Notes under the pieces: model-generated
What the model saw: only the letters and a program-made list of their open reading frames with translations
What the model was told of the DNA's origin: nothing
Database searches by the model: none
Made by a program: the position numbers and the translations under genes
In this document: piece after piece, positions 1-64,000 of the stretch
Position numbering within the stretch: the stretch's first letter is position 1
Layout: each line of letters starts with the position of its first letter
NCBI GenBank assembly: GCA_026418535.1
Contig: JAOABC010000003.1
Location: 1 to 64,000, forward strand
Source: Hydrogenothermaceae bacterium
GTDB taxonomy: Bacteria; Aquificota; Aquificia; Aquificales; Hydrogenothermaceae
Direction: 5' to 3'
Length of the DNA: 64,000 nt

Positions 1-1140
1 AACTGATACTTTTTGTTTAGTTCTTTACCAGTAAGCTTCTCTTCTATAAGCCTATCTGGTTCACTTTCAATCATCCCAAGCTCTATCCACACTTTCACTT
101 GTTCTTGCCATCCACTATGTTTTGGTAACTTTTCTATTACGTGCCAACCGTTTTTCTTTGCTATTCTGTCTAATGTGATTACGTAGTTGGAATTCCTTAC
201 AAACTTAGGTTTGTTCCATATTTTTACAAGTTCCTCTTCAAATTGAGATACAAAGTCTATGAGTTTATACGCTATCCTTTTCAGTATCTGTATCTGTTCT
301 ATCCTTTCAAAACTCCACTCAACTTCAGGATTTGTTACGTACTGATATAACCAAAGATTAAATTGTTCCCTTAAAAACTCTTTTGCATTTTTGTTTATAA
401 AATAATCTACTTCACTTTGCTTTTCAAATACTCTGATTGCCCTTTCTATGTCTTCTTCTGTTATGTTAAGTTTGGCTTTCTTTATCTGCTTTAAAATGTC
501 ATCTATTTTTGTTTTCCTACCCTTTTCAGAATAAATTACTTTGAAATTAACTGTCCCATCTTGAGATATTTCTTTTAATTCATAAATAAGTTCTCTTTTT
601 TCGTTAGCTTTCTTGAGTTCAATCTTTGATGCATCAAAATAAAACTTTTTACCATCAAATTCAACAGGCATACTTCTAAATATCCTGTCTGTCTTTACAT
701 AATAAAGCATCTTTGTCTTCCAAAATAAAATCACATCTTTGTCATCTGTATAAATTTTCTCATAGACATTGTTATGAAATGGTGTAGAGTTAAAATAAAT
801 ACTTCCACTTTCAGTAAAGTATCTTTTGAAGAATGTATAAAGTTTATCAAAAAGTTCTTCCTTGAATGTAGGATATTTTTGATGCTTTGTCCATGTCTTC
901 TTTGAGTAACTTTTCTATTTTCTCATAGTACTTGGACTTTATTTTCATCAGGTTAATGAATCCACCAGTCCCTTCTACCTTTACACCTATGAATATATCT
1001 CTAAGTGTGTTTAAAAATTTTTGCTCTTTAGTAATGGTTTCTCCCTTTTCAACACTTCTTGCTTTGAACACTCCCAGTATATCTTCAAAACTCTACACAT
1101 CCTTTATCTTCTTTTCCACTCGTTTAGGTAGTATGTATAT
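1..1140 (-). pseudogene. Degenerate site-specific DNA-methyltransferase (mod-like), N-terminal part
   Basis: Reading the minus strand gives a long stretch I recognise as the N-terminal specificity-side region of large type III Mod-like adenine methyltransferases. It includes YTDDKDVILFWKTKMLYYVK and a KQSEVDYFINKNA segment, and runs off the window edge at base 1, so the catalytic part would lie beyond. The frame is broken twice. An in-frame TAG lies at 1093-1095, between KKIKDV and SFEDIL. A +1 frameshift lies at the T run 876-880 (A run on the coding strand), after which the family reading resumes as KYPTFKEELFDKLY. The frame from 870 to the window edge showed no stop where I translated it. 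The original start is uncertain; a GTG near 1120 is possible. Either a pseudogene or a phase-variable gene switched off by the short run; the separate nonsense codon favours decay. Confidence 0.7.
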
Positions 1141-1168
1141 TTTATTATATATTTTTATAAAAGGAGTG

Positions 1169-2044
1169 TTACTCTCCTATCTGGATAAGGCTAAAGTACT
1201 CTGAGAACTTTTTATTAAACCACACAGAACCATCCTTGTATAGAATTAACACCCCAAAACCATTATTATCTCTTAGAAACTTCGCCCGGATATCTCTATC
1301 CATTGCAAAGATAGCCGTTGAGATAGCGTCCACATAACCACAGTCATCTCCGGCTACAGTTATCTGGAGTATGTCTGTCTGGTTACCGATTATATGATCT
1401 TGGAAATAGTTTCCGGAAGTAGATAAACATACATCCAACCTATTTACTAATTTTGCAAGAACTCCTTTAGTGATAGGATTGTATACACCTATGGACCTTT
1501 TTTGTCCCCACACTTTCAGATCCCCTGCTATAGATATAAAACCTTTCTTTAGTTTATCCCTAAACTTCTCATAAGCTTTCTGAACAGTATATCCTTTTCC
1601 TATACCACCAAGATCTACAGCCATTCCTTCTCTTAATAGGCAGGCTTTACTACCATCTATCTTTAGATCTCTGTAATTTACAACTCTTTTTGCATCTTGA
1701 AAACTCAGTATACCCTTTCTTTTGTAGTTTATAGTTATAGCTCCCACTGTTACATCAAAGGCTCCGAAGGTCAGTTCTGACACCTCAATAGATTTCTTCA
1801 AAACTTCTAAAGTCTCCCGAGATATATCTACGCAATCTTTTCCAGAGGAAGAATTCAATCTGGTTATTTCAGAATCTTCTTTATAGTCAGATAGAAGACC
1901 ATCTAAATGAGAAACATACCTATATATATCATACTGATAGGAAGGTGTATCCACAATCATATAAGTTCCCATCACATTAAAGACCTTCTCTCCGGAGAAG
2001 GATAGATTGAATACTACTAAAGCCAACAGTACAAACTTAGCCAT
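1169..2044 (-). CDS. apbE: FAD:protein FMN transferase (ApbE family)
   Basis: ApbE moves FMN from FAD onto a Thr of flavoproteins such as NqrB/RnfG-type subunits, outside the membrane and with Mg2+. The 291-residue protein begins with a signal peptide (about residues 1-18) and carries DLGGIGKGY at 144-152 and DAISTA at 239-244, the flavin and metal sites of the family. A longer frame reaches 2110, but the ATG at 2042-2044 has a strong AGGAGG site just upstream, so I choose that start. No target flavoprotein gene is in the window. It is followed by the decayed methyltransferase and divergent from a small coiled-coil gene. Confidence 0.88.
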   Translation of the reverse strand: MAKFVLLALVVFNLSFSGEKVFNVMGTYMIVDTPSYQYDIYRYVSHLDGLLSDYKEDSEITRLNSSSGKDCVDISRETLEVLKKSIEVSELTFGAFDVTVGAITINYKRKGILSFQDAKRVVNYRDLKIDGSKACLLREGMAVDLGGIGKGYTVQKAYEKFRDKLKKGFISIAGDLKVWGQKRSIGVYNPITKGVLAKLVNRLDVCLSTSGNYFQDHIIGNQTDILQITVAGDDCGYVDAISTAIFAMDRDIRAKFLRDNNGFGVLILYKDGSVWFNKKFSEYFSLIQIGE

Positions 2045-2166
2045 AGCTTCCTCCTTCTGTTTTTGAAATTTATATATGTAAGAAAGATGAGAGAATCTGA
2101 TATTAATCATACTATTTTGATCTGAATTATTTGAGAATAAATCTCAATTAAAACTTGGAGGAAAAA

Positions 2167-2346
2167 ATGTCTGTTAGAGAAGTTAAAATTAAAATAAGTC
2201 AGCTCTCAAAAGACTTTATGGAAATCATCGAAAAAGAAAAAGATACTGAAAAGAAAGTAAAGCTATTTGAAAGTTTCTACAAAACTCTAAATCTCATACA
2301 GGAGATATACGACCCTTTTAAAGAGAGTAAAGAAAGGCTAAATTAA
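2167..2346 (+). CDS. Small charged coiled-coil protein
   Basis: A 59-residue protein, rich in Lys and Glu, mostly predicted helix, with no Cys, no membrane segment and no family I recognise. The ATG at 2167 is preceded by GGAGG seven bases upstream, a good ribosome site, so I prefer it to the TTG at 2155. Its last bases overlap the end of the convergent rlmB gene. Probably a real small cytoplasmic protein; function unknown. Confidence 0.6.
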   Translation: MSVREVKIKISQLSKDFMEIIEKEKDTEKKVKLFESFYKTLNLIQEIYDPFKESKERLN

Positions 2347-3064
2347 CCTCTTCACAATCTCCCATATCGCTATAGAGGTTGCAGAGGAGACATTTAGAGA
2401 GGTTACCCTACCTCTCATAGGTATAGTAGCCACTATATCTGCAGTTTCTAAAACAGATTTCGAGATTCCTTTTCCCTCAGAACCTACTACAATAGCAAGG
2501 GGAAAAGGAAAGTCTATATGGTGTATATCTCTGCCACCTTTCTCTACTGCAATAACCCAACCACCTTTCTTTTTAAACTTCTCCAAGAAGCTAGAGAGAC
2601 TTCCTACCTTTGTAACCGGAATATAGAAAATAGCACCTGTGGATGCTTTCACCACAACCTCGTTTATCGGACTAGACCTCTCCCTTGAAACAACTATCCC
2701 ACTACCCCCTAAAACCTCAGTAGTTCTTATTATGTTACCTACATTCTGAGGGTCTGTTATATGGTCAAGGACTACGATAAACCCTTTTTCCCTTACAGCT
2801 TTATCTATCAATCTATCTTCATCGTAGTACTTTATGGGACTTACTAATGCCACTACACCTTGAGTTTTCTTAGTTCCTGCCAGCTCTTCTATCTTCTGAC
2901 GGGACACTTTTTGAACCTTTACCTTTCTTTTATTAGCAAGCTCTAACAACTCTTTTGGGGGATGGCTATCATGGGCTATTAGTATCTTTTCTAAACTTTT
3001 GCCAGCTTTCAAAGCCTCGATTACCGGATTCCTTCCCCATATTACGATTGATTGATTTTCCTGA

Positions 3065-3072
<8 letters not shown>
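2338..3072 (-). CDS. rlmB: 23S rRNA (guanosine-2'-O-)-methyltransferase, TrmH/SpoU family
   Basis: A SpoU-class methyltransferase, 244 residues: an N-terminal L30e-like substrate-binding part (about 1-75) and a trefoil-knot domain. The three family motifs are visible: [11 protein letters not shown] (107-117), [10 protein letters not shown] (195-204) and [20 protein letters not shown] (217-236). RlmB methylates G2251 of 23S rRNA using SAM; exact substrate is inferred from family. It starts with TTG just inside the end of fmt, behind GGAGAAAGG, so it is translationally coupled as the last gene of obgE-fmt-rlmB. Confidence 0.87.
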
Positions 3073-5242
<2,170 letters not shown>

Positions 5243-5254
5243 CTTAGATATCAA

Positions 5255-5280
5255 AAGGGGGCTTTAAAGCCCCTTTTACT
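5255..5280 (-). terminator. Intrinsic terminator after rpmB
   Basis: AAAAGGGGCTTTAAAGCCCCCTTTT on the minus strand, directly after the rpmB stop: a GC-rich stem of about 7 bp within an A/T-flanked dyad. It would end rpmB transcription or attenuate read-through into the obgE operon. Confidence 0.75.
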
Positions 5281-5281
5281 G

Positions 5282-5473
5282 TTAAACAGCTTTCTTAACT
5301 TTCCCTGCTTTTAAACACTTAGAACATACATATACTCTTTTTGATGTACCATCTGGAAGGAGAGCTTTTACTTTTCTTAGGTTTGGTTTCCAAGTTCTCC
5401 TCTCTGTAGTTGCGGAGTGAGCCACTGTATTTCCAAAAACCGTTTTCTTTCCACAAACTGAACAAACAGCCAT
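5282..5473 (-). CDS. rpmB: 50S ribosomal protein L28
   Basis: A 63-residue L28 with the zinc-ribbon cysteine pairs CSVCGK near the N-terminus and VCSKCLKAG near the C-terminus, and the conserved basic RRTWKPNLRKV core. It binds 23S rRNA in the large subunit. AGGAGG lies about ten bases before the ATG. It appears to be transcribed on its own, with a TACAAT-like -10 element just upstream and a terminator just downstream. Confidence 0.95.
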   Translation of the reverse strand: MAVCSVCGKKTVFGNTVAHSATTERRTWKPNLRKVKALLPDGTSKRVYVCSKCLKAGKVKKAV

Positions 5474-5504
5474 AAGTCTTCCTCCTAAAAATTTTTAACA
5501 AGCT

Positions 5505-5510
5505 AATTAT
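5505..5510 (-). promoter_or_regulatory. Possible -10 element of the rpmB promoter
   Basis: TACAAT on the minus strand, about 30 bases upstream of the rpmB start and just beyond the glcD stop. I do not see a convincing -35 element, so this is a weak call based on the -10 match and position. Confidence 0.35.
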
Positions 5511-5522
5511 TGTACCACATTT

Positions 5523-6929
5523 TTAGTCTAAATCCATCTTTCCAGGATTTATAAGGTTCTCTGGGTCAAAGACTCTTTTTATTTTCCTCATAATATCCAT
5601 CTCCTGAGAGCTGAACTGTTTCCTCATAAACTCTGCCTTTGTTATACCTACTCCGTGTTCTCCGGTGATTGAACCTCTATAAGATAGAGCAAGCTCAAAA
5701 ACTTCTTCTACTGCTTTTTCAGCCCTTGAAACCTCATCTGGGTCAAGACCGTTTATCATAAAGTTTGCATGGACGTTTCCATCCCCTATATGTCCGAAAT
5801 TTACCATCTTTAGGTTATATCTCCTCCCTATCTCTCTTAGCTTTGGAAGGGCATCCGGAAGATAGCTTCTTGGAAAAACTATATCCTCGTTTATCTTTGT
5901 TCTTCCAAGCTTGGATACTGCAGGAGATAGAGACCTTCTTGCTTCCCAGAGTTTTTCAGCTTCTCTATCTGTTTTTGCAACCTCAACTTTAGCACCGTTT
6001 AATTCACAGATCTTCGCCACTTCGTTTATCTCGTCCTCTAAAGCTTTTGGATGTCCGTCTACTTCTATAAGGAGAATAACTTCCGCATCCCGTGGTAGCC
6101 CAAAGTGTCCAAAGTCCTCAACAGCGTTTATTGCTAATTTGTCCATAAACTCAAGAGCAGATGGAGATATTCCTGCTTTGAATATGTCTTTAACCGTTTT
6201 ACCAACAGATTCTAAGTCCATGTAGACCGCTTTCACAGTTTTCTTTGCCTTTGGTTTTGGTATAAGTTTAACAGTTATACCAGTGAATATTCCTAAAGTA
6301 CCCTCACTTCCTATAAGTAGTCTTGTAAGGTCATATCCTGCCACATCTTTAAGAGTTATTCTCCCTGTTTGGATTATATCTCCAGTGTAGATTACAGTGT
6401 CAAGCTCCATTATGTACTCTCTGGTAACTCCATATTTAACACACCGTGGGCCTCCTGCATTCTCAGCTACGTTTCCCCCCATAGTGCAGAACTTATAGCT
6501 TGCAGGGTCCGGAGGATAGAATAGTCCTTTTTTTTCTACAGCTTGCTGTAGTCTATAGGTTATGACTCCAGGTTGAACCTTTGCAACAGCGTTATCTTCA
6601 TCTATCCAGAGTATCTTATCCATCTTTTCAAAAGATATCAAAACACCTCCTTTAACTGGTATGGACCCTCCAGTGTATCCAGAACCTGCTCCTCTTGGAG
6701 TTATTGGAACACCGTTCTCATAACATATCTTAACTACTTTTTGGACATCTTCTCCAGATTCCGGGATAACAACTACATCTGGAGGAAAGCTAAGCCTTGT
6801 AGCATCGTATGAGTACAACATCCTATCCATCTCGTCATCAAAAACGTTATGATTTCCTATAGCCTCCCTTAGAGCTCTCTTCACAGACTCCGGAACAGGT
6901 ACATTCTCCACATTTCTAACTTTAAACAT
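5523..6929 (-). CDS. glcD: FAD-linked oxidase, glycolate oxidase/D-lactate dehydrogenase subunit GlcD
   Basis: A 468-residue flavoprotein that oxidises a 2-hydroxyacid (glycolate or D-lactate) and passes electrons to an Fe-S partner. It shows the FAD_binding_4 domain (about 45-185, with PRGAGSGYTGGS near 78-89 and GGNVAENAGGPRCVKYG near 151) and the FAD-oxidase C-terminal domain with GEHGVG close to the end. The likely partner GlcF is at 23366-24610 rather than next door. GAGGTG lies before the ATG. Substrate cannot be fixed from sequence. Confidence 0.88.
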   Translation of the reverse strand: MFKVRNVENVPVPESVKRALREAIGNHNVFDDEMDRMLYSYDATRLSFPPDVVVIPESGEDVQKVVKICYENGVPITPRGAGSGYTGGSIPVKGGVLISFEKMDKILWIDEDNAVAKVQPGVITYRLQQAVEKKGLFYPPDPASYKFCTMGGNVAENAGGPRCVKYGVTREYIMELDTVIYTGDIIQTGRITLKDVAGYDLTRLLIGSEGTLGIFTGITVKLIPKPKAKKTVKAVYMDLESVGKTVKDIFKAGISPSALEFMDKLAINAVEDFGHFGLPRDAEVILLIEVDGHPKALEDEINEVAKICELNGAKVEVAKTDREAEKLWEARRSLSPAVSKLGRTKINEDIVFPRSYLPDALPKLREIGRRYNLKMVNFGHIGDGNVHANFMINGLDPDEVSRAEKAVEEVFELALSYRGSITGEHGVGITKAEFMRKQFSSQEMDIMRKIKRVFDPENLINPGKMDLD

Positions 6930-7024
6930 TCAACTAACACCTCAAAAAGTTTTAAACTCTATTATATTCTCTTTTAAACAGAATGAAACTGGTAAAGTAT
7001 CACAAAAAGTTAACGAAAATTAAT

Positions 7025-7053
7025 TTGACAAATCAATATTTAAAAGTTAATAT
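7025..7053 (+). promoter_or_regulatory. Sigma70-type promoter of the coiled-coil lipoprotein
   Basis: A perfect TTGACA at 7025-7030 is followed after exactly 17 bases by TAATAT at 7048-7053. It lies 35 bases upstream of the lipoprotein start and is the best promoter match noticed in the window, suggesting a strongly expressed gene. Confidence 0.75.
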
Positions 7054-7087
7054 TAATAATAGTAATTATCTTAGCAGGAGGTAAAAT

Positions 7088-7471
7088 ATGAAAAAGTTGG
7101 TTGCTTTTACGTTAGCTGCAGGGTCTGTATTTTTGGCAAGCTGTGCTAACTATGCTACAAAGGAGTATGTAGATCAGCAGATAGCTGAGCTAAATCAAAA
7201 GCTCTCTTCTAAGGTATCTTCTGTGGAGTCTAAACTCTCGGCATTAGAGAGGGAAGTGGCAACATTAAAAGCCCAATCTGCTAATACTGCAGGTCTAGCT
7301 GACAGAGTTTCTAACTTAGAGGTCAGGATTAATGAAGTTAAGAATGTCTGCCCAGCAGCTTGTTCTGATAGGATTAACAATTTAGAGAGAGATATCTCTG
7401 CTCTAAAGGATAAGGTTGAAAAACAAACTAAAGCTATGGAGAAAGAGGTGGAAAGAAGCATGCGAAAGTAA
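7088..7471 (+). CDS. Lpp-like coiled-coil outer-membrane lipoprotein
   Basis: A 127-residue secreted lipoprotein: a signal peptide ending in the lipobox LASC (Cys at about residue 19), then heptad-patterned helix over most of the length (TKEYVDQQIAELNQKL, KVSSVESKLSALEREV and later repeats). A central NVCPAACSD segment could form a disulfide. It resembles murein-lipoprotein or trimeric coiled-coil envelope lipoproteins, but the family is not certain. The ribosome site GCAGGAGGT is optimal and the promoter upstream is near consensus, consistent with an abundant structural protein. A 12-bp perfect hairpin follows the stop. Confidence 0.8.
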   Translation: MKKLVAFTLAAGSVFLASCANYATKEYVDQQIAELNQKLSSKVSSVESKLSALEREVATLKAQSANTAGLADRVSNLEVRINEVKNVCPAACSDRINNLERDISALKDKVEKQTKAMEKEVERSMRK

Positions 7472-7473
7472 TA

Positions 7474-7500
7474 TTTCACAGGGATCCAATCCCTGTGAAA
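7474..7500 (+). terminator. Perfect 12-bp hairpin just after the lipoprotein gene
   Basis: TTTCACAGGGAT, loop CCA, ATCCCTGTGAAA begins two bases after the lipoprotein stop codon. There is no U tract after it, so it may protect the mRNA 3' end, act as a Rho-independent-like pause, or work with the second hairpin at 7648. Confidence 0.55.
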
Positions 7501-7647
7501 GCCACAGTTGTTGAAAAAGAAGGAGAGTACATAATTCTCTTGGAGAACGGGCCAAAAAAAGATAAGAAATTTTAATTACTTATCTTAACGGTTCTTAACG
7601 GTAGGTTTGACGTATTCTGTAACTTAAGAAAAAGTGGTCTTATAAGG

Positions 7648-7674
7648 ATGGGATCTAGATGATCCCATTTTTAC
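7648..7674 (+). terminator. Likely intrinsic terminator upstream of the Fe-S subunit gene
   Basis: ATGGGATC, loop TAGAT, GATCCCAT, then TTTTTAC. An 8-bp perfect stem followed by a T tract, oriented to end rightward transcription from the lipoprotein unit. The 278-base gap 7472-7749 otherwise holds only a short reading frame without a usual start (see findings). Confidence 0.65.
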
Positions 7675-7749
7675 TTTTTAACATCATAAAATTTTCTCTA
7701 TCTCTAAGATATAATTTCTAGTGAAACATCTAAAGACTAAGAGGTCATA

Positions 7750-8460
7750 ATGAGAGTAAAGATAAGAAGGTTTGCTGAAACATCAGAGTATTTTATTTCT
7801 GTGACAGAAAGGAGAGCGACTATCTTGGACGTTCTAGAAGCTATAAAAAACAACCTTGATATAACTCTGTCTTACAGAGCACAGTGTAGAGCTGCTATAT
7901 GTGGGACATGTGGGGTCAAGGTGAATGGGAAAATGGTCTTAGCTTGTAAAACGAAAGTTTTAGAGGTAGAGAGAGATGAAGGGATCCTTATAGAACCTCT
8001 GGATAATATGGAGGTAATAAAAGACCTGGTTGTAGACCATGGGGATTTTATCTCTAAGCTAAGAGATGCTAAAAGCTGGTATATTGAGAAGGAACAGCCG
8101 GAGAAAGTATACCCTGAAGACCTAGCAAACTACGAGAGAGAAACTGACTGTATACTCTGTGGTATATGTTACAGTGTATGTCCAGCTTTTCAGAATGATA
8201 AGGAGTTTGGTGGGCCAATAAACTTTGTGAAGATGTTCAGGTTCTGGAAAGACAAAAACGATGCTCTCGGAGACGTTAGAGTAGAAATAGCAAATAAGAA
8301 TAATATAACATCCTGCGTACACTGTAGATACTGTACACTATCTTGCCCAAAACAGATTCCGGTAGAGGAGGATATTCTCCAGATAGAGTTCTATGGAAAA
8401 CAGAAAGGAATAATCCAGAAGAAAGAAAACTTTCCGGATTTTTTTAGTTTTGGGTTTTAA
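7750..8460 (+). CDS. Succinate dehydrogenase/fumarate reductase Fe-S subunit (FrdB/SdhB-like)
   Basis: A 236-residue electron-transfer subunit. Residues 1-100 form a plant-type ferredoxin domain with C46, C51, C54 and C66 for a [2Fe-2S] cluster. The second half has CILCGICYSVC (134-144) for a [4Fe-4S] cluster and CVHCRYCTLSC (189-199). The last motif has a fourth Cys (C192) where classic enzymes have Val or another residue, so a [4Fe-4S] cluster is expected instead of [3Fe-4S]. The flavoprotein subunit is not adjacent. In Aquificota such proteins serve the reductive TCA cycle; that role is inferred. Confidence 0.87.
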   Translation: MRVKIRRFAETSEYFISVTERRATILDVLEAIKNNLDITLSYRAQCRAAICGTCGVKVNGKMVLACKTKVLEVERDEGILIEPLDNMEVIKDLVVDHGDFISKLRDAKSWYIEKEQPEKVYPEDLANYERETDCILCGICYSVCPAFQNDKEFGGPINFVKMFRFWKDKNDALGDVRVEIANKNNITSCVHCRYCTLSCPKQIPVEEDILQIEFYGKQKGIIQKKENFPDFFSFGF

Positions 8461-9518
8461 GAGATGTTGTACCTATCTTTATAAAGCTGGATAAATGTGT
8501 TTATGATGGCAACAACCACTGGAGCGAAGAAGATACCCAGAAAACCAAAGAAGTTCAGTCCTCCTACTATAGCAAAAAACAGTATCATAGGATGAATAGA
8601 CACTTTACTCCCAAGAACAACAGGTCTTATGATATTGTCCACCAAACTTATAACGAAAGTGCCATAAAGGAAGAATATAATACCTACCAGAAAGCTTTTA
8701 TAAAGAGTAACGTATATAGCAACAGGAACCCATACTAAGGAAGCTCCACCAAAGGGTATGAAAGCTGCTAAAAATGTCAGAAAGCCAAGCAGTAAAGCAT
8801 AGTCAACTCCTAAGACAACAAAGCCTATAAACGAAAGTAGAGATTGAGCTATCGCAACAAAAACAGATCCAAGTATCACTCCCTGGATAGCTATATAGGA
8901 GGTGGAGAAGAGAAAATCTTTCTCTCTCTCTTCCAATGGAATTATAGAGTATACATATCTGAAGAGTTTATCTCCGTCCTTAAAGAGGAAGAATATATTT
9001 ATAGTCATAATAAAGATGGCAAATGTAAAGATGACTGTACTGGTAGTCAAAGCTCTTCCCTTCTCGATTAGATACCCAGAAACCCCTTTAAGGTGCCCAA
9101 GTAGATTTTTTAAATCTTCTGGATTTAGATTGTTGACGACCTTGTCATAGATTTTAAGGTATATGTTGTACAAGAAGGGATAAGCTTTTAACTTTTCTAG
9201 AATTTTGTATGGGTCGGAGAAGAGAGAGTAAAGAGTTGGATAGAACTCTATAAGCTCCTTTACCAGAAAAAAGCTTATAATCCCGATAGGTAGTATGATT
9301 AAGGTCATCACAGTTAAGGTACTAATGAGAGCTGTTAAGATACTACTCTTTATATTCTGGAGCAAGAACAGATGAACCGGATAGAAGACTAGGACTATTA
9401 TGATAGAAGAAGCTATGAGAGTTAAAAATGGTTCGAATATTTTATATCCTAAAAACAGAAAAAAAAGAAAGGAAATGACGAAAAAGACATTTCCTAACTT
9501 CTTATAATCTGAAAACAA
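8457..9518 (-). CDS. AI-2E family transporter (PerM/UPF0118) membrane protein
   Basis: A 353-residue polytopic membrane protein of the AI-2E/PerM family: two hydrophobic helices near the N-terminus (about 10-45), a third pair near 60-90, a soluble-looking central stretch, and several C-terminal helices containing the conserved PFGGASLVWVPVAIY region and the DNIIRPVVLGSK motif. Members export signals or ions; the substrate here is unknown. The start is TTG at 9516-9518, six bases after a tiny membrane-protein gene, so the two are probably co-transcribed. Its end overlaps the convergent Fe-S gene by four bases. Confidence 0.83.
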   Translation of the reverse strand: MFSDYKKLGNVFFVISFLFFLFLGYKIFEPFLTLIASSIIIVLVFYPVHLFLLQNIKSSILTALISTLTVMTLIILPIGIISFFLVKELIEFYPTLYSLFSDPYKILEKLKAYPFLYNIYLKIYDKVVNNLNPEDLKNLLGHLKGVSGYLIEKGRALTTSTVIFTFAIFIMTINIFFLFKDGDKLFRYVYSIIPLEEREKDFLFSTSYIAIQGVILGSVFVAIAQSLLSFIGFVVLGVDYALLLGFLTFLAAFIPFGGASLVWVPVAIYVTLYKSFLVGIIFFLYGTFVISLVDNIIRPVVLGSKVSIHPMILFFAIVGGLNFFGFLGIFFAPVVVAIINTFIQLYKDRYNIS

Positions 9519-9524
9519 TCTCTT

Positions 9525-9623
9525 CTATTCTTCTCCTTTCTTTAGTGCAGAACCTACCCAAACAACTACACCTGTTAAAACTGTAAAAGCTGTCATGATC
9601 CCAAAAGCTAGCCAAGCTTCCAT
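9525..9623 (-). CDS. 32-residue single-pass membrane protein
   Basis: The peptide begins MEAWLAFGIMTAF and ends GSALKKGEE, with one hydrophobic helix (about residues 4-25) and a charged tail. A perfect GGAGGT ribosome site lies seven bases before the ATG. It sits between the UDP-sugar decarboxylase and the AI-2E-type transporter, six bases from the latter. It resembles in layout the tiny accessory subunits of membrane complexes (CydX, CcoQ class), but I recognise no specific family. Confidence 0.65.
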   Translation of the reverse strand: MEAWLAFGIMTAFTVLTGVVVWVGSALKKGEE

Positions 9624-9639
9624 ATTTCACACCTCCAAC

Positions 9640-10578
9640 TTAGAGTATTTTCTGTTTGAAATAATGTATAGTATTCCATAAGCCCTTGTCAAGAGATATT
9701 TTCGGCTTCCAGTCTAATAGCTTTATAGCCTTTGATATATCTGGACATCTTCTATATGGGTCATCCTGAAGTCTCTCCTTGAAGACAATCTTTGACTTAC
9801 TCTCAGTCATAGCTACAATCCTCTCAGCAAGTTCTTGTATCGTTATTTCTTCCGGATTGCCAAGATTTATGATCTCTCCGGATATATCTTCCTTTATTGA
9901 CGCTAAAAATATTCCTTCTACAAGGTCGGAAATGTAACAGAAGCTCCTGGTCTGAGTTCCATCTCCATAAACAGTGATGTTCTCTCCCTTTAGAGCTTGA
10001 AATACAAAGTTTGGAACAACCCTTCCATCGTTTAATCTCATCCTTTCTCCGTATGTGTTGAATATCCTGAGTATCCTTACATCCACACCGTGTTCTCTGT
10101 AGTAAGCCATGGCCATAGACTCTGAGAACCTCTTTGCTTCATCGTAGACAGACCTAATACCTACCGGGTTTACGTATCCCCAATAGTCTTCCCTTTGAGG
10201 GTGGACTTGAGGATCTCCGTATACCTCTGATGTAGAGGCAAAGACGTACCTTGCTTTCTTAGTCTTAGCAAGTCCCAACGTGTTTAACGTCCCTAAAGAG
10301 TCTACTTTCAGGGTTTGAATCGGATATCTTATGTAGTCTACAGGACTTGCTGGACAGGCAAAGTGTAGGACTATATCTAGATTATCCGGAACGTATATGT
10401 AGTTTACTACGTTATATTGAATGAATTTGAAGTTTTTATTTCCAAATAGGTGGGATATATTGTCGGGACTACCTGTTAGAAAGTTATCCATCCCGATAAC
10501 ATGAAATCCTTCCGATAAAAACTTGTCAGCAAGGTGACTACCTATAAAACCAGCTATCCCTGTGATTAAGACTTTCAA
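9640..10578 (-). CDS. NAD-dependent epimerase/UDP-glucuronate decarboxylase (UXS-like)
   Basis: A 312-residue extended short-chain dehydrogenase. The Rossmann motif TGIAGFIGSHLAD is at 6-18, the STSEVYGDP active-site strand at 115-123 and the catalytic Y145-x3-K149 in VYDEAKR. The pattern HFACPASPVDY (72-82) and RSFCYISDLVEG is typical of UDP-xylose synthases, which turn UDP-glucuronate into UDP-xylose for surface polysaccharide. It starts with TTG one base after the aldolase stop, so the two form an operon. Confidence 0.85.
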   Translation of the reverse strand: MKVLITGIAGFIGSHLADKFLSEGFHVIGMDNFLTGSPDNISHLFGNKNFKFIQYNVVNYIYVPDNLDIVLHFACPASPVDYIRYPIQTLKVDSLGTLNTLGLAKTKKARYVFASTSEVYGDPQVHPQREDYWGYVNPVGIRSVYDEAKRFSESMAMAYYREHGVDVRILRIFNTYGERMRLNDGRVVPNFVFQALKGENITVYGDGTQTRSFCYISDLVEGIFLASIKEDISGEIINLGNPEEITIQELAERIVAMTESKSKIVFKERLQDDPYRRCPDISKAIKLLDWKPKISLDKGLWNTIHYFKQKIL

Positions 10579-10579
10579 C

Positions 10580-11380
10580 TTAATCTTTCAGTATACTCAA
10601 AACTTCTTCTACATTTAAACCTTCATGGACAATCTTAGATAGAACAGTGGTTATCTTGGATACATCCCTATGCTGGAAGATGTTCCTACCTATGGAAAGA
10701 CCTGCTCCCTTGGCTAACACTACAGCATCGTATACCATTCTTAGAAGAGCCTCATCTGAGTCTACCTTTGGACCTCCTGCTATGACGACCGGGACAGGAC
10801 AGCCCTCTACCACTTTAGAGAAACTCTCCGGATCTCCGGTGTAGGGAACCTTTACGATGTCAGCTCCTAACTCTGCTGCAACTCTCGCTATATGAGCTAT
10901 TGCTTTCGGCTCAAATGGGTTTTTTACCTCAGGACCTCTGTAGTACATCATAGCAAGTAGAGGCATCTGCCACTCAAGACATTTTTTAGATACCTCTCCG
11001 AAATCTCTGAGCATCTGTTTTTCATCTTCAGCACCTATATTAACATGGATAGATACTCCATCAGCACCCAACTTTATAGCTTCTTCTACAGTACATACTA
11101 AAACTTTATCGTTCTTCCTCAGAGACAAGTCTGTAGAGGCAGACATATGAACTATGAGTCCCACATCCTTTCCCTTTCCCCTGTGACCTGCTTCAACTAC
11201 TCCCTTGTGGAGTATTATAGCGTTCGCACCACCCTCAGCTATCTTTTGAATAGTTTCTTTTAAGTTTACTATCCCCTCCATAGGTCCAGAGGAAACGCCG
11301 TGGTCCATCGGAACTAAAACAGTTTTTCCAGTATCTCTATTGATTAACCTCTCTAACCTAACTCTCTTCCCTATAGACAT
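10580..11380 (-). CDS. Class I aldolase, DhnA/FbaB-like (fructose-bisphosphate aldolase or ADTH synthase)
   Basis: A 266-residue TIM-barrel Schiff-base aldolase of the DeoC/FbaB/DhnA group. PMDHG is at 24-28 and the presumed Schiff-base Lys177 lies in [10 protein letters not shown]. Relatives are either archaeal-type fructose-1,6-bisphosphate aldolase or 2-amino-3,7-dideoxyheptulosonate synthase; sequence alone does not decide. The frame opens upstream at 11416, but [11 protein letters not shown] at 11380 matches the family N-terminus, with GGAGG about twelve bases upstream. In an autotroph lacking another obvious aldolase here, a gluconeogenic role is the simpler inference. Confidence 0.82.
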
Positions 11381-11553
11381 CAGACTAAAAACCTCCACTG
11401 GTTTATTTAAAAACAAGATATATTATATATTATCTTTCCTCTACTGATTCCTGTATAAATTTTTCCCTAGTACCGTTTAAAATTTTCAAAAATTAGAATG
11501 GATGAGAGTTTCAGTATACTGTAAAAATTCCGTCCAACGTCACTGTGGAATTT

Positions 11554-12039
11554 TCAAAGTCTTTTGAGGCCTTCCCTTAGTTTTATGTATGTCTCTTTAA
11601 GGTCGTAGGATATTACTCTTGTCTCTCCAAGGACGGGCATAAAGTTTGTATCACCAATCCATCTTGGGACTATATGGTTGTGGATATGGCTCTCTAGACC
11701 GGCTCCTGCGGACTTTCCAAGATTATAACCTATATTAAAACCGTCTGGTTTTAAAACGATTTTCAGGAGTTTTACCATTCTTTGAGTTAATTCTGATATT
11801 TCATAGAGAGTTTCTATATCTATTTGGGTAAAGTCTCCTATATGTTGGTAAGGGCAGACCATCAGATGGCCAGCATTGTATGGATAAAGATTGAGAATTA
11901 CGAAAGCTCTCTTCCCTCTATAGAGCACCAAATTCTTCTCATCGTCTTCCTCTTCAACAGCTTTACACAGAAAACAACCTTCAAAATTCTCTAATCCATC
12001 TATATACTGACTTCTCCAGGGTGAGTAAAGCCTATCCAT
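11554..12039 (-). CDS. HIT-family nucleotide hydrolase/phosphorylase
   Basis: A 161-residue histidine-triad protein. The triad H118-x-H120-x-H122 is in ESHIHNHIVPRW, with the family strand YPYNAGHLMVCPYQH at 53-67. The N-terminal GCFLC pair with later residues may bind zinc as in Ap4A-phosphorylase-like HIT proteins. It likely cleaves dinucleoside polyphosphates or nucleotidyl adducts. The gene stands alone, divergent from the PhnD-like operon. Confidence 0.88.
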   Translation of the reverse strand: MDRLYSPWRSQYIDGLENFEGCFLCKAVEEEDDEKNLVLYRGKRAFVILNLYPYNAGHLMVCPYQHIGDFTQIDIETLYEISELTQRMVKLLKIVLKPDGFNIGYNLGKSAGAGLESHIHNHIVPRWIGDTNFMPVLGETRVISYDLKETYIKLREGLKRL

Positions 12040-12079
12040 ATATCCTCCCTAAATTCAATTGGAAAATTATAACCTATTT

Positions 12080-12122
12080 TTAATTATTAGTTCTTAATTA
12101 TTAGTTGGAAAGAGAATATAAT
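12080..12122 (+). promoter_or_regulatory. Promoter with 13-bp direct repeats upstream of the PhnD-like/GGDEF operon
   Basis: TTAATTATTAGTT occurs twice, at 12080-12092 and 12094-12106, a 14-base period. A perfect -10 TATAAT follows at 12117-12122. The second repeat covers the -35 position, a layout typical of a response-regulator or activator binding site. The binding protein is unknown. Confidence 0.6.
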
Positions 12123-12143
12123 ATTTTGGAGGAGGAGTTGATA

Positions 12144-12944
12144 ATGAAAAGCATAGTTTTACTGTTGGTTTTACTGATAGTCTATAGTTCCTTTGGAGGT
12201 ACTATAAAGTTCGCTCCACTGCCTACACAACCGAAAGAGGAGCTAATAGGTGGCCATCTACCATTGATACGATACCTGGAACAGAAAACCAGTTTAGATT
12301 TTGAGATAGTTTACATAGAAGACTATAGCAAACTGCTTGAAGAATTCAAAAAGGGTGGAGTAGATATTATAATTGCTGGTCCCATACCATACTTAGAGCT
12401 AAAAAGCAGTTTTTCGGAAGCAAAAGCAATCCTATTTCTTAGAGAAAAAGACGGGAACACATCTTATAGTTGCGTACTGATAACAGCTATGGATGGGCCA
12501 TTAAGTATAAAAGAGATTAAAGGTCCAGTAGCGCTACCACAAAGACTCAGCACTTGTGGATACTTCTCTGCAAATATACTTCTATCTTCAGAGGGAAAGG
12601 ATATAAATAAACTTGGTTATAAACACTTTTCTACTCATAATCAAGCAATAGAAGCCGTTATAAGAGGAGAGTATCAGGTCGGCTCTATCAAAAAGAGTAT
12701 AGCGAAAGAGTACGAAGGATTTAGAATCAGAATACTAAAAGAGAGTCCAAAATGGTCAGCTTTTTCCATGATAGTAAACAGTAGGACCTTAAACCCAGAA
12801 GCGATAAACAGAATAAAAACCTCTCTACTCTCTGTAACAGAGAAAGAGCTTAAAGAGCTTGTGGTCGGTAAATTTGGATTTGCTGAGTGTAAAGAAGAAG
12901 ATTTTGAGATTATAAAAAAGTATGAAAAGTATAAAGCCAAGTAA
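12144..12944 (+). CDS. PhnD-like periplasmic substrate-binding protein
   Basis: A 266-residue secreted protein: signal peptide at 1-20 (MKSIVLLLVLLIVYSSFGG), then a type 2 periplasmic-binding fold of the phosphate/phosphite/phosphonate (PhnD, PF12974-like) group, with LPTQPKEE and GPIPYLELK near the ligand-facing strand starts. The ATG at 12144 follows GGAGGAGGAG, so the longer frame from 12105 is rejected. No ABC permease or ATPase follows; instead the 3' end overlaps a membrane diguanylate cyclase by 23 bases. A role as ligand-binding partner of that sensor is inferred, as in NspS-MbaA of Vibrio. The ligand is unknown. Confidence 0.82.
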   Translation: MKSIVLLLVLLIVYSSFGGTIKFAPLPTQPKEELIGGHLPLIRYLEQKTSLDFEIVYIEDYSKLLEEFKKGGVDIIIAGPIPYLELKSSFSEAKAILFLREKDGNTSYSCVLITAMDGPLSIKEIKGPVALPQRLSTCGYFSANILLSSEGKDINKLGYKHFSTHNQAIEAVIRGEYQVGSIKKSIAKEYEGFRIRILKESPKWSAFSMIVNSRTLNPEAINRIKTSLLSVTEKELKELVVGKFGFAECKEEDFEIIKKYEKYKAK

Positions 12945-14865
12945 ACACGTAATCAAGTATATTGTAATAAGTTTACTTCTATTTTCTGTTCTGTTAGGGA
13001 TTGGAATAGCTTTCCTAAACCACCTGTGTGAAAAAAGTGTTGAATCTAACTTAGAGAAAGCTACAAAAATCACTAGAGCTATGTGGAATACAACTACGGT
13101 GGCAAATTTTGAAACTATGCAAGCTTACTATAAATACTACATAATGGACGATAAAGTGTTAGAGTTTTTAAAGATGGCAAATTCTATGGATGAAGAGTCC
13201 CAGAAGATAGCAAGGCTTAAACTGTTTCGGTATCTCTGGGATAAGTATAGCTATCTAAGAGAGAACCTCCATATCAGACAACTCCACTTCATACTTCCAG
13301 ATAATAGGTCTTTTCTTAGGTTCCATCCTCCAAGCAAGTACGGTGATGACCTAGGGAGCTATCGCCCTTCCATAATGGAAGTTAACAGAAAAAGAAAACC
13401 ATATATAGGTTTTGAGATAGGAAGACTTGTGAGTGGGTATAGGTATATATTTCCAATTTTTGATAGAGAAGGAAACTATCTTGGCTGTGTTGAGCTATCA
13501 AGAGGATTTGAAACTATAAGAAAGAATCTAAATGAAGTGGATAAAGAGGCAGGATACATTATTTTCCTGAGAAAGTCTGAGATAGATAAAAAGATTATGA
13601 AAGAGTATAGAGATTTTTATGTGAATATTAATGGCTTAGATGGTTGGGTGGTTGAAGACCCGTACATAAAACTTCCTGACTACACAAAACCATTACCTCC
13701 TGAGTATGACAAAGTGTTAAAATCTGCCATCAAAAGTGAAGAGTTCAGAGAGATGATGGACTCTAAGGAGAGCTATTCTATAGCCTTAGAGTATATGTCA
13801 AAGTATTATAAGATAACGGGGTTAAAGATCTTTGAGCCTGGAAAAGAGTATCACTCAGCGGTTCTGATAGCTGTATACCCAGCTCCGGATATTATGCTCA
13901 GTAAAGTAAGTTTCAATAATTATAAATTTATTTACATAGTGATGGTAGGAATCATTTCAATTTATACATTTCTATACCTTTTAAAAGTCTACAGTATAAG
14001 ATTAAAAAATAAAGAGATAGAGGCAATAACCTCAAGTATGGGAATTGGACTGTTAGTTCTTAACAGTAATGGTGTGGTAAAGTATGTAAACAGAGCAGCC
14101 TTAGATTTACTAGGGTATTCAGAGAGAGAAATTTTAGGTTCAAGTCTACACAGTCTAATCCACTCCCATGCAGGCCCTGAAGAAGGATGTCCCATTTTAA
14201 AAGCCGTAAAATTTCAAAGTGTGTATTGTGCTGACAATAAATTTAAGAGGAAAGATAGTAGTTATATAGATGTTTCAGTTGATGTTAGACCTATAGTTTT
14301 AGAGGGGAATAATGTGGGATCTATTGTTGTGTTTAGTGATATTAGTCAAAGAAAAGAGATAGAAAATAAACTTTTCGACATGGCAACTAAAGACAGTTTA
14401 ACAGGGTTATGTAACAGAAGATTCCAGGTAGAAGCTATTAAGAAATCAAAGGAGAGAGCGGATAGATATGGCATACCATTTAGTGTTCTGATGATCGATA
14501 TAGATAATTTCAAGTCTATAAACGATAGATTTGGTCATAATACGGGAGATAAAGTGCTAATAGGTGTGTCTAATGTAATAAGCCAGAGTGTAAGGTCTGC
14601 AGATACGCTTTCAAGATGGGGTGGTGAAGAGTTCTTAGTCCTACTAGTAAACACAGACATAGAGGGAGCTGTAGTTTTAGCAGAGAGAATTAGGAAAAAG
14701 GTGGCTAAATTGAAGATAGAGGGTATTCCACAGGTAACTGTAAGTATAGGGGTGGCTCAGTATATACCTGGAGAGAGTATAGACAACTTGATATCCAGAG
14801 TTGATAATGGACTGTATGATGCTAAAAGGTCTGGGAAAAACAGGGTTGTAAGAGTAGACATCTGA
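12922..14865 (+). CDS. Membrane diguanylate cyclase with periplasmic sensor, PAS and GGDEF domains
   Basis: 647 residues. Helix 1 (about 12-32), a periplasmic region to about 333 with Cache-like features (LHFILPDNRSFLRFHPPS, then RYIFPIFDREGNYLGCVELS), helix 2 (about 336-354), PAS (370-478) and GGDEF (485-645). The active site GGEEF is at 567-571 and the inhibitory I-site R558-S-A-D561 lies five residues before it, so it should make c-di-GMP with product inhibition. It starts inside the PhnD-like gene, so expression is coupled. The central HAGPEEGCP within PAS is an insertion-like feature. Ligand sensing through the binding protein is inference. Confidence 0.88.
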   Translation: MKSIKPSKHVIKYIVISLLLFSVLLGIGIAFLNHLCEKSVESNLEKATKITRAMWNTTTVANFETMQAYYKYYIMDDKVLEFLKMANSMDEESQKIARLKLFRYLWDKYSYLRENLHIRQLHFILPDNRSFLRFHPPSKYGDDLGSYRPSIMEVNRKRKPYIGFEIGRLVSGYRYIFPIFDREGNYLGCVELSRGFETIRKNLNEVDKEAGYIIFLRKSEIDKKIMKEYRDFYVNINGLDGWVVEDPYIKLPDYTKPLPPEYDKVLKSAIKSEEFREMMDSKESYSIALEYMSKYYKITGLKIFEPGKEYHSAVLIAVYPAPDIMLSKVSFNNYKFIYIVMVGIISIYTFLYLLKVYSIRLKNKEIEAITSSMGIGLLVLNSNGVVKYVNRAALDLLGYSEREILGSSLHSLIHSHAGPEEGCPILKAVKFQSVYCADNKFKRKDSSYIDVSVDVRPIVLEGNNVGSIVVFSDISQRKEIENKLFDMATKDSLTGLCNRRFQVEAIKKSKERADRYGIPFSVLMIDIDNFKSINDRFGHNTGDKVLIGVSNVISQSVRSADTLSRWGGEEFLVLLVNTDIEGAVVLAERIRKKVAKLKIEGIPQVTVSIGVAQYIPGESIDNLISRVDNGLYDAKRSGKNRVVRVDI

Positions 14866-14904
14866 AAAGTAAAATTTTTGGTATAAATCTACTTACAAAA
14901 ATTG

Positions 14905-14910
14905 TATAAT
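14905..14910 (+). promoter_or_regulatory. Perfect -10 element before hemH
   Basis: TATAAT, 16 bases upstream of the GTG start region of hemH. No good -35 hexamer at 16-18 bases; a TTGGTA lies too far (21 bases). Confidence 0.45.
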
Positions 14911-14926
14911 CTATAGTAAGGGAGAT

Positions 14927-15937
14927 GTGACTTTGGGAAAAGTTGGTGTTGTTCTTTTTAATATGGGTGGTCCAGATAGTTTAGATGCTGTCCAACCTTT
15001 TCTGTACAACCTATTCTCAGACCACGATATAATGCAGATGCCAAAACCAATACAAAAACCATTAGCATTTCTAATCTCAAGGATAAGGTCAAAAAAGACT
15101 AAGAAGTACTACGAGATAATGGGCGGAAAGTCTCCCCAGAAAGAGCAGACACTGCATCAGGCTCAAGCTCTACAAGATGCCCTTGGAGATAACTACAAAG
15201 TCGTGGTGGCTATGAGATACTGGCATCCTTTTACAGAAGAGGCTTTAGAAGAGCTGTTTAAAGAAAGGGTAAGTAAGATCATACTAATTCCTTTGTATCC
15301 TCAGTACAGTAAGACTACAACTGGGTCATCCTTTAATGAGTTTGATAGAAAAATAAGGAGATATATAAAATCAGGCAGGTTTACAGTCCCATCCACATTA
15401 AATGGTCAGAAAAAGCCATACTACTATTCCTCCAATATACCTATCAAGAAGGTAAACTGTTACTTTGACAACCCAGATTATATAGATGGTATGGTTTCTC
15501 AGATTAAAGAGTGTGTACCTAACTATCAGGAATACTTCTTCCTCTTCTCGGCCCATAGCCTTCCTGAGAAGATAATACTAAACGGAGACCCTTACAAAAG
15601 GCAGACAGAGAAAACTGTAGATCTTATAATGAAAAACTTTTCGGGAGTTAAGTATGCACTCTCCTATCAGAGCAAGGTTGGCCCAGTTAAATGGTTACAA
15701 CCTTTCACAGAGGAGACCATAAGAGAGTTAGCTTCTAATGGTATCAAGAAGCTAGCTGTCATCCCGGTATCCTTTGTATCAGAACATTCAGAAACACTGT
15801 ACGAGCTTGATTATCAGTATGGGAACCTTGCAAAAGAGTTAGGTATAGAGAACTATATAAGAGTTCCCACTCTCCAGACCTATCCAGGTTTTATCCGGAC
15901 TTTAAGAAACCTAATTGTCAGATACTCTTCGGATTAA
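14927..15937 (+). CDS. hemH: Ferrochelatase
   Basis: Inserts Fe2+ into protoporphyrin IX in the last step of protoheme synthesis. The 336-residue protein has the N-terminal GVVLFNMGGPDSL signature, the LYPQYSKTTTGSS motif near 122-134, and FSAHSLPEKI near 206-215 with the metal-site His. GTG at 14927 lies close behind GGGAG; a TTG six bases later is also possible and gives MGKVGVVLFN. With hemN at 26222 the window holds two heme genes, in separate units. The 3' end overlaps the convergent priA. Confidence 0.9.
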   Translation: MTLGKVGVVLFNMGGPDSLDAVQPFLYNLFSDHDIMQMPKPIQKPLAFLISRIRSKKTKKYYEIMGGKSPQKEQTLHQAQALQDALGDNYKVVVAMRYWHPFTEEALEELFKERVSKIILIPLYPQYSKTTTGSSFNEFDRKIRRYIKSGRFTVPSTLNGQKKPYYYSSNIPIKKVNCYFDNPDYIDGMVSQIKECVPNYQEYFFLFSAHSLPEKIILNGDPYKRQTEKTVDLIMKNFSGVKYALSYQSKVGPVKWLQPFTEETIRELASNGIKKLAVIPVSFVSEHSETLYELDYQYGNLAKELGIENYIRVPTLQTYPGFIRTLRNLIVRYSSD

Positions 15938-17873
15938 CCTCTATAGAAAGCTTTCCCTTACCTGTAAACTTCTCAAAAACTGCTCTGAGAGGTTCCTTAT
16001 CCTTACTGTCTATTATGTATTTGGCATAACTGTCTGATATAAACCTAAAGTATATCTCTTCTTCAGAGTAGTAATTTCTTAGAAAGATATCTATATCTGT
16101 TAATACTTTATGTTTAGACCATACCTCTAACTTCAGATAGTTCTTTATAGGTGGGTATTCATACTTCCTACGGTACTCTAACTCCTGTCTATAAAAAGAT
16201 AGGATATCTTTATTACTGAATATTTTGTATATCTCATCATTCATGTTAGAGATAATCACATACCTGTTTGAGTCTATAAAGTATGGACTGACAACAGCCC
16301 TGAAAAATTTCTCACTAGCAGTATAACTTTCTACGTTTTTCAGGAAATCCGGATACAGATTTATCACAGTATCAAACTTTCCAAACAACAGTTTTTCATC
16401 CACAGAAGATGCAACCTTTACCTTTATCTTAGACTCATCTTCCAGTAGAGAAACTTGGTAGAACATAGTATCTTTCAAAGACTTTAAGACTTTATCTCTT
16501 CCAAACCCTTCTTCTTTCAAACTACCAGTGTGCCCACAGTCAGGACAAGACTTTGAGTATGGATAAGTTTTGTGGCATTTAGGGCATTTTAAAGCCTTTC
16601 TCTCATCTTCTAAAGTGGTTCTAAGAAGTACATTACATTTCTGACAAAACCACTCAAACCCGCATCTCTCACAGTGGACAAAAGAAGCATAATAAGACCT
16701 GTTAGCTATTATCAACACACTTTCAGACCGTTTGATGATAGATTCTATAAACTTCAGGCTTTTCTGATACCCTTCAAACCTCTTTACTTCTACAGATTTT
16801 CTGTACTTTTTCGGCTTTACTATATTTCTACTTTCCAGTAAAAGAAAACTTCCCAGAGAAGGTATCCTATTTGAGTAGATCGTGGTTGTAGATTTGTATT
16901 TTGACAGCAGATAAGCAACTCTATTTGCATCAAACTTTGGAGAGATAGGCTTATAGCTGTCAGAATGCTCAAACTCAACTATCAAAAGTTTGAGGTTCTT
17001 AGCTGGTATAAGCAGAGAAGATATAGTCCCAAGAATTACAGAAGGACCCTTTTGAACTTCTTTCCATACATCAAGCTGTTTTTTTGGGGAGATCCCGTCA
17101 TGGTAAACCTTCACATCTTTAATGTAGTTTGAAATAGTCTGATAGTAGGAGTTTAAGGTGGTAACAGAAGGGAAGACTATCAGAACAGAAGACCCCTCTC
17201 TGTAGTACTTCTTTATCAATTCAAGATGTGTAAAGAGCCTATCTCTATCTGATAAACCCCATAAACTGTATAAACCCTCTTTAAGAGATGCTTTAAGCTC
17301 TACCTGCATACCTTCTGCTGGCTGTTTTAACTTTATCTGTCTTTCTAAGAAAGTGTTTTCTTGTACAATACCTTGCCTGATCAATGATCTTAGGGTGTTT
17401 TTTGCAAATCCAGCATCAAGAATCTGAAAATAAGTTGCCTCTCCTGTCTCAGATAAGAACTCTACTAACCTCTGCTGAGCCTTAGAAAGTTTTAATCTAA
17501 CATCCTGATTCAACCTAAATACTTTTGAGACAAACTCATCATCCAGATTTTTCCCCTTTAGATAGTTCGGGATAAAGTAGTAAACGGTAATACCTATAGG
17601 ATAAAGGTAATATTCCGAGATCTCTTTTATTATATCTATCTCTTTTTCTGTGAAGGTGTTAAAGTTGTCTATGTAGAGTATATCTTTAATAACGCCGGTG
17701 TTGAGTTTATTCTGATCTTCATTTATTATATCAACTATAAAACCATAATACTTTTTATCCCTAAAAGGAACAAGAACTCTCTTTCCAACAAGACTATCTT
17801 TAGATGTATAGCCACTTACCCGATAAAGAAAAGTCTGGTATACACTTATAGGCAGAGCAACTTTGACATACAA
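15918..17873 (-). CDS. priA: Primosomal protein PriA lacking helicase motifs
   Basis: 651 residues with the PriA layout: N-terminal 3'-DNA-binding domain (1-100), winged helix (about 125-185), helicase-like lobes and a zinc region with eight cysteines (C401, C404, C410, C413, C430, C433, C443, C446). The ATPase motifs are gone: where Walker A should be, residues 203-212 read SLWGLSDRDR with no GKT, and the DEEH box reads EFEH (300-303). PriA restarts stalled forks; helicase-less forms are known in Actinobacteria. So this one probably loads the replisome without unwinding. The frame is intact, which argues for a functional protein. Confidence 0.85.
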   Translation of the reverse strand: MYVKVALPISVYQTFLYRVSGYTSKDSLVGKRVLVPFRDKKYYGFIVDIINEDQNKLNTGVIKDILYIDNFNTFTEKEIDIIKEISEYYLYPIGITVYYFIPNYLKGKNLDDEFVSKVFRLNQDVRLKLSKAQQRLVEFLSETGEATYFQILDAGFAKNTLRSLIRQGIVQENTFLERQIKLKQPAEGMQVELKASLKEGLYSLWGLSDRDRLFTHLELIKKYYREGSSVLIVFPSVTTLNSYYQTISNYIKDVKVYHDGISPKKQLDVWKEVQKGPSVILGTISSLLIPAKNLKLLIVEFEHSDSYKPISPKFDANRVAYLLSKYKSTTTIYSNRIPSLGSFLLLESRNIVKPKKYRKSVEVKRFEGYQKSLKFIESIIKRSESVLIIANRSYYASFVHCERCGFEWFCQKCNVLLRTTLEDERKALKCPKCHKTYPYSKSCPDCGHTGSLKEEGFGRDKVLKSLKDTMFYQVSLLEDESKIKVKVASSVDEKLLFGKFDTVINLYPDFLKNVESYTASEKFFRAVVSPYFIDSNRYVIISNMNDEIYKIFSNKDILSFYRQELEYRRKYEYPPIKNYLKLEVWSKHKVLTDIDIFLRNYYSEEEIYFRFISDSYAKYIIDSKDKEPLRAVFEKFTGKGKLSIEVNPKSI

Positions 17874-17879
17874 AAGTTA

Positions 17880-18413
17880 TCAGACCACCTCTTCAATCAC
17901 GAATTTGGTGTTTGTGTATACACAGATTTCCCCTGCTATCTTTAGAGACTCTTCCACTATCTTCCTTGCATCCATATCTGTGTTTCTGTAAAGTGCTAAG
18001 GCGGCAGACCTAGCATAGTCTCCTCCAGAACCTATAGCAAGGACAGGTTCATCAGGCTCTATAACATCTCCATTTCCAGATATAAGAAACATAGACTCTC
18101 TGTTTGCTGCGACTAAGATAGCCTCTAATCTTCTAAGGTACTTATCCATCCTCCAGTCCTTGGCAAGCTCAACAGCAGCCCGAAGAAGGTTTCCCCTATG
18201 TTTGTTTAGCTTCTCCTCCAGCCTCTCCATCAGAGAGAGACCATCTGCAGCACTACCTGCAAACCCAACCACTACCTTACCTTCATTGAGCTTCCTTATC
18301 TTATTAGCAGAATGCTTTATAATAGAAGATCCTAAAGTTACTTGTCCATCTCCGCCTATAATAGTCTTTCCACTCTTCCGGACTACCAGTATAGTAGTAC
18401 TTCTAATTTCCAT
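17880..18413 (-). CDS. hslV: ATP-dependent protease subunit HslV (ClpQ)
   Basis: A 177-residue proteasome-like peptidase. The catalytic N-terminal Thr is exposed after removal of five residues (MEIRS / TTILVVRK), a slightly long propeptide. GDGQVTLG and the GFAGSAADGL segment are conserved family features. HslV works with the HslU unfoldase, which is not in the window. It starts within the end of the NlpC/P60 gene, so the two are coupled, and lies seven bases before priA. Confidence 0.93.
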   Translation of the reverse strand: MEIRSTTILVVRKSGKTIIGGDGQVTLGSSIIKHSANKIRKLNEGKVVVGFAGSAADGLSLMERLEEKLNKHRGNLLRAAVELAKDWRMDKYLRRLEAILVAANRESMFLISGNGDVIEPDEPVLAIGSGGDYARSAALALYRNTDMDARKIVEESLKIAGEICVYTNTKFVIEEVV

Positions 18414-19170
18414 TTCTCTCCTTTATTATTCTTGCTATAGGGTCTGACTCAGTATCTCTCTTCGGCTTTGAGCTTTCCTTTATACTACTCAACAAGAATT
18501 CTCCTTCCTCCATATACTCTTCCACATCCTTTATAGATTCAAGGTCCTTGATGTTGGCAGGTATTCTCTTGGCAAACAGGAACCTTCTCTGGTAGTAATC
18601 TTGATTTATAGATGATACCTCAACCTTATTACCTCTTGAAGAGGCGTGTATCATCTTACCGTCACCTATGTAAATTCCCACGTGAGAGGGAAAACTTGCA
18701 TAGGTAGCAAAGAAGATAAGGTCTCCTGGTTTTATATCCTCTCTTCTCACAAAATAACCGTATCTTGCCTGCTCCCTTGCGGTCCGTGGCATCCTGTAAC
18801 CTGCAAGCTCAAATACGTTCTGAACAAATGAGGAGCAGTCTATACCGTTTATACTCTCACCACCGAACTTGTACGTTGTTCCAAGAAGCCCTACCGCGTA
18901 TCTATAGATCTCCCTGTTTGGCTCTATATTCTCAGCGTAAACTCTTGGTCCATAGGAATAAGACACCTTTGTAAAATTTCTCTTTAAGTAGTTTTTCCAT
19001 TTATGACCGTTTTTTTTGGCACTATGTTTTGATATTTTAACTTTACTTTTTACTACAGGCTTTGAAACTTTATGACTGACTGTCTTTTTACTCTTTGCCT
19101 GGGCAACTTCAGGCATAAACATCAGAGACAGAGACAAGACAACTCCACCTACCTTCCACAGCATTCTCAT
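18403..19170 (-). CDS. Secreted NlpC/P60 cell-wall endopeptidase
   Basis: A 255-residue exported protein: signal peptide ending AQA (about residue 25), a Lys-rich linker (26-65), then the NlpC/P60 domain with catalytic C112 in GIDCSSF, H163 in PSHVGIYIG and a third polar residue H175 in MIHASS. Such enzymes cut gamma-D-Glu-diaminopimelate bonds in peptidoglycan. The C-terminal tail is charged and probably disordered. It overlaps hslV by eleven bases. Confidence 0.88.
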   Translation of the reverse strand: MRMLWKVGGVVLSLSLMFMPEVAQAKSKKTVSHKVSKPVVKSKVKISKHSAKKNGHKWKNYLKRNFTKVSYSYGPRVYAENIEPNREIYRYAVGLLGTTYKFGGESINGIDCSSFVQNVFELAGYRMPRTAREQARYGYFVRREDIKPGDLIFFATYASFPSHVGIYIGDGKMIHASSRGNKVEVSSINQDYYQRRFLFAKRIPANIKDLESIKDVEEYMEEGEFLLSSIKESSKPKRDTESDPIARIIKERNGN

Positions 19171-19283
19171 TTGGCTATCTCCCCCTATTCTTACTACCTG
19201 AAAAAATTATAACAAACAAGAATAGAAAATGTAAACTTTTTGATAAAATATCTTTCGTCAAATTCCGGTGGAAATTTAAAGGT

Positions 19284-20123
19284 ATGGTTTATTCTTTCTA
19301 CAAGAAGATAGCTATATTTTCAAAGACAAGCTTAGAGGCGAAGGAATTCTCTTTAAAGTTAAAAGATTGGTTAGATTCTAAAGGTCTTGAATCAAAACTA
19401 ATAGAGAGTTTAACTGAACTTGAAGACGAAGAGACTTTAAAGAGCGTGGATATAGTCGTGGTTGTAGGTGGGGATGGCTCATTACTTATTGCTGCTAGAA
19501 GAGTTGCCAAGTTCAACATTCCTATAGTGGGGATAAATCTTGGAAGGCTTGGGTTCTTAACCGAAGTAGGGCAGAAAGAGGCTTTCCAACAGTTACAGCT
19601 GATCCTCTCCAAACCTCTGTGTATATCTAGGAGAATGATGTTAAGGGCTTCCCTCTACAGGGATGGAAAGGAAATTTTGGTAGCGGATGTTCTGAACGAT
19701 GTGGTGGTCAACAAGGCAATCCTTGCAAGGATCGTTGATGTGGCAGTATACATTGGGGACAGATACATAACCACCTATAACGGGGATGGAATAATAATAT
19801 CCACTCCGAATGGCTCGACAGCTTATGCTCTTTCAGCTGGAGGACCAATAGTCTACCCTACTATGGAGGTTTTTGTAGTTGTTCCTATATGCCCCCATAC
19901 TTTAACAGATAGACCCCTGATTCTTCCTACTGTAGAGCCTATAATAATAGATATAGTCTCTAAGGAAAAAGATGCATGGCTTACCCTTGATGGTCAGGAG
20001 GGAACACAACTCTTTTATGGAGATAAGATCGTAGTTAGAAAGTCTCCTTACTACACTCACATTGTAAAGACACCTTATAAGAACTACTTTGATATACTAC
20101 GGGAGAAGCTCAATTGGAAGTGA
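19284..20123 (+). CDS. nadK: NAD kinase
   Basis: Phosphorylates NAD to NADP. The 279-residue protein shows the GGDGS motif at 62-66, LGRLGFLTEV and the NGSTAYALSAGGP signature. ATG at 19284 has only a weak AAAGG site. It is first in nadK-ispF-DUF1858-recG, in which every junction overlaps or abuts, so a single transcript is likely. Confidence 0.94.
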   Translation: MVYSFYKKIAIFSKTSLEAKEFSLKLKDWLDSKGLESKLIESLTELEDEETLKSVDIVVVVGGDGSLLIAARRVAKFNIPIVGINLGRLGFLTEVGQKEAFQQLQLILSKPLCISRRMMLRASLYRDGKEILVADVLNDVVVNKAILARIVDVAVYIGDRYITTYNGDGIIISTPNGSTAYALSAGGPIVYPTMEVFVVVPICPHTLTDRPLILPTVEPIIIDIVSKEKDAWLTLDGQEGTQLFYGDKIVVRKSPYYTHIVKTPYKNYFDILREKLNWK

Positions 20124-20593
20124 GAGTTGGGATAGGATACGACATACATAGGTTGAAAGAGGGCAAAAAGTTGGTTATAGGTGGAACAGAGATTGAGTAT
20201 AACAAAGGATTTGAAGCTCACTCTGATGGAGATATACTCTTTCATTCTCTTACAGATGCTCTGCTTGGTGCTGTTGGATACGGAGATATAGGAGAGCTCT
20301 TTCCGGATACAGACCAGAGATACAGAGGCTTGGATAGCTCTGTCTTTTTAAAAGAGGCTGTAAGGATAGTCCATGACATGGGATATAAAATAGGGAATGT
20401 AGACTCTGTTATAATAATTCAAAAGCCGAAGTTACTTCCCTACAGAGACAGAATAAGAGGAAAAACAGCAGATGTCTTAGGTATAGAGAAAGAAAGAGTC
20501 TTTCTCAAAGCAAAGACCAATGAAGGTCTTGATAGCTTAGGTTCAGAGATAGGAGCAAGTTGTTACAGTGTTGTAATTCTGTATAAGGAGTAA
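20114..20593 (+). CDS. ispF: 2-C-methyl-D-erythritol 2,4-cyclodiphosphate synthase
   Basis: Fifth enzyme of the MEP isoprenoid pathway. The 159-residue frame has GYDIHRL (metal-binding Asp and His), SDGDILFHSLTDALLGA and the C-terminal KAKTNEGLDSLG motif. Either TTG at 20114 (preceded by GGGAGAAG) or GTG at 20120, which overlaps the nadK stop as GTGA, could be the start; both give the normal N-terminus RVGIGYDIH. Confidence 0.94.
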   Translation: MEVRVGIGYDIHRLKEGKKLVIGGTEIEYNKGFEAHSDGDILFHSLTDALLGAVGYGDIGELFPDTDQRYRGLDSSVFLKEAVRIVHDMGYKIGNVDSVIIIQKPKLLPYRDRIRGKTADVLGIEKERVFLKAKTNEGLDSLGSEIGASCYSVVILYKE

Positions 20594-20596
20594 GTG

Positions 20597-20818
20597 ATGA
20601 AGGATATAAATTTAGATACTACTGTAGACCAGGTTTTAAGAAAGTATCCTTTTGCCAGAAGGTTCTTTGAGTCTAAAGGGATGTACTGTAATATCTGTGC
20701 CTGTAAACCTTACGAAAAATTACAGATAGCTGCAATAAACTACGGACATGATCCGAATAAGTTCGTAGAGGAGTTGACAGAGTTCATAAAAGGTTATGGA
20801 AAATCTCAGCAGGATTAG
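20597..20818 (+). CDS. DUF1858-like small redox-disulfide domain protein
   Basis: A 73-residue protein beginning MKDINLDTTVDQVLRKYP. It matches the DUF1858/hybrid-cluster-associated domain: a short helix-turn layout with VDQVLRKYPFARRFFESKG, then the Cys-containing turn MYCNICACKPYEKL, then EELTEFI. The family often has a CxxC-like redox pair; here there are three Cys (C-x2-C-x-C). It sits between ispF and recG and overlaps recG by 23 bases. Function unknown; a disulfide or metal role is inference from the family. Confidence 0.7.
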   Translation: MKDINLDTTVDQVLRKYPFARRFFESKGMYCNICACKPYEKLQIAAINYGHDPNKFVEELTEFIKGYGKSQQD

Positions 20819-23171
20819 AGAGATAGTCCAAAGACTTATAAACAGTGACGATCTGTACTTGTCAAGAGTTCAAAACCTGTCTGAGCTACTAAGGCAGCTG
20901 AAAGATATTGTTCCGGATGGTATATACAAGGATTTGGATGTCTTAGACACTCTAAACCCTGGTAAAAAGAGGGACTTTTTGAGGATAGTTTATGATCATA
21001 TCTCAAGCCAAGATTTAAAACCTGAGAGGAGAGAAAGGAGTTTTAGTTACAAAGAGCTGGAAAAACTACAGATAGAAAAACTCTCCTTTATAGACAGGAA
21101 TCAGCTAAAGGCTTTCAAAAAGATTCAGGTAAAAAATATCCTTCAAGCTCTTTACAACTTTCCTGATAGGTACGAAGACAGAAGGCTAAAAGATATATCG
21201 AAGGTGAAGGATGGAGAGACCGGAACATTCTTTGTACAGGTTGTGGAGGTGAAGAAGATAAACAGAGGTAGGATGAAAACGGAGGTAGTGCTCCTACAGA
21301 GTAAAACTACCTTCTCTGTCTACTTTATGCACGACCAACCTTTTCTATTTCTATACTTCCGGAAAGGGAACCGGGTAAAGATCTTTGGAAAGGTAAATAG
21401 AACCAGGTCAGAGATATCCATTATACATCCGGAGATGTTAGCACCGGAAGAGGACTTAATAGACACTATAGTCCCTGTTTACTCTCTTAGAGGAGACAGC
21501 AACATAAAGACCACATCCCAGACAATAAATCATCTCAGAAGAGCTATGTTTAAGGTAGTGGAGAAGTTTGCTAACTTGGAGGACTTCCTTCCGGAGGATA
21601 TAAGGGCAAGACACTCCTTCCCAAGTTTATCAGAAGCCTTAAGGGAGATACACAGACCTCCGGAAAATTCAGACATAGACCTTCTAAATAACTTTTTGGC
21701 AGACTTCCAAAAAAGACTGATTTTTGATGAGCTTTTTCTACTCATACTAGCTCAGAAGTATAGAAGGTCAATTATTCAGAAGAACAACTCTTACAGTATA
21801 ACTGTAGAGCGGGATTTTCTGAAAAGGTTCAAAAGTAGTCTACCGTTTGAACTTACGAAAGCCCAAGAGAGGTCTATAGGAGAGATCCTTACAGACATCT
21901 CCAAGGATTTGCCAATGAACAGGATGTTACAGGGAGATGTGGGAAGTGGTAAGACGGTAGTGGCGGCAGCTGTTATGCTGGCTGTGGCGGAAAAAGGTTA
22001 TCAGTCTGCACTGATGGTCCCCACAGAGATACTGGCAAACCAACACTACAACAATATAAGAAGGATGCTCTCAAAATTCATCGATGAGCAGGATATAGCC
22101 CTTCTGACAGGTAGTACAAAACAGAGAGAGAAGGAGGAGATATACAGGAAGTTAGAAGAAGGGAAAATAAAGATAGTTATAGGGACCCATGCTCTGATAG
22201 AGGAAAACGTACAGTTTAAGGACCTGGCACTTGCAACAGTGGACGAGCAACATAGGTTTGGAGTAGAGCAGAGGAAAGCTCTGATAGAAAGAATAGATAG
22301 GATGCCTCATCTCCTGGTAATGACTGCAACCCCCATACCAAGAACACTGGCTCTGGTAAACTACGGGGACTTAGATATATCAAAATTGGATGAACTTCCA
22401 AAGAACAGAAAACCGGTGAAAACGGTAATTCTGTACGAAAGTGAGAGAGAGAAACTTTACAGTTTTTTAGATACTGAGATAAAGAAGGGGAGACAGGTAT
22501 ACGTTGTCTATCCACTGATAGAGGAGTCTGAGAAAAGTGATTTAAAATCTGCTCAGGAAGGCTTCATACATTGGCAAGAGAGGTTCAGAGATTACAAGGT
22601 GGGACTTCTTCACGGAAAGATGAAACAGGAAGATAAAGACAGGATAATGGCTGAGTTTAAGGATAAAAAACTGAATATACTAGTATCTACAACCGTTATA
22701 GAGGTTGGAGTGGATGTTCCCAATGCCTCTGTTATAGTGGTGGAGGAAGCCCACAGGTTCGGTCTATCTCAGATTCATCAGTTAAGGGGTAGGGTAGGTA
22801 GAGGAGAGTACGAAGGATACTGCTTTTTGATGGCTCCGGATAGTCTAAAACAGATAGGCTCTGACGTTGATAAGAAAAAACAGAGGGCTTTAGATAGGCT
22901 GAGAATACTTGTAAAGACAAGTGATGGGTTTAAAATAGCAGAAGCAGACTTAAAGATGAGAGACATTGGAGACTTGGCAGGTACAAGACAGTCTGGTAAA
23001 TCTTACTTTCAGATTGCGAATCTACAGAGGGATGAAGAGATAGTGAAGATAGCATCTGAAGAAGCGGAGAAGGTGATAAAGTCGGACCCTTTTCTTGAGA
23101 AGCATCCTAAACTTAGAGAGCTTATCTACAGTAAATACAAAGAGAGGTTGAATTTAGTAAATATCAGTTAA
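20796..23171 (+). CDS. recG: ATP-dependent DNA helicase RecG
   Basis: Reverses stalled forks and branch-migrates recombination intermediates. 791 residues: an N-terminal extension (about 1-110), the wedge OB domain (about 110-230), then the helicase core with Walker A GDVGSGKT, box II DEQH, TATPIPRT and the C-terminal motif VI region QLRGRVGRGEYEG. All motifs are intact. It ends convergently against the rubredoxin gene with a four-base overlap. Confidence 0.94.
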   Translation: MENLSRIREIVQRLINSDDLYLSRVQNLSELLRQLKDIVPDGIYKDLDVLDTLNPGKKRDFLRIVYDHISSQDLKPERRERSFSYKELEKLQIEKLSFIDRNQLKAFKKIQVKNILQALYNFPDRYEDRRLKDISKVKDGETGTFFVQVVEVKKINRGRMKTEVVLLQSKTTFSVYFMHDQPFLFLYFRKGNRVKIFGKVNRTRSEISIIHPEMLAPEEDLIDTIVPVYSLRGDSNIKTTSQTINHLRRAMFKVVEKFANLEDFLPEDIRARHSFPSLSEALREIHRPPENSDIDLLNNFLADFQKRLIFDELFLLILAQKYRRSIIQKNNSYSITVERDFLKRFKSSLPFELTKAQERSIGEILTDISKDLPMNRMLQGDVGSGKTVVAAAVMLAVAEKGYQSALMVPTEILANQHYNNIRRMLSKFIDEQDIALLTGSTKQREKEEIYRKLEEGKIKIVIGTHALIEENVQFKDLALATVDEQHRFGVEQRKALIERIDRMPHLLVMTATPIPRTLALVNYGDLDISKLDELPKNRKPVKTVILYESEREKLYSFLDTEIKKGRQVYVVYPLIEESEKSDLKSAQEGFIHWQERFRDYKVGLLHGKMKQEDKDRIMAEFKDKKLNILVSTTVIEVGVDVPNASVIVVEEAHRFGLSQIHQLRGRVGRGEYEGYCFLMAPDSLKQIGSDVDKKKQRALDRLRILVKTSDGFKIAEADLKMRDIGDLAGTRQSGKSYFQIANLQRDEEIVKIASEEAEKVIKSDPFLEKHPKLRELIYSKYKERLNLVNIS

Positions 23172-23362
23172 CCTTTTAAAACCCTGAACTCTCTCTTTGT
23201 ATACTTACAAACCGGACATCTCCAGTTGTCCGGTAAGTCTACGAATTCTACACCTGGAGAGATCCTGCGGATAGTGTCTCCCTTTGATGGGTCATAGATA
23301 TATCCACACACTCTACACTTATAGTTAAGCTTATCTGCCTTTGGGTTAAATGTTACCTTCAC
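23168..23362 (-). CDS. Rubredoxin-like protein
   Basis: A 64-residue protein with the rubredoxin iron knuckles CRVCGYIYDPSKG and CPVCKYTKREF, i.e. C-x2-C-G-Y and C-P-x-C, so one Fe(Cys)4 centre is expected. The starter GTG lies just after the GlcF stop with AAGGAG as ribosome site, so the two are coupled. It may carry electrons from or to the GlcF/GlcD complex; that link is inferred from position. Confidence 0.88.
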   Translation of the reverse strand: MKVTFNPKADKLNYKCRVCGYIYDPSKGDTIRRISPGVEFVDLPDNWRCPVCKYTKREFRVLKG

Positions 23363-23365
23363 AAC

Positions 23366-24610
23366 CTACTCCTTCTCTATCAGCCTCTCTGCTAAATATT
23401 CAGCAAGGTGTATAACCTTCACATCCTTGTGGTGTCCATGTTTGTACATGCCATCAGCTATGTTTAAAACACATCCAGGACAGTCACTTAGGATGTAAGT
23501 GGCCTCTGTCTTCCTTAGGTCTTCTATCTTCCTCTTCTGTAGTTCAGAGGACACTTCGTAGTTTGCTACCGAAAAGTATCCCGCAAACCCACAACACATC
23601 ATAGCCTCTTCACCTTCTACATACTCAGTATTCTCAACACTCTTTACTACATCCCGAAAGACGTTAGGATCAGTTTTCATAGCTGTGTAAGAGTGGCAAG
23701 GGAAGTGGAAGGAAACTTTTTCTCCGTTTCCTCTAAAGGTTATGTACCCTTCTTCCTTTAAGATTTCAGCAAAGTCTTTAACTGGATATCTGTACTCTTC
23801 CTTTAAAGCTCCACCACAGGTAGGACAGGCCACCACTATGTAATCAAAGTCGTGTTTGTTTATCTCTCTTTTGTTGTGGGTCATCAGACTGTTGAATGCG
23901 TCTATCTCCCCACTGTAAAGGTGCGGAGCTCCACAACACCTTATGTCCTTCGGAACTAGCACCTCATAGCCTGCTTTTTCCATCAGTTTTAGGACACTCT
24001 CTCCGGTTTTTCCGTGGAAAGCATCTATCATACATCCCGTGAAGAACAGTAGTCTACCCTTTGGTTTAGTTTTTGGTTTTGCCTCCTTTCCTCTTAATCC
24101 GAATGGTTTTGCCGAGGGCTTTGGCATCAATTTAGCGTATTTTGGTATACCAACATCTATGTAAACAGAGTTATACTCCGGAACGTACTTTCCGAGAACT
24201 TTGCCGTAAGCTTGGAGTAAAGCTGGAGCAAACTTCATACCTATCTTAGTCAGTGGGTTTCCCATTATAGACAGTCCTTTGAAAACGACTGTTTTGAAGT
24301 AGTCTTTCTCTGATTTCTCTTTGGCCATGTTTCTGGCCCTGAACATTATCTCTTTGTACTCTACCTCATTAGGACATATCCATTCACATCTCCTACACAT
24401 AGCACACTGGTTCCATTGAGCTGCCACATCCTCAGTCAAGGGGAGTATTCCATCTACCACAGCTTCTGCAAGAGCAAGCCTACCTCTTGGAGAGGACCTC
24501 TCTTCCTTTACTACGCTGTAAGTTGGGCACACTTGACGGCAAGCGGAACATTTTACACACTGATGAGCAAGCTCTATAGTTAATTTTGGCTCTATGATAT
24601 GCTCTTTCAT
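23366..24610 (-). CDS. glcF: Fe-S subunit of glycolate/lactate oxidase complex (GlcF-like)
   Basis: A 414-residue protein with two N-terminal 4Fe-4S motifs (CVKCSACRQVCP and CAMCRRCEWICP) and two CCG domains (CCGAPHLYSGE, CCGFAGYF), the build of GlcF, LutA and HdrB-like proteins. It should accept electrons from the GlcD flavoprotein, whose gene is at 5523-6929. The ATG at 24610 follows AGGAG at good spacing and is preferred over TTG at 24616. Rubredoxin follows directly. Heterodisulfide-reductase-type roles are an alternative. Confidence 0.85.
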   Translation of the reverse strand: MKEHIIEPKLTIELAHQCVKCSACRQVCPTYSVVKEERSSPRGRLALAEAVVDGILPLTEDVAAQWNQCAMCRRCEWICPNEVEYKEIMFRARNMAKEKSEKDYFKTVVFKGLSIMGNPLTKIGMKFAPALLQAYGKVLGKYVPEYNSVYIDVGIPKYAKLMPKPSAKPFGLRGKEAKPKTKPKGRLLFFTGCMIDAFHGKTGESVLKLMEKAGYEVLVPKDIRCCGAPHLYSGEIDAFNSLMTHNKREINKHDFDYIVVACPTCGGALKEEYRYPVKDFAEILKEEGYITFRGNGEKVSFHFPCHSYTAMKTDPNVFRDVVKSVENTEYVEGEEAMMCCGFAGYFSVANYEVSSELQKRKIEDLRKTEATYILSDCPGCVLNIADGMYKHGHHKDVKVIHLAEYLAERLIEKE

Positions 24611-24650
24611 ATACAAAGCTCCTATTTGAACTTTTGTCTAATTTATAACG

Positions 24651-24757
24651 GTTAATGACTATTAACAATATGAAAAATCATATTTTTTACTTAGTTTTTC
24701 CAAGGAAAAACTTTTAAATTGCACAAAAAAGTGCAATAATATATTTACATACGTAAA
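24651..24757. repeat. Run of five short inverted repeats between glcF and speD
   Basis: Back-to-back dyads: GTTAAT/ATTAAC (24651-24666), AATATGA/TCATATT (24667-24684), GTTTTTCC/GGAAAAAC (24694-24711), ATTGCAC/GTGCAAT (24718-24737) and TTTAC/GTAAA (24744-24757). They fill the divergent promoter region. The region is AT-rich, so some dyads arise by chance, but five in series is unusual. They could be operators. Confidence 0.5.
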
Positions 24758-24809
24758 AATTTAATATATCTTTATACCATAAATTTTAATCAAAGGAGGA
24801 AACCAAGAG

Positions 24810-25235
24810 TTGATAGGATTTGGACCCCACTTAATGGTGGACGGCTATGAAGGTTCTTTCGAGGCACTTGCAAGTGTAGAAGCTGTGATGAGCTTCTTAG
24901 ACAGCTTACCTAGCCAGATAGGTATGACTAAGATTATGCCTCCTTATGTATTTAAATATGACGGCGGGGATAAACCAGAAGATTGGGGTGTATCTGGGTT
25001 CGTTATAATAGCGGAGAGTCATATCAGTATTCACACTTTTCCAGAGAAAGGATACTTCTCAATAGACATATTCTCCTGTAAAGAATTCGATATTCCGACA
25101 GCTTTAGAGATAATAAAGTCTTCCTTTGGAACAGAGAGGTTAGAGGTTCAAAGAACCTCAAGGGGAACAGAGTTTCCAAGAGATCTAGAGCTTGCAACTA
25201 CGATAACTAACTCTCAGAGAAAGAGACTTTACTAA
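24810..25235 (+). CDS. speD: S-adenosylmethionine decarboxylase proenzyme (prokaryotic type)
   Basis: Makes the aminopropyl donor for spermidine and longer polyamines, important in thermophiles. The 141-residue proenzyme cleaves itself between E69 and S70 in [12 protein letters not shown] to form the pyruvoyl group; H75 and C90 are the expected catalytic residues. The start is TTG at 24810 with GGAGG eleven bases upstream. The upstream dyad array may hold its control sites, and a strong terminator follows, so it is a single-gene unit. Confidence 0.92.
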
Positions 25236-25238
25236 TAT

Positions 25239-25261
25239 ATTGGGGGCTAAAAGCCCCCAAT
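25239..25261 (+). terminator. Strong terminator after speD
   Basis: ATTGGGGGCT, loop AAA, AGCCCCCAAT: a perfect 10-bp stem right after the speD stop, followed by CATGTT without a long T tract. It may act in both directions. Confidence 0.75.
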
Positions 25262-25500
25262 CATGTTAAATATATTCTACCTTATTTTTACCACTATTTA
25301 TCGTACTGAGGTGTGGCATCATCTTCTTTCTTTGCCTGAATAACACCAAAGCTACCGGTATCTTGATTGTATTTCTACTGTAGTGTATTTCTCTGTTTTG
25401 GAGAGTATTTCTTATCCTTTCTACCACTTTTAAGGATATACCACACTCCTCTCCATAAAGTCTTCCTATAACAATGTTCGCCCTTTAGTTCCCTCCTGAC
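25262..25500 (-). pseudogene. Remnant of a GGDEF domain
   Basis: The minus strand gives pieces of a GGDEF C-terminal half in two frames. One reads RLYGEECGI followed by KVVERIRNTLQNREIHYS and NTIKI; the other continues TGSFGVIQAKKEDDAT before a stop. This order matches the usual GGEEF...ERIR...I.VS.GV pattern. The GGEEF site is damaged, the frame shifts within the segment, and upstream the frame hits TAA at 25485-25487. So this is a decayed diguanylate-cyclase fragment. It fills the otherwise empty 320-base gap between speD and the FTR gene. Confidence 0.55.
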
Positions 25501-25580
25501 TATTTATACCACTTTGACTTAAATCTTCCAGTAGTTTACACTCCATAAACCAACCTATCGATTACTTAATTTGACAATCT

Positions 25581-26066
25581 TTATTTCTTCTTTGCTGTTT
25601 GATTTGCAAACTTTAAGATCTCTTCCTCCGGAATGTTAAGTCCCTGCTCTTTAACATGTTCTTTTAAGTTTTCTACGATGTTATCCACCTTTGAGAGGGC
25701 TCTTCCTTTTTCTGGAGTTGGATCTTTTACAAAGCCGTATATCTTTCTACCTTCATGCCACTCTGGAAGATACTCAGTAATAGGTAGTCCCTCCGGAGTT
25801 ACGAAAAGAAGACAGTGACAGTATTTGAATATCTGCATCTCATCACAAGCACATATCCATCTTCTTCTCTTTACCTCTTCCTCTTTATCTGGGTAGAAGT
25901 TACAAGGACATAGAGGTTTGCCCAACTCATCAACGTGGGAAGCTAAACCTTGTATAACAGCCATCTTCACCTCTTGATGAGGGTTCGGAACAGTTCCAGA
26001 CCTTTGAGCAAAAGTATCAGCGAAGTTTATCATCTTCTCCAGGGTCTCTTTCTTTGGTTCTTTCAT
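25581..26066 (-). CDS. Ferredoxin:thioredoxin reductase, catalytic (beta) subunit
   Basis: A 161-residue protein with the exact FTR spacing: CPC (53-55), 16 residues, CAC (72-74), 8 residues, CHC (83-85). These six cysteines form the redox disulfide and the [4Fe-4S] cluster that let ferredoxin reduce thioredoxin. The middle triplet is CAC instead of the usual CPC. The variable subunit of cyanobacteria is not seen here, as expected for non-photosynthetic forms. It would link the reduced ferredoxin pool to thiol control. Confidence 0.9.
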   Translation of the reverse strand: MKEPKKETLEKMINFADTFAQRSGTVPNPHQEVKMAVIQGLASHVDELGKPLCPCNFYPDKEEEVKRRRWICACDEMQIFKYCHCLLFVTPEGLPITEYLPEWHEGRKIYGFVKDPTPEKGRALSKVDNIVENLKEHVKEQGLNIPEEEILKFANQTAKKK

Positions 26067-26221
26067 AAAATTTGTACCTCCATATTATCTTAACCCTAAA
26101 ACATATTATATAATACAAGTGGACTGATTTATGAGATTAGTTAGGAATGTGCAAAATATTGTTGTAATAAAGGTGCCTATATAGTAAATTATAACAGACT
26201 ATCAACTCAAGGAGTAAGTGT

Positions 26222-27610
26222 ATGGAATTCCTTTCCCAAGAGGTAAGCTTTGATATAAACATGATAAAGAAGTACGACAGACCAGCCCCTAGATACACAA
26301 GCTATCCGCCAGCTACAGAGTTCAACAGTGAGATAGATAAAGCTGAGTATGTAAAGAAGATAGTCCAATCAAATGAAAGAAAAACCCCTCTCTCCCTGTA
26401 CTTCCATATACCATTCTGTGAGAACGCTTGCCACTTCTGCGGATGCAACGTTATCATCACCAGAAGGAAAGAAGTGGTAGAACCTTATTTAAAACATCTT
26501 TACAGAGAGATGGACCTGTACACTACTCTTATAGACATCAAGAATAGGAAAGTAGTCCAACTTCACTGGGGTGGTGGTACACCGAACTACCTAAGTGATG
26601 AACAGACTGTTGAACTGTTCGAGGAGACTAAAAAGAGATTTATCATAGAAGATAGAGCGGAGGTCAGTATAGAGATAGACCCAAGACATGTGGATAGAGA
26701 TAGGATACTCCTGCTAAAACAGATTGGATTCAACAGAGTAAGTTTCGGTATTCAGGACTTTGACCTAAAAGTCCAAGAAGCGGTAAACAGGATACAACCA
26801 GAAAAGATGATCTTTGATGTTATGAGGTGGATAAGGGAAGCTGGTTTTGAAAGTGTAAACATAGACCTTATATATGGCTTGCCTTACCAAACATTAGAAG
26901 GCTTTACAGACACGATAGAGAAAACTATAAATCTAAACCCAGATAGGATAGCTATTTTTAACTTTGCCTACGTCCCTTGGTTGAAGAGACTACAGAGGAT
27001 GATAGATGAGAAAACACTACCAAAACCGGAGGAGAAGTTAAGGATACTCCAGATGACTATAGAGAAGCTAACTAAAGCGGGCTATGTATTTATAGGGATG
27101 GACCACTTTGCAAAACCGGATGATGAGCTTGCAGTAGCTCAAAGAGAGAGAACCCTCCACAGGAACTTCCAAGGATACACAACAAAAGCTGAAGCTGAGC
27201 TGTTTGGCTTTGGGGCTACTTCTATAAGTATGTTATACGATGGATATGTCCAGAACTACAAAGTTCTAAGAGACTACTATGAGACCTTAGAAGCTGGAAA
27301 TCTACCTATAGAGAGGGGTGTATACCTTAATCAGGACGATATCATCAGAAGACAGGTTATCATGAACCTTATGTGCCACTTCCGGCTTGTAAAGGGAGAG
27401 ATAGAAGAGATGTTTAAGATAGATTTTGATGAGTACTTTAAGTATGAGATGCAACAGCTTCCAGATATGGAGGAAGATGGACTTATTAAACTCTATCCGG
27501 AGAGAATCGATGTAACCCCTATAGGAAGACTGTTGATAAGAAACATAGCATCAATCTTCGATATATACCTCAGGAATAAGAAAGAGAGAAGATTTTCAAA
27601 GGCTATATAA
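26222..27610 (+). CDS. hemN: Oxygen-independent coproporphyrinogen III oxidase (radical SAM)
   Basis: Decarboxylates coproporphyrinogen III to protoporphyrinogen IX without O2. 462 residues with [17 protein letters not shown] giving C66, C70, C73 for the radical-SAM cluster and C75, the extra Cys of true HemN. The N-terminal [17 protein letters not shown] segment and the C-terminal HemN domain (FRLVKGEIE) support HemN over HemW. GGAG sits just before the ATG. The following permease begins a few bases later. Confidence 0.93.
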
Positions 27611-27617
27611 CTGGTTG

Positions 27618-28349
27618 ATGGAACTTAAATTCTTTCTCTCATACATCCTCATACTTATACCTCTGATACTTCTATACAGGGAGAATGTAGGATTAGAGAG
27701 AGAGCTTTTGATCAGTAGCATAAGAGCCTTTTTACAATTGCTTATACTTGGTTATGCACTTTTGTCCATACTCAGATTGGAGAACTTACTGGGACTTACA
27801 GCCATACTTTTTACGATGGTTCTGTTTGCCACCTTTACCGCAAATAGAAGGATAAGGATAGTAAATGGCTACAGGATTGCCTTTCTGTCTATATCCATAT
27901 CTTCATTAGTTGTTATAGGGTCTACTCTCTTAGTTGGTGTGCTTTCTCTAAAAGCAAACGAACTGATACCTATCGGTGGGATGATAATCGGTAATGCCCT
28001 AAACTCTTATACTCAGACCATAGAGAGGTTCAAGAGTGAGGTTAAGGGTGGGATAGAGAGTATAGAGAACTTCTTAGCACTAGGAACTCCCTTAAAGGAG
28101 GCTTTTCGTCTTCAGATAAAGGTCTCTATAAGAGCCTCCCTGATCCCTATAATAAATAATTTACAGACTTTAGGTATCATCTGGATTCCAGGTATAACTG
28201 CAGGTATGGTACTTGCAGGAGTAGACCCTATAAAGGCTGTTTTTTTTCAGATTGTTATAATGTTCAGTATGGTATGTGTTGCCGTTTTGACTTCTTACAT
28301 TGCTACTAATCTAAGTTACAAACACATTTTATGGGAATCATCAGATTAG
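27618..28349 (+). CDS. FetB/YbbM-like (UPF0014) ABC transporter permease
   Basis: A 243-residue integral membrane protein with about six to seven helices, matching the UPF0014 family (IRAFLQLLILGY, GGMIIGNALNSYTQT, ITAGMVLAGVDPIKAVFFQ). E. coli FetB works with the ATPase FetA in iron export and oxidative-stress resistance, but no FetA gene is adjacent. The ATG at 27618 is preferred to the TTG just upstream. It overlaps waaA by 19 bases. Confidence 0.83.
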   Translation: MELKFFLSYILILIPLILLYRENVGLERELLISSIRAFLQLLILGYALLSILRLENLLGLTAILFTMVLFATFTANRRIRIVNGYRIAFLSISISSLVVIGSTLLVGVLSLKANELIPIGGMIIGNALNSYTQTIERFKSEVKGGIESIENFLALGTPLKEAFRLQIKVSIRASLIPIINNLQTLGIIWIPGITAGMVLAGVDPIKAVFFQIVIMFSMVCVAVLTSYIATNLSYKHILWESSD

Positions 28350-29503
28350 TCTATGACACACTCTTAGCCATAGCTTTGGTTTTTGTCCTACCAGTCTGGT
28401 GGTATACCTACCGGAAGAAAGGCTACAGTATTGGATTATTAGAGAGGTTTCTCCTTAAGAAGGAGTGTGTACCGAAGGGTTCTGCATGGGTTCACTGTGC
28501 AAGTGTAGGGGAGATAAATACAGCCCTTCCTGTTATAGATCACCTCAAATCTAAAGGAGATGTTTTCCTAACTGTCTTTTCTCCAAGAGCTTATAGGTTT
28601 GCAAAGGATAATCTAGGGATACCGGTTCTCTTTTTACCCTTTGACATATCATTCCTTGTCCGGAAGTTCATTAATGTCTATAAGCCGAAGGTTCTCATAA
28701 TAGAGGAGGCTGAGTTCTGGTTAAACCTAATAACCGTCTCTTCAGAGAGTATCCCAGTTATGTCTATAAACACAAATCCCCCAAAGAACAAGTTCCTTAA
28801 CAGGATAGTTTTAAAGAGGATAAGCAGGTTTGTGGTAAAGACTCCAAAGGATATGGAGATCTTAAGAAGGTTAGTTAGTGAGGATAGGATAGTTCTGTGT
28901 GGCAATCTAAAACTACTATCTAAGGTAAACCAAAAGAGTGTAGAGATAGATTTAAAAGGTAGAAGGGTTATATTAGCTGGAAGTACTCACCCTCCGGAGG
29001 AAGATGTCATTCTTAGGATATTTAAGGAAGTAAAGACTGATTTTCCAGACACCCTCCTTATGATAGCACCAAGACATACTGAGAGGATAGGAGAAGTTGA
29101 GAGTTTGGTTAAGAAGTACGGATTTTCCTATACACAACGGTCTACTGACAGAAAGCCAAAAGGAGATGTGTACTTAGTAGATACTTTAGGAGAGCTGTCT
29201 TCTTTATACAGGTACGCAGATGTAGTTTTTGTTGGAGGAACGATATCAAAAATAGGGGGACACAACATCTTTGAACCGATACTGTCAGGGAAGAAGGTTA
29301 TAATAGGTAGGAACTACCATAAGATAAAGGGACTTGTAAGAGAGGCACAGAATTTTGGAGCTATCTGGATAGTGGAAACAGAGGAACAGCTAAAAGATAG
29401 TATTAAAAAGCAGTTAAGAGAAGGTAGTTTTAATGTAGATTTTTCCCTAATACAGAGGCAGATATACGACTGTTATAAGAAGGAGATAGATAGGTGGATC
29501 TAA
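28331..29503 (+). CDS. waaA: 3-deoxy-D-manno-octulosonic acid (Kdo) transferase
   Basis: Adds Kdo to lipid IVA in LPS core synthesis at the inner membrane. 390 residues: one N-terminal membrane anchor (about 5-22), the N-lobe signature GSAWVHCASVGEINTALPVI, and the C-lobe with ILAGSTHPPEED, IAPRHTERIGEV and GGTISKIGGHNIFEPILSGK. The ATG lies inside the FetB-like gene, so the two are coupled. After it 240 bases contain no gene I can support. Confidence 0.9.
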   Translation: MGIIRLVYDTLLAIALVFVLPVWWYTYRKKGYSIGLLERFLLKKECVPKGSAWVHCASVGEINTALPVIDHLKSKGDVFLTVFSPRAYRFAKDNLGIPVLFLPFDISFLVRKFINVYKPKVLIIEEAEFWLNLITVSSESIPVMSINTNPPKNKFLNRIVLKRISRFVVKTPKDMEILRRLVSEDRIVLCGNLKLLSKVNQKSVEIDLKGRRVILAGSTHPPEEDVILRIFKEVKTDFPDTLLMIAPRHTERIGEVESLVKKYGFSYTQRSTDRKPKGDVYLVDTLGELSSLYRYADVVFVGGTISKIGGHNIFEPILSGKKVIIGRNYHKIKGLVREAQNFGAIWIVETEEQLKDSIKKQLREGSFNVDFSLIQRQIYDCYKKEIDRWI

Positions 29504-29744
29504 TAGAAAAGGTAAAGAAATCTACAGAGGGGAGACACTGGACATAAGATTGATAGAGATAAAACATTCCGATAAAATCTGATTAAGATACTAAAACATG
29601 TGAGCTCTATCTTATAAGGGACAGCCCGGAGAATGAACTAAAATTTGGAATTTTTATAGAACTTTAATACCTACTCTTTTGTAACATCCTATTTTTCAGT
29701 TTTGGTAAAATAGTTCAAACTGTTAGGTTTTAAAGGAGAGCTAT

Positions 29745-30599
29745 ATGCCCTATAGTATGACCGGATTTGTATCTGTAAAGAAGAGCTTTGAAGACTGCGA
29801 TGTAGACGTAAAGGTGAAGTCCCTTAACGGAAAATTCTTAGAGGTATCTCTAAAGGGAGACAGGTCAGTGGTAACATTCTTGGATATAGAGATAAAGAAG
29901 CTATCTCAACAGTTCTTTGAAAGAGGAACTCTGTCAATAGTGGTGAACATAACTTCAAAAAAACCAACTCTAAGTATAGAGAAAGAAAGGTTAAAGGCCT
30001 ACATCGATACCTTAAGAGAAACTCTAAAGGATGTAGGGTTAAACCTGTCTGATGATAAGATTCTAGACTACGCTCTCTCCCTTAACTCTAACAGTTCAGA
30101 AGAGTTGGACCAAGCTCTAAGAGATAACATACTCTCAACTCTTTCAGGAGCTTTTCACCTTCTAAGAGAGGAGAGAAGAAAAGAGGGTGAAGTTTTAATA
30201 TCAGACATAAGGGAGAGATTGGAAGATGTAGAGGAGAAGTTGAGTATCATAGAACAACAGAAGGAAGGAATTATAAAGTCCCTGCAGGAAAAAATGGAAC
30301 AGAGAGTTAAGCAGTTGTTGGGAGAGAGTTTCTCAGAGAGAGCATTTATAGAAGCTTCTCTCATAGTCCAGAAACTGGATATAACAGAAGAGATAGTGAG
30401 ACTAAAGAGTCACATAGATAGTTTTAGGGAGCTCCTTGGGATAGACAGACCTGTAGGAAGGAAAATGGACTTCCTCTGTCAGGAGATGCACAGGGAGATA
30501 AACACGCTTGGGAACAAGATTCCGGATCTTAGTAGTCTGACCGTGGAAATAAAGACACAGATAGAAAAGATCAGACAACAAGTCCAAAACATAGAGTAA
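29745..30599 (+). CDS. yicC: YicC family protein (putative endoribonuclease)
   Basis: 284 residues, N-terminus MPYSMTGFVSVKK typical of YicC, long helical middle and the C-terminal DUF1732 part ending in MHREINTLGNKIPD. Related proteins act as endoribonucleases (YicC/YloC). Starts with ATG behind GGAGAGCT; an extended -10-like TGGTAAAAT lies about 35 bases upstream. First gene of a cluster with a deacetylase, a glycosyltransferase and an ABC exporter, so it is probably co-expressed with envelope genes. Confidence 0.88.
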   Translation: MPYSMTGFVSVKKSFEDCDVDVKVKSLNGKFLEVSLKGDRSVVTFLDIEIKKLSQQFFERGTLSIVVNITSKKPTLSIEKERLKAYIDTLRETLKDVGLNLSDDKILDYALSLNSNSSEELDQALRDNILSTLSGAFHLLREERRKEGEVLISDIRERLEDVEEKLSIIEQQKEGIIKSLQEKMEQRVKQLLGESFSERAFIEASLIVQKLDITEEIVRLKSHIDSFRELLGIDRPVGRKMDFLCQEMHREINTLGNKIPDLSSLTVEIKTQIEKIRQQVQNIE

Positions 30600-30609
30600 A
30601 GGGTAGACT

Positions 30610-31281
30610 TTGAAAGTTTTAACTTATCACAACATAGATACCCCACCAAAGGAAGCAAAACTTAAGACTCTCTATCTAAAACCTAAGAAGTTCCAAAGAC
30701 AGCTCTGGCTACTTCAAAGACTTGGTTTTTCTTCATCTTCAGCCGAAAAATTCAACCTTTCTGAGAAAGAGGTTCTTCTTACATTTGATGATGGATACAA
30801 GGATTTCATAGAGAACGCCCTTCCTGTTGTAAAAAAGTACAGGTTCAGAGCTACAGTCTTCATAGTTGCCGACCTTGTTGGGAAGTATAACAAGTGGGAT
30901 TGGAGGAAACTCAACGTAAAGAAGTATCTTATGGACTGGAAAGATATAGAGTATATTATGAAGGAGGGTATAGAGATAGGTTCTCACACTCTGACCCATC
31001 CATTCTTGACCCAGTTAGACCCAAAAGAAGCTATAAAAGAAATAGAGTATTCGAAGAAAAAACTGGAAGATCGACTTGGGGTAGAGATAAAGTCTTTCTG
31101 CTACCCTTATGGAGACTACAATGAGCAAATAAGGGATGTGGTAGAGTCTGTTGGGTACAAAAATGCTTTCACTACAAAGGAAGGTCCTTTTGAGACAGAG
31201 GATGACCCTTTCCAAATAAGAAGGCTCACTGTCTTTGGAAACATGGACATATTTAGATTTGGCTGGAAGGTAGTGTTTTGA
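30610..31281 (+). CDS. Polysaccharide deacetylase family protein
   Basis: A 223-residue NodB-type deacetylase. Motif 1 LTFDDGY (catalytic Asp and metal Asp), motif 2 IGSHTLTHPFL (metal His pair) and motif 3 CYPYGDYN are present. It starts with TTG at 30610. No signal peptide, so it is likely cytoplasmic or acts on a lipid-linked precursor. It overlaps the next glycosyltransferase as TTGA. The sugar substrate is unknown. Confidence 0.85.
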   Translation: MKVLTYHNIDTPPKEAKLKTLYLKPKKFQRQLWLLQRLGFSSSSAEKFNLSEKEVLLTFDDGYKDFIENALPVVKKYRFRATVFIVADLVGKYNKWDWRKLNVKKYLMDWKDIEYIMKEGIEIGSHTLTHPFLTQLDPKEAIKEIEYSKKKLEDRLGVEIKSFCYPYGDYNEQIRDVVESVGYKNAFTTKEGPFETEDDPFQIRRLTVFGNMDIFRFGWKVVF

Positions 31282-32354
31282 GAGTTCTATGGATAAATGG
31301 TAATCCAAACCCAAACCCAGGAGGTACAGAAGCACACTCTATAGACTTCATAAACTACCTTGAGGATGTTGAGGATGTTCTGCTATATAAAGTGGTAGCA
31401 AAAGGTAGTTATGTAGACAGGTACACCTCAGACAAGAACAAGTTCTACATAACCCTAAAATCAGAACTCTCACCTCTGAACAGTTTAAAGCTTATAAAGT
31501 TGTCTATCTCTCTAAAGCCGGACTTTGTAGTAGGAAATAACGGAAATGAGTACATAAACACGTTTTTAGCAGGAAAACTCTCCGGAGGAAAGGTTATACT
31601 GTTCAGACATATGTTAAACAGACTTCCATTGTTCCTAAGGAAGTTTATACTTCCTAATACCTATAGAGTGATAGCCGTTAGTGAGTCCTCAAAGAGAAGA
31701 CTGATAGAAGACGGTATTCCTGAGTCAAAAGTGAAAGTGATTCCAAACTTCATAGACGAGAAGAGATTCTCTACAACCTGGGAGGAGAAGGAGAAAAAGA
31801 AAGAAGATTTAGGCATAAGTAAAGATGTAAGAGTTGTATCTTTTCTTGGGAAGGTAGCAGAAGGAAAAGGTATTTACGACTTTTTAGAGGTAGCAAGGAG
31901 ACTAATCAAATCTAAGGAAAAGTTCTTCTTTATGGTGATAGGTTACGGAAAAGATTTGGGGAAAGTGAGAGAATGGATAGAGGAAAACAGACTAAAAGAG
32001 CATCTTTTATTAATTGGTAGGGTAGATAGTCCGGAGGAATACCTTAAGGCGTCTGACTTTCTGTTAGTCCTGTCTAAAGGTGAGGAGAGTTTTGGTAGAG
32101 TTGTAGTAGAGGGATTTGCCTGTAGGAATGCGGTTGTGGTCTACGACGTTGAAAATCTAAAGTTCTTGGTAGAGAATGGAAAGACTGGCTTCGTGTGTAA
32201 AGTTGGGGATATTGAGTGTGTTGTAGAGAGGTTAAGAGCTAGTGGAGAGGCAATTAAAGAGATTGTAGAGTCTGGGTACAAAGAGTTCCTGAGTAAATAC
32301 ACAAAGGATATAGTTCTAAGCCAATTTGTAGATACACTAAAAACTCAATCTTAA
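31278..32354 (+). CDS. GT4-type glycosyltransferase
   Basis: A 358-residue GT-B glycosyltransferase. The N-lobe begins WINGNPNPNPGGTEAHS; the C-lobe has VIPNFIDEKRF, FLGKVAEGKGIYDFLEVA and the donor-binding E-x7-E motif in EESFGRVVVEGFACRN. It likely adds a sugar in LPS outer-core or related glycan assembly, inferred from waaA and the msbA-like gene nearby. The TTG start overlaps the previous stop. Confidence 0.87.
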   Translation: MRVLWINGNPNPNPGGTEAHSIDFINYLEDVEDVLLYKVVAKGSYVDRYTSDKNKFYITLKSELSPLNSLKLIKLSISLKPDFVVGNNGNEYINTFLAGKLSGGKVILFRHMLNRLPLFLRKFILPNTYRVIAVSESSKRRLIEDGIPESKVKVIPNFIDEKRFSTTWEEKEKKKEDLGISKDVRVVSFLGKVAEGKGIYDFLEVARRLIKSKEKFFFMVIGYGKDLGKVREWIEENRLKEHLLLIGRVDSPEEYLKASDFLLVLSKGEESFGRVVVEGFACRNAVVVYDVENLKFLVENGKTGFVCKVGDIECVVERLRASGEAIKEIVESGYKEFLSKYTKDIVLSQFVDTLKTQS

Positions 32355-32361
32355 GGGAGAG

Positions 32362-34017
32362 ATGGATAAAGACTCTTTAAAGTTCTTGTACAGTAGGTTT
32401 AGAGATTATAAGCTTCATATAATCCTTGCTATAGTTGGTAGTATCATCGAAGCCTCCTCCTTGGCGGGGCTTACGTACATCGTTAAGGAAGTCATAGATA
32501 AAGTGTTCATAGACAAAGATTTTGAAAAATTAAAACTCATCCTAATTGTTATATTCACTCTCGCCATCCTTAAACAGATAGGCTTTATCCTTAAGGAGTA
32601 TGTCTTCCCATATGCTCTATACAGAGTTTTAAAGGGTCTGAGGGAGGAGATATTCAATAAAATAGTTGAAGGTAAATATTCAGCCATCCAAAGCAGACAG
32701 TTTGGAGACATAATAAGTAGAGCATCAAACGATGTTGAGGCTCTCCGTCACTCTATAATCCTTGTAGGAGTTGACTTTATAACACAGCTATTTACAGCAG
32801 TGGCTATGGTCAGTGTCCTTGTATACAGAGATTACAGGTTGTTTCTCATATTCTTAGTGGCAGCACCTATCTTCGCTCTATCTTTTAACTACTTTGGGGA
32901 AAAAAGGAAAAAGTATACTCAAAGGGTACAAGAATCTTTTGGAGAGTATACACAGATAGTGAATCAGACCCTTTCCGGCCTGGAGACTATAAAGCTATTC
33001 TCCAAAGAGAACATAATCTTTCTCTTTAACAGAATAAACGAAAACTTCTTTAAGAATCAGAGAAAAAATGCCCTTTATGATGTCCTTTATCTGTCTTCTT
33101 TAGAGATAGCATCTTATATAGGAATAGCAGGTATTATCCTCTACGGCGGAATTAGTATAGTAGAGGGAAGAATAACAACAGGAGATCTCTTCTCTTTCCT
33201 TTCCGCATTATTGATACTGGTAAACTCCTTACAGATAATTCAGAGAGGTATTATGCAGATAAAAGTTCTAAGTCCTGTAATCCATAGGATACAGAGCATT
33301 CTGAACATAGAGGCAGAAAAACAGGAAGGTAAGCCTTTTTCCTGTTTGAGGGAAAAGATAGTTTTTAAAGATGTATCTCTCCTTATTAGAGATAAAGTGA
33401 TACTTAAAGATATAGATATAGAGATAAGGAAAGGAGAGAAGATAGGAATAGTAGGACACACTGGATCTGGAAAAAGTAGTTTTTTAAAGCTCGTATATGG
33501 TCTATATCAGGATGAATACAGAGGAAGTATAAAGATAGATGGCATAGAACTTAGAGATTTAAACCTAAATAGTTATAGAGAGAAAGTGGGAGTTGTTTCT
33601 CAAGATGTGTTTATGTTTAATGATACAGTGAGAAATAATTTACTTATAGCAAACCCAAAGGCAGACGAGGAGAAGATAGTAAAAGCTATCCTGGCTGCAA
33701 AGGCAGATTTTGTATTCCAACTTCCCCAAGGTTTAGATACAGTTATAGGGGAAAGGGGAGGTGTCCTATCTGGAGGAGAGAGACAGAGAGTTGCTTTTGC
33801 CAGACTATACCTTAAAGATCCAGAGATAGTCATCTTGGACGAAGGCACATCTGCCCTTGACACCACTACAGAGGAGGAGGTTATGAGGGAGTTTTACAAA
33901 TATTTCAAAGATAGGACCGTACTTATAGTTGCCCATAGAGCTTCTACCCTAAGAGAATGTAACAGGATAATAACTTTTGAGAATGGTAGAGTATCAGGAG
34001 AGGAAAAGTGGGTATAA
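32362..34017 (+). CDS. MsbA-like ABC exporter (lipid A/lipid flippase)
   Basis: A 551-residue half-transporter: six membrane helices in residues 15-310, then an ATPase domain with Walker A GHTGSGKSS, Q-loop VVSQDVFMF, signature LSGGERQRVAFARL, Walker B IVILDEGTSALD and H-loop VAHRAS, all intact. Its position after LPS genes suggests MsbA-type flipping of lipid A-core, though other lipid or polysaccharide exporters share this form. A short hydrophobic reading frame overlaps its end. Confidence 0.86.
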   Translation: MDKDSLKFLYSRFRDYKLHIILAIVGSIIEASSLAGLTYIVKEVIDKVFIDKDFEKLKLILIVIFTLAILKQIGFILKEYVFPYALYRVLKGLREEIFNKIVEGKYSAIQSRQFGDIISRASNDVEALRHSIILVGVDFITQLFTAVAMVSVLVYRDYRLFLIFLVAAPIFALSFNYFGEKRKKYTQRVQESFGEYTQIVNQTLSGLETIKLFSKENIIFLFNRINENFFKNQRKNALYDVLYLSSLEIASYIGIAGIILYGGISIVEGRITTGDLFSFLSALLILVNSLQIIQRGIMQIKVLSPVIHRIQSILNIEAEKQEGKPFSCLREKIVFKDVSLLIRDKVILKDIDIEIRKGEKIGIVGHTGSGKSSFLKLVYGLYQDEYRGSIKIDGIELRDLNLNSYREKVGVVSQDVFMFNDTVRNNLLIANPKADEEKIVKAILAAKADFVFQLPQGLDTVIGERGGVLSGGERQRVAFARLYLKDPEIVILDEGTSALDTTTEEEVMREFYKYFKDRTVLIVAHRASTLRECNRIITFENGRVSGEEKWV

Positions 34018-34145
34018 AGATCCTGGTTTCATTAAGAATAGTTTCTATTGTTTCTTCTTTACTACTATTAATCTCCTCTGGAGTTAATACTTATCTTCTT
34101 ACAAAGAACAGAAAAGAAAAGTTCTATCTATATAGGAACTTTTAG
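34008..34145 (+). CDS. Small hydrophobic protein overlapping the end of the exporter gene
   Basis: A 45-residue frame starting GTG at 34008 behind GGAGAGGAAAA, with one hydrophobic stretch (about residues 4-31) and a basic, Tyr-rich tail. It overlaps the exporter by ten bases and the convergent sigma-factor gene by four. The ribosome site and placement suggest translation coupled to the exporter, but there is no recognised family, so this is tentative. Confidence 0.4.
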   Translation: MGIKILVSLRIVSIVSSLLLLISSGVNTYLLTKNRKEKFYLYRNF

Positions 34146-34987
34146 GAGAGAAAATCCTTAAGATGTCTCTTCATAGCCATACTTTTGAGCTTTTTAAGGG
34201 CTCTCTGTTCAAGCTGTCTTACTCTTTCTCGGGATATACCTAATCTCTCTCCTACTTCCTCTAGTGTCATAACTTCCCCATCAAACAGACCATACCTCAT
34301 CTTTATTATCTCTCTTTCTCTGTCGTCTAAAAGGTTCAGCATTGACTCTATACCTCTATGTAAAGTTTCATCTATTAAGCCCTTTTCTATGTCTTCTGTT
34401 CCTTTTTTAGAGAGAATATCAAGCATGGTGAAATCTTCTTCACCTTCTCCTAGAGGCATGTCAAGTGATACAGGCATCCGGACTATAGATAGAGCGCTCC
34501 TTACTTTCTTAATAGAGGTGTTCAACTTTTTAGCTATCTCCTCTTCTGTTGGCTCTTTTCCAAACTCCTCTTTTAACTTTTCGTACGCATCCTTTACTTT
34601 TGCTATAAAGATGGACTCTTTTATAGGTATCCTTACTGCACCAGTTTGTTGGAAGATAGTCTGCATTATAGCCTGCCTTATCCACCAAACTGCATAAGAG
34701 ATGAACTTTACATCTTTCTCTGGATCAAACCTCTTAGCAGCTTCCAGAAGGCCTAAATTTCCCGCAGCTATCAAGTCTGTAAGAGACACACCCCAACCCA
34801 TAAAGTTTTTAGCAACAGCAATCACAAACCTTAAGTTTCCCTTCACAAGTTTCTTTAAAGCCTCTTTATCTCCAGCTTTTGCCTTTATAGCCAACTCCTT
34901 CTCTTCCTCTGGAGACAGTATAGGATGCTTTGCCATCTGTTGGATATACATATTAAGGGTAGTTTGCTCTTTCTCTTGTTCTGCCAT
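34142..34987 (-). CDS. Alternative sigma-70 family factor, short RpoD-like form
   Basis: 281 residues without region 1.1. Region 1.2 begins near TLNMYIQQMAK, region 2 has NLRFVIAVAKNF and the -10-binding SYAVWWIRQAIMQTIF, region 3 is intact, and region 4.2 ends with GISRERVRQLEQRALKKLK. The small size and RpoD-like core point to a group 2 or 3 factor (RpoS/RpoH-like) and not the primary sigma. AGAGGAAAA precedes the ATG. It is adjacent to, and divergent from, the hyp operon but separated by a decayed gene; control of hyp genes is only a guess. Confidence 0.85.
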   Translation of the reverse strand: MAEQEKEQTTLNMYIQQMAKHPILSPEEEKELAIKAKAGDKEALKKLVKGNLRFVIAVAKNFMGWGVSLTDLIAAGNLGLLEAAKRFDPEKDVKFISYAVWWIRQAIMQTIFQQTGAVRIPIKESIFIAKVKDAYEKLKEEFGKEPTEEEIAKKLNTSIKKVRSALSIVRMPVSLDMPLGEGEEDFTMLDILSKKGTEDIEKGLIDETLHRGIESMLNLLDDREREIIKMRYGLFDGEVMTLEEVGERLGISRERVRQLEQRALKKLKSMAMKRHLKDFLS

Positions 34988-35063
34988 GGTAGTTTTCCTC
35001 TGTGAATAATTCTAAGAAGATTATTAATAATAATTACTAGTTAATCTATGATATTACTCAATC

Positions 35064-35640
35064 CAAAAACTCAGCTGGTCCTAAACTCCACTTTACTAAA
35101 TTTAAGTTCTACTTTTATATCAGACAAACTGGCATCCTTTAAGTATTTTAAAGAAGGATTATTTTCATCATAAGCTATCTCTATATTCCTTCTAAACGTC
35201 TCACTAGGATTATTTTGTTAGAGCTGAAGAAATCAAGAGGTTTGTACACCTTTACTGGCTTCTTTACAACCTCTTTTCCGTATTTATACAACCTCTTTTC
35301 CGTATTTATCGTAGATGACCATCTCTCCGTACACCATATCAACCTGTTTAGAGAGGTTGTTAGTGAAGTTAAATATAAACTGAATCTTATCATCTCTCTA
35401 TAAGTTTATCCTCTGCCTTGTGGAATTTCTTCTGTATGAGAGTATACTGAATTGGAAGTAGATATTCCTTTAAGACAGATATTTTTCTAGGTGTTTGGAC
35501 AGGCTTAGTTACAGAGTCAATTCTCTCTAGGCTTTCTAAACGTCTTTCCAGTTCTCTTACCTTATTCTCAAACTGAAGTATTCTCTCTTCCAACTCTCCC
35601 CTAAAACTACTGAAAAAAGATCAAAAACGACTAAAATGGC
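35064..35640 (-). pseudogene. Broken gene: coiled coil plus FxLYD-like beta domain
   Basis: The minus strand encodes, in different frames, a coiled coil (ENKVRELERRLESLERI, near 35560) followed by a beta-rich domain (DKIQFIFNFTNNLSKQVDMV, then YGEMVIYDKYGKEV, KKPVKVYKPLDFF and finally SLSDIKVELKFSKVEFRT). The layout resembles extracellular FxLYD/DUF-type domains. At least three frame breaks are seen: near 35395, at a 22-bp tandem duplication at 35265-35308, and near 35215. The rest of the 800-base gap between the sigma factor and hypB shows only a -10-like box. Confidence 0.65.
35265..35308. repeat. 22-bp exact tandem duplication inside the broken gene
   Basis: TACAACCTCTTTTCCGTATTTA occurs twice in direct contact (35265-35286 and 35287-35308). 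The unit is 22 bases, so the copy adds one base to the frame and causes the shift between YDKYGKEVV and KKPVKVYKP. Removing one unit restores the reading. Confidence 0.9.
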
Positions 35641-35688
35641 TGTTTTTTTTCATAGGGATATTCTTCTGGTACATTTTGAATTTTTTAT

Positions 35689-35694
35689 TATAAT
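35689..35694 (+). promoter_or_regulatory. Possible -10 element of the hyp operon
   Basis: TATAAT about 90 bases upstream of hypB. The hexamer at 17 bases upstream (CTGGTA) is a poor -35. Low-confidence call; I saw no clear sigma54 site. Confidence 0.3.
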
Positions 35695-35783
35695 ACAGAT
35701 ACAGGTGTAAAAAATTGTTGTATTGGTTATCGGATTTATACTTTAATATTATGAGAATCTTCAGTGGAATAGGAGAATAGTAG

Positions 35784-36521
35784 ATGTGTAGAGAATGTGG
35801 GTGTTCTTTGCCGCAAAAAAAGCATCATCATGGAGAGAAAAACTCATCTATCTCTGGTAGGAAAACAGTAGAGGTGGAAGTGTTGGCCAAGGTCTTAGAT
35901 GCTAACGATAAACAGGCCAACAGTAACAGGGAACATTTTCAAGAGCACGGAATATTAGCTTTAAACCTTATGAGCTCTCCTGGAGCGGGGAAAACTACAC
36001 TCTTAGAAAGGACAATAGAGACTCTTAAAGGAAGTATCCGGATAGGTGTGATAGAAGGAGACCTAGAAACAGATAGAGATAGTCAGAGAATAAGGGCGAA
36101 AGATGTCCCAGCTTACCAGATAACTACAGGGCAGGCCTGTCATCTTGACGCTTTCATGGTCCATAAAGGGATACACCAACTACCACTGGAAGAATTGGAT
36201 ATAGTATTCATAGAGAATGTTGGAAACCTTGTCTGTCCAGCGTCTTACGATGTAGGAGCTCATACGAATGTAGTCCTACTTTCCATCCCTGAGGGGGAGG
36301 ATAAACCCCTTAAGTATCCTATTATGTTCCACTCTGCAGATATTGTACTTATAACTAAGGTAGACCTTTTACCGTATATAGATTTTGATATAGAGGATGC
36401 AAAGAGAAACATAAAGAAAGTTAACCCTAAGGTGGACATTATTCCTCTTTCTGCAAAAACAGGAGAGGGTATGGATAGATGGATAAGATACCTCACTTTA
36501 AAGAGAGAGCTGGTAGAATGA
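35784..36521 (+). CDS. hypB: Hydrogenase nickel-incorporation GTPase HypB
   Basis: Delivers nickel to NiFe-hydrogenase with HypA. The 245-residue protein has the N-terminal CRECGC high-affinity nickel motif, a very short His stretch (KKHHHG), Walker A SSPGAGKTT, and conserved GNLVCPASYDVG with the metal-site Cys at the G-domain dimer interface, plus TKVDLLP. GGAG lies before the ATG. First gene of hypBCDEA-protease-hypF, which is tightly packed and surely one operon. Confidence 0.95.
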   Translation: MCRECGCSLPQKKHHHGEKNSSISGRKTVEVEVLAKVLDANDKQANSNREHFQEHGILALNLMSSPGAGKTTLLERTIETLKGSIRIGVIEGDLETDRDSQRIRAKDVPAYQITTGQACHLDAFMVHKGIHQLPLEELDIVFIENVGNLVCPASYDVGAHTNVVLLSIPEGEDKPLKYPIMFHSADIVLITKVDLLPYIDFDIEDAKRNIKKVNPKVDIIPLSAKTGEGMDRWIRYLTLKRELVE

Positions 36522-36530
36522 GGGTTCAAG

Positions 36531-36770
36531 GTGTGTTTGGCCATACCTTCTAAAGTTGAAAAGATACTCCCAGATAGCTTTGCGGTAGTGGATACGATGG
36601 GTGTCAAAAGAATCGTTTCCCTGCACCTTATACAAGAAGAGGTAAACGTTGGAGATTATGTTCTTGTCCATGTTGGTTATGCTATCTCAAAGATAAGCAT
36701 AGAGGAAGCTATAGAAAGTTTGGACCTATATGACCAGATAATAAAAGAGCTTGGAGATGAGAAAGATTGA
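36531..36770 (+). CDS. hypC: Hydrogenase maturation chaperone HypC
   Basis: A 79-residue HypC/HupF chaperone starting MCLAIPSKV; the Cys after the initiator Met is the one that carries the Fe(CN)2CO group together with HypD. The start codon is GTG at 36531 with AAGG upstream. It overlaps hypD by about 14 bases. Confidence 0.95.
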   Translation: MCLAIPSKVEKILPDSFAVVDTMGVKRIVSLHLIQEEVNVGDYVLVHVGYAISKISIEEAIESLDLYDQIIKELGDEKD

Positions 36771-37866
36771 CCTTATAGAAGACTTCCGGAGTAGCTCAAG
36801 AATAAGGGCTCTACTGAGACTTATATACAAAGAGTTAGACAGAGAAATAAACATAATGGAAGTGTGTGGTGGTCACACTCATACAATAGTAAAGTACGGA
36901 TTAAACCAAGTAGTCCCGAAAGGTATAAGGTTCATCCACGGTCCAGGCTGTCCTGTCTGTGTAATGCCAAAGGAGAGGATAGACCAGGCTATAGCCCTTT
37001 CTGAGAAAGAGGATGTCATACTGGTCACACTAGGAGATATGATCAAAGTTCCTGGTTCTAACTCCTCTCTTGCCAAGAAGAGGGCAGAAGGTAAGGATGT
37101 GAGGGTAGTCTACTCCCCTATTGACAGTGTAAGGATAGCAAGAGATAACCCTGGGAAGAAAGTGGTCTACTTTGCTATAGGGTTTGAAACCACGGCCCCT
37201 ATGACAGCTTCTGTTATAGAGATAGCCTTAAAGGAGGGCATAAGAAACCTCTTTTTTCATATAAACCATATCCTCATACTCCCAGCTATGAATGTGATAA
37301 TCGACAGAAAAGAGTCCAATATAGATGCCTTTATAGCTCCTTCCCACGTCTCTGTAATAACTGGAGCTAGTATGTACAATAACATAGTGGAAAAGTACAG
37401 AACTCCATTGGTGGTTGCCGGATTTGAGCCGGTTGATGTGTTGGAAGGTGTCTTGATGGTAATTAAACAGTTTAAAGACAAAAGGAGGGAGGTAGAGATT
37501 CAGTACAGGAGAGCAATTAGCTGGGATGGAAACAGAAAAGCCCAGTATCTAATAGAGAGGTTCTTCAAAACAAGAGATAGCTTTCGCTGGAGAGGACTTG
37601 GGAATATACCAGTTTCAGGGCTCCAGTTGAGGAAAGAGTATGAATTTATGGATGTGGAGGTAGTTTTTTCAGAAATACTGCCTAAGGGGAACGTTGAAGA
37701 CCATCAATTGTGTATATGTGGGGATATACTAAGGGGAGTTGCAAAACCAACAGACTGTCCGGTATTCGGTAGAGGGTGTAGCCCTATAAACCCTTTAGGA
37801 GCTTGTATGGTATCCTCTGAAGGAGCTTGTGCTGTGTATTACAAGTATGGAGCGGTAGATGGATAG
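36757..37866 (+). CDS. hypD: Hydrogenase maturation protein HypD
   Basis: A 369-residue [4Fe-4S] protein that, with HypC, assembles the Fe(CN)2CO cofactor. Motifs EVCGGHTHTI and GPGCPVCVMP hold the catalytic cysteines, GFETTAPMTA follows, and the C-terminal Cys set (CICGDILRG, DCPVFGRGCSP) binds the cluster. The ATG at 36757 follows TTGGAG, better than TTG at 36751. It overlaps hypE by eight bases. Confidence 0.95.
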   Translation: MRKIDLIEDFRSSSRIRALLRLIYKELDREINIMEVCGGHTHTIVKYGLNQVVPKGIRFIHGPGCPVCVMPKERIDQAIALSEKEDVILVTLGDMIKVPGSNSSLAKKRAEGKDVRVVYSPIDSVRIARDNPGKKVVYFAIGFETTAPMTASVIEIALKEGIRNLFFHINHILILPAMNVIIDRKESNIDAFIAPSHVSVITGASMYNNIVEKYRTPLVVAGFEPVDVLEGVLMVIKQFKDKRREVEIQYRRAISWDGNRKAQYLIERFFKTRDSFRWRGLGNIPVSGLQLRKEYEFMDVEVVFSEILPKGNVEDHQLCICGDILRGVAKPTDCPVFGRGCSPINPLGACMVSSEGACAVYYKYGAVDG

Positions 37867-38857
37867 AGTACTGCTCTCCCACGGAAGTGGTGGAGAGGAA
37901 ACCCACAGACTTATAAAAAGTCTATTTATAAAGTATTTCTCTAATGAAGAGTTAAATAAGATGGAGGATTCTGCCATCTTAAAAAGTCCCACAGAGATAG
38001 CTTTCACTACAGACTCTTTTGTGGTGTCTCCTATATTCTTCAAAGGTGGAGACATAGGAAAGCTTTCTGTAGCTGGAACTGTAAACGACTTGGCCGTTAT
38101 GGGTGCTAAACCTCTCTATATGAGTTGCTCTTTCATCATAGAGGAGGGACTCAGTCTTCTTGACTTAGAGAGAATAGTGGTGTCTATGGCTTTAGAGGCC
38201 GAGAAATCTGGAGTTAAGATTGTAACTGGGGACACAAAAGTAGTCCCAAATGGGTTTGGAGATAAGGTGTACATAACAACCTCTGGAATAGGAAAGGTAG
38301 TTTACAGAGGACTATCTGCCTTTAACCTAGAAGAAGGAGACTGTATAATCGTCTCCGGAACTGTTGGAGATCATGGAGCCTGTATCTTCTCCCAGAGAGA
38401 GGGAATAGACCTCTTTACAGAGCTGTCTTCTGACTGTGCCTCTATCTGGAAGATGGTAGAGCCTCTCTTTGAATCTGGAGTTAGGATAAAGGCTATGAGA
38501 GACCCTACCAGAGGAGGACTTGCAGGAGTTTTAAACGATTGGGCGGAAAGCTCAGGAGTAGAGATAGAGGTAAACATTGAGGATATACCTGTCAGAAAAG
38601 AGGTAAATGGTATATGTGAGTTTTTAGGTTTTGAGCCTTACTACCTACCTAACGAGGGGATGGTAGTCATCGCAGTGGAAGAGAAAGATACAGAGAGGAC
38701 CCTAGAGATACTTAAAGGTACAGATTTAGGAAAGGAGAGTAAACTTATAGGAAGGGTTTTAAAGAAAGCTAAAGGTAGGGTTGTTCTAAGGAGCCCTTAC
38801 GGAGCAAGGGTTGTTATTGAGAAGCCCTCTGGAGAACTTCTACCAAGAATATGTTAG
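37859..38857 (+). CDS. hypE: Carbamoyl dehydratase HypE
   Basis: Turns the carbamoyl group on its own C-terminal Cys into thiocyanate, the source of the CN ligands. 332 residues with the AIRS/PurM fold: GSGGEETHRLI near the N-terminus, AFTTDSFVV, GDTKVV and the RDPTRGGLAG signature. The C-terminus ends PRIC, the expected modified Cys. Start ATG overlaps hypD. Confidence 0.95.
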   Translation: MDRVLLSHGSGGEETHRLIKSLFIKYFSNEELNKMEDSAILKSPTEIAFTTDSFVVSPIFFKGGDIGKLSVAGTVNDLAVMGAKPLYMSCSFIIEEGLSLLDLERIVVSMALEAEKSGVKIVTGDTKVVPNGFGDKVYITTSGIGKVVYRGLSAFNLEEGDCIIVSGTVGDHGACIFSQREGIDLFTELSSDCASIWKMVEPLFESGVRIKAMRDPTRGGLAGVLNDWAESSGVEIEVNIEDIPVRKEVNGICEFLGFEPYYLPNEGMVVIAVEEKDTERTLEILKGTDLGKESKLIGRVLKKAKGRVVLRSPYGARVVIEKPSGELLPRIC

Positions 38858-39202
38858 ATGCACGAGTTCTCTGTAGCAAATAGTCTGCTGAGACTTATAG
38901 AAGAGAACGTTAGGCAGAATCACGGAAAGAGTGTTATAAAGGTGGTAGTGAAAGTAGGGGTATTGTCCGGTATAGAACCACATCTTCTAAAGGTAGCCTT
39001 TGATCATTTAAAAGAGAGAAGTGTAGCAGACAAGTCCGAACTTATCATAGAGGTCCAACAGGTTTTAATCAGATGTAGAGAGTGTGGATACACAGGGGAG
39101 GTAGAAGACTACCAATTCGTGTGTAAAGAGTGTGGAAGCCATCAGCTGGACATACTGGATGGTAAAGATATGGTTCTAAAGAGTATACAGATGGAAGCGT
39201 AG
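38858..39202 (+). CDS. hypA: Hydrogenase nickel-insertion protein HypA
   Basis: A 114-residue metallochaperone. The nickel site is at MHE (His2), and the zinc site at CRECG...CKECG. It partners HypB in nickel insertion and lies directly after hypE with no gap. Confidence 0.95.
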   Translation: MHEFSVANSLLRLIEENVRQNHGKSVIKVVVKVGVLSGIEPHLLKVAFDHLKERSVADKSELIIEVQQVLIRCRECGYTGEVEDYQFVCKECGSHQLDILDGKDMVLKSIQMEA

Positions 39203-39205
39203 AGT

Positions 39206-39715
39206 ATGAGGATAGCGGTCTTAGGGGTCGGGAATGTACTCTTTAGGGATGAGGGTTTGGGAGTTTTTGTGGTCAAATACCTTGAAAAGAACTACAAACT
39301 TTACGGAGATGTAGACCTTCTAGACGGTGGCACAGGAGGTCTAAAACTACTGGAATACTTCAAAGAGTACGACATAATAATCATGGTAGATGTAGTCTCC
39401 ATAGATGACAAGGTGGGAAGTGTACACAGAATAGAAGGAGAGAGTGTAAAAAGGTTACTTACCAACCACAGGACAGCCCATGAGGTGGGAATAGGGGAAG
39501 TTATGGAGATGATCTCTCTACTGGATAGGTCTCCAAAGGTGGTCATCATAGGAGTTGTACCGGAGGATGTATATACCCCAAGGATAGGCTTGTCTCCATC
39601 CCTTGAAAGGGTGTTTCCGAATATCGTGGAGGCTATCTTAAAGGAACTAGAGAGTCTTGGAGTTTCTTTTGAAAAGGTACAGGACATACCTTTAAGTGAG
39701 ATAGGTAAGCTCTAA
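39206..39715 (+). CDS. Hydrogenase maturation protease (HupD/HyaD family)
   Basis: A 169-residue endopeptidase that trims the C-terminus of a NiFe-hydrogenase large subunit after nickel insertion. LGVGNVLFRDEGLG holds the first metal acid (Glu), IMVDVVS the Asp, and TAHEVGIGEV the His. The last 30 residues extend past the usual end. Its hydrogenase target is not in this window. Confidence 0.92.
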   Translation: MRIAVLGVGNVLFRDEGLGVFVVKYLEKNYKLYGDVDLLDGGTGGLKLLEYFKEYDIIIMVDVVSIDDKVGSVHRIEGESVKRLLTNHRTAHEVGIGEVMEMISLLDRSPKVVIIGVVPEDVYTPRIGLSPSLERVFPNIVEAILKELESLGVSFEKVQDIPLSEIGKL

Positions 39716-39716
39716 G

Positions 39717-41975
39717 ATGGAGCTTTTAAAGAGAGCTGTTATACTTATATCTGGAGTAGTCCAGGGAGTAGGTTTTAGGCCCTTTATATACAGAGTTGCA
39801 AAAAAATACAACCTAAAAGGATATGTAAGAAACGATGGAAAAGGAGTGAGAGTAGAGGTTGAAGGGGGAGAGAAAGATATACTGGAGTTTATACGTTCTG
39901 TAGAAGCTCAAAAACCAGCTATGTCACAGATAACCTCTTTAGAAGTAGACTTCAAGGATAACCTAGTAGGGTATACAGATTTTCTGATAGAAGAGAGTAT
40001 AAAGGATGACAGGAAGGAAGTGTCCATCTCTCCGGATATTTCCATCTGTGATAGATGTATAGAAGAGATGTTAGACCCATCTAACAGAAGATATCTCTAC
40101 CCATTCATAAACTGCACAGACTGTGGGCCAAGATTTTCCATAATCTGTGCCTTACCTTACGACAGAAAAGAAACTGTTATGAAAAAGTTCACGATGTGTT
40201 TTGAGTGTAGTAGAGAGTACAAAGACCCTACAGACAGGAGATTTCACGCCCAACCAAACGCATGCCACGTTTGTGGACCCCAGCTATTCCTCTACACATC
40301 AACCGGAAGGTTAGTTGGTGAGAAGATGAAGGCTCTGGAAGAAGCTTGTAAGATAGTACAGGAAGGGATGATAGTCGCTGTGAAAGGTATAGGTGGGCTT
40401 CATCTAGTGTGTGATGCTACTAACACAGAGGCTGTATCTCTCCTCCGGCAGAGGAAGAGAAGGTTAGAAAAACCATTCCCAGTGATGTTCAAAGACATTC
40501 AACAAGCAAGGGAGTATACCCGCATAACACCCCACGAAGAGAGCCTATTAACCTCTCCCCAAAGGCCCATCGTACTGGTACAGAGGCTACAGGAAGAAAA
40601 ACTGTCTCCTCTTGTAGCTCCAGATTTAGACAGAGTTGGAGTTTTCTTACCTTACTCGCCACTACACTACCTCATCCTAACGAAAGTAAACAGACCACTT
40701 GTTGTGACTTCTGCTAACATATCCAGAGAACCGATGATAAAAGATAACCAAGAAGCTATTGAAAAACTGCCTCAATCTGCAGATTTCATCCTTCTACACA
40801 ACAGGGATATAAAAAACAGAGTTGACGATTCTGTGGTTCTCTCTGTAGGAGAAAAGAGAGTTTTCCTGAGAATTGGAAGAGGGTACGCACCCTTATCTTT
40901 TAAACTACCAGCCAAGCTTAGGAAGAACGTCCTTGCAGTTGGAGGGCACCAGAAGGTTTCTGTAGCCATAGCCTTTGAGGATAATGTGATAATTTCACCT
41001 TATATAGGAGACATGGAGACAGTTGAATCTACAGAAGCTTTTCAAGAAACAGTATTCACCCTCTTCAAACTGTACAACTTCTGGCCGGAAGTAGTTGTTT
41101 CAGACTTACACCCTGGATACTACACCACCAAGTGGGCACAGCTCTTCTCAGAAGAGAACCAGCTGGAGCATCTAAAGGTCCAGCACCACATCGCCCACGC
41201 CCTATCCCTAAATCTAGACGCAGATGTAAAAGAGGAGATATTATATGTCTGTTGGGACGGAACCGGATACGGATTTGATGGGAATCTATGGGGAGGGGAA
41301 TTTTTAATATTTGATGGTTCCAACATCGCCAGAGCCATGAGTTTTAGATACTTCAGACTGATCGGAGGAGAAAAAGCTATAAGAGAGCCCCGGAGAGTAG
41401 CTTTATCAATACTCTTTCAGTTGTACGGAAAAGATATACTCAGACTAAACATCCCAGCTGTATTCTCCTTCAAAGAGAGAGAGATAGAGAACCTCTACAC
41501 CCTCTGGGAGAAAGGGATTAACAGCCCTCTTACATCTTCAGTTGGCAGGTTGTTTGATGCAGTCAGCTCTATCTTAGGTATAAAACATACTGTCTCTTAC
41601 GAAGGACAGTCTGGTATGATCATGGAGAGGTTCTACGACCCTTCTATAAAGGAGTTCTATCCATTCAAGATAGAGAATGGTCAAATAGACTGGTCCTTGA
41701 TGTTCTTTGGGATTATAGAGGACAGGTATAAAAGGCCCCTGGCTGTGTCTAAGTTCATAAATACTCTATCAAAGATAGCTGTAGAGGTATCAAAAATGTA
41801 CCAGCTAAACATCGGCCTATCTGGAGGAGTATTCCAGAATGGGAAGCTCCTTGGTAGAATCCTTAAAGATTGCAAGAAAGAAGGAATAAAAGTCTACTTA
41901 CATAGTTCCCTCCCACCGAATGATGGAGGACTTGCTTTAGGTCAGTTAGGTTTCATATTAAAGATGGTAAAATAG
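39717..41975 (+). CDS. hypF: Carbamoyltransferase HypF
   Basis: Makes the thiocarbamate on HypE from carbamoyl phosphate and ATP. 752 residues: acylphosphatase domain (1-90, with GVVQGVGFRPFIYR), two zinc fingers (CDRCIEEM...CTDCGPR and CFECSREY...CHVCGP), YrdC-like domain (about 200-380) and Kae1-like domain with HHIAHALS and SGGVFQNGKLL. Start ATG two bases after the protease stop. Last of the hyp operon. Confidence 0.95.
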   Translation: MELLKRAVILISGVVQGVGFRPFIYRVAKKYNLKGYVRNDGKGVRVEVEGGEKDILEFIRSVEAQKPAMSQITSLEVDFKDNLVGYTDFLIEESIKDDRKEVSISPDISICDRCIEEMLDPSNRRYLYPFINCTDCGPRFSIICALPYDRKETVMKKFTMCFECSREYKDPTDRRFHAQPNACHVCGPQLFLYTSTGRLVGEKMKALEEACKIVQEGMIVAVKGIGGLHLVCDATNTEAVSLLRQRKRRLEKPFPVMFKDIQQAREYTRITPHEESLLTSPQRPIVLVQRLQEEKLSPLVAPDLDRVGVFLPYSPLHYLILTKVNRPLVVTSANISREPMIKDNQEAIEKLPQSADFILLHNRDIKNRVDDSVVLSVGEKRVFLRIGRGYAPLSFKLPAKLRKNVLAVGGHQKVSVAIAFEDNVIISPYIGDMETVESTEAFQETVFTLFKLYNFWPEVVVSDLHPGYYTTKWAQLFSEENQLEHLKVQHHIAHALSLNLDADVKEEILYVCWDGTGYGFDGNLWGGEFLIFDGSNIARAMSFRYFRLIGGEKAIREPRRVALSILFQLYGKDILRLNIPAVFSFKEREIENLYTLWEKGINSPLTSSVGRLFDAVSSILGIKHTVSYEGQSGMIMERFYDPSIKEFYPFKIENGQIDWSLMFFGIIEDRYKRPLAVSKFINTLSKIAVEVSKMYQLNIGLSGGVFQNGKLLGRILKDCKKEGIKVYLHSSLPPNDGGLALGQLGFILKMVK

Positions 41976-42005
41976 TTAACCTAATAATCTTCTAGGTTAT
42001 AGAGT

Positions 42006-43304
42006 ATGGGAAAACTTTTAATAATAATAGTTTGGAGTGTGTTGATGTTTGTGGATATAACTACAGCTAAGGATGTGTATGTAAAGAGACTTTCTAATGG
42101 CTACACATTAGTGGTGAAGGAGAGAGAGGATACTCAGGCTGTCTCAGTTCAGGTTTGGTTTGGTATAGGCTCTATATACGAGAAAGACAGGGAAAGAGGT
42201 ATATCCCACTTCTTGGAGCATATGCTCTTTAACGGAACAGAGTATACAGCCTCAGGAGAGATTGAGTTTGAGGTAGAGAAGAAAGGAGGTAGGATAAACG
42301 CAGCCACGAGTTTTGACTTCACATTCTACTATATAAACATAGCAAACGTCTTTTGGCAAGATGCCCTCAAGTATCTCTACTACATGACCACCTCCCCAAC
42401 CCTTTCTGACAAGATGGTGGAGAAGGAGAAACCTATAGTTCTAGAGGAGCTAAACAGACATCTTGATAACCCAAAGAACCTCTTATGGGACACCTACAAC
42501 GAGCTTGCTTACCGTAAATCCATGTACAGACATCCAATAATAGGCTATAGAAACACCATAGAGAACTTCTCCGGAGAGCTTGTTAGAAACTACTTCTATT
42601 CCCACTACACTCCATCTGTAGGTTATATAGTGGTAGTTGGAAATGTAAGGAAGGAAGAGGTTGAGAGAGCTGTGGAAGAGGCGTTTGGAAAGGTCAAGGG
42701 CCAGGATTACAGGCCACCCAGACTAGAGATAGAGGAGCCTCAAAAGGAGATAAGGTCCAAGCTGATAAAAAAGCCTCAAGTTACGAGAGGATACGCTGTT
42801 ATAGGTTGGCAAGCTCCGTCTATAAGGGAACCAAGTACTCCAATCTTAATCGTCTTAGAGGAGATCCTCTTTAACGGAAAGAGCTCTCTTATGTACCAAG
42901 AGTTAAAAGAGAAAGGTTATGTTCAAAACATATCCGGAGGATATATGGCACACTTAGGCACAAGCCAGTTCTTGGTATACTACATATCTGACCAAACTAA
43001 AATTCAGGATAACAAAGAAAGAATCTTTAAAATACTTCGAAAGTTAAAAGAAGATGGTATAGATAGTAGAACTTTTGAGGATGCAAAAAAAAGAATAATA
43101 AACAGATATGTTTTCTCCAAGGAGGAAGTGGATAACGATGGAGAGGGTTTAGGATATGCTTTGGCTGTTGCAGGAGACATAGATTATGAGTTAAAATTTA
43201 TAGACAGAATTAAGGCTGTTAAGAAAGAGGATGTTGAAAAGTTTTTAAGAGAGTCCTTAAGAGAGGACAACTATACAGAAGTGATACTAATTCCTGAGAA
43301 ATAG
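42006..43304 (+). CDS. Secreted M16-family zinc peptidase
   Basis: A 432-residue exported protease: signal peptide (about 1-22, ending TTAKD), then the inverted zinc motif HFLEH (H-x-x-E-H) in ISHFLEHMLFNGT and the distal Glu about 76 residues on. Similar to processing peptidase-like PqqL/YmxG proteins found in the periplasm of Aquificota. Single gene between hypF and the tRNA. Confidence 0.9.
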   Translation: MGKLLIIIVWSVLMFVDITTAKDVYVKRLSNGYTLVVKEREDTQAVSVQVWFGIGSIYEKDRERGISHFLEHMLFNGTEYTASGEIEFEVEKKGGRINAATSFDFTFYYINIANVFWQDALKYLYYMTTSPTLSDKMVEKEKPIVLEELNRHLDNPKNLLWDTYNELAYRKSMYRHPIIGYRNTIENFSGELVRNYFYSHYTPSVGYIVVVGNVRKEEVERAVEEAFGKVKGQDYRPPRLEIEEPQKEIRSKLIKKPQVTRGYAVIGWQAPSIREPSTPILIVLEEILFNGKSSLMYQELKEKGYVQNISGGYMAHLGTSQFLVYYISDQTKIQDNKERIFKILRKLKEDGIDSRTFEDAKKRIINRYVFSKEEVDNDGEGLGYALAVAGDIDYELKFIDRIKAVKKEDVEKFLRESLREDNYTEVILIPEK

Positions 43305-43309
43305 AGTAT

Positions 43310-43383
43310 GTCCCCGTAGCTCAGTAGGATAGAGCACTAGATTCCTAATCTGGAGGTCGGCGGTTCGAGTCCGCCCGGGGACA
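43310..43383 (+). tRNA. tRNA-Arg (anticodon CCT)
   Basis: A 74-base cloverleaf: acceptor GTCCCCG/CGGGGAC, D arm TAGCTCAGTAGGATAGAGC, anticodon loop TTCCTAA giving CCT, T arm GGTTCGAGTCC. The CCA end is not encoded. It lies directly at the left edge of the decayed sugar island, a typical integration position. Confidence 0.96.
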
Positions 43384-43406
43384 TATATTTACTATATAAA
43401 TAGTCT

Positions 43407-44287
43407 GTGAAGGCAGTAATACTAGCAGGAGGTTCTGGAACAAGGCTTTATCCTGTAACTCAAAATATAAACAAACACTTTCTTTCCATCTACAACAAGC
43501 CGATGATATAATATCCATTGTTATGCTCCTAAACATAAGGGACATGGTGTTCATGATAAATCCGGATGATCAACATCTATACTCAAAGCTGTTTGAACAC
43601 TTGAAAAGTCTAGGTATTAAAGTGGACTATGTATTACAAGATAGACCTAACGGTCTTGCAGAAAATCTCATCTTAGTAGAAAGCTATATACAGGACAGTC
43701 TGGTTATGTATCTACTGGGAGATAATATACTCTATGGTCACAGTGTTTGGCAGATATTAAACGAAGCTAAAGAAGAGGTTGAAAGGGAAGAGGGTTCTTA
43801 CATCTTCGGATACTCAGTGAAAGACCCTCACAGATTTGGGATGGTAGAGTTCGACAGAGATGGTAGAGTTTTGAGTATAGAGGAAAAGCCAAAACATCCA
43901 AAATCAAACTTCGCAGTTATAGGAGTTTACTTCTTCGACAGAGAGGCAGTGGAGATAGCAAAGAGAGTAAAACCATCCCCGAGAGGTGAACCGGAGATAA
44001 CCTCAGTCTTAGAAGAGTACCTAAGAGAGAAAAAACTAAAGGTAAAACTGTTGGGTAGAGGTTATGCCTGGTTTGACGCAGGAACACACGACAGTTTTTT
44101 AGAGGCAGGAGAGTTTGTCTCTACGATCGAAAACAGGACAGGACTGATGATAGGGTGTATAGAGGAGATAGCCTACAGAAACGGTTGGATAAGCAAAGAG
44201 CAGCTTTTAGAGATAGCAAGATCTCTAATTAAAACAGAGTACGGTAAATATCTGATTCAGATGTTAGAGGAAGAGTATGCCTTTTGA
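43407..44287 (+). pseudogene. rmlA: rmlA: glucose-1-phosphate thymidylyltransferase, frameshifted
   Basis: The first step of dTDP-rhamnose synthesis. GTG at 43407 opens the normal N-terminus ([18 protein letters not shown] and [13 protein letters not shown]), which hits TAA at 43509. The rest, from 43523 to 44287, is in another frame ([28 protein letters not shown]). The missing YYPLS region shows a small deletion at about 43508-43518. The C-terminal frame alone lacks the nucleotide-binding loop. The protein cannot be made whole without frameshifting. Confidence 0.8.
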
Positions 44288-44463
44288 GTTTGAAAGGCTT
44301 AAAGTAAGGTGTGTACGGAGAAGATTAAAGAAACAAGAACAAATAAGGTTTATAATCAATGGTTTTTGCTTTTTAAAAAGCTTCTCCCTAAAAGTATAAA
44401 AACATATTGAAGGTAAGTTACAATATATGGAAAGTATCTTTTAAACCTTGCGGAGGGTAAAAT
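44288..44463. other. Intergenic gap inside the decayed island
   Basis: 176 bases between rmlA and lhgO remnants. Holds a 14-bp palindrome GCTTTTTAAAAAGC at 44368-44381. No gene or clear insertion-sequence end is visible. Confidence 0.5.
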
Positions 44464-45684
44464 TTGAGCCTTAGTGCGGACTTTGTTATAATCGGTACTG
44501 GAATTATTGGCCTCTCTGTCGCAAAAGCTGTAAAAGAAGAATATCCATAATCAAGAATAATAGTGATTGACAAGGAGGATAGAAAGATTCGGTCGGAAAA
44601 CACGCAAGTGGTAGAAATAGTGGAGTTTTGCATGCCGGTTTTTATTATCCAGATTCTTTAAAAGCAAAGTTTACGAGGCAGAGCAATGAAGAGCTTACAG
44701 AGTACTGTAAAAGTAAAGAGCTTAGAATAAATCCATGTGGTAAGGTAGTGGTTACTAAATCAGAGGATGAATTAGAAACTCTGTGTGAACTTAAGAGGTG
44801 AGGAGATACTAATGAAGTAGAGTTATATCTGATAGACGAAAAAGAATTAAGAAGTATTGAGCCTAAGGCAAAAACATATAGAAAAGCTCTTTGGAGTCCA
44901 AAGACAGCTGTAGTTGATCCTTGTGAAGTGATAAATGCTTTAAAACTTAAGCTTGAGAAATTAGAGATTACATTCTTGTTCAACCATCCTTATAAGAGAA
45001 TTCTATCTAAGAATTCAATTATCGCTGGTGAAAAAAGAATTGATTACGGGATGTTGGTCAATTGTGGAGGGCTTTACGCAGACAAGATTGCGAAGGACTT
45101 TGGGTTTTCCCAAAATTATACCCTTGCGCCCTTTAAAGGACTATACCTTGAGTTTAAAGATTCTGAGCGATTAGTAACCAGAAATATATATCCCGTCCCA
45201 AACATAAAAAATCCTTTTCTTGGGATTCACATTACAGTAAAAGTTGATGGCAAGATTAAAATAGGCCCAACTGCTGCTCCCTGTTTTAGAGAGAGAACTA
45301 TGAAAGATTAAATAGTTTTAACTTCAGAGAATTCTTTGACATAATAAATTTCAATATGAAATTATTTATTAAAAACCCTCTTTTTAGAAGCCTTGCTATC
45401 CACGAAATTAAGAAATATTTAAAACATCAGTTATTGAAGGATGCATCAAGGCTCGTGGAAGGATTAGATCTTAAGCCAGAGGAGTGGCAATGGACTAAGC
45501 CAGGCATAAGGCACAGTTAATAGATATAAGAAACTTCCAATTAGTTCATGATTTTTTAGTAGAGGGAGATGAGTATAGTGTGCATATATTGAATGCTATT
45601 TCCCCAGCCTTTACCGCAAGCTTCCCACTTGGAAGATATGTAGTAAAAAACTATATTCTTTCGGGAGGTAAAGTCTATGGCTAA
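44464..45684 (+). pseudogene. lhgO-like FAD oxidase remnant, multiply broken
   Basis: Starts with TTG at 44464 (SADFVIIGTGIIGLSVAKAV) and stops at TAA near 44548; later pieces in other frames give SGRNSGVLHAGFYYPDSLKA, LWSPKTAVVDPCEVI and LVNCGGLYADKIAKDFGF. These match the FAD-dependent L-2-hydroxyglutarate/hydroxyglutarate oxidase (LhgO/DAO) family over its length. Stops and shifts occur near 44548, 44600, 44800, 45309 and 45518. Clearly non-functional. No obvious role in rhamnose synthesis. Confidence 0.78.
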
Positions 45685-46256
45685 GTTTAGAAAGATTGAG
45701 ATACCCTTATCAGGGGTTTAATTTTAGAACCAAGAGTTTTTGAGGACCACAGAGGTTTTTTTTGAAAGTTATAACAAAAGAGACTTCGAAGAATTAGGTA
45801 TAAACTTTAATTCTGTTCAGGATAATCATTCTCTAAGTATTCAAGCAGGAGTCCTAAGGGGGACTCCATTTTTGGCTCGAACCAAAAGCTCAGACGAAGG
45901 TTGTACGGTGTTTAAAGGGTGTTATTTATGATGTGGTGGTTGATCTTAGAAAAGGAAGCTCAACATACAAGAAATGGATAGGGTTTATACTAAGTGAGTA
46001 CAATAAAAAACAAATTCTGGTGCCAAAAAGGTTTGCACACGGGATTTTAACACCTATATCAAATGTGGAGACTCTTTACAAAGTAGATGAGTATTATTCA
46101 CTAGAGTACGATAGGTCGATCAGATGGGATGATCCAGACATAGGGATAGAATGGCCAATTAGTGAGCCCATATTATCTGAAAAGGACAAGAACGCACCGT
46201 ATTTAAAAGACATAGAAGATGAAATAAATTTTTATTTTGGAGGGAAAAATGAATAA
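45677..46256 (+). pseudogene. rmlC: rmlC: dTDP-4-dehydrorhamnose 3,5-epimerase, frameshifted
   Basis: ATG at 45677 opens MAKFRKIEIPLSGV, then TAA. Correcting a missing T in 45717-45719, an indel in the T8 run 45756-45763 and one extra G in the G5 run 45858-45862 gives a continuous RmlC: DHRGFF, NHSLSIQAGVLRG, then LHFWLEPKAQTKVVRC, YDVVVDLRKGSSTY and RFAHGILT. Three run-length errors in one 190-codon gene. Ends at 46256. Confidence 0.8.
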
Positions 46257-47276
46257 AGTTCTTGTTACCGGTGCAGGAGGATACATTGGTAGCACTTTAG
46301 TTCCTAAACTTTTAGAGAGAGTGTATGAAGTATTCGCCACAGATAGGTATTTTTTGGAAAGGAAAAATTAAAACCACACAAAAGGCTACATACATATAAT
46401 CCAGGAGGACGTAAGGTTCTTAATGCCAGATATTATCAACTGTATTGATTACGTTGTAGATCTTGTTGCAATTTCCAACGATCCAAGTGGTGAGAGATTT
46501 TCTGAAGCGACTTGGCAGATAAATTATCTTTCAAGAGTTAGGACAGCAAGATTAGCAAAGGAACGTAGAGTTAAAAGATATATACTCCCTTCAAGTTGTA
46601 GTATATACAGTTTTCAAGAGAATGTAGTGGATGAAACCTCTCCTACCAATCCACTCACAGTTTATGCTAGAGCTAATGAAATGGCAGAAAAAGAAATATT
46701 ATCTCTAGCTAATAAGGATTTTACAGTAGTTGTTTTGAGACTATCTACAGTGTTTGGATATAGTCCCAGGATGAGATTTGACCTTGCTATTAACGGAATG
46801 ACCTACGGAGCATGGAAAAGTGAAAAACTACCTCTCATGAGAGATGGTTCTCAATATAGGCCATTTGTGCATATTGAAGATGTTGCTGAAGCTATAATTA
46901 CATTTCTTGAATTTTCAGAAGTTGGGAAAATAAATGGGGAAATATTTAATATAGGAGGAAATGGGTTAAACTATCAAATAGGACACCTTGGAAAGTTAGT
47001 GGCTAAAATTGCAGAGGAAGTAACTGGTAAAAAGGTAGAAATAGAGTGGCATGGTGATCCGGATAAAAGAAGTTATAGAGTTTCTTTTAACAAAGTAATC
47101 AGACAGTTGGATGGAAGCCAAAAAGAGATGCGGAGTATGGAATTCGTGAGATAATTGATAAATTAGAAAAAGGAATCATTGAAAAAACGTTACAGACTAT
47201 AACGTTAGATTGGTATACAGAATTAGAAAAGTGGAACAAAATAATTAAGGAAGTGCAGATGTACGGAGGTATTTAA
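46249..47276 (+). pseudogene. NAD-dependent sugar epimerase/dehydratase (SDR), frameshifted
   Basis: ATG at 46249 gives the Rossmann start NKVLVTGAGGYIGSTLVPKL, then TAA after a T-run change at 46350-46355. A tandem ACAT insertion follows near 46395. From 46423 the frame runs open (SSCSIYSFQENVVDETSP, VYARANEMAEKE with Y-x3-K replaced by YARAN-x-M). A lost G near 47109-47110 shifts the end, after which REIIDKLEKGIIE and TLDWYTELEKW complete the protein. Four small lesions. Note that the usual catalytic Lys position reads Asn/Glu, so activity was doubtful even when intact. Confidence 0.72.
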
Positions 47277-47277
47277 A

Positions 47278-48127
47278 ATGTCTCTAAGGATTTTAATAAC
47301 AGGTGCTAATGGTCAGTTAGGATCAGAGTTTAAGAGGGTTTTGGACAAAATAGGGATACATTTCATTGTCCAGAGTAAAAAAGAACTAGATTTTACAGAT
47401 CTTATCAAGTTATTTGAGATCGCTAAAACTTTTAAACCAACTCACGTTATAAATTGTACTGCCTATAACTTAGTTGACAAGGCTGAGTCAGAGGCTTTAA
47501 ATGCATATAGAGTCAATACGATAGGAGTGGCGAATCTTTCCTTAGTATGTAGGGAAATTAACGCCTATTTAATTCACTACTCTACAGACTACATATTTGA
47601 CGGAAAGAAAGAAGCCCCTTATACTGAGGAAGATACGCCTAATCCTTTAAACGAATATGGGAAAAGTAAACTAACGGGAGAAATATTGCTAAAAGAGGTC
47701 TGGAGGGAGAAATCTCTCATATTTCGCACAAGTTGGGTTTACGGAAATGGAAAACAAAATTTTATATATAAACTCAACCAATGGGCTCAGAGTCAAGATC
47801 ATCTAAGAATAGCCTGTGATGAATTTTCTGTGCCAACATCAACTAGGACTATCGTAGAGGTAACTTTAAAAGCCATTGATGTAGGATTAACTGGACTGTA
47901 TCATCTTGTAAACTCCGGATATGCTTCAATATACGAGTGGGCTAAGAAATATTTTAAGATTAAGGGAATAGATAAGTTCATATACCCCGCTTACCAGTCA
48001 GATTTCAACTTACCGGCTAAAAGACCGAGATGGTCTGTTATGAGTAATGATAAAATAAAAAAAAGATCTTAGTATTGAGATAGATAGTTGGCAAGAGAGT
48101 TTGGAGAGATACTGTAAGGATTTTGAT
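47278..48127 (+). pseudogene. rmlD: rmlD: dTDP-4-dehydrorhamnose reductase, 3' end frameshifted
   Basis: The last step of dTDP-L-rhamnose synthesis. The frame is intact from ATG 47278 (ILITGANGQLGSEF, HYSTDYIFDGKK, Y126-x3-K in NEYGKSKLTGE) to the A8 run at 48057-48064, where one base too many or too few ends it at 48072. The true ending KDLSIEIDSWQESLERYC continues in the next frame to TGA at 48125-48127, which overlaps mscS. Only about 19 residues are lost, so this protein may still work. Confidence 0.8.
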
Positions 48128-49166
48128 GATTGAGTTTTTAGCAAAATTCCCATATTTATACAGTCTAGCAGTTATAGGTGGGACTTTCCTTGTTTTCCTT
48201 GTAGTAAGGCATTTAGCTATAAAACTGTTGTCTGTTGCTTCTGGAAAAACACAGACAAAAATAGACGATATACTTATCCAGCAGATAAAACTTCCTTCTA
48301 TACTCTGGGGTTTTGTAATAGCCATCCACGTAGGGCTGGAGTTTTCGGACATTCCTCTAAAGTACCAGAAGTTCCTTATAAAGGTAGTCTACAGTATACT
48401 GATCATATCATTTACAATCTTCCTTGCAAACCTTTTAGTCTCTATAATAAAACACCTTTTCCAGCTGAAGAAACTTCCTACAACTGGAACAACCCTAACC
48501 TTCGTAATAATCCAGTCTATAGTGTATATAACCGGTATACTCTTACTACTGTCATACTTAGGGATACCTATAACACCCCTGATTACCACGTTAGGTATAG
48601 GTGGTTTAGCTATAGGTTTAGCGTTAAAAGACACTCTGGCTAACATATTCTCCGGACTATACATACTCATGGAGAAAAGAATAGATATAGGAGATTTTAT
48701 AGAGATAGATGACAAAAAAAGAGGATACATCACAGACATAAACTGGAGGACCACGATTATAAAGACCATCTCAAACGACACAATAATTATCCCTAACGAG
48801 AAATTAGCTCAGAGTACAGTTATAAACTATGCGAAACCTGTAGACTACGTTCGGACATCCATAGAGATACCGGTAAGCTACGAAACAGATACTGATAAGT
48901 TTGAGAGTGTAGTTATGGAAGAGGTAAAACAGTTTATATCCCAAGACAACTCAGTTCTGCCAGAGCCAGAACCTGTTCTCCGCTTAGAGCCAGGGTTTTC
49001 AAACAACTCTCTGATCTACACCCTCTTTGTGTTTTGTTCAGACTACAACACTACCTTCTATGTAAGGAGTGAGCTTCGCAAAAGAATACTAAAAAGATTG
49101 AGAAAGGAAAGAATAGAGATACCTTACAGTAAATTAGACTTATACGTAAAGGAGCTACCAGGTTGA
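48126..49166 (+). CDS. MscS-family mechanosensitive channel
   Basis: A 346-residue channel: helices in residues 12-35, 60-80, 85-105 and the pore helix near 140-165 with GLAIGLALKDTLANIFSGLYIL, followed by the cytoplasmic beta and alpha/beta domains. It releases osmolytes on hypo-osmotic shock. ATG at 48126 overlaps the rmlD tail stop. The TTG at 48123 is an alternative. It overlaps coaE by four bases. Confidence 0.9.
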   Translation: MIEFLAKFPYLYSLAVIGGTFLVFLVVRHLAIKLLSVASGKTQTKIDDILIQQIKLPSILWGFVIAIHVGLEFSDIPLKYQKFLIKVVYSILIISFTIFLANLLVSIIKHLFQLKKLPTTGTTLTFVIIQSIVYITGILLLLSYLGIPITPLITTLGIGGLAIGLALKDTLANIFSGLYILMEKRIDIGDFIEIDDKKRGYITDINWRTTIIKTISNDTIIIPNEKLAQSTVINYAKPVDYVRTSIEIPVSYETDTDKFESVVMEEVKQFISQDNSVLPEPEPVLRLEPGFSNNSLIYTLFVFCSDYNTTFYVRSELRKRILKRLRKERIEIPYSKLDLYVKELPG

Positions 49167-49756
49167 AAGTGATAGGGTTAACAGGAGGAATAGGGACAGG
49201 GAAGAGCACAGTGGAGAGTATTTTCCAGGAGCTTGGTGCATATGTGATAGATGCGGACAAGGTAGTTCACCTGCTCTACACAGAGGAAGATGTAAAGGAG
49301 AAGATTAGGCAACTCTTTGGAGAGGAAGTGTTCTCTGAAAAAGAGGTAGACAGAAAAAAGATTTCAAAAGTGGTTTTTTCAGACACAGAAAAGAGAAGAG
49401 CTTTGGAGCAGTTGATGCATCCAAAGGTGGAAAGACGGATTAAAGACTGGTTAGAGGATTTAAAAGAGAAGGATAAAGATGCTATAGTTATAGTCTCTGT
49501 TCCCTTGATGATAGAGACAGGCTCCTACAAGAGGTATGAGAAAGTAGTCTTAGTTTATGCTCCCAGAGAGAAACAGATAGAGAGGTTGTTGAAAAAAGGC
49601 TATACATTAGAAGAGGCTATAAATCGAATAGAAGCTCAGATGGATATAGAAGAGAAGCTGAAGTTTGCAGACTATGTTATAATGAACACATCCACAATCC
49701 AAAACCTTAGAAAAGAAGTAGAGAAGGTTTTTAATGATATCAAAAAAGACCCTTAA
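49163..49756 (+). CDS. coaE: Dephospho-CoA kinase
   Basis: Final step of coenzyme A synthesis. 197 residues, P-loop GLTGGIGTGKST at 5-16, IDADKVVHLLY and the lid region with RIEAQM. Start is TTG at 49163 overlapping the mscS stop (TTGA). The next cupredoxin gene begins inside its 3' end. Confidence 0.93.
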   Translation: MKVIGLTGGIGTGKSTVESIFQELGAYVIDADKVVHLLYTEEDVKEKIRQLFGEEVFSEKEVDRKKISKVVFSDTEKRRALEQLMHPKVERRIKDWLEDLKEKDKDAIVIVSVPLMIETGSYKRYEKVVLVYAPREKQIERLLKKGYTLEEAINRIEAQMDIEEKLKFADYVIMNTSTIQNLRKEVEKVFNDIKKDP

Positions 49757-50117
49757 ACTTATCTTACTATTAGTATTTATCCTCTCCTGTACAAAAACTC
49801 AAGATAGTCCAGATATTGTAGTGGATATAAAAGTCTCAAGGGATGGTTACTCTCCAGAAAAGATAGAAGTTCCTAAGGGAAAAGTAGTCCTTTTCCGGAT
49901 AACATCTGCAGATGAAGGTCTAGGGGAAAATGAGACACTGAGATACTACGGTCACTGCTTTTACATAATGCCCCCTTATGACGTCATGGTAGAGAACATA
50001 AAAAAAGGAGAGACGAAAGAAATAAAGATCAAGATGTTGTATCCGGGAAGTCATATAATAACCTGTCCCTACTGTTCAGACTACTTTCCTATGAAAGCTG
50101 ACTTAATAGTCAAGTAG
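49734..50117 (+). CDS. Cupredoxin-like lipoprotein
   Basis: A 127-residue lipoprotein: signal peptide and lipobox ILSC (Cys at about 19), then a cupredoxin beta-barrel (IVVDIKVSRDGYSPEKIEV, KKGETKEIKIKML). Candidate copper ligands are the His in YYGHCFYI and the cluster TCPYCSDYFPM near the end, with C, C and M. This resembles NosZ/CuA-like barrels but lacks the His of the CuA loop. Possibly an envelope copper or electron-transfer protein; function inferred only from fold. Confidence 0.75.
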   Translation: MISKKTLKLILLLVFILSCTKTQDSPDIVVDIKVSRDGYSPEKIEVPKGKVVLFRITSADEGLGENETLRYYGHCFYIMPPYDVMVENIKKGETKEIKIKMLYPGSHIITCPYCSDYFPMKADLIVK

Positions 50118-51234
50118 TCCTCTTAGAGACTAAGAACACCAAGAAACCTATGACAGGGAACACGGTCATTAAGGATGCTGATAGGATATAGTTGTCCTCT
50201 GTTATGAACAGTAGGGCACTCCAGATGATCAGACCTGTAGTGGAAGCTATTCTCTCCGTAAGAGAGAGGAACGACATCCTTGTGGATATCTGACAGGCTG
50301 GAAACTCTTCTACTATGTAAACCCTGGAAACAGTCCAGAGATGTGCCAAAGAGAACCCTATAAAAGCACCAAAGTAGAATATCCAATCTCTGTTCAGTAG
50401 TGGTAAGGATAAGAATATGATGCTCCAAAACAGAAAACCGGTAGGAAATAGAGACCTTGCTGAGAGTTTATCTACCAACAGTCCCCACACAATCCCCCCA
50501 ATTATCCCACCTATCGCAGAAAAACCAATAACTTTATATATAAAGACATCCTCAAACCCAAACACTTTCTTGAGATATATACCCATCAGAGAGATGAGGG
50601 CGTTGGCCACTTCTGTCAAAAAGAGTATAGAGAGTATTACGAGTATAAATCTTCTATCTTTAAACACATCCTTTAAGGAAACCTCCTCCTTCATCGATGG
50701 ATTCTCCAAGAAGAGTATAGAAGGTAGTGAAAGGATTAAGAACAGAGCTCCTGTCACCACGTAAACCCAAGGTACAGAGAGCTTCTCAGCTAAAAATGTT
50801 AAAGCGGTTGCAGAACCAATATAACCAAAACTTACTCCCAATCCGGAGGTAAAACCTCTCTTTTGAAAATCAAGAAGAAGAGAGTTATAGAAAACGAATG
50901 TCTGTTGATGACTTACAGCCATAAGGCAGAAGACAATCAGAGATAGGATTGGAAAGTCCACTAGAAAAAAGAGAGAAAAAGATAGAAGGACAGTTAAAAT
51001 AACGAATAGGGTAAAAAATTCCTTTCTTATAGCCTTTCTATCAGCTATCTTCCCAAATTGAAGAGCAAAGAGGAAGGATACCAAAAAAACTAAGCCGTAG
51101 AAAAAACTGTATACCTTTGGGTCTACCTGTTTTGTGATGTAGAGAGGAAAGAATGTCGAGAATATTAAAGCTCCGAGGATGGTCTCTCCACTGTCGAAAA
51201 GTGAAAAAGAGAGAGCTTTAACCCTTTCCCTCAC
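50110..51234 (-). CDS. Major facilitator superfamily transporter
   Basis: A 374-residue membrane protein with about twelve helices. The MFS loop 2-3 motif is seen in loose form as FGKIADRKAIR. Similar to Atg22/UMF1-like permeases; substrate unknown. GTG at 51232-51234 overlaps the rsuA stop as GTGA, so it is coupled to rsuA. Its end overlaps the convergent cupredoxin gene. Confidence 0.83.
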   Translation of the reverse strand: MRERVKALSFSLFDSGETILGALIFSTFFPLYITKQVDPKVYSFFYGLVFLVSFLFALQFGKIADRKAIRKEFFTLFVILTVLLSFSLFFLVDFPILSLIVFCLMAVSHQQTFVFYNSLLLDFQKRGFTSGLGVSFGYIGSATALTFLAEKLSVPWVYVVTGALFLILSLPSILFLENPSMKEEVSLKDVFKDRRFILVILSILFLTEVANALISLMGIYLKKVFGFEDVFIYKVIGFSAIGGIIGGIVWGLLVDKLSARSLFPTGFLFWSIIFLSLPLLNRDWIFYFGAFIGFSLAHLWTVSRVYIVEEFPACQISTRMSFLSLTERIASTTGLIIWSALLFITEDNYILSASLMTVFPVIGFLVFLVSKRTT

Positions 51235-51959
51235 AGTTTAACAGATCCTTTTAGTTCCTTTATTTCTTCTTCTGTAAGTTCCCTGTACTCACCAGGCTCT
51301 AAACTGTCATCCAGTCTAAGATTCCCAACTCTAACTCTCTTTAGATATAGAACTGGATGATCGAGTTGAGCCATTATTTTCTTGACGATGTGATACTTAC
51401 CTTCTGATACGGTTATGAACAGTTCTGAGTAATGGTCTGAACTAGTTAAAATGAAAACTTTAAAGGGTTTAGTCTGGTATCTGTCTGATCTTAAGTAAAC
51501 ACCTTTTCTTTCGAACTCTCTAAAGTCTATTTTAGATACATCTCCTTCTACTTTTACGTAGTACTCCTTATTTACGTTCCATTTAGGATGGGATATCCTG
51601 TGGGCAAACTGTCCATCTGTAGTGAGTATCAACAGACCCTCTGTATCTTTGTCTAACCTACCTATTGGAAAAAGTTTATCTAGTAGGGGAAAGTCTGAAA
51701 AGAGTTCTAAAACTGTGGGCTCAGAATCATCCATCGTAGCTGTGATATATCCAGCTGGTTTGTTCAACATAAAGTAATAGTTCTCAGAGTAAGAAACCTG
51801 CTCATCCTCAAAAAATATACTATCTTTAAGAGGATCAATTTTAAACGAAAACTCTTTAACAACTTGACCGTTAACTTTTACAAGCCCTTGCCTTATGTAT
51901 CTTTGAACTTCTGATCTACTTCCAAATCCTTGATTAGATAAAAATCTGTCTAATCTTAT
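51231..51959 (-). CDS. rsuA: RsuA/RluB-family pseudouridine synthase with an AUA start
   Basis: 242 residues: an N-terminal S4 domain (RLDRFLSNQG, VQRYIRQGLVKVNGQVV) and the pseudouridine synthase core with catalytic Asp in IGRLDKDTEGLLILT. Usual tools start it at ATG 51770, which cuts off the S4 domain. The in-frame reading continues upstream with no stop until a TAA just before the ribosome site. The first codon that fits is ATA at 51957-51959, exactly where the family Met (MRLDRFL) belongs, with AAGGAG seven bases upstream. So the start is a non-standard AUA codon, perhaps a mutated AUG. Confidence 0.78.
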   Translation of the reverse strand: MRLDRFLSNQGFGSRSEVQRYIRQGLVKVNGQVVKEFSFKIDPLKDSIFFEDEQVSYSENYYFMLNKPAGYITATMDDSEPTVLELFSDFPLLDKLFPIGRLDKDTEGLLILTTDGQFAHRISHPKWNVNKEYYVKVEGDVSKIDFREFERKGVYLRSDRYQTKPFKVFILTSSDHYSELFITVSEGKYHIVKKIMAQLDHPVLYLKRVRVGNLRLDDSLEPGEYRELTEEEIKELKGSVKL

Positions 51960-51964
51960 CTTTT

Positions 51965-51998
51965 TCTCCTTTCTTTAAAGATCTCCTTTCTTTAAAGA
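51965..51998. repeat. 17-bp tandem repeat carrying the rsuA ribosome site twice
   Basis: TCTCCTTTCTTTAAAGA occurs twice in direct contact (51965-51981, 51982-51998). On the coding (minus) strand each copy holds AAAGGAGA, so the Shine-Dalgarno of rsuA is duplicated. Confidence 0.9.
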
Positions 51999-52016
51999 GA
52001 GGGGAAAATCTCCCCA
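51999..52016 (-). terminator. Weak terminator after the HU gene
   Basis: Minus strand GGGGA, loop, TCCCC followed by TCTTTAAAG, eleven bases after the HU stop. Only five stem pairs, so low confidence. Confidence 0.4.
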
Positions 52017-52026
52017 ATCTTAGATA

Positions 52027-52299
52027 TTACTTGATTTTTTCTTTCAGAGATTTTGCAGCTGTGAAAGCCACTACCTTTCTTGCAGGGATTGTGATTTCTT
52101 TTCCAGTTCTTGGGTTTCTTCCTTTTCTTGCTTTTCTAATTCTAACGTTGAAAACACCAAGTCCAGGGATAGCAACTCTCTCTCCCTTAGTAAGAGCTTC
52201 TATCACAGCCTCAATAGCGGCATTTACTGCTCTTTCAGCGGAAGCCTTGGTAATCCCAGCTTTTTCAGCTGTTTTTGCAACAAGTTCTGACTTGGTCAT
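52027..52299 (-). CDS. HU-family DNA-binding protein
   Basis: A 90-residue nucleoid protein. N-terminal MTKSELVAKTAEKAGITK, DNA-arm region GVFNVRIRKARKGRNPRTGKE and AKSLKEKI at the end. The frame opens at 52350, but ATG 52299 follows AAGGAGGG at eight bases and gives the family N-terminus. It lies directly downstream of the broken mutS. Confidence 0.94.
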   Translation of the reverse strand: MTKSELVAKTAEKAGITKASAERAVNAAIEAVIEALTKGERVAIPGLGVFNVRIRKARKGRNPRTGKEITIPARKVVAFTAAKSLKEKIK

Positions 52300-52353
52300 T
52301 GAGACATCCCTCCTTACGTAAAATGATAGATTTAAATTTACAATAAACATATT

Positions 52354-54788
52354 TTAGATGTCAAGATTTTTCTTGCATTTTATGCCACTTTTTAGTTCAT
52401 TGAGGATGTTCAGAGCTTGGAGTGGCGTTGTGTTGGCTATATCTATCTCCTCTAACTTCTTCATAATATCGTAATTTTCTTTTAAATCTGGAAAGATCAT
52501 CTCCTCAAATATAGAGTAGTCATCTAATCCTTTCTTTATATCTTTTTCCGACTCAAACTTTACTAATATCTCCTGAGCCCTCAGAATAACATCCTCCGGA
52601 ATACCTACAAGTTTAGCTACGTGGATTCCATAACTTTTATCTGCCTTACCTTCTAAAACTCTGTACATAAACCTTATGCTCTCTTTCTCTTCTAAGACAT
52701 ACATCGTATAGTTTTTAACCCCATCCAACTCCTCCTCCAAGGTTGTAAGTTCGTGGTAGTGGGTGGAAAAAAGGGTTTTAGCTTTTATATCTCTGCTTAC
52801 CTTCTCACAAAGAGACCAAGCTATGGAGATACCGTCGTATGTGCTCGTTCCTCTCCCAACCTCGTCGAGGATTATGAGACTTCTCTCTGTAGCGTTGTTT
52901 ATGATGTTGGCCACCTCAAGCATCTCCACCATAAAGGTAGATAGGCCCTTAGAAAGGTAGTCAGCGGAACCTATCCTTGTGTAGATCGCATCTACCACCC
53001 CTATCCGTGCAGAGGTAGCAGGAATGAAAGAACCTACATGGGAGAGCAGCACAAGTAGACCAACCTGTCTTATAAACGTACTCTTTCCAGACATGTTAGG
53101 ACCGGTAATGATGTGGATGAAATTATCTCTGTCAAACTTTACCGAGTTTGGAACAAACTCTCTATTAAAACTTGATACAACCGGATGCTTACCCTCCTCT
53201 ATCTCTATAGAGTAATCCGGGATTACTTCAGGCTTTATCCATCCACCCTCCAGGGCAACCACAGCGAGAGACTGAATTGCATCAAGTACACCAACCCACC
53301 TGGCTGTTTCCTCTATTCTGTTTGAAGATTCAACAACCATCTGTCTTATCCTTTGGAATATTTCATACTCCAGGTTCTTTATCTTCTCATCAGCGGAGAG
53401 TACTTATCTTCAAACTCCTGAAGCTCTTGAGTAACAAACTTCTCTGCTGTTGATAGTGTCTGTCTTCTTCTGTAGTCGGGAGGGACAAACTTAAGGTTTG
53501 GTTTGGTTATCTCTATGTAGTATCCCATAACCTTGTTGTATCCCAATTTTAGGCTGGATATACCTGTTCTCTCCCTCTCTCTCTGCTGATACTCCATAAG
53601 CCAAAACTCTCCTTTTGACTTTATCTCCCGTAGTTCATCAAGATATATGTCAACACCTTGCTTTATTAATCCCCCTTCTTTCAGATGAACAGGTGGATTG
53701 TCCTCAAGATGTCTATCCAGGAGCCCTACCATATCAGAGAAGTCTTCTATGTTCTCTAGAATTTCCTTCAGAAATGGAGACTCTAGATTATAGTCTACGC
53801 TCTTTAGTTGGCTTACCTTTCTCAAAGACTCTCTTAATGAAACCATATCCCTTGGTGATAGAGTGTTTGAGGTTATCTTTGAGACCAACCTCTCAATATC
53901 GAAAACACCATTCAGTATCTCCCTTATCTCTTCCCGAAGGGAGTGCTTCTTAAATAACTCCTCTACAGAGTCTTGTCTTGCTTTTATCTGGTTTATATCT
54001 TTAAGTGGATGTAGCAAGAAAAACTTAAGCCTCCTTTTTCCCATAGGAGTGAGAGTTCTGTCTAAAACAGAGAGAAGGGAACTACCTCCCTCACTTCCCG
54101 CTACCTCTAGGTGCTTTATAGCATTCTGGTCAAGTTTTACAAACCTGTCTTCTGTATAGAGCTTAGGAGGTGAAATGAAGGGGAAAAAGCTCTTCTGAGT
54201 AGTTTTAACGTAGAGTAGTAAACCGGCAGCAGAAACAAGGGCAAAGGTGTCTTTATCATAAATACCAAAAGACCTGTAGTTCAGGGTTTTGAAGTGTCTT
54301 AGGAGATCATTGATAGACTCGTCCCGAAAAAAATCCTTTGGAACGGAAGTTCTGTATATACCCTTAAAATCAGCCTCTAAAAAATCTGGATTAAACCCCT
54401 CCTCAACGATGATCTCTCTAGGAGAGAGCTTAGCGATGAAGTTAATAAGGCCTTCTAACTCAAACACTCCACAGTAAAATTCTCCTGTTGACAGGTTAAG
54501 ATAAGAGGTGGAAAACCTGTTACCTCTCTAGTATACAGACACCAACCCTGTCCTGATTTTGTCATTGTCGAAGTATGTTCCTGAAGTGATTACCCTGATA
54601 ACATCTCTCTTTACTATACCTTTTGCAGTAGACGCATCTTCAAGCTGTTCACATATGGCTACAGAATAGCCCTTCTCAACCAGCCTTGCTATATAACTAT
54701 CAGCAAAGTGATAGGGTATACCACACATAGGTATGTCTCTATTCTTTGAAACTCTCTCTTTAATGGAGTATTTATTATATGTTATCAT
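52354..54788 (-). pseudogene. mutS: mutS: DNA mismatch repair protein, broken in three places
   Basis: MutS recognises mispairs and starts repair. Three lesions are read directly. First, the gene begins at about family residue 45-50: upstream of [10 protein letters not shown] only about 19 unrelated-looking residues remain and the mismatch-binding FYE region is gone. Second, an in-frame TAG at 54528-54530 lies between GLVSVY and RGNRFSTSYLNL. Third, near 53400-53404 a one-base deletion (AAGTA for AAGGTA) ends the frame at 53379; the next frame continues LSADEKIKNLEYEIF. The C-terminal ATPase (GPNMSGKST, DEVGRGTS) is well kept, so the loss looks recent. No intact MutS can be made from this locus. 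Confidence 0.88.
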
Positions 54789-54820
54789 CTTTTAACAACA
54801 TTTCAAATTTGGGGGTAAAG

Positions 54821-55501
54821 ATGGAGCTGTTCTTAAGCCCCTTTTTTCCACTCATCGTCTTCTTAGCCTTTTTGCCATCAGTAGATAGCCCGGATGTTGT
54901 GATAGTAGGAGAGAATCATACAGACACGCAAGACCATAGGAAACAGTTAGAAGTGATAAGGGATATCTACTTGAAAGATAGAAGGGTTATTATCGCTATG
55001 GAGATGTTTCAACAGCCTTTTCAAGAACATCTAGATAGGTACATAGAAAATAAGATAGGGGAAGATGAGCTTCTAGAAGAGACAGAATACAAAAAGAGAT
55101 GGGGATACGACTTTTCTCTCTACAGAGATATCCTGAACTTTGCCAGAGAGTCTAGGATAAAGGTAGTTGCAATAAACGTACCTTCAGAGCTTTTGAAGGA
55201 AGTTAAAGAGAAGGGCTTAGACAAGATATCCTCAGACTATCTTCCTAAAGAGAGGTTGACCTACAATAAGAAAGAGCTTGATTTCATATACTCTTCTATG
55301 GAAGGACACAGTATAAAAGACAGTAAGAAGTTCTTAGAAGTTCAGTACAGTTGGGATGCTGGGATGGCTTATAAGATAGTCAAGTTAAAGAAGGAGTTTC
55401 CAGATTACAAGATAGTAGTTTTGATAGGAAAAGGACACAGTGAAACGGTTTCGAGGTTTATAAGAGTTCTTTCCAAAGATATAAAGGTTGTAGTATACTG
55501 A
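54821..55501 (+). CDS. ChaN/Tiki-type iron-regulated (heme-binding) protein
   Basis: A 226-residue exported protein. Signal peptide MELFLSPFFPLIVFLAFLPS, then VVIVGENHTDTQDH near the N-terminus, AMEMFQQPFQ and the C-terminal VLIGKGHSE, the GEN-H and GxxH patterns of the ChaN/TraB-Tiki superfamily. Some members bind heme. ATG at 54821 behind GGGGGTAAAG is preferred over 54779. Its 5' side lies exactly at the truncated end of mutS, which is divergent. Confidence 0.8.
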   Translation: MELFLSPFFPLIVFLAFLPSVDSPDVVIVGENHTDTQDHRKQLEVIRDIYLKDRRVIIAMEMFQQPFQEHLDRYIENKIGEDELLEETEYKKRWGYDFSLYRDILNFARESRIKVVAINVPSELLKEVKEKGLDKISSDYLPKERLTYNKKELDFIYSSMEGHSIKDSKKFLEVQYSWDAGMAYKIVKLKKEFPDYKIVVLIGKGHSETVSRFIRVLSKDIKVVVY

Positions 55502-55526
55502 GCGCCGTGGTTTTAAGCCACGGCGC
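55502..55526. terminator. Bidirectional terminator between chaN-like gene and slyD
   Basis: GCGCCGTGG, loop TTTTAAG, CCACGGCGC: nine GC-rich pairs between two convergent stop codons. No long T tract on either side. Confidence 0.75.
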
Positions 55527-55533
55527 AGTTAGA

Positions 55534-56016
55534 TCAGTGGATTATACCACCAGCTCCGTGAGCATGTCCGTGGAGAACTTCTTCCGGAGTAGCTTCTCTT
55601 ATATGAACAATCTCTATATCAAACACTAGGTCTCTACCTGCCAGAGGATGGTTTAGGTCTACAGTTACAGTGTTCTCATCAAAGTCTACAATAACCATAC
55701 TTATAATCTGACCTTCCGGTGTTTGAGCTTGGAGAGGCAGTCCAACTTCAAGATCTATCCCCTGAAAGTACTCTCTTGGAGCTTGCTGTATTAGATTAGG
55801 ATCTATTGGACCGTATGCTTCCTCAGCAGGAACTTCTACAGTCCTCTTCTCCCCCTGAACCATACCTATCATCCTCTTTTCTAAACCAGGAATTATGTGG
55901 CCTACTCCCACTAAGAAAGTAAGGGGATTACCTGCACTTGAATCAATAACCTCCCCTGTTTCTTTGTCCCTTAAGACATAATCAAAAGAGACCACGTTTC
56001 TCACGTCTACTTGCAT
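55534..56016 (-). CDS. slyD: FKBP-type peptidyl-prolyl isomerase SlyD
   Basis: A 160-residue prolyl isomerase and chaperone. FKBP parts frame an insert-in-flap domain (NLIQQAPREYF), and LNHPLAGRDLVFDI is the SlyD signature. The C-terminal metal tail is short, ending HGHAHGAGG, with a few His for nickel. SlyD assists HypB in nickel delivery in E. coli, so a link to the hyp operon is plausible, not shown. Confidence 0.92.
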   Translation of the reverse strand: MQVDVRNVVSFDYVLRDKETGEVIDSSAGNPLTFLVGVGHIIPGLEKRMIGMVQGEKRTVEVPAEEAYGPIDPNLIQQAPREYFQGIDLEVGLPLQAQTPEGQIISMVIVDFDENTVTVDLNHPLAGRDLVFDIEIVHIREATPEEVLHGHAHGAGGIIH

Positions 56017-56099
56017 GTTTCTACTCCTAAAAAATATTTAGCATCACTGAAGATGCTATTCTAGAAACTCTTGATTAAAGAGATGTTAAACTCCCCTCT

Positions 56100-57347
56100 T
56101 TACCCAAGAATATCCTCTATACTTTTAACCTCTACCTTACCTTCCTTTGAAAAAATATACAGTCTTCTCTCTGATTTTTCAAGTTTTACGATTATAACGG
56201 TCTTAAAACCCTTTTTGAATGCAACTCTTTTGGACTCCTCCGGGTCTCTCTTCACTATATCTCTTGCCACCGAGAACCCAAGCTCTCTAAGCTTAGTCGC
56301 AATCTTGTAAGCGGTCTTCTTGTCATTTGTAGTATCTATTATATAAAAATCTTTTCCACTTTCTGCAAATCCTTTTCCCATAAGTATGGGATGTAAGCAG
56401 AAAAGGTCGAAAGCAAATCCTGTTGCTGGACAATCTCCATCGTACTTTGACAGAAGATTATCGTATCTACCACCTACTCCTATGACCTTTTTAGAGTCTT
56501 TAGAGAACATCTCAAAGATGATACCTGTATAATAATCAAAGTCCATAGGCTCTCCAAGGTCGAAGACTATATAATCCTCTAAACCGTAATCCCTCAGGAT
56601 GATGTAAATTTTAAGTAGCTCTTCAAAGGCTAACCTTAAGGGTTCTACTCTGGAGAATCTATCAAGTAGGCTTTCTATAAGCTCAATTCCACCTCTTAGA
56701 CTCGGAATAGAAAGGATAAACTCTTTTAAATCTTCATCTACATGGAAGTTGGACAGAAACCTTTTTATGCTGTAGATCTCCCTGCCTTTTATGAAAGTCA
56801 TAAGATCTGAAAAGGAGGAGTCCTCTAACTTCAAGATATTTTTAATTACGTGGTAGATCTTAACGTTGTTTATGTCTATCTGGAAGTTCTCTACTCCAAG
56901 CCTCTTTATTGATGAGATGGCAACACCTATAACCTCTGCATCTGCCTCTATCTCAGAGACACCTATAAGCTCTATACCTATCTGCCTTCTCTCGTAAAGA
57001 TTATCAGCTTTAGGGACCACATACCGGAAAATATCCCCCTTGTAGTATACCCTCAAGGGAAAGTCCTTCTCCTTTAAACTAGCAACATACCTTGCTACTT
57101 GTGTAGTAAAATCTGGTCTCAAGATGAGTATTTCTCCAGAGTATCTGTCTACCATTCTAAAACTGTTGTTCAGTAAAGCTTGGGTTAGAGACTTACTGTG
57201 AGTATTGTAGTATTCAAGGAGAGGAAGCTGGAGTTTTTCGTATCCCCAGAGCTTGAAGTTCTCCTCTATGGTCTTCTCTATGTAATCTAAGAGATAACTC
57301 TCATTGAAGTCAAGATTCCTTACCCCTTTTGGTCTGTCTACTTTCAA
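56100..57347 (-). CDS. hisZ: ATP phosphoribosyltransferase regulatory subunit HisZ
   Basis: A 415-residue histidyl-tRNA-synthetase-like protein lacking synthetase activity, needed by short-form HisG in histidine synthesis. Class II motif 2-like EILILRPDFTTQVARYVAS, ERRQIGIELIG and GVGGRYDNLL. It keeps a C-terminal anticodon-binding-like extension (about 325-415), which many HisZ lack, so a HisS paralog is the other option. The N-terminus RPKGVRNLDF lacks the HisS pattern. Followed upstream by pspA-like and aminotransferase genes in one direction, gaps 15 and 1 bases. Confidence 0.8.
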   Translation of the reverse strand: MKVDRPKGVRNLDFNESYLLDYIEKTIEENFKLWGYEKLQLPLLEYYNTHSKSLTQALLNNSFRMVDRYSGEILILRPDFTTQVARYVASLKEKDFPLRVYYKGDIFRYVVPKADNLYERRQIGIELIGVSEIEADAEVIGVAISSIKRLGVENFQIDINNVKIYHVIKNILKLEDSSFSDLMTFIKGREIYSIKRFLSNFHVDEDLKEFILSIPSLRGGIELIESLLDRFSRVEPLRLAFEELLKIYIILRDYGLEDYIVFDLGEPMDFDYYTGIIFEMFSKDSKKVIGVGGRYDNLLSKYDGDCPATGFAFDLFCLHPILMGKGFAESGKDFYIIDTTNDKKTAYKIATKLRELGFSVARDIVKRDPEESKRVAFKKGFKTVIIVKLEKSERRLYIFSKEGKVEVKSIEDILG

Positions 57348-57362
57348 GCTGACTCACCCTAT

Positions 57363-57998
57363 TTAAAGAGCATCCAATGCTGGTATAAAGTACTTACCTA
57401 AGTAGTAGGTGTTGTTCAGTTTATAGAGTATAGGTCTTACTTTCTCATAGTCTAGGATAGAGTAAGAAGCGTTATCACAACCAAAACTCCAGAACTTATC
57501 CTCAGGAAGATCAAGTCCAGCTGTTAAACATGCCCTTATAGGGACTGTATGAGACACTATAACTACAGTCTCTCCATCATGCTTCTCTATCATCTCACCC
57601 AAGAACTTCCTAACTCTCGAAAACACATCCATCAGAGACTCTCCGTTGGGAAAAGTCACAGTCTGGGGCTGGTATAGCCAGTCCCTAAACATCTCTGGAT
57701 ACTTCTCCTTTACCTCTTCAACGAGCATACCAGACCAGTCTCCGTGGTCAATCTCTATCATATCCCTGTTTGTACTTATAGGTAAGCCTAAGGATTTTGA
57801 GATATACTCAGCAGTCTGATATGTCCTCTTTAGAGGACTTGAATATAGGACAGTAGGGTTGTACTTTTTAAGGGCTTCTCCTATCAACTGAGCCTGTTTG
57901 TGTCCTTTCTCACTTAACTCTGGGTCTAACCTTCCCTGGTATCTTCCTATTGGGTTCCATAGGCTTTCAGCGTGTCTAACGAGTATTATCCTAACCAA
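57363..57998 (-). CDS. Histidine-phosphatase family protein (PspA-like phosphoserine phosphatase)
   Basis: A 211-residue phosphoglycerate-mutase-fold enzyme. LVRHAESLWN holds the catalytic His, YSSPLKRTYQTAE and VSHTVPIRA the second His. In Hydrogenobacter a protein of this type (PspA) is a metal-independent phosphoserine phosphatase. Its neighbour is a class V aminotransferase, in keeping with serine/glycine metabolism. A phosphoglycerate mutase or alpha-ribazole phosphatase role is possible. Confidence 0.8.
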   Translation of the reverse strand: MVRIILVRHAESLWNPIGRYQGRLDPELSEKGHKQAQLIGEALKKYNPTVLYSSPLKRTYQTAEYISKSLGLPISTNRDMIEIDHGDWSGMLVEEVKEKYPEMFRDWLYQPQTVTFPNGESLMDVFSRVRKFLGEMIEKHDGETVVIVSHTVPIRACLTAGLDLPEDKFWSFGCDNASYSILDYEKVRPILYKLNNTYYLGKYFIPALDAL

Positions 57999-57999
57999 T

Positions 58000-59151
58000 T
58001 TAAGTTACTCCTTGTAGATTGTTTATCAATATCTCTTGGGCTCTTTTAACCCCTTTACCAAGCTCCACTTTATAGCCCATTTTGTGTAGAATTATCTCTA
58101 TAGCTGATATAACCTCTATCATATCAAGGTAGTCAAAGTATCCCATATGGGCTATCCGGATTATCTTCCCTTTAAGATGGTCTTGCCCTCCAGCCACTCT
58201 CACACCTATCTTCTGAAGCTCTTTCCTAAATAGGTCCGCATCTATTCCTTCCGGAGTAAACACACCTGTTGCTGAATTTGAAGGACTCTCTGAAAGTAGT
58301 CTCAAACCAAGCTCCTTCATGGCTTCTCTGGTCATCTGAGCTAATATCTCATGTCTCTTCTCAAGATTTTCTAAACCTTCATCTAAAATCATCTTTAAGC
58401 TTTCGCTTAAAGCTACGATTAGGTTTATAGCAGGAGTGTAGGCTGTCTGTCCCTTTGCCTGTTTTTTACTCTCAGCCTTTACTGAAAAGTAGTATTTTGG
58501 AAGATCACTCTTATCCAATCTCCTCTGGGCTTTTTCACTGTAATACAGAACAGATAAGCCTGGAGGTAGCATGAGAGCCTTCTGGCTTCCGGTTATAAGT
58601 AGGTCTATCCCTATCTCTTCTGGAAAGACCCTGTAGACACCTACAGAAGTTATACCATCCACTATAAGTAGGCAGTCTTCCAAACTGTTAGACATTTCAG
58701 CTAAGAACTTCAAGTCGTGGAGAGTTGTTGTAGATGTTTCTGAGTGCTGAACCAGTATCCCTTTAGTATCTGGATTATCAGTCAGTATCTCCTTTACTCT
58801 CTCCTTATCGTAAGTTTTACCCCACTCTATCTGGTAATCTATAACATCAAGTCCGTAGCTTAGTCCAAGGTCTCTCCATCTCTCACCAAACTTACCTGCG
58901 TTTATAACTAATACTCTATCTCCTCTACTTAAGAAGTTTACTATACAGGCTTCCATAGCACCTGTTCCAGAGGATGCAAACGTCAGCACATCCCTGGAAG
59001 TGTTCAAAAGTTTCTGGAGGTTTTTCCTTGTTTGTAGGAATATGTTCGTGAATTCAGGAGTTCGGTGGTGTATTATCTGCTGACCTAAGGCTCTTATGAC
59101 CTGGGGTGGGAGAGGAACTGGTCCAGGGGTGAAGAGTCTTTCCTTTACCAA
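58000..59151 (-). CDS. Class V aminotransferase (serine-glyoxylate/alanine-glyoxylate type)
   Basis: A 383-residue PLP enzyme. N-terminus LFTPGPVPLPPQVIRAL, SSGTGAMEA, IVDGITSVGVY and the PLP lysine in GSQKALMLPPGLS. This subgroup has also been labelled 'soluble hydrogenase 42 kDa subunit' in older annotations; aminotransferase is right. It probably exchanges amino groups between serine or alanine and glyoxylate or pyruvate. One base precedes the pspA-like start, so the two are coupled. Confidence 0.88.
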   Translation of the reverse strand: MVKERLFTPGPVPLPPQVIRALGQQIIHHRTPEFTNIFLQTRKNLQKLLNTSRDVLTFASSGTGAMEACIVNFLSRGDRVLVINAGKFGERWRDLGLSYGLDVIDYQIEWGKTYDKERVKEILTDNPDTKGILVQHSETSTTTLHDLKFLAEMSNSLEDCLLIVDGITSVGVYRVFPEEIGIDLLITGSQKALMLPPGLSVLYYSEKAQRRLDKSDLPKYYFSVKAESKKQAKGQTAYTPAINLIVALSESLKMILDEGLENLEKRHEILAQMTREAMKELGLRLLSESPSNSATGVFTPEGIDADLFRKELQKIGVRVAGGQDHLKGKIIRIAHMGYFDYLDMIEVISAIEIILHKMGYKVELGKGVKRAQEILINNLQGVT

Positions 59152-59196
59152 ACTAAGACCTCCAAGAATAATTTAAAGGAATATTTTACCACAAGA

Positions 59197-59223
59197 TAAA
59201 AAGGGCTGGCATAGATGCCAGCC
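59197..59223 (-). terminator. Strong terminator downstream of the O-methyltransferase
   Basis: Minus strand GGCTGGCA, loop TCTA, TGCCAGCC, then CTTTTTATC: eight GC-rich pairs plus T tract. It separates the O-methyltransferase from the aminotransferase operon. The 227-base gap 59152-59378 also holds a TTGGACA palindrome. Confidence 0.85.
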
Positions 59224-59352
59224 AGAGTCGGGAGGAGGTAGGTTAAAGCTACTAATGAAGATTAGCAGCAGGGTTGTATCTAATGTATGCAACTTTAATG
59301 CCATATCAATATAATGTAAAAAAATACTACTAAGAGAGAAGGTTGTGCCATA

Positions 59353-59371
59353 TTGGACAGTATATGTCCAA
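59353..59371. repeat. TTGGACA inverted repeat
   Basis: TTGGACA, spacer GTATA, TGTCCAA, a perfect 7-bp dyad with operator-like form, seven bases beyond the O-methyltransferase stop. Its target promoter is not obvious. Confidence 0.5.
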
Positions 59372-59378
59372 AAACAGA

Positions 59379-60008
59379 CTACAGCTTAATACTTAGAAGG
59401 ACGCCATCCCTGATGGGGACTATCTGAGATACAAATTTTCCACTGCCAAACATGTATTGGTTAAACTCTTTTATAACCGTGGTTTTCTTATCTGGATAAT
59501 CTTTTAATACCTCTCCTCTCCAAAGAACGTTATCTGCTAATACCAGAGAGCCTTCAGACAGATTGTTCTCGATTATCTTTATAGCATCCAAGTATCTAAC
59601 CTTTTCAAGGTCTAAAAATAGGATGTCTATTCCTCCGTACTCCTTAGCTATTTCTACCGCATCCCCTACCCGGAACTCAGCTCTATCCTCCAGTCCGACC
59701 CTCTTGAAGTACTCCTTAGCTTTGGAGATATTCCTATCCTGGAAGTCTGTTAATACCACCTTTCCACTCTCCATCCCTTTGGCGAACCAGTAAGCTGAGT
59801 ATCCGTATCCTGAGCCCATCTCCACAACCAACTTAGGTTTTTTTAACTTTGCCATCAGATATAGGAACACTCCTACCTGCCTTCCTACTATGGGAAAGTT
59901 AACTTTTTCTCCATAATCCTCCATCTCCCTTAACACATTCTCGTCAAATATCTGAAGTCTGGTTAACTCCTCGATATACCTCTCTACATCAGGATTTGTT
60001 ATAAACAT
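59379..60008 (-). CDS. SAM-dependent O-methyltransferase (family 3 type)
   Basis: A 209-residue Rossmann methyltransferase. VVEMGSGYGYSAYWFA is motif I, IDILFLDLEKVRYLD the metal/substrate strand, and LVLADNVLWRGEV is typical of the catechol/caffeoyl-CoA O-methyltransferase family. The Asp-Asn pair for metal is present. Substrate unknown. It begins at an ATG with GGAGAT upstream. Confidence 0.85.
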   Translation of the reverse strand: MFITNPDVERYIEELTRLQIFDENVLREMEDYGEKVNFPIVGRQVGVFLYLMAKLKKPKLVVEMGSGYGYSAYWFAKGMESGKVVLTDFQDRNISKAKEYFKRVGLEDRAEFRVGDAVEIAKEYGGIDILFLDLEKVRYLDAIKIIENNLSEGSLVLADNVLWRGEVLKDYPDKKTTVIKEFNQYMFGSGKFVSQIVPIRDGVLLSIKL

Positions 60009-60093
60009 GGTATCTCCTTTAGCGGAACTTTTTGGAATATTTTAGATGAGTCTGATAAAATGATGCCATGATTTAAAAGAGAAGGACTAGGTT

Positions 60094-60726
60094 ATGTTAG
60101 AGCTTTTTATGGTCTTCCTGGGAGGACTGTTAGGTTCGTATCACTGTATCGGGATGTGTGGCTTAATACCGTCTATAATCCAGCACAGAGGTTTCTGGAT
60201 TAGTAGCATCCTGTACAATACAGGAAGGATTTTCACATACTCTTTTTTAGGTTTTATAGCTGGATTGGCTGGTATGTACTTCCACTCAGTGGAGTTTAGA
60301 TACTTCCAGACGGGACTCTCTCTAGTTTTAGGTATACTTATAGTTCTATTTGGGCTGCAGGTTATGGGAAACATAAAGGAGAAGGGTATACCTTTATTAG
60401 ACCCTATATTCAACACAATCTCTGATTTTTTAAACATATTCCGGAGTTCTCCTTTTTTCTTAGGTATGTTTAACGGATTCCTACCATGTCCTCTTGTGTA
60501 TGCCTTCCTTATAAAGGCTGTCCTGGATAAAGACCTTATAAAGGGTATGATCACGATGTTAGTGTTTGGTATTGGAACTTTCCCGGCTATGCTCTTTTCC
60601 GCCAAGTTAGCAAATCTCATATCCCCCTACAGAAGGAAAAACATCACTAAACTTGCCGGAGTAATCATAATTTTATTTGGTATATTAACAGTGTTAAGGG
60701 CTTTTGGTATTGGCCATCATCACTGA
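60094..60726 (+). CDS. TauE/SafE-type (DsbD_2-like) membrane protein
   Basis: A 210-residue protein with six predicted helices. HCIGMCG (17-23) and GFLPCPLVY are conserved in the DsbD_2/'sulfite exporter' family, which is tied to cytochrome oxidase maturation and metal handling. H17, C18 and C22 with the later Cys may bind copper, and the C-terminus is His-rich (GHHH). The exact role is uncertain. A ribosome site for the next gene follows 15 bases on. Confidence 0.82.
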   Translation: MLELFMVFLGGLLGSYHCIGMCGLIPSIIQHRGFWISSILYNTGRIFTYSFLGFIAGLAGMYFHSVEFRYFQTGLSLVLGILIVLFGLQVMGNIKEKGIPLLDPIFNTISDFLNIFRSSPFFLGMFNGFLPCPLVYAFLIKAVLDKDLIKGMITMLVFGIGTFPAMLFSAKLANLISPYRRKNITKLAGVIIILFGILTVLRAFGIGHHH

Positions 60727-60740
60727 AGGAGGAGAGGAAG

Positions 60741-62132
60741 ATGATAGTCCAATCTTTTGGAGGAGTAGAGGGTGTTACAGGTTCTTGCCATCTTGTGAAG
60801 GTAGGTAAACTGAATATTCTTATAGACTGTGGTATGTTTCAGGGATTAGACGAGGATAAGAACTACGAGGGTTTTGGATTTGACCCGGCAATAGTGGACT
60901 ACCTGATCCTTACCCATTCCCACATAGACCACGCTGGGAGGATACCACTTCTGGTGAAGAGTGGCTTTAGAGGAAAGATAATCTCCACAAAACCAACCTA
61001 TTACATAGCAAGGATAATGCTTTTAGATGCTGCAAACATCATGGCTGAGGAGTATAAAACCCAGCTAAAGAAGGCCATTAGGAGAGGTAGACCTCAGGAG
61101 GTCAAGCCTCCCCTTTACGATGAAAACGACGTATTTTACGCTATGGAGTTTTTTAAAGCTTTTCTCGACTATGATGAACCATACGCATTATCTAATGATG
61201 TAAAGGTGATACTACGAAATGCAGGGCATATACTAGGGTCCGCCTATGCGGAGATGGTTGTAAATTTAGACGGTAGAGAGAAGAGGATTATCTTCTCCGG
61301 GGATGTAGGTCCACAGGAGAAGCTTGTCATAAAGTCTATAGACTACCCAGAAGATGGAAATGTGGTTTTTATAGAGTCCACTTATGGAAACAGAGATCAC
61401 AGACTTCTGGAGGAGTCTATCCAGGAGTTCAAAAAAGCTATAGTGGAAAGTTTTAAAGATGAGGGAAACGTCGTTATTCCCACATTTGCTCTAGAGAGAA
61501 CTCAGGAGATTCTCTACATACTCCGGATGATGTATGATAAAGGAGAACTACCAAAGTGTAAGATCTTTTTAGATAGCCCTTTAGCTATATCTGCTACTAA
61601 GATATTCATGCAGTTCCCTCAAGAGCTAAGCGGTGATGTTTTAAGGATAATAAATCAGGGGCATAACCCTTTCCTATTTCCAGATGTACACTTTACTCAG
61701 TCTATAGAGGAGTCAAGAAAGATAAACGAGATAGAGAGTGGGGCTATCATTCTTGCTGGTAGTGGCATGTGTAACGGTGGGAGGATAAAGCACCATCTAA
61801 AACACAATCTATGGAGAGAGAACAGCTCTGTTATATTCGTAGGATATCAGGCTGTTGGAACACTCGGAAGACAGATAGTTGACGGTGCAAAGAAGGTAAA
61901 GATATACGGGGAAGAGGTTGCGGTAAAGGCAAAGATATACACTATAAACGGCTTCTCTGCCCATGCAGACCAATCTGGACTCCTAAGCTTTCTCTCATCA
62001 AATAGATCTCTCCAGTCTGTATATCTCATACATGGAGAGATAGAGATAATGAAGGAGTTTAAAGAGAAGATAAAAGAGAAGTTGAATCTAAATCCCCATA
62101 TCGTAGAGAAAGGGGAGTGTATATACTTGTAA
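60741..62132 (+). CDS. MBL-fold beta-CASP RNA-processing hydrolase
   Basis: A 463-residue metallo-beta-lactamase protein of the CPSF73/Ysh1-like bacterial group. HSHIDHAG (about 60-67) binds zinc, FSGDVGP and GSGMCNGGRIKHHLKHNL belong to the beta-CASP part, and GFSAHADQ is the RMMBL motif near the end. Likely an RNase with endo and 5'-exo activity. GGAGG lies before the ATG. Confidence 0.9.
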   Translation: MIVQSFGGVEGVTGSCHLVKVGKLNILIDCGMFQGLDEDKNYEGFGFDPAIVDYLILTHSHIDHAGRIPLLVKSGFRGKIISTKPTYYIARIMLLDAANIMAEEYKTQLKKAIRRGRPQEVKPPLYDENDVFYAMEFFKAFLDYDEPYALSNDVKVILRNAGHILGSAYAEMVVNLDGREKRIIFSGDVGPQEKLVIKSIDYPEDGNVVFIESTYGNRDHRLLEESIQEFKKAIVESFKDEGNVVIPTFALERTQEILYILRMMYDKGELPKCKIFLDSPLAISATKIFMQFPQELSGDVLRIINQGHNPFLFPDVHFTQSIEESRKINEIESGAIILAGSGMCNGGRIKHHLKHNLWRENSSVIFVGYQAVGTLGRQIVDGAKKVKIYGEEVAVKAKIYTINGFSAHADQSGLLSFLSSNRSLQSVYLIHGEIEIMKEFKEKIKEKLNLNPHIVEKGECIYL

Positions 62133-62141
62133 CTGAGTAAA

Positions 62142-62159
62142 GGAGGGGGGTAACCCTCC
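62142..62159 (-). terminator. Terminator between convergent genes (mainly for pepA)
   Basis: GGAGGG, loop, CCCTCC between the two stop codons. On the minus strand it is followed by TTTAC, a short T tract downstream of pepA. Confidence 0.6.
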
Positions 62160-62172
62160 GCAGAGTACACTG

Positions 62173-63666
62173 TTATCTACTTCTCTTAAGTAGGAAGTTA
62201 ACTATAGTCCTGACAGGTATACCAGTAGCACCTTTAGGATGGTAATACCAGCCGGATGTGTGGTGAGATGGACCCGCTATATCTATATGAACCCACGGAA
62301 TCCTAGGATCTACGAAGTCCTCGAGGAAAAGTCCGGCTGTTATAGCACCTCCATACCTAGTTGTTCCAACGTTGTAAAGGTCAGCATGGGGTGCCTTTAT
62401 CTGCTCTCTTAGTTTGTCGTTGAATGGAAGTTGCCACATCCACTCTCCAGTATTCTGAGATATTGATAGTATCTCGTTTATGAGCCTCTGGTTGTTTCCC
62501 ATCACTCCTGCCGTGAACTCTCCTAACGCTACCACACACGCTCCTGTAAGGGTAGCCATGTCTATTATAGCATCCGGTTTTAACTCACTTGCATAGCAGA
62601 GAGCATCCGCAAGAGTGAGCCTACCTTCAGCATCTGTGTTTCCTATCTCTATGGTCTTTCCATTTTTAGCCTTCAGTATATCGTCTGGTCTATAAGCTTT
62701 ACCACTGGGCATGTTCTCTGCAGCTGCTACTATACCGTGGACCATAACGTCCGGTTTTAACTCTCCTATAGCCTTGAGTATACCTAAGACAGCACAAGCT
62801 CCAGATTTATCGATCTTCATCCATCTCATAAAGTCACCTGTTTTTATGTTAAGACCACCACTATCAAACATCAAACCTTTACCTACTATCGCATACTCAC
62901 CTTTTGGATGTCTAGGACGATATGTGATGTGAATAAACCTTGGTGGGTTTTCACTACCTTTTGCAACTGCAAGGTAGGCTCCCATTCCCATCTCTTCAAT
63001 CTGCTTCTCATCGTACACCTTTATCTCAAATCCGTATTTATTAGCCAAATCTTCAGCTATCTTAGCAAACTCAACAGTGTTTATAACATTTGCAGGTTCG
63101 TTTACTAAATCTCTCGTAAAGTTTTGAGCTTCAGCTAGTATTGTAGCTACTTTTACAGCTTCTTTCACAGATGTCTTGTCCTTAAGGTTCAGGTTTATCT
63201 CTAATACCTCTACTTCTTCCTTCTCCTTCTTTGAGAGGTACTTATCGAAAGAGTAATTTCCCAATATGGCACCTTCTGTAACTGAAGAAGCTACATCTTC
63301 CGGAGATAATTTTTCAAAGGTTAAGTTTATATCCATCATTATCTTGGAGAGCTTGTTTTCTTTTGACTTTCTAACTGTGTAAGCAGAGACTCTTCTAAAA
63401 GTATCTTTGTCTACCTTTTTGCTTTCTCCGAGACCTGTAAGGATCACAAAGCCTGCCTTTAGTTTTCCTCCTGTTGGGACTACCAAAAACTTACCCTCTT
63501 CCGGGGTAAACTTCAAAGACTTTTTAAAAGTAGATATCAAACCTCCCAGAATCTCGTCTATCTTTCTGATATTTTCTCTTAATACTTTTTCCTCTTTAGA
63601 TACAAAGAAAACTATAGCATCAACCTTTGCAGTTTCAAGCTTCTTAGACACCACTTCTACCTTCAT
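62173..63666 (-). CDS. pepA: Leucyl aminopeptidase (M17)
   Basis: A 497-residue cytosolic aminopeptidase. The C-terminal catalytic domain shows the two-metal motifs VGKGLMFDSGGLNIKTG (Lys, Asp), MKIDKSGA and the signature NTDAEGRLTLADAL. The N-terminal domain (about 1-165) is typical. PepA also binds DNA in E. coli. Start ATG at 63666. Single gene with its own terminator. Confidence 0.93.
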   Translation of the reverse strand: MKVEVVSKKLETAKVDAIVFFVSKEEKVLRENIRKIDEILGGLISTFKKSLKFTPEEGKFLVVPTGGKLKAGFVILTGLGESKKVDKDTFRRVSAYTVRKSKENKLSKIMMDINLTFEKLSPEDVASSVTEGAILGNYSFDKYLSKKEKEEVEVLEINLNLKDKTSVKEAVKVATILAEAQNFTRDLVNEPANVINTVEFAKIAEDLANKYGFEIKVYDEKQIEEMGMGAYLAVAKGSENPPRFIHITYRPRHPKGEYAIVGKGLMFDSGGLNIKTGDFMRWMKIDKSGACAVLGILKAIGELKPDVMVHGIVAAAENMPSGKAYRPDDILKAKNGKTIEIGNTDAEGRLTLADALCYASELKPDAIIDMATLTGACVVALGEFTAGVMGNNQRLINEILSISQNTGEWMWQLPFNDKLREQIKAPHADLYNVGTTRYGGAITAGLFLEDFVDPRIPWVHIDIAGPSHHTSGWYYHPKGATGIPVRTIVNFLLKRSR

Positions 63667-63714
63667 GGTCTAAACTCCTTGTGTAGTTTTAGAACTATTA
63701 TATCAAAAATAAAA

Positions 63715-63735
63715 AAGCCCCCTTTTAGGGGGCTT
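63715..63735 (-). terminator. Terminator after the superoxide reductase-like gene
   Basis: AAGCCCCC, loop TAAAA, GGGGGCTT, then TTTTTATTTTTG on the minus strand: eight pairs and a long T tract, 28 bases after the stop. Confidence 0.9.
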
Positions 63736-63763
63736 GATCTATCTATAACTTTTAAAAGTTACT

Positions 63764-64000
63764 CTAAACGTTGGCTTCTGAAGGTGTTAGCACCTCTACC
63801 TCTACTGTTTCACTCTGCCACAGACCGTGTTTTGTGCAGTAGCTCATAGCGTTCAGTTTTAGCTTATCTTTTGTTGGAACAATGTAGAAATCTACCTCAG
63901 CTTGGTTTGGCTTGTTTCCAAGAGATCCTGGTGTAAAGGTGGCCTGTCCTAGTAGAGTATCGCCATCCCAGAGTTGAACATAAGCTATATAGTGGTCGAA
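63764..64000 (-). CDS. Superoxide reductase-like protein (neelaredoxin/desulfoferrodoxin), partial
   Basis: The last 78 residues of a gene that begins beyond the window. HYIAYVQLWDGD matches the H-Y-I-x-W/Y-I-x-L strand and SYCTKHGLW holds the C-x2-H iron ligands of the SOR catalytic centre. Such proteins reduce superoxide to peroxide in anaerobes and microaerophiles. The last 14 residues (SETVEVEVLTPSEANV) extend past the usual end. SoxYZ-like beta proteins are a weaker alternative. Confidence 0.72.
   Translation of the reverse strand, partial: FDHYIAYVQLWDGDTLLGQATFTPGSLGNKPNQAEVDFYIVPTKDKLKLNAMSYCTKHGLWQSETVEVEVLTPSEANV

Follow-up and report, generated by a model that had tools for sequence, protein, structure and literature searches.

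A periplasmic binding protein and a membrane diguanylate cyclase as a candidate bipartite receptor in a Hydrogenothermaceae bacterium

Adjacent genes for a PF12974 binding protein (hereafter SBP) and a membrane diguanylate cyclase (DGC) in a Hydrogenothermaceae bacterium probably encode a bipartite periplasmic receptor, with the SBP docking on the dCache domain of the cyclase and setting its activity. The arrangement is conserved, and because the pair recurs in at least three phyla, we regard it as a genuine sensing module that is mobile and belongs to a general kind already known. A first-pass annotation had proposed the coupling of binding protein and cyclase, and this idea is strongly supported by the co-travel of the two genes over those phyla, by their overlap, and by the absence of adjoining permeases in the loci read.

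The overlapping gene pair and its promoter region

The window, meaning the whole 64,000-nucleotide stretch that was analysed, belongs to contig C23 of a 1.47 Mb genome that is 99.9% complete. Both genes are intact and lie on the forward strand, enclosed by a HIT-family gene (11554-12039, reverse strand) and a ferrochelatase-like gene (14927-15937, forward strand), labels that were assigned by eye. The features of the pair are:

12077..12104, forward: AT-rich tandem direct repeat, 2 x 14 bp, units TTTTTAATTATTAG / TTCTTAATTATTAG, 13/14 identical
12117-12122, forward: TATAAT, downstream of the 14-bp tandem repeat
12130..12137, forward: Shine-Dalgarno of the SBP gene, AGGAGGAG, read directly
12144..12944, forward: SBP gene, PhnD/PtxB-like (PF12974), 266 aa, ATG at 12144, stop at 12944
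12922..12944, forward: overlap of the SBP and DGC genes, 23 bp, from the sequence
12922..14865, forward: DGC gene, membrane diguanylate cyclase, 647 aa, TM-dCache-TM-PAS-GGDEF, ATG at 12922
13015..13935, forward: dCache_3-type periplasmic sensor domain, residues 32-338, presumed SBP docking site (AlphaFold2, Foldseek)
14014..14355, forward: PAS domain, residues 365-478 (profile match)
14386..14844, forward: GGDEF domain (profile match)
14593-14604, forward: I-site R558-S-A-D561 (RxxD motif)
14620-14634, forward: active site G567-G-E-E-F571 (GGEEF motif)

The SBP matched PF12974 with E 4.1e-38 and 131.6 bits (curated cut-off 27), and its N-terminus carries a hydrophobic export signal (about residues 1-19) with no lipobox Cys; it is predicted to be a Sec-exported periplasmic binding protein of the type II SBP fold. 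Its model (pLDDT 90.2) had PtxB as the nearest structural match (E 6.8e-22), followed by ArrX (TM 0.79/0.82), HtxB and AioX, with the XAC2383 structures 5ub7 and 5ub3 also among the matches. The protein scored below the NCBIfam cut-offs for TIGR03431 (57.9 of 261.1 bits) and TIGR01098 (59.6 of 112.05 bits), and a PhnE-model search of the genome reached no more than 30 bits, with the cut-off at 216.7, and hence found no PhnE permease; by both measures the SBP falls outside the phosphonate/phosphite ABC transporter SBPs, and its earlier description as a PhnD-type protein without ABC partners holds. Only one other PF12974 match occurs in the genome, within a broken kinase operon described below.

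Profile matches for the DGC were strongest for GGDEF (3.1e-45), followed by PAS_9 (7e-14) and dCache_3 (6.5e-12). The RSAD I-site and the GGEEF motif are intact and invariant in 10 orthologues, which is consistent with the active-looking cyclase that had been described and identifies the DGC, as judged from its motifs, as a predicted active-type enzyme. Foldseek searches with the AlphaFold2 model of the dCache domain (pLDDT 90.8) found generic dCache sensors only, at TM about 0.4-0.5, with no ligand hint. The PAS domain contains, at 14140-14200 (about DGC residues 407-425), an HxHxG...CP motif that is kept in most paired cyclases and absent in L158 and in genome G093, where the SBP is lost; a metal or redox role for this motif is possible.

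The overlap of the two genes, also noted in the first pass, places the DGC ATG out of frame inside Tyr-Glu codons of the SBP (TATGAA). Seven of the eight overlapping pairs, this one included, have the DGC ATG out of frame in TATG within the same conserved C-terminal stretch of the SBP; orthologues from three phyla share this layout, and its conservation across pairs suggests translational coupling.

Upstream of the pair, the direct repeat reported at the promoter is present, with a unit of 14 bp rather than 13 bp, and a tandem of this kind has a chance of ~0.001 in a Markov-1 spacer of equal length. Its core has no second copy anywhere in the genome, and the upstream regions of orthologues contain no counterpart, most of them being without any tandem and that of L160 having a different one of 12 bp. 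We thus rejected the repeat as a conserved control element; the further control layer attributed to it is unsupported because the repeat is not conserved, and the tandem is lineage-specific, with a recent local duplication being sufficient to explain it.

Distribution and relatives of the pair

Spread outside Aquificota was evaluated in one scan of 84,980 species with a five-sequence SBP alignment (a single-sequence SBP query over genome contigs gave no matches). Within Aquificaceae, true SBP orthologues occur in one genus, where three intact overlapping pairs (sharing 23 bp in L101 and L102 and 4 bp in L103) provide the neighbour conservation in Aquificota that had been suggested as a check. 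Beyond Aquificota, orthologues were found in the Caldimicrobium MAGs L156 and L157, the Thermodesulfobacteriota MAG L158, Thermodesulfovibrio (L160) and Desulfocapsa (L163). The first four of these have a DGC downstream of the SBP with a 26-bp overlap, and L163 is an adjacent pair in which a dCache protein, cut by the contig end, follows 377 bp after the SBP. Overlapping pairs thus occur in three phyla, represented by Aquificaceae, Thermodesulfobacteriota (Caldimicrobium) and Nitrospirota (Thermodesulfovibrio), and relative to the studied pair their SBPs are 41-52% and their DGCs 37-45% identical. No permease stood beside the pair in any of the orthologous loci read, so that the constant pairing with ABC permeases named in the first pass as counter-evidence was not found.

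Phylogenetic analyses revealed that the DGC-linked SBPs, together with a lone SBP from G091, fall on one side of a 100/99 branch and the kinase-linked SBPs on the other, and that the paired DGCs, together with two cyclases that have lost their SBP, form a 98/98 clade in the periplasmic-domain tree, apart from 13 SBP-less dCache proteins. As both proteins sit in clades of their own, the two genes behave like a single mobile element of the genome. The DGCs closest to the studied one come from Thermodesulfobacteriota and Nitrospirota and not from its own family, and the site is empty in the genus-mate G001, where the HIT and ferrochelatase genes lie side by side, as they also do in G025. The simplest reading of these sequences is that the studied genome gained the pair as a unit. 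Base composition (35.9% vs a mean of 38.8%, sd 2.0) is a weak sign of transfer, and a mirror-tree comparison of SBP and periplasmic domain gave a weak correlation, r 0.39 (p 0.06), over eight pairs.

The pair is also found incomplete. G093 keeps the DGC with the SBP gone, and G089 has an internally deleted and frameshifted SBP ahead of an intact DGC, because of which the DGC may do something alone; in G091 the SBP is present with no detectable DGC. What is left of the SBP at L105 (4945-5266), after a frameshift and the deletion of a large internal part, still includes its last codons and the junction with the DGC start.

Among close relatives, the nearest SBP homologues, with identities of about 24-30%, stand first in kinase operons, frequently beside genes labelled sox-like by eye from sequence. 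The studied genome has its own SBP-histidine kinase-NtrC regulator operon at L054 (G000:C11:310000-316177; 2346-5856, reverse strand), in which all three genes look broken: near the end of contig C11, the regulator is divided among three open frames, and those of the kinase and the SBP are truncated. The same operon is intact in the genus-mate G001 (L055), and an assembly error could account for the breakage. At L057, L059-L061, L070, L072, L075 and L083, genes for a PhnD-like SBP, a kinase and an NtrC regulator lie beside sox-type thiosulfate oxidation genes, a neighbourhood seen in many of the family's genomes, and a CxxNC motif occurs in the anion loop of nearly all SBPs of the family; these sets are candidates for a thiosulfate three-component sensor.

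Known systems and the candidate ligand

The first-pass annotation had likened the pair to NspS-MbaA of Vibrio cholerae and Sinorhizobium, in which a periplasmic binding protein likewise controls a c-di-GMP enzyme, there with a polyamine as ligand. NspS comes from a different SBP family and MbaA combines GGDEF with EAL, whereas the studied SBP is PF12974 and its DGC has no EAL match; the analogy is fair as a principle, although a nearer precedent exists. Xanthomonas citri provides it: in XAC2383-XAC2382, a PF12974 protein is paired with a DGC (Teixeira et al. 2018, J Biol Chem 293:10767, as referenced in PMC10380989). The SBP of that pair, XAC2383, is listed under PF12974 (PMC10942540) and was the basis of our comparison. 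A 10-sequence profile of the studied SBP family did not match XAC2383 even at E 10, whereas the L107 SBP of a second Aquificaceae SBP-GGDEF pair matches XAC2383 best (E 1.4e-25), which places the studied SBP outside the XAC2383 lineage. That second, independent SBP-PAS-GGDEF pair (L107 2520-4948; L109 3921-6140) is likely a relative of the XAC2383-XAC2382 system, and each lineage looks to have joined the PF12974 fold to a cyclase separately.

Other proteins of this fold have different partners. AioX (of AioX-AioS-AioR), ArrX and ArxX are PF12974-fold SBPs that serve arsenic oxyanion sensing by signalling and not transport (PMC5908839), with a histidine kinase as partner instead of a DGC; the studied SBP lacks their kinase and regulator operon, and the position of AioX Cys106, as inferred from alignments, is Gly here and Cys in two orthologues only. 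TtrS and ThsS have PhnD-like sensor domains for tetrathionate and thiosulfate (PMC5408782) and, unlike the studied pair, hold the sensor within the kinase polypeptide and act through a response regulator. Nearest in sequence and fold are PtxB and HtxB (phosphite, hypophosphite), whose hinge Tyr, Ser-Thr and His positions are kept, but the studied SBP has STC for STS, no conserved Tyr at the Tyr208 capping position, an added Cys110 and no transporter.

The predicted pocket includes Tyr108, Cys110, Ser136-Thr137-Cys138 and His165, and among ten SBP orthologues the hinge residue Tyr108, both Cys and the Ser-Thr are invariant and His165 nearly so. In PtxB, phosphite is held by an STS-H motif together with one hinge and one capping Tyr (PMC5700983); in all ten orthologues the third motif residue is Cys, turning STS-H into STC-H, and the capping-Tyr column is not conserved, so that the phosphite-specific features are lacking. 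From these residues, the SBP likely binds a small anion, phosphite or methylphosphonate is unlikely because the capping Tyr is missing and two Cys are invariant, and a thiol-reactive ligand is plausible. We consider a sulfur or arsenic oxyanion, and not phosphite, the most likely ligand, and of the ligands listed earlier this favours a sulfur oxyanion over phosphite.

Gene context adds two weak hints, with the pair following NrfD, Fe-S, cytochrome c and Nitrate_red_gam genes at L160 and lying between two TauE/SafE sulfite-exporter-family genes at L156; the other loci of the pair gave none. The organisms named as carriers are mostly sulfur-cycle thermophiles. We offer only tentatively, as less likely to be right than wrong, the fuller view of a separate receptor-cyclase family that spreads horizontally among thermophilic sulfur-cycle bacteria, with Cys110 and Cys138 at the anion pocket sensing thiosulfate, tetrathionate, sulfite, polysulfide or arsenite and the signal being relayed directly to c-di-GMP. 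If true, an inorganic electron donor or acceptor would be linked to surface attachment through c-di-GMP.

Proposed mechanism, alternatives and meaning

It is established that cyclases and kinases can be activated through SBPs (PMC9602780). Here, the exported SBP would close around a small periplasmic anion and, loaded or empty, dock onto the dCache domain of the membrane cyclase translated along with it; from there the signal would travel via TM2 and the PAS domain to the GGDEF dimer and alter c-di-GMP synthesis, with possible feedback at the I-site; we infer both the docking and the direction of the effect. Other parts of a c-di-GMP circuit exist in the genome, with about ten GGDEF, several EAL and two PilZ matches. 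Several GGDEF/EAL genes have in-frame stops (C24:43974-44435; C11:190439-190672; C26:61209-61895), which suggests either that c-di-GMP genes are decaying or that there are frameshift errors.

An unlikely competitor to this receptor is a cyclase that senses its own ligand by dCache or PAS, with the SBP co-transcribed for a separate periplasmic role such as scavenging or buffering the same compound. Retention of the DGC in G093 and G089 fits such a division of labour, as does the existence of related dCache-GGDEF proteins without SBP neighbours; however, G093 and G089 are two losses within a clade that the pair otherwise characterises, the unpaired dCache proteins form a separate group, and the overlap is kept across phyla. 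That a histidine kinase, and not the DGC, receives the signal of the SBP, as the SBP's distant relatives in SBP-kinase(-NtrC regulator) operons of about 25-28 Aquificota loci would suggest, seems very improbable given that the DGC-linked SBPs form a separate clade and that the genome's own such operon appears broken. We see the slightest chance of all for service to an ABC importer encoded elsewhere, as an orphan PhnD/PtxB: the best PDB sequence matches of the SBP are indeed phosphite-transport SBPs, but the genome has no PhnE above cut-off, the orthologous loci read have no permease, and the phosphite-capping Tyr is not conserved.

The bipartite receptor that we favour adds to a principle already known, that of the SBP-activated cyclase, what appears from sequence comparison to be a lineage separate from XAC2383-XAC2382. 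According to a 2022 review of c-di-GMP sensing, the periplasmic-binding-protein clan has 27 families, and SBP_bac_3 was the only one that had been investigated in c-di-GMP networks (PMC8846402). The present pair is a distinct PF12974-cyclase combination kept as a unit by hot-spring and sulfur bacteria of at least three phyla and, viewed with its kinase-linked relatives and with the second pair, it points to one binding-protein fold wired to different outputs. As a small two-protein system that is presumably heat-stable, it is one in which ligand and docking mechanism are directly testable.

Follow-up and report, generated by a model that had tools for sequence, protein, structure and literature searches.

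Probable recent inactivation of a vertically inherited mutS gene in a member of the Hydrogenothermaceae

Background

MutS detects mismatches by stacking the phenylalanine of a Phe-X-Glu motif into the DNA, and natural loss of its gene is known in many bacteria. Mismatch repair is reported to cut mutation rates roughly 100- to 1000-fold (PMC9226502). Among the Actinobacteria, Mycobacterium smegmatis, which has neither mutS nor mutL, shows an ordinary mutation rate (PMC4938668), and NucS is named as the known substitute in this group (PMC8228993). For the Aquificota we found no earlier report of mutS loss in the open-access literature, which may be a faint hint of novelty.

Here we describe the mutS locus in a stretch of 64,000 nucleotides (the window) from a Hydrogenothermaceae bacterium, whose genome is available as a draft assembly of 1.468 Mb in 29 contigs (99.94% complete). 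It appears very likely that positions 52357-54788 of the minus strand represent a recently inactivated, vertically inherited mutS (MutS1), once the only copy in the genome.

Structure of the locus

Open frames and Pfam matches indicate that MutS is encoded in three pieces on the minus strand between positions 52357 and 54788. Piece 1 (54531..54788) comprises 86 codons, covers MutS_I positions 47-112, i.e. the C-terminal part of the mismatch-binding domain, and ends at an amber codon. Piece 2 (53382..54527) contains domains II, III and IV in 382 open codons, the earliest common start codon being a GTG at 54467. Piece 3 (52357..53403) holds the end of domain III and the ATPase domain V in 349 codons, and its first ATG, at 53340, would leave 328 amino acids. 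A TAG interrupts the frame common to the first two pieces; the third lies in a different frame, one base being missing around 53403. Instead of the single open frame of about 850 codons expected of MutS1 (intact frames in relatives have about 811-924 codons), the locus is thus divided into three by a TAG and a one-base deletion.

A partial MutS_I followed by MutS_II, MutS_III, MutS_IV and MutS_V were found on the pieces in the usual order, with Pfam scores of 280 bits for MutS_V, 128 for MutS_III, 98 for MutS_IV and 64.5 for MutS_II. Domains II-IV and the domain V ATPase motifs of MutS1 are present by homology, with 66% identity to the sister species (G001), the only other member of the genus examined. 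Piece 3 retains TGPNMSGKSTFIRQ, DEVGRGTSTYDG and STHYHEL, and the Walker and signature motifs are still there, in line with the preliminary description, in which the ATPase end was considered close to the family form.

An HU-type DNA-binding protein gene (52027..52350, minus strand) follows directly 3' of mutS, with a pseudouridine synthase gene further downstream, and an intact ChaN-like gene (Cofac_haem_bdg; 54779..55501, plus strand) lies divergently upstream. This arrangement matches that of the sister species, where the gene order is identical. Since the ChaN-like gene divergently adjoins mutS in the sister and in three other relatives (G025, G015 and G021), the wreck sits at the ancestral locus.

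The preliminary description had reported a lost N-terminus, an amber codon and a frameshift, and all three were recovered in the sequence. With respect to the first, the loss itself stands, but it has to be redefined as a deletion slightly within the 5' end of mutS, preceded by an upstream element that is shared with the sister. In an alignment with 20 relatives the homologous reading starts around 54776, and the Pfam MutS_I match begins at profile position 47 of 113, whereas the relatives cover positions 1-112. The sister protein has 45 residues ahead of the equivalent point, GDFYELF among them, and these have no counterpart in the window. The start codon and approximately the first 45 codons have therefore been removed by deletion, and with them the Phe-X-Glu motif that reads mismatches (GDFYE in relatives): the alignment shows piece 1 without it, and neither Pfam nor the alignment recovers the Phe-X-Glu part of domain I in the window. 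Compared with the sister, roughly 165-170 bases are missing. The junction, placed by eye in the same comparison, falls at approximately 54774..54779 (minus strand) and connects the upstream element with approximately codon 46; in the sister an ATATA-like string, also read by eye, occurs at both ends of the segment deleted in the window. The upstream element GATGATAACATATA (54776..54792, minus strand) has a close counterpart in the sister, some 40 bases ahead of the mutS ATG, which identifies the N-terminal loss as a 5'-end deletion and not a rearrangement of the locus. The element itself might be what is left of a mutS promoter, or it might belong to the divergent ChaN-like gene.

The in-frame amber codon TAG (54528..54530, minus strand; VSVY*RGNRF) is aligned with a lysine of the sister or its equivalent elsewhere. 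The one-base deletion (approximately 53403..53404, minus strand) lies outside any homopolymer and shifts the frame inside domain III/IV. The frame from 54527 to 53382 terminates in LQEFEDK-YSPLMRR and a stop codon, and the frame from 53403 reads on as VLSADEKIKNLEYEIF; in all relatives VLSADEKIKNLEYEIF follows directly after LQ.FE.K.

The deletion has thus taken away the site where translation starts as well as the Phe-X-Glu loop that reads mismatches, and the amber codon and the one-base deletion have cut the remainder into three frames. No mutS product able to recognise mismatches would then be made, and the cell would presumably be without MutS-MutL mismatch repair.

Remaining copies and partners

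The preliminary description had called mutS dead and the organism devoid of MutS-type mismatch repair unless a second copy exists, and had suggested a search for such a copy and for mutL. Both searches were run. A whole-genome domain search yielded no MutS_I beyond the partial one in the window, and only two MutS_V domains, one in the wreck and one in an intact MutS2 (match at C23:112788-113333, frame of 784 codons). MutL is present as an open frame of 519 codons, with its transducer and C-terminal domains each detected, and NucS, searched for in the window genome, is absent. The lesions, the absent motif and the lack of an intact copy at or beyond the locus thus uphold the earlier claim: a broken copy lies at the ancestral locus and none that is intact elsewhere in the assembly, as is expected of a pseudogene. 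An intact mutS could in principle be located in sequence outside the 29 contigs.

Alternative explanations

The organism could have an intact mutS and the lesions could be artefacts of sequencing or assembly, which we consider very unlikely. The lesions were read from the assembled sequence, a draft in 29 contigs, and in a related record, that of the sister, frameshifts at A9-A11 and (AT)9 tracts illustrate how uncertain such calls may be. Yet in the window the lesions consist of a deletion of about 165-170 bases, a nonsense codon and the loss of one base outside any homopolymer, i.e. three independent events in one gene, two of which lie outside repeats. As a control, open reading frames were compared between three samples: contigs C22 and C23 of the window genome (400 kb), the sister (800 kb) and G025, a relative with an intact mutS (800 kb); genes of at least 150 codons were used and antisense shadow frames were filtered out. 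A single gene of the 152 from G025 that were matched in the 400 kb is split, and this is mutS, with both breaks detected. The error rate is thus low and, mutS being the only split gene in this set, sequencing errors are an unlikely source of its lesions; apart from mutS, itself conserved, the assembly shows no such defects in conserved genes. When the nearer sister served as the reference, 7 of 229 genes were flagged as split, mutS among these. Genuine decay is suggested for several others: two glycosyltransferase-like genes are fragmented (C23:92133-93672), an SfsA-like gene is frameshifted (C23:206580-207304), and a glutamate-dehydrogenase-like remnant has lost its middle (C23:104089-104721).

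It is highly improbable that the pieces are still useful, as a split or short MutS (domains II-V or V alone) made from internal starts and devoid of mismatch recognition, for instance in the role of a partner for ATPase activity or dimerisation or of an anti-recombination factor. The length of the two larger open frames (382 and 349 codons), the conserved ATPase motifs and amino-acid changes that are not in excess would agree with a retained role, and a partial protein may be expressed, but this conservation is explained as well by a recent inactivation. Moreover, the break inside domain III/IV parts the lever and clamp from the ATPase, an architecture that is found in no relative, and we know of no functional MutS in which these are separated.

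Finally, rescue by recoding, in which amber readthrough and frameshifting would yield a long product, was rejected for the window and is given practically no weight. A weaker version may hold for the sister, where a -1 shift at ATA-AAA-AAG rejoins both frames exactly. In the window start codon and Phe-X-Glu loop have been deleted outright, so that readthrough and frameshifting could not restore mismatch recognition, and a slippery heptamer is not present at 53403 (read from the sequence).

Timing of the loss

A recently inactivated gene thus remains the preferred reading, and the pattern of divergence bears on how recent the event was. Differences between the window and the sister at codon positions 1, 2 and 3 amount to 0.19, 0.15 and 0.53 in piece 1, 0.30, 0.19 and 0.58 in piece 2, and 0.26, 0.16 and 0.58 in piece 3. 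They thus fall mostly on third positions, and mutS is not eroded. In a three-way relative-rate count with the window genome, G001 and G025, based on gene triples in the sampled sequence, mutS had 79 changes on the window side and 75 on that of the sister (ratio 1.05), whereas 78 other genes had 2930 against 1891 (ratio 1.55). The gene in the window lineage was thus slower than the genome average (p = 0.02), to which a relaxation on the sister side could contribute. Otherwise invariant mutS sites had changed in 16 of 272 cases in the window (5.9%), 13 of 269 in the sister (4.8%) and 12 of 268 in G010 (4.5%). A relaxation of constraint since the inactivation was therefore not seen, which implies a recent event and does not show function. 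Selection was still acting while most of the divergence of mutS accumulated, which makes the death of the gene a recent event relative to the age of the genus. An ancient pseudogenisation was rejected, as there is no excess of changes at invariant sites or in the relative rate. The evidence of recency equally fits a lesion that is specific to a clone or strain.

The proteins of the window genome as a whole changed 1.55 times as much as those of the sister over the 78 gene triples; MutS2 lies above this value (2.33) and mutS below it. The G+C content is also higher in the window genome (38%, versus 33% in the sister). In mutL 10 of 101 otherwise invariant sites had changed, the highest value of 16 genomes. 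A decay of mutL following the loss of mutS is not claimed, its rate ratio of 1.93 being no different from the 1.55 of the genome (p = 0.26).

Distribution of mutS and mutL in the Aquificota

MutS_I was matched in 84 of the 92 Aquificota genomes that are at least 90% complete; the eight without a match include the fragmented drafts G050 and G077, which may be incomplete. The Aquificota ancestor very likely had mutS. MutS1 is absent from G008, G028 and G033 of genus g8 and from G053, G057, G073 and G074 of genus g16 (all four genomes of that genus in the phylum scan). A full-length MutS query retrieved only MutS2 from the genomes without MutS1, save one weak match of 66 codons in G028. MutL is also missing in five of the five such genomes tested (G008, G028, G033, G053 and G057), its absence from g16 resting on the family of the N-terminal side, as MutL_C is undetected in most of the family to which g16 belongs. 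Four congeners within g8 (G015, G021, G025 and G031) retain both genes. Mismatch repair has thus been lost separately in this order at least two times.

In the sister species mutS is also split, into a frame of 150 codons with a complete MutS_I and one of 735 codons, offset at ATT-ATA-AAA-AAG-GAG. The break (G001:C3:172339-172350) falls at codons homologous to the amber codon of the window, and since the lesions differ the two breaks are independent. The heptamer A AAA AAG is a textbook -1 slippery site; accordingly, the split in the sister is a candidate only: it may be a further break that arose independently, an error of sequencing or a site of -1 recoding. Three further split genes of the sister have their breaks at A10, A9 and (AT)9 tracts, the last gene also near an A7 (G001:C3:34895-34931, 302234-302254, 287402-287426 and 289036-289081); the A10 and (AT)9 tracts are the longest of their kinds in the 800-kb sample. 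These breaks possibly reflect the microsatellite instability expected from a loss of mismatch repair, or sequencing error. In G054, a relative at the level of the Aquificaceae, a G7 tract some 155 codons into mutS carries a frameshift (L053:1938-1950, G054:C6), a site that differs from those of the other breaks.

The tally for the Aquificota is at least two complete losses, one pseudogene (the window) and two single-frameshift candidates. With mutS dead and mutL whole, the window genome would be at an early stage of the loss of repair. It is quite possible, though we would not call it probable, that MutS-MutL repair has been lost repeatedly and in parallel in this phylum, mutS first and mutL later: two clades would then have lost both genes, both species of one genus would have had their mutS broken independently with mutL intact, and the frameshifts of the sister at its longest A and AT runs would be an early indication of microsatellite instability. 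MutL of the window organism would have been left without its partner, and the next decay would be expected in mutL, as in the two Aquificota clades without both genes.

Implications for mutation

The preliminary description had proposed a natural mutator thermophile. The window organism may be one, the predicted consequence of the loss being a higher rate of transitions and small indels. No excess of frameshifts at simple repeats is evident in the 400-kb sample of its genome; every one of the longest runs there is within or borders on a gene for which no split was flagged, which lends the proposal no support. A/T runs of at least 8 are no more depleted there than in the mutS-positive G025, from which it differs in base composition. 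Nor are the 1.55-fold faster proteins specific to a mutator, since mutS of the sister is split too. The lack of a repeat-instability signature would fit a recent loss or a compensation by polymerase fidelity.

As a separate observation, G008, which is free of mutS and mutL, has fewer A/T runs than its congener G025 with intact mutS: 112 versus 184 per Mb for runs of 8, and 2.5 versus 11 per Mb for runs of 9 (G008:C1:1-400000, including 5000 N, and G025:C1:1-800000; composition similar). This may be a long-term footprint of missing mismatch repair.

Comparison with known systems

The window locus bears on how high-temperature organisms hold their mutation rates down. A pair of species with a freshly dead mutS and an intact mutL, from a phylum in which entire clades have shed the pathway, would permit a direct test of the loss at high temperature, covering the rate and spectrum of mutation, the stability of repeats and recombination between diverged DNA.

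As in mutS-deficient hypermutator strains and other mutS pseudogenes, a single-copy mutS was hit by ordinary mutations, mutL and the rest stayed, and the event is recent with little erosion. Unlike the hypermutators known from pathogens and laboratory lines, the present case concerns a group of free-living, chemolithotrophic thermophiles. It also differs from fresh single-hit mutators in that three lesions are already there, which makes the state of the gene older than theirs.

As in the Actinobacteria without mutS and mutL, such as Mycobacterium smegmatis (PMC4938668), MutS1-dependent repair is not expected in the window organism, but in contrast to these its genome keeps an intact mutL and remnants of mutS, and has no NucS. 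The closest parallels are found in the same order, in the Sulfurihydrogenibium-like clade (G008, G028, G033) and genus g16, which have no MutS1. There, however, neither mutS nor mutL has left a detectable trace, and the window genome would represent an earlier stage of the same process. The window mutS is thus a new instance of a known phenomenon, to which the parallel losses in related genomes add interest.
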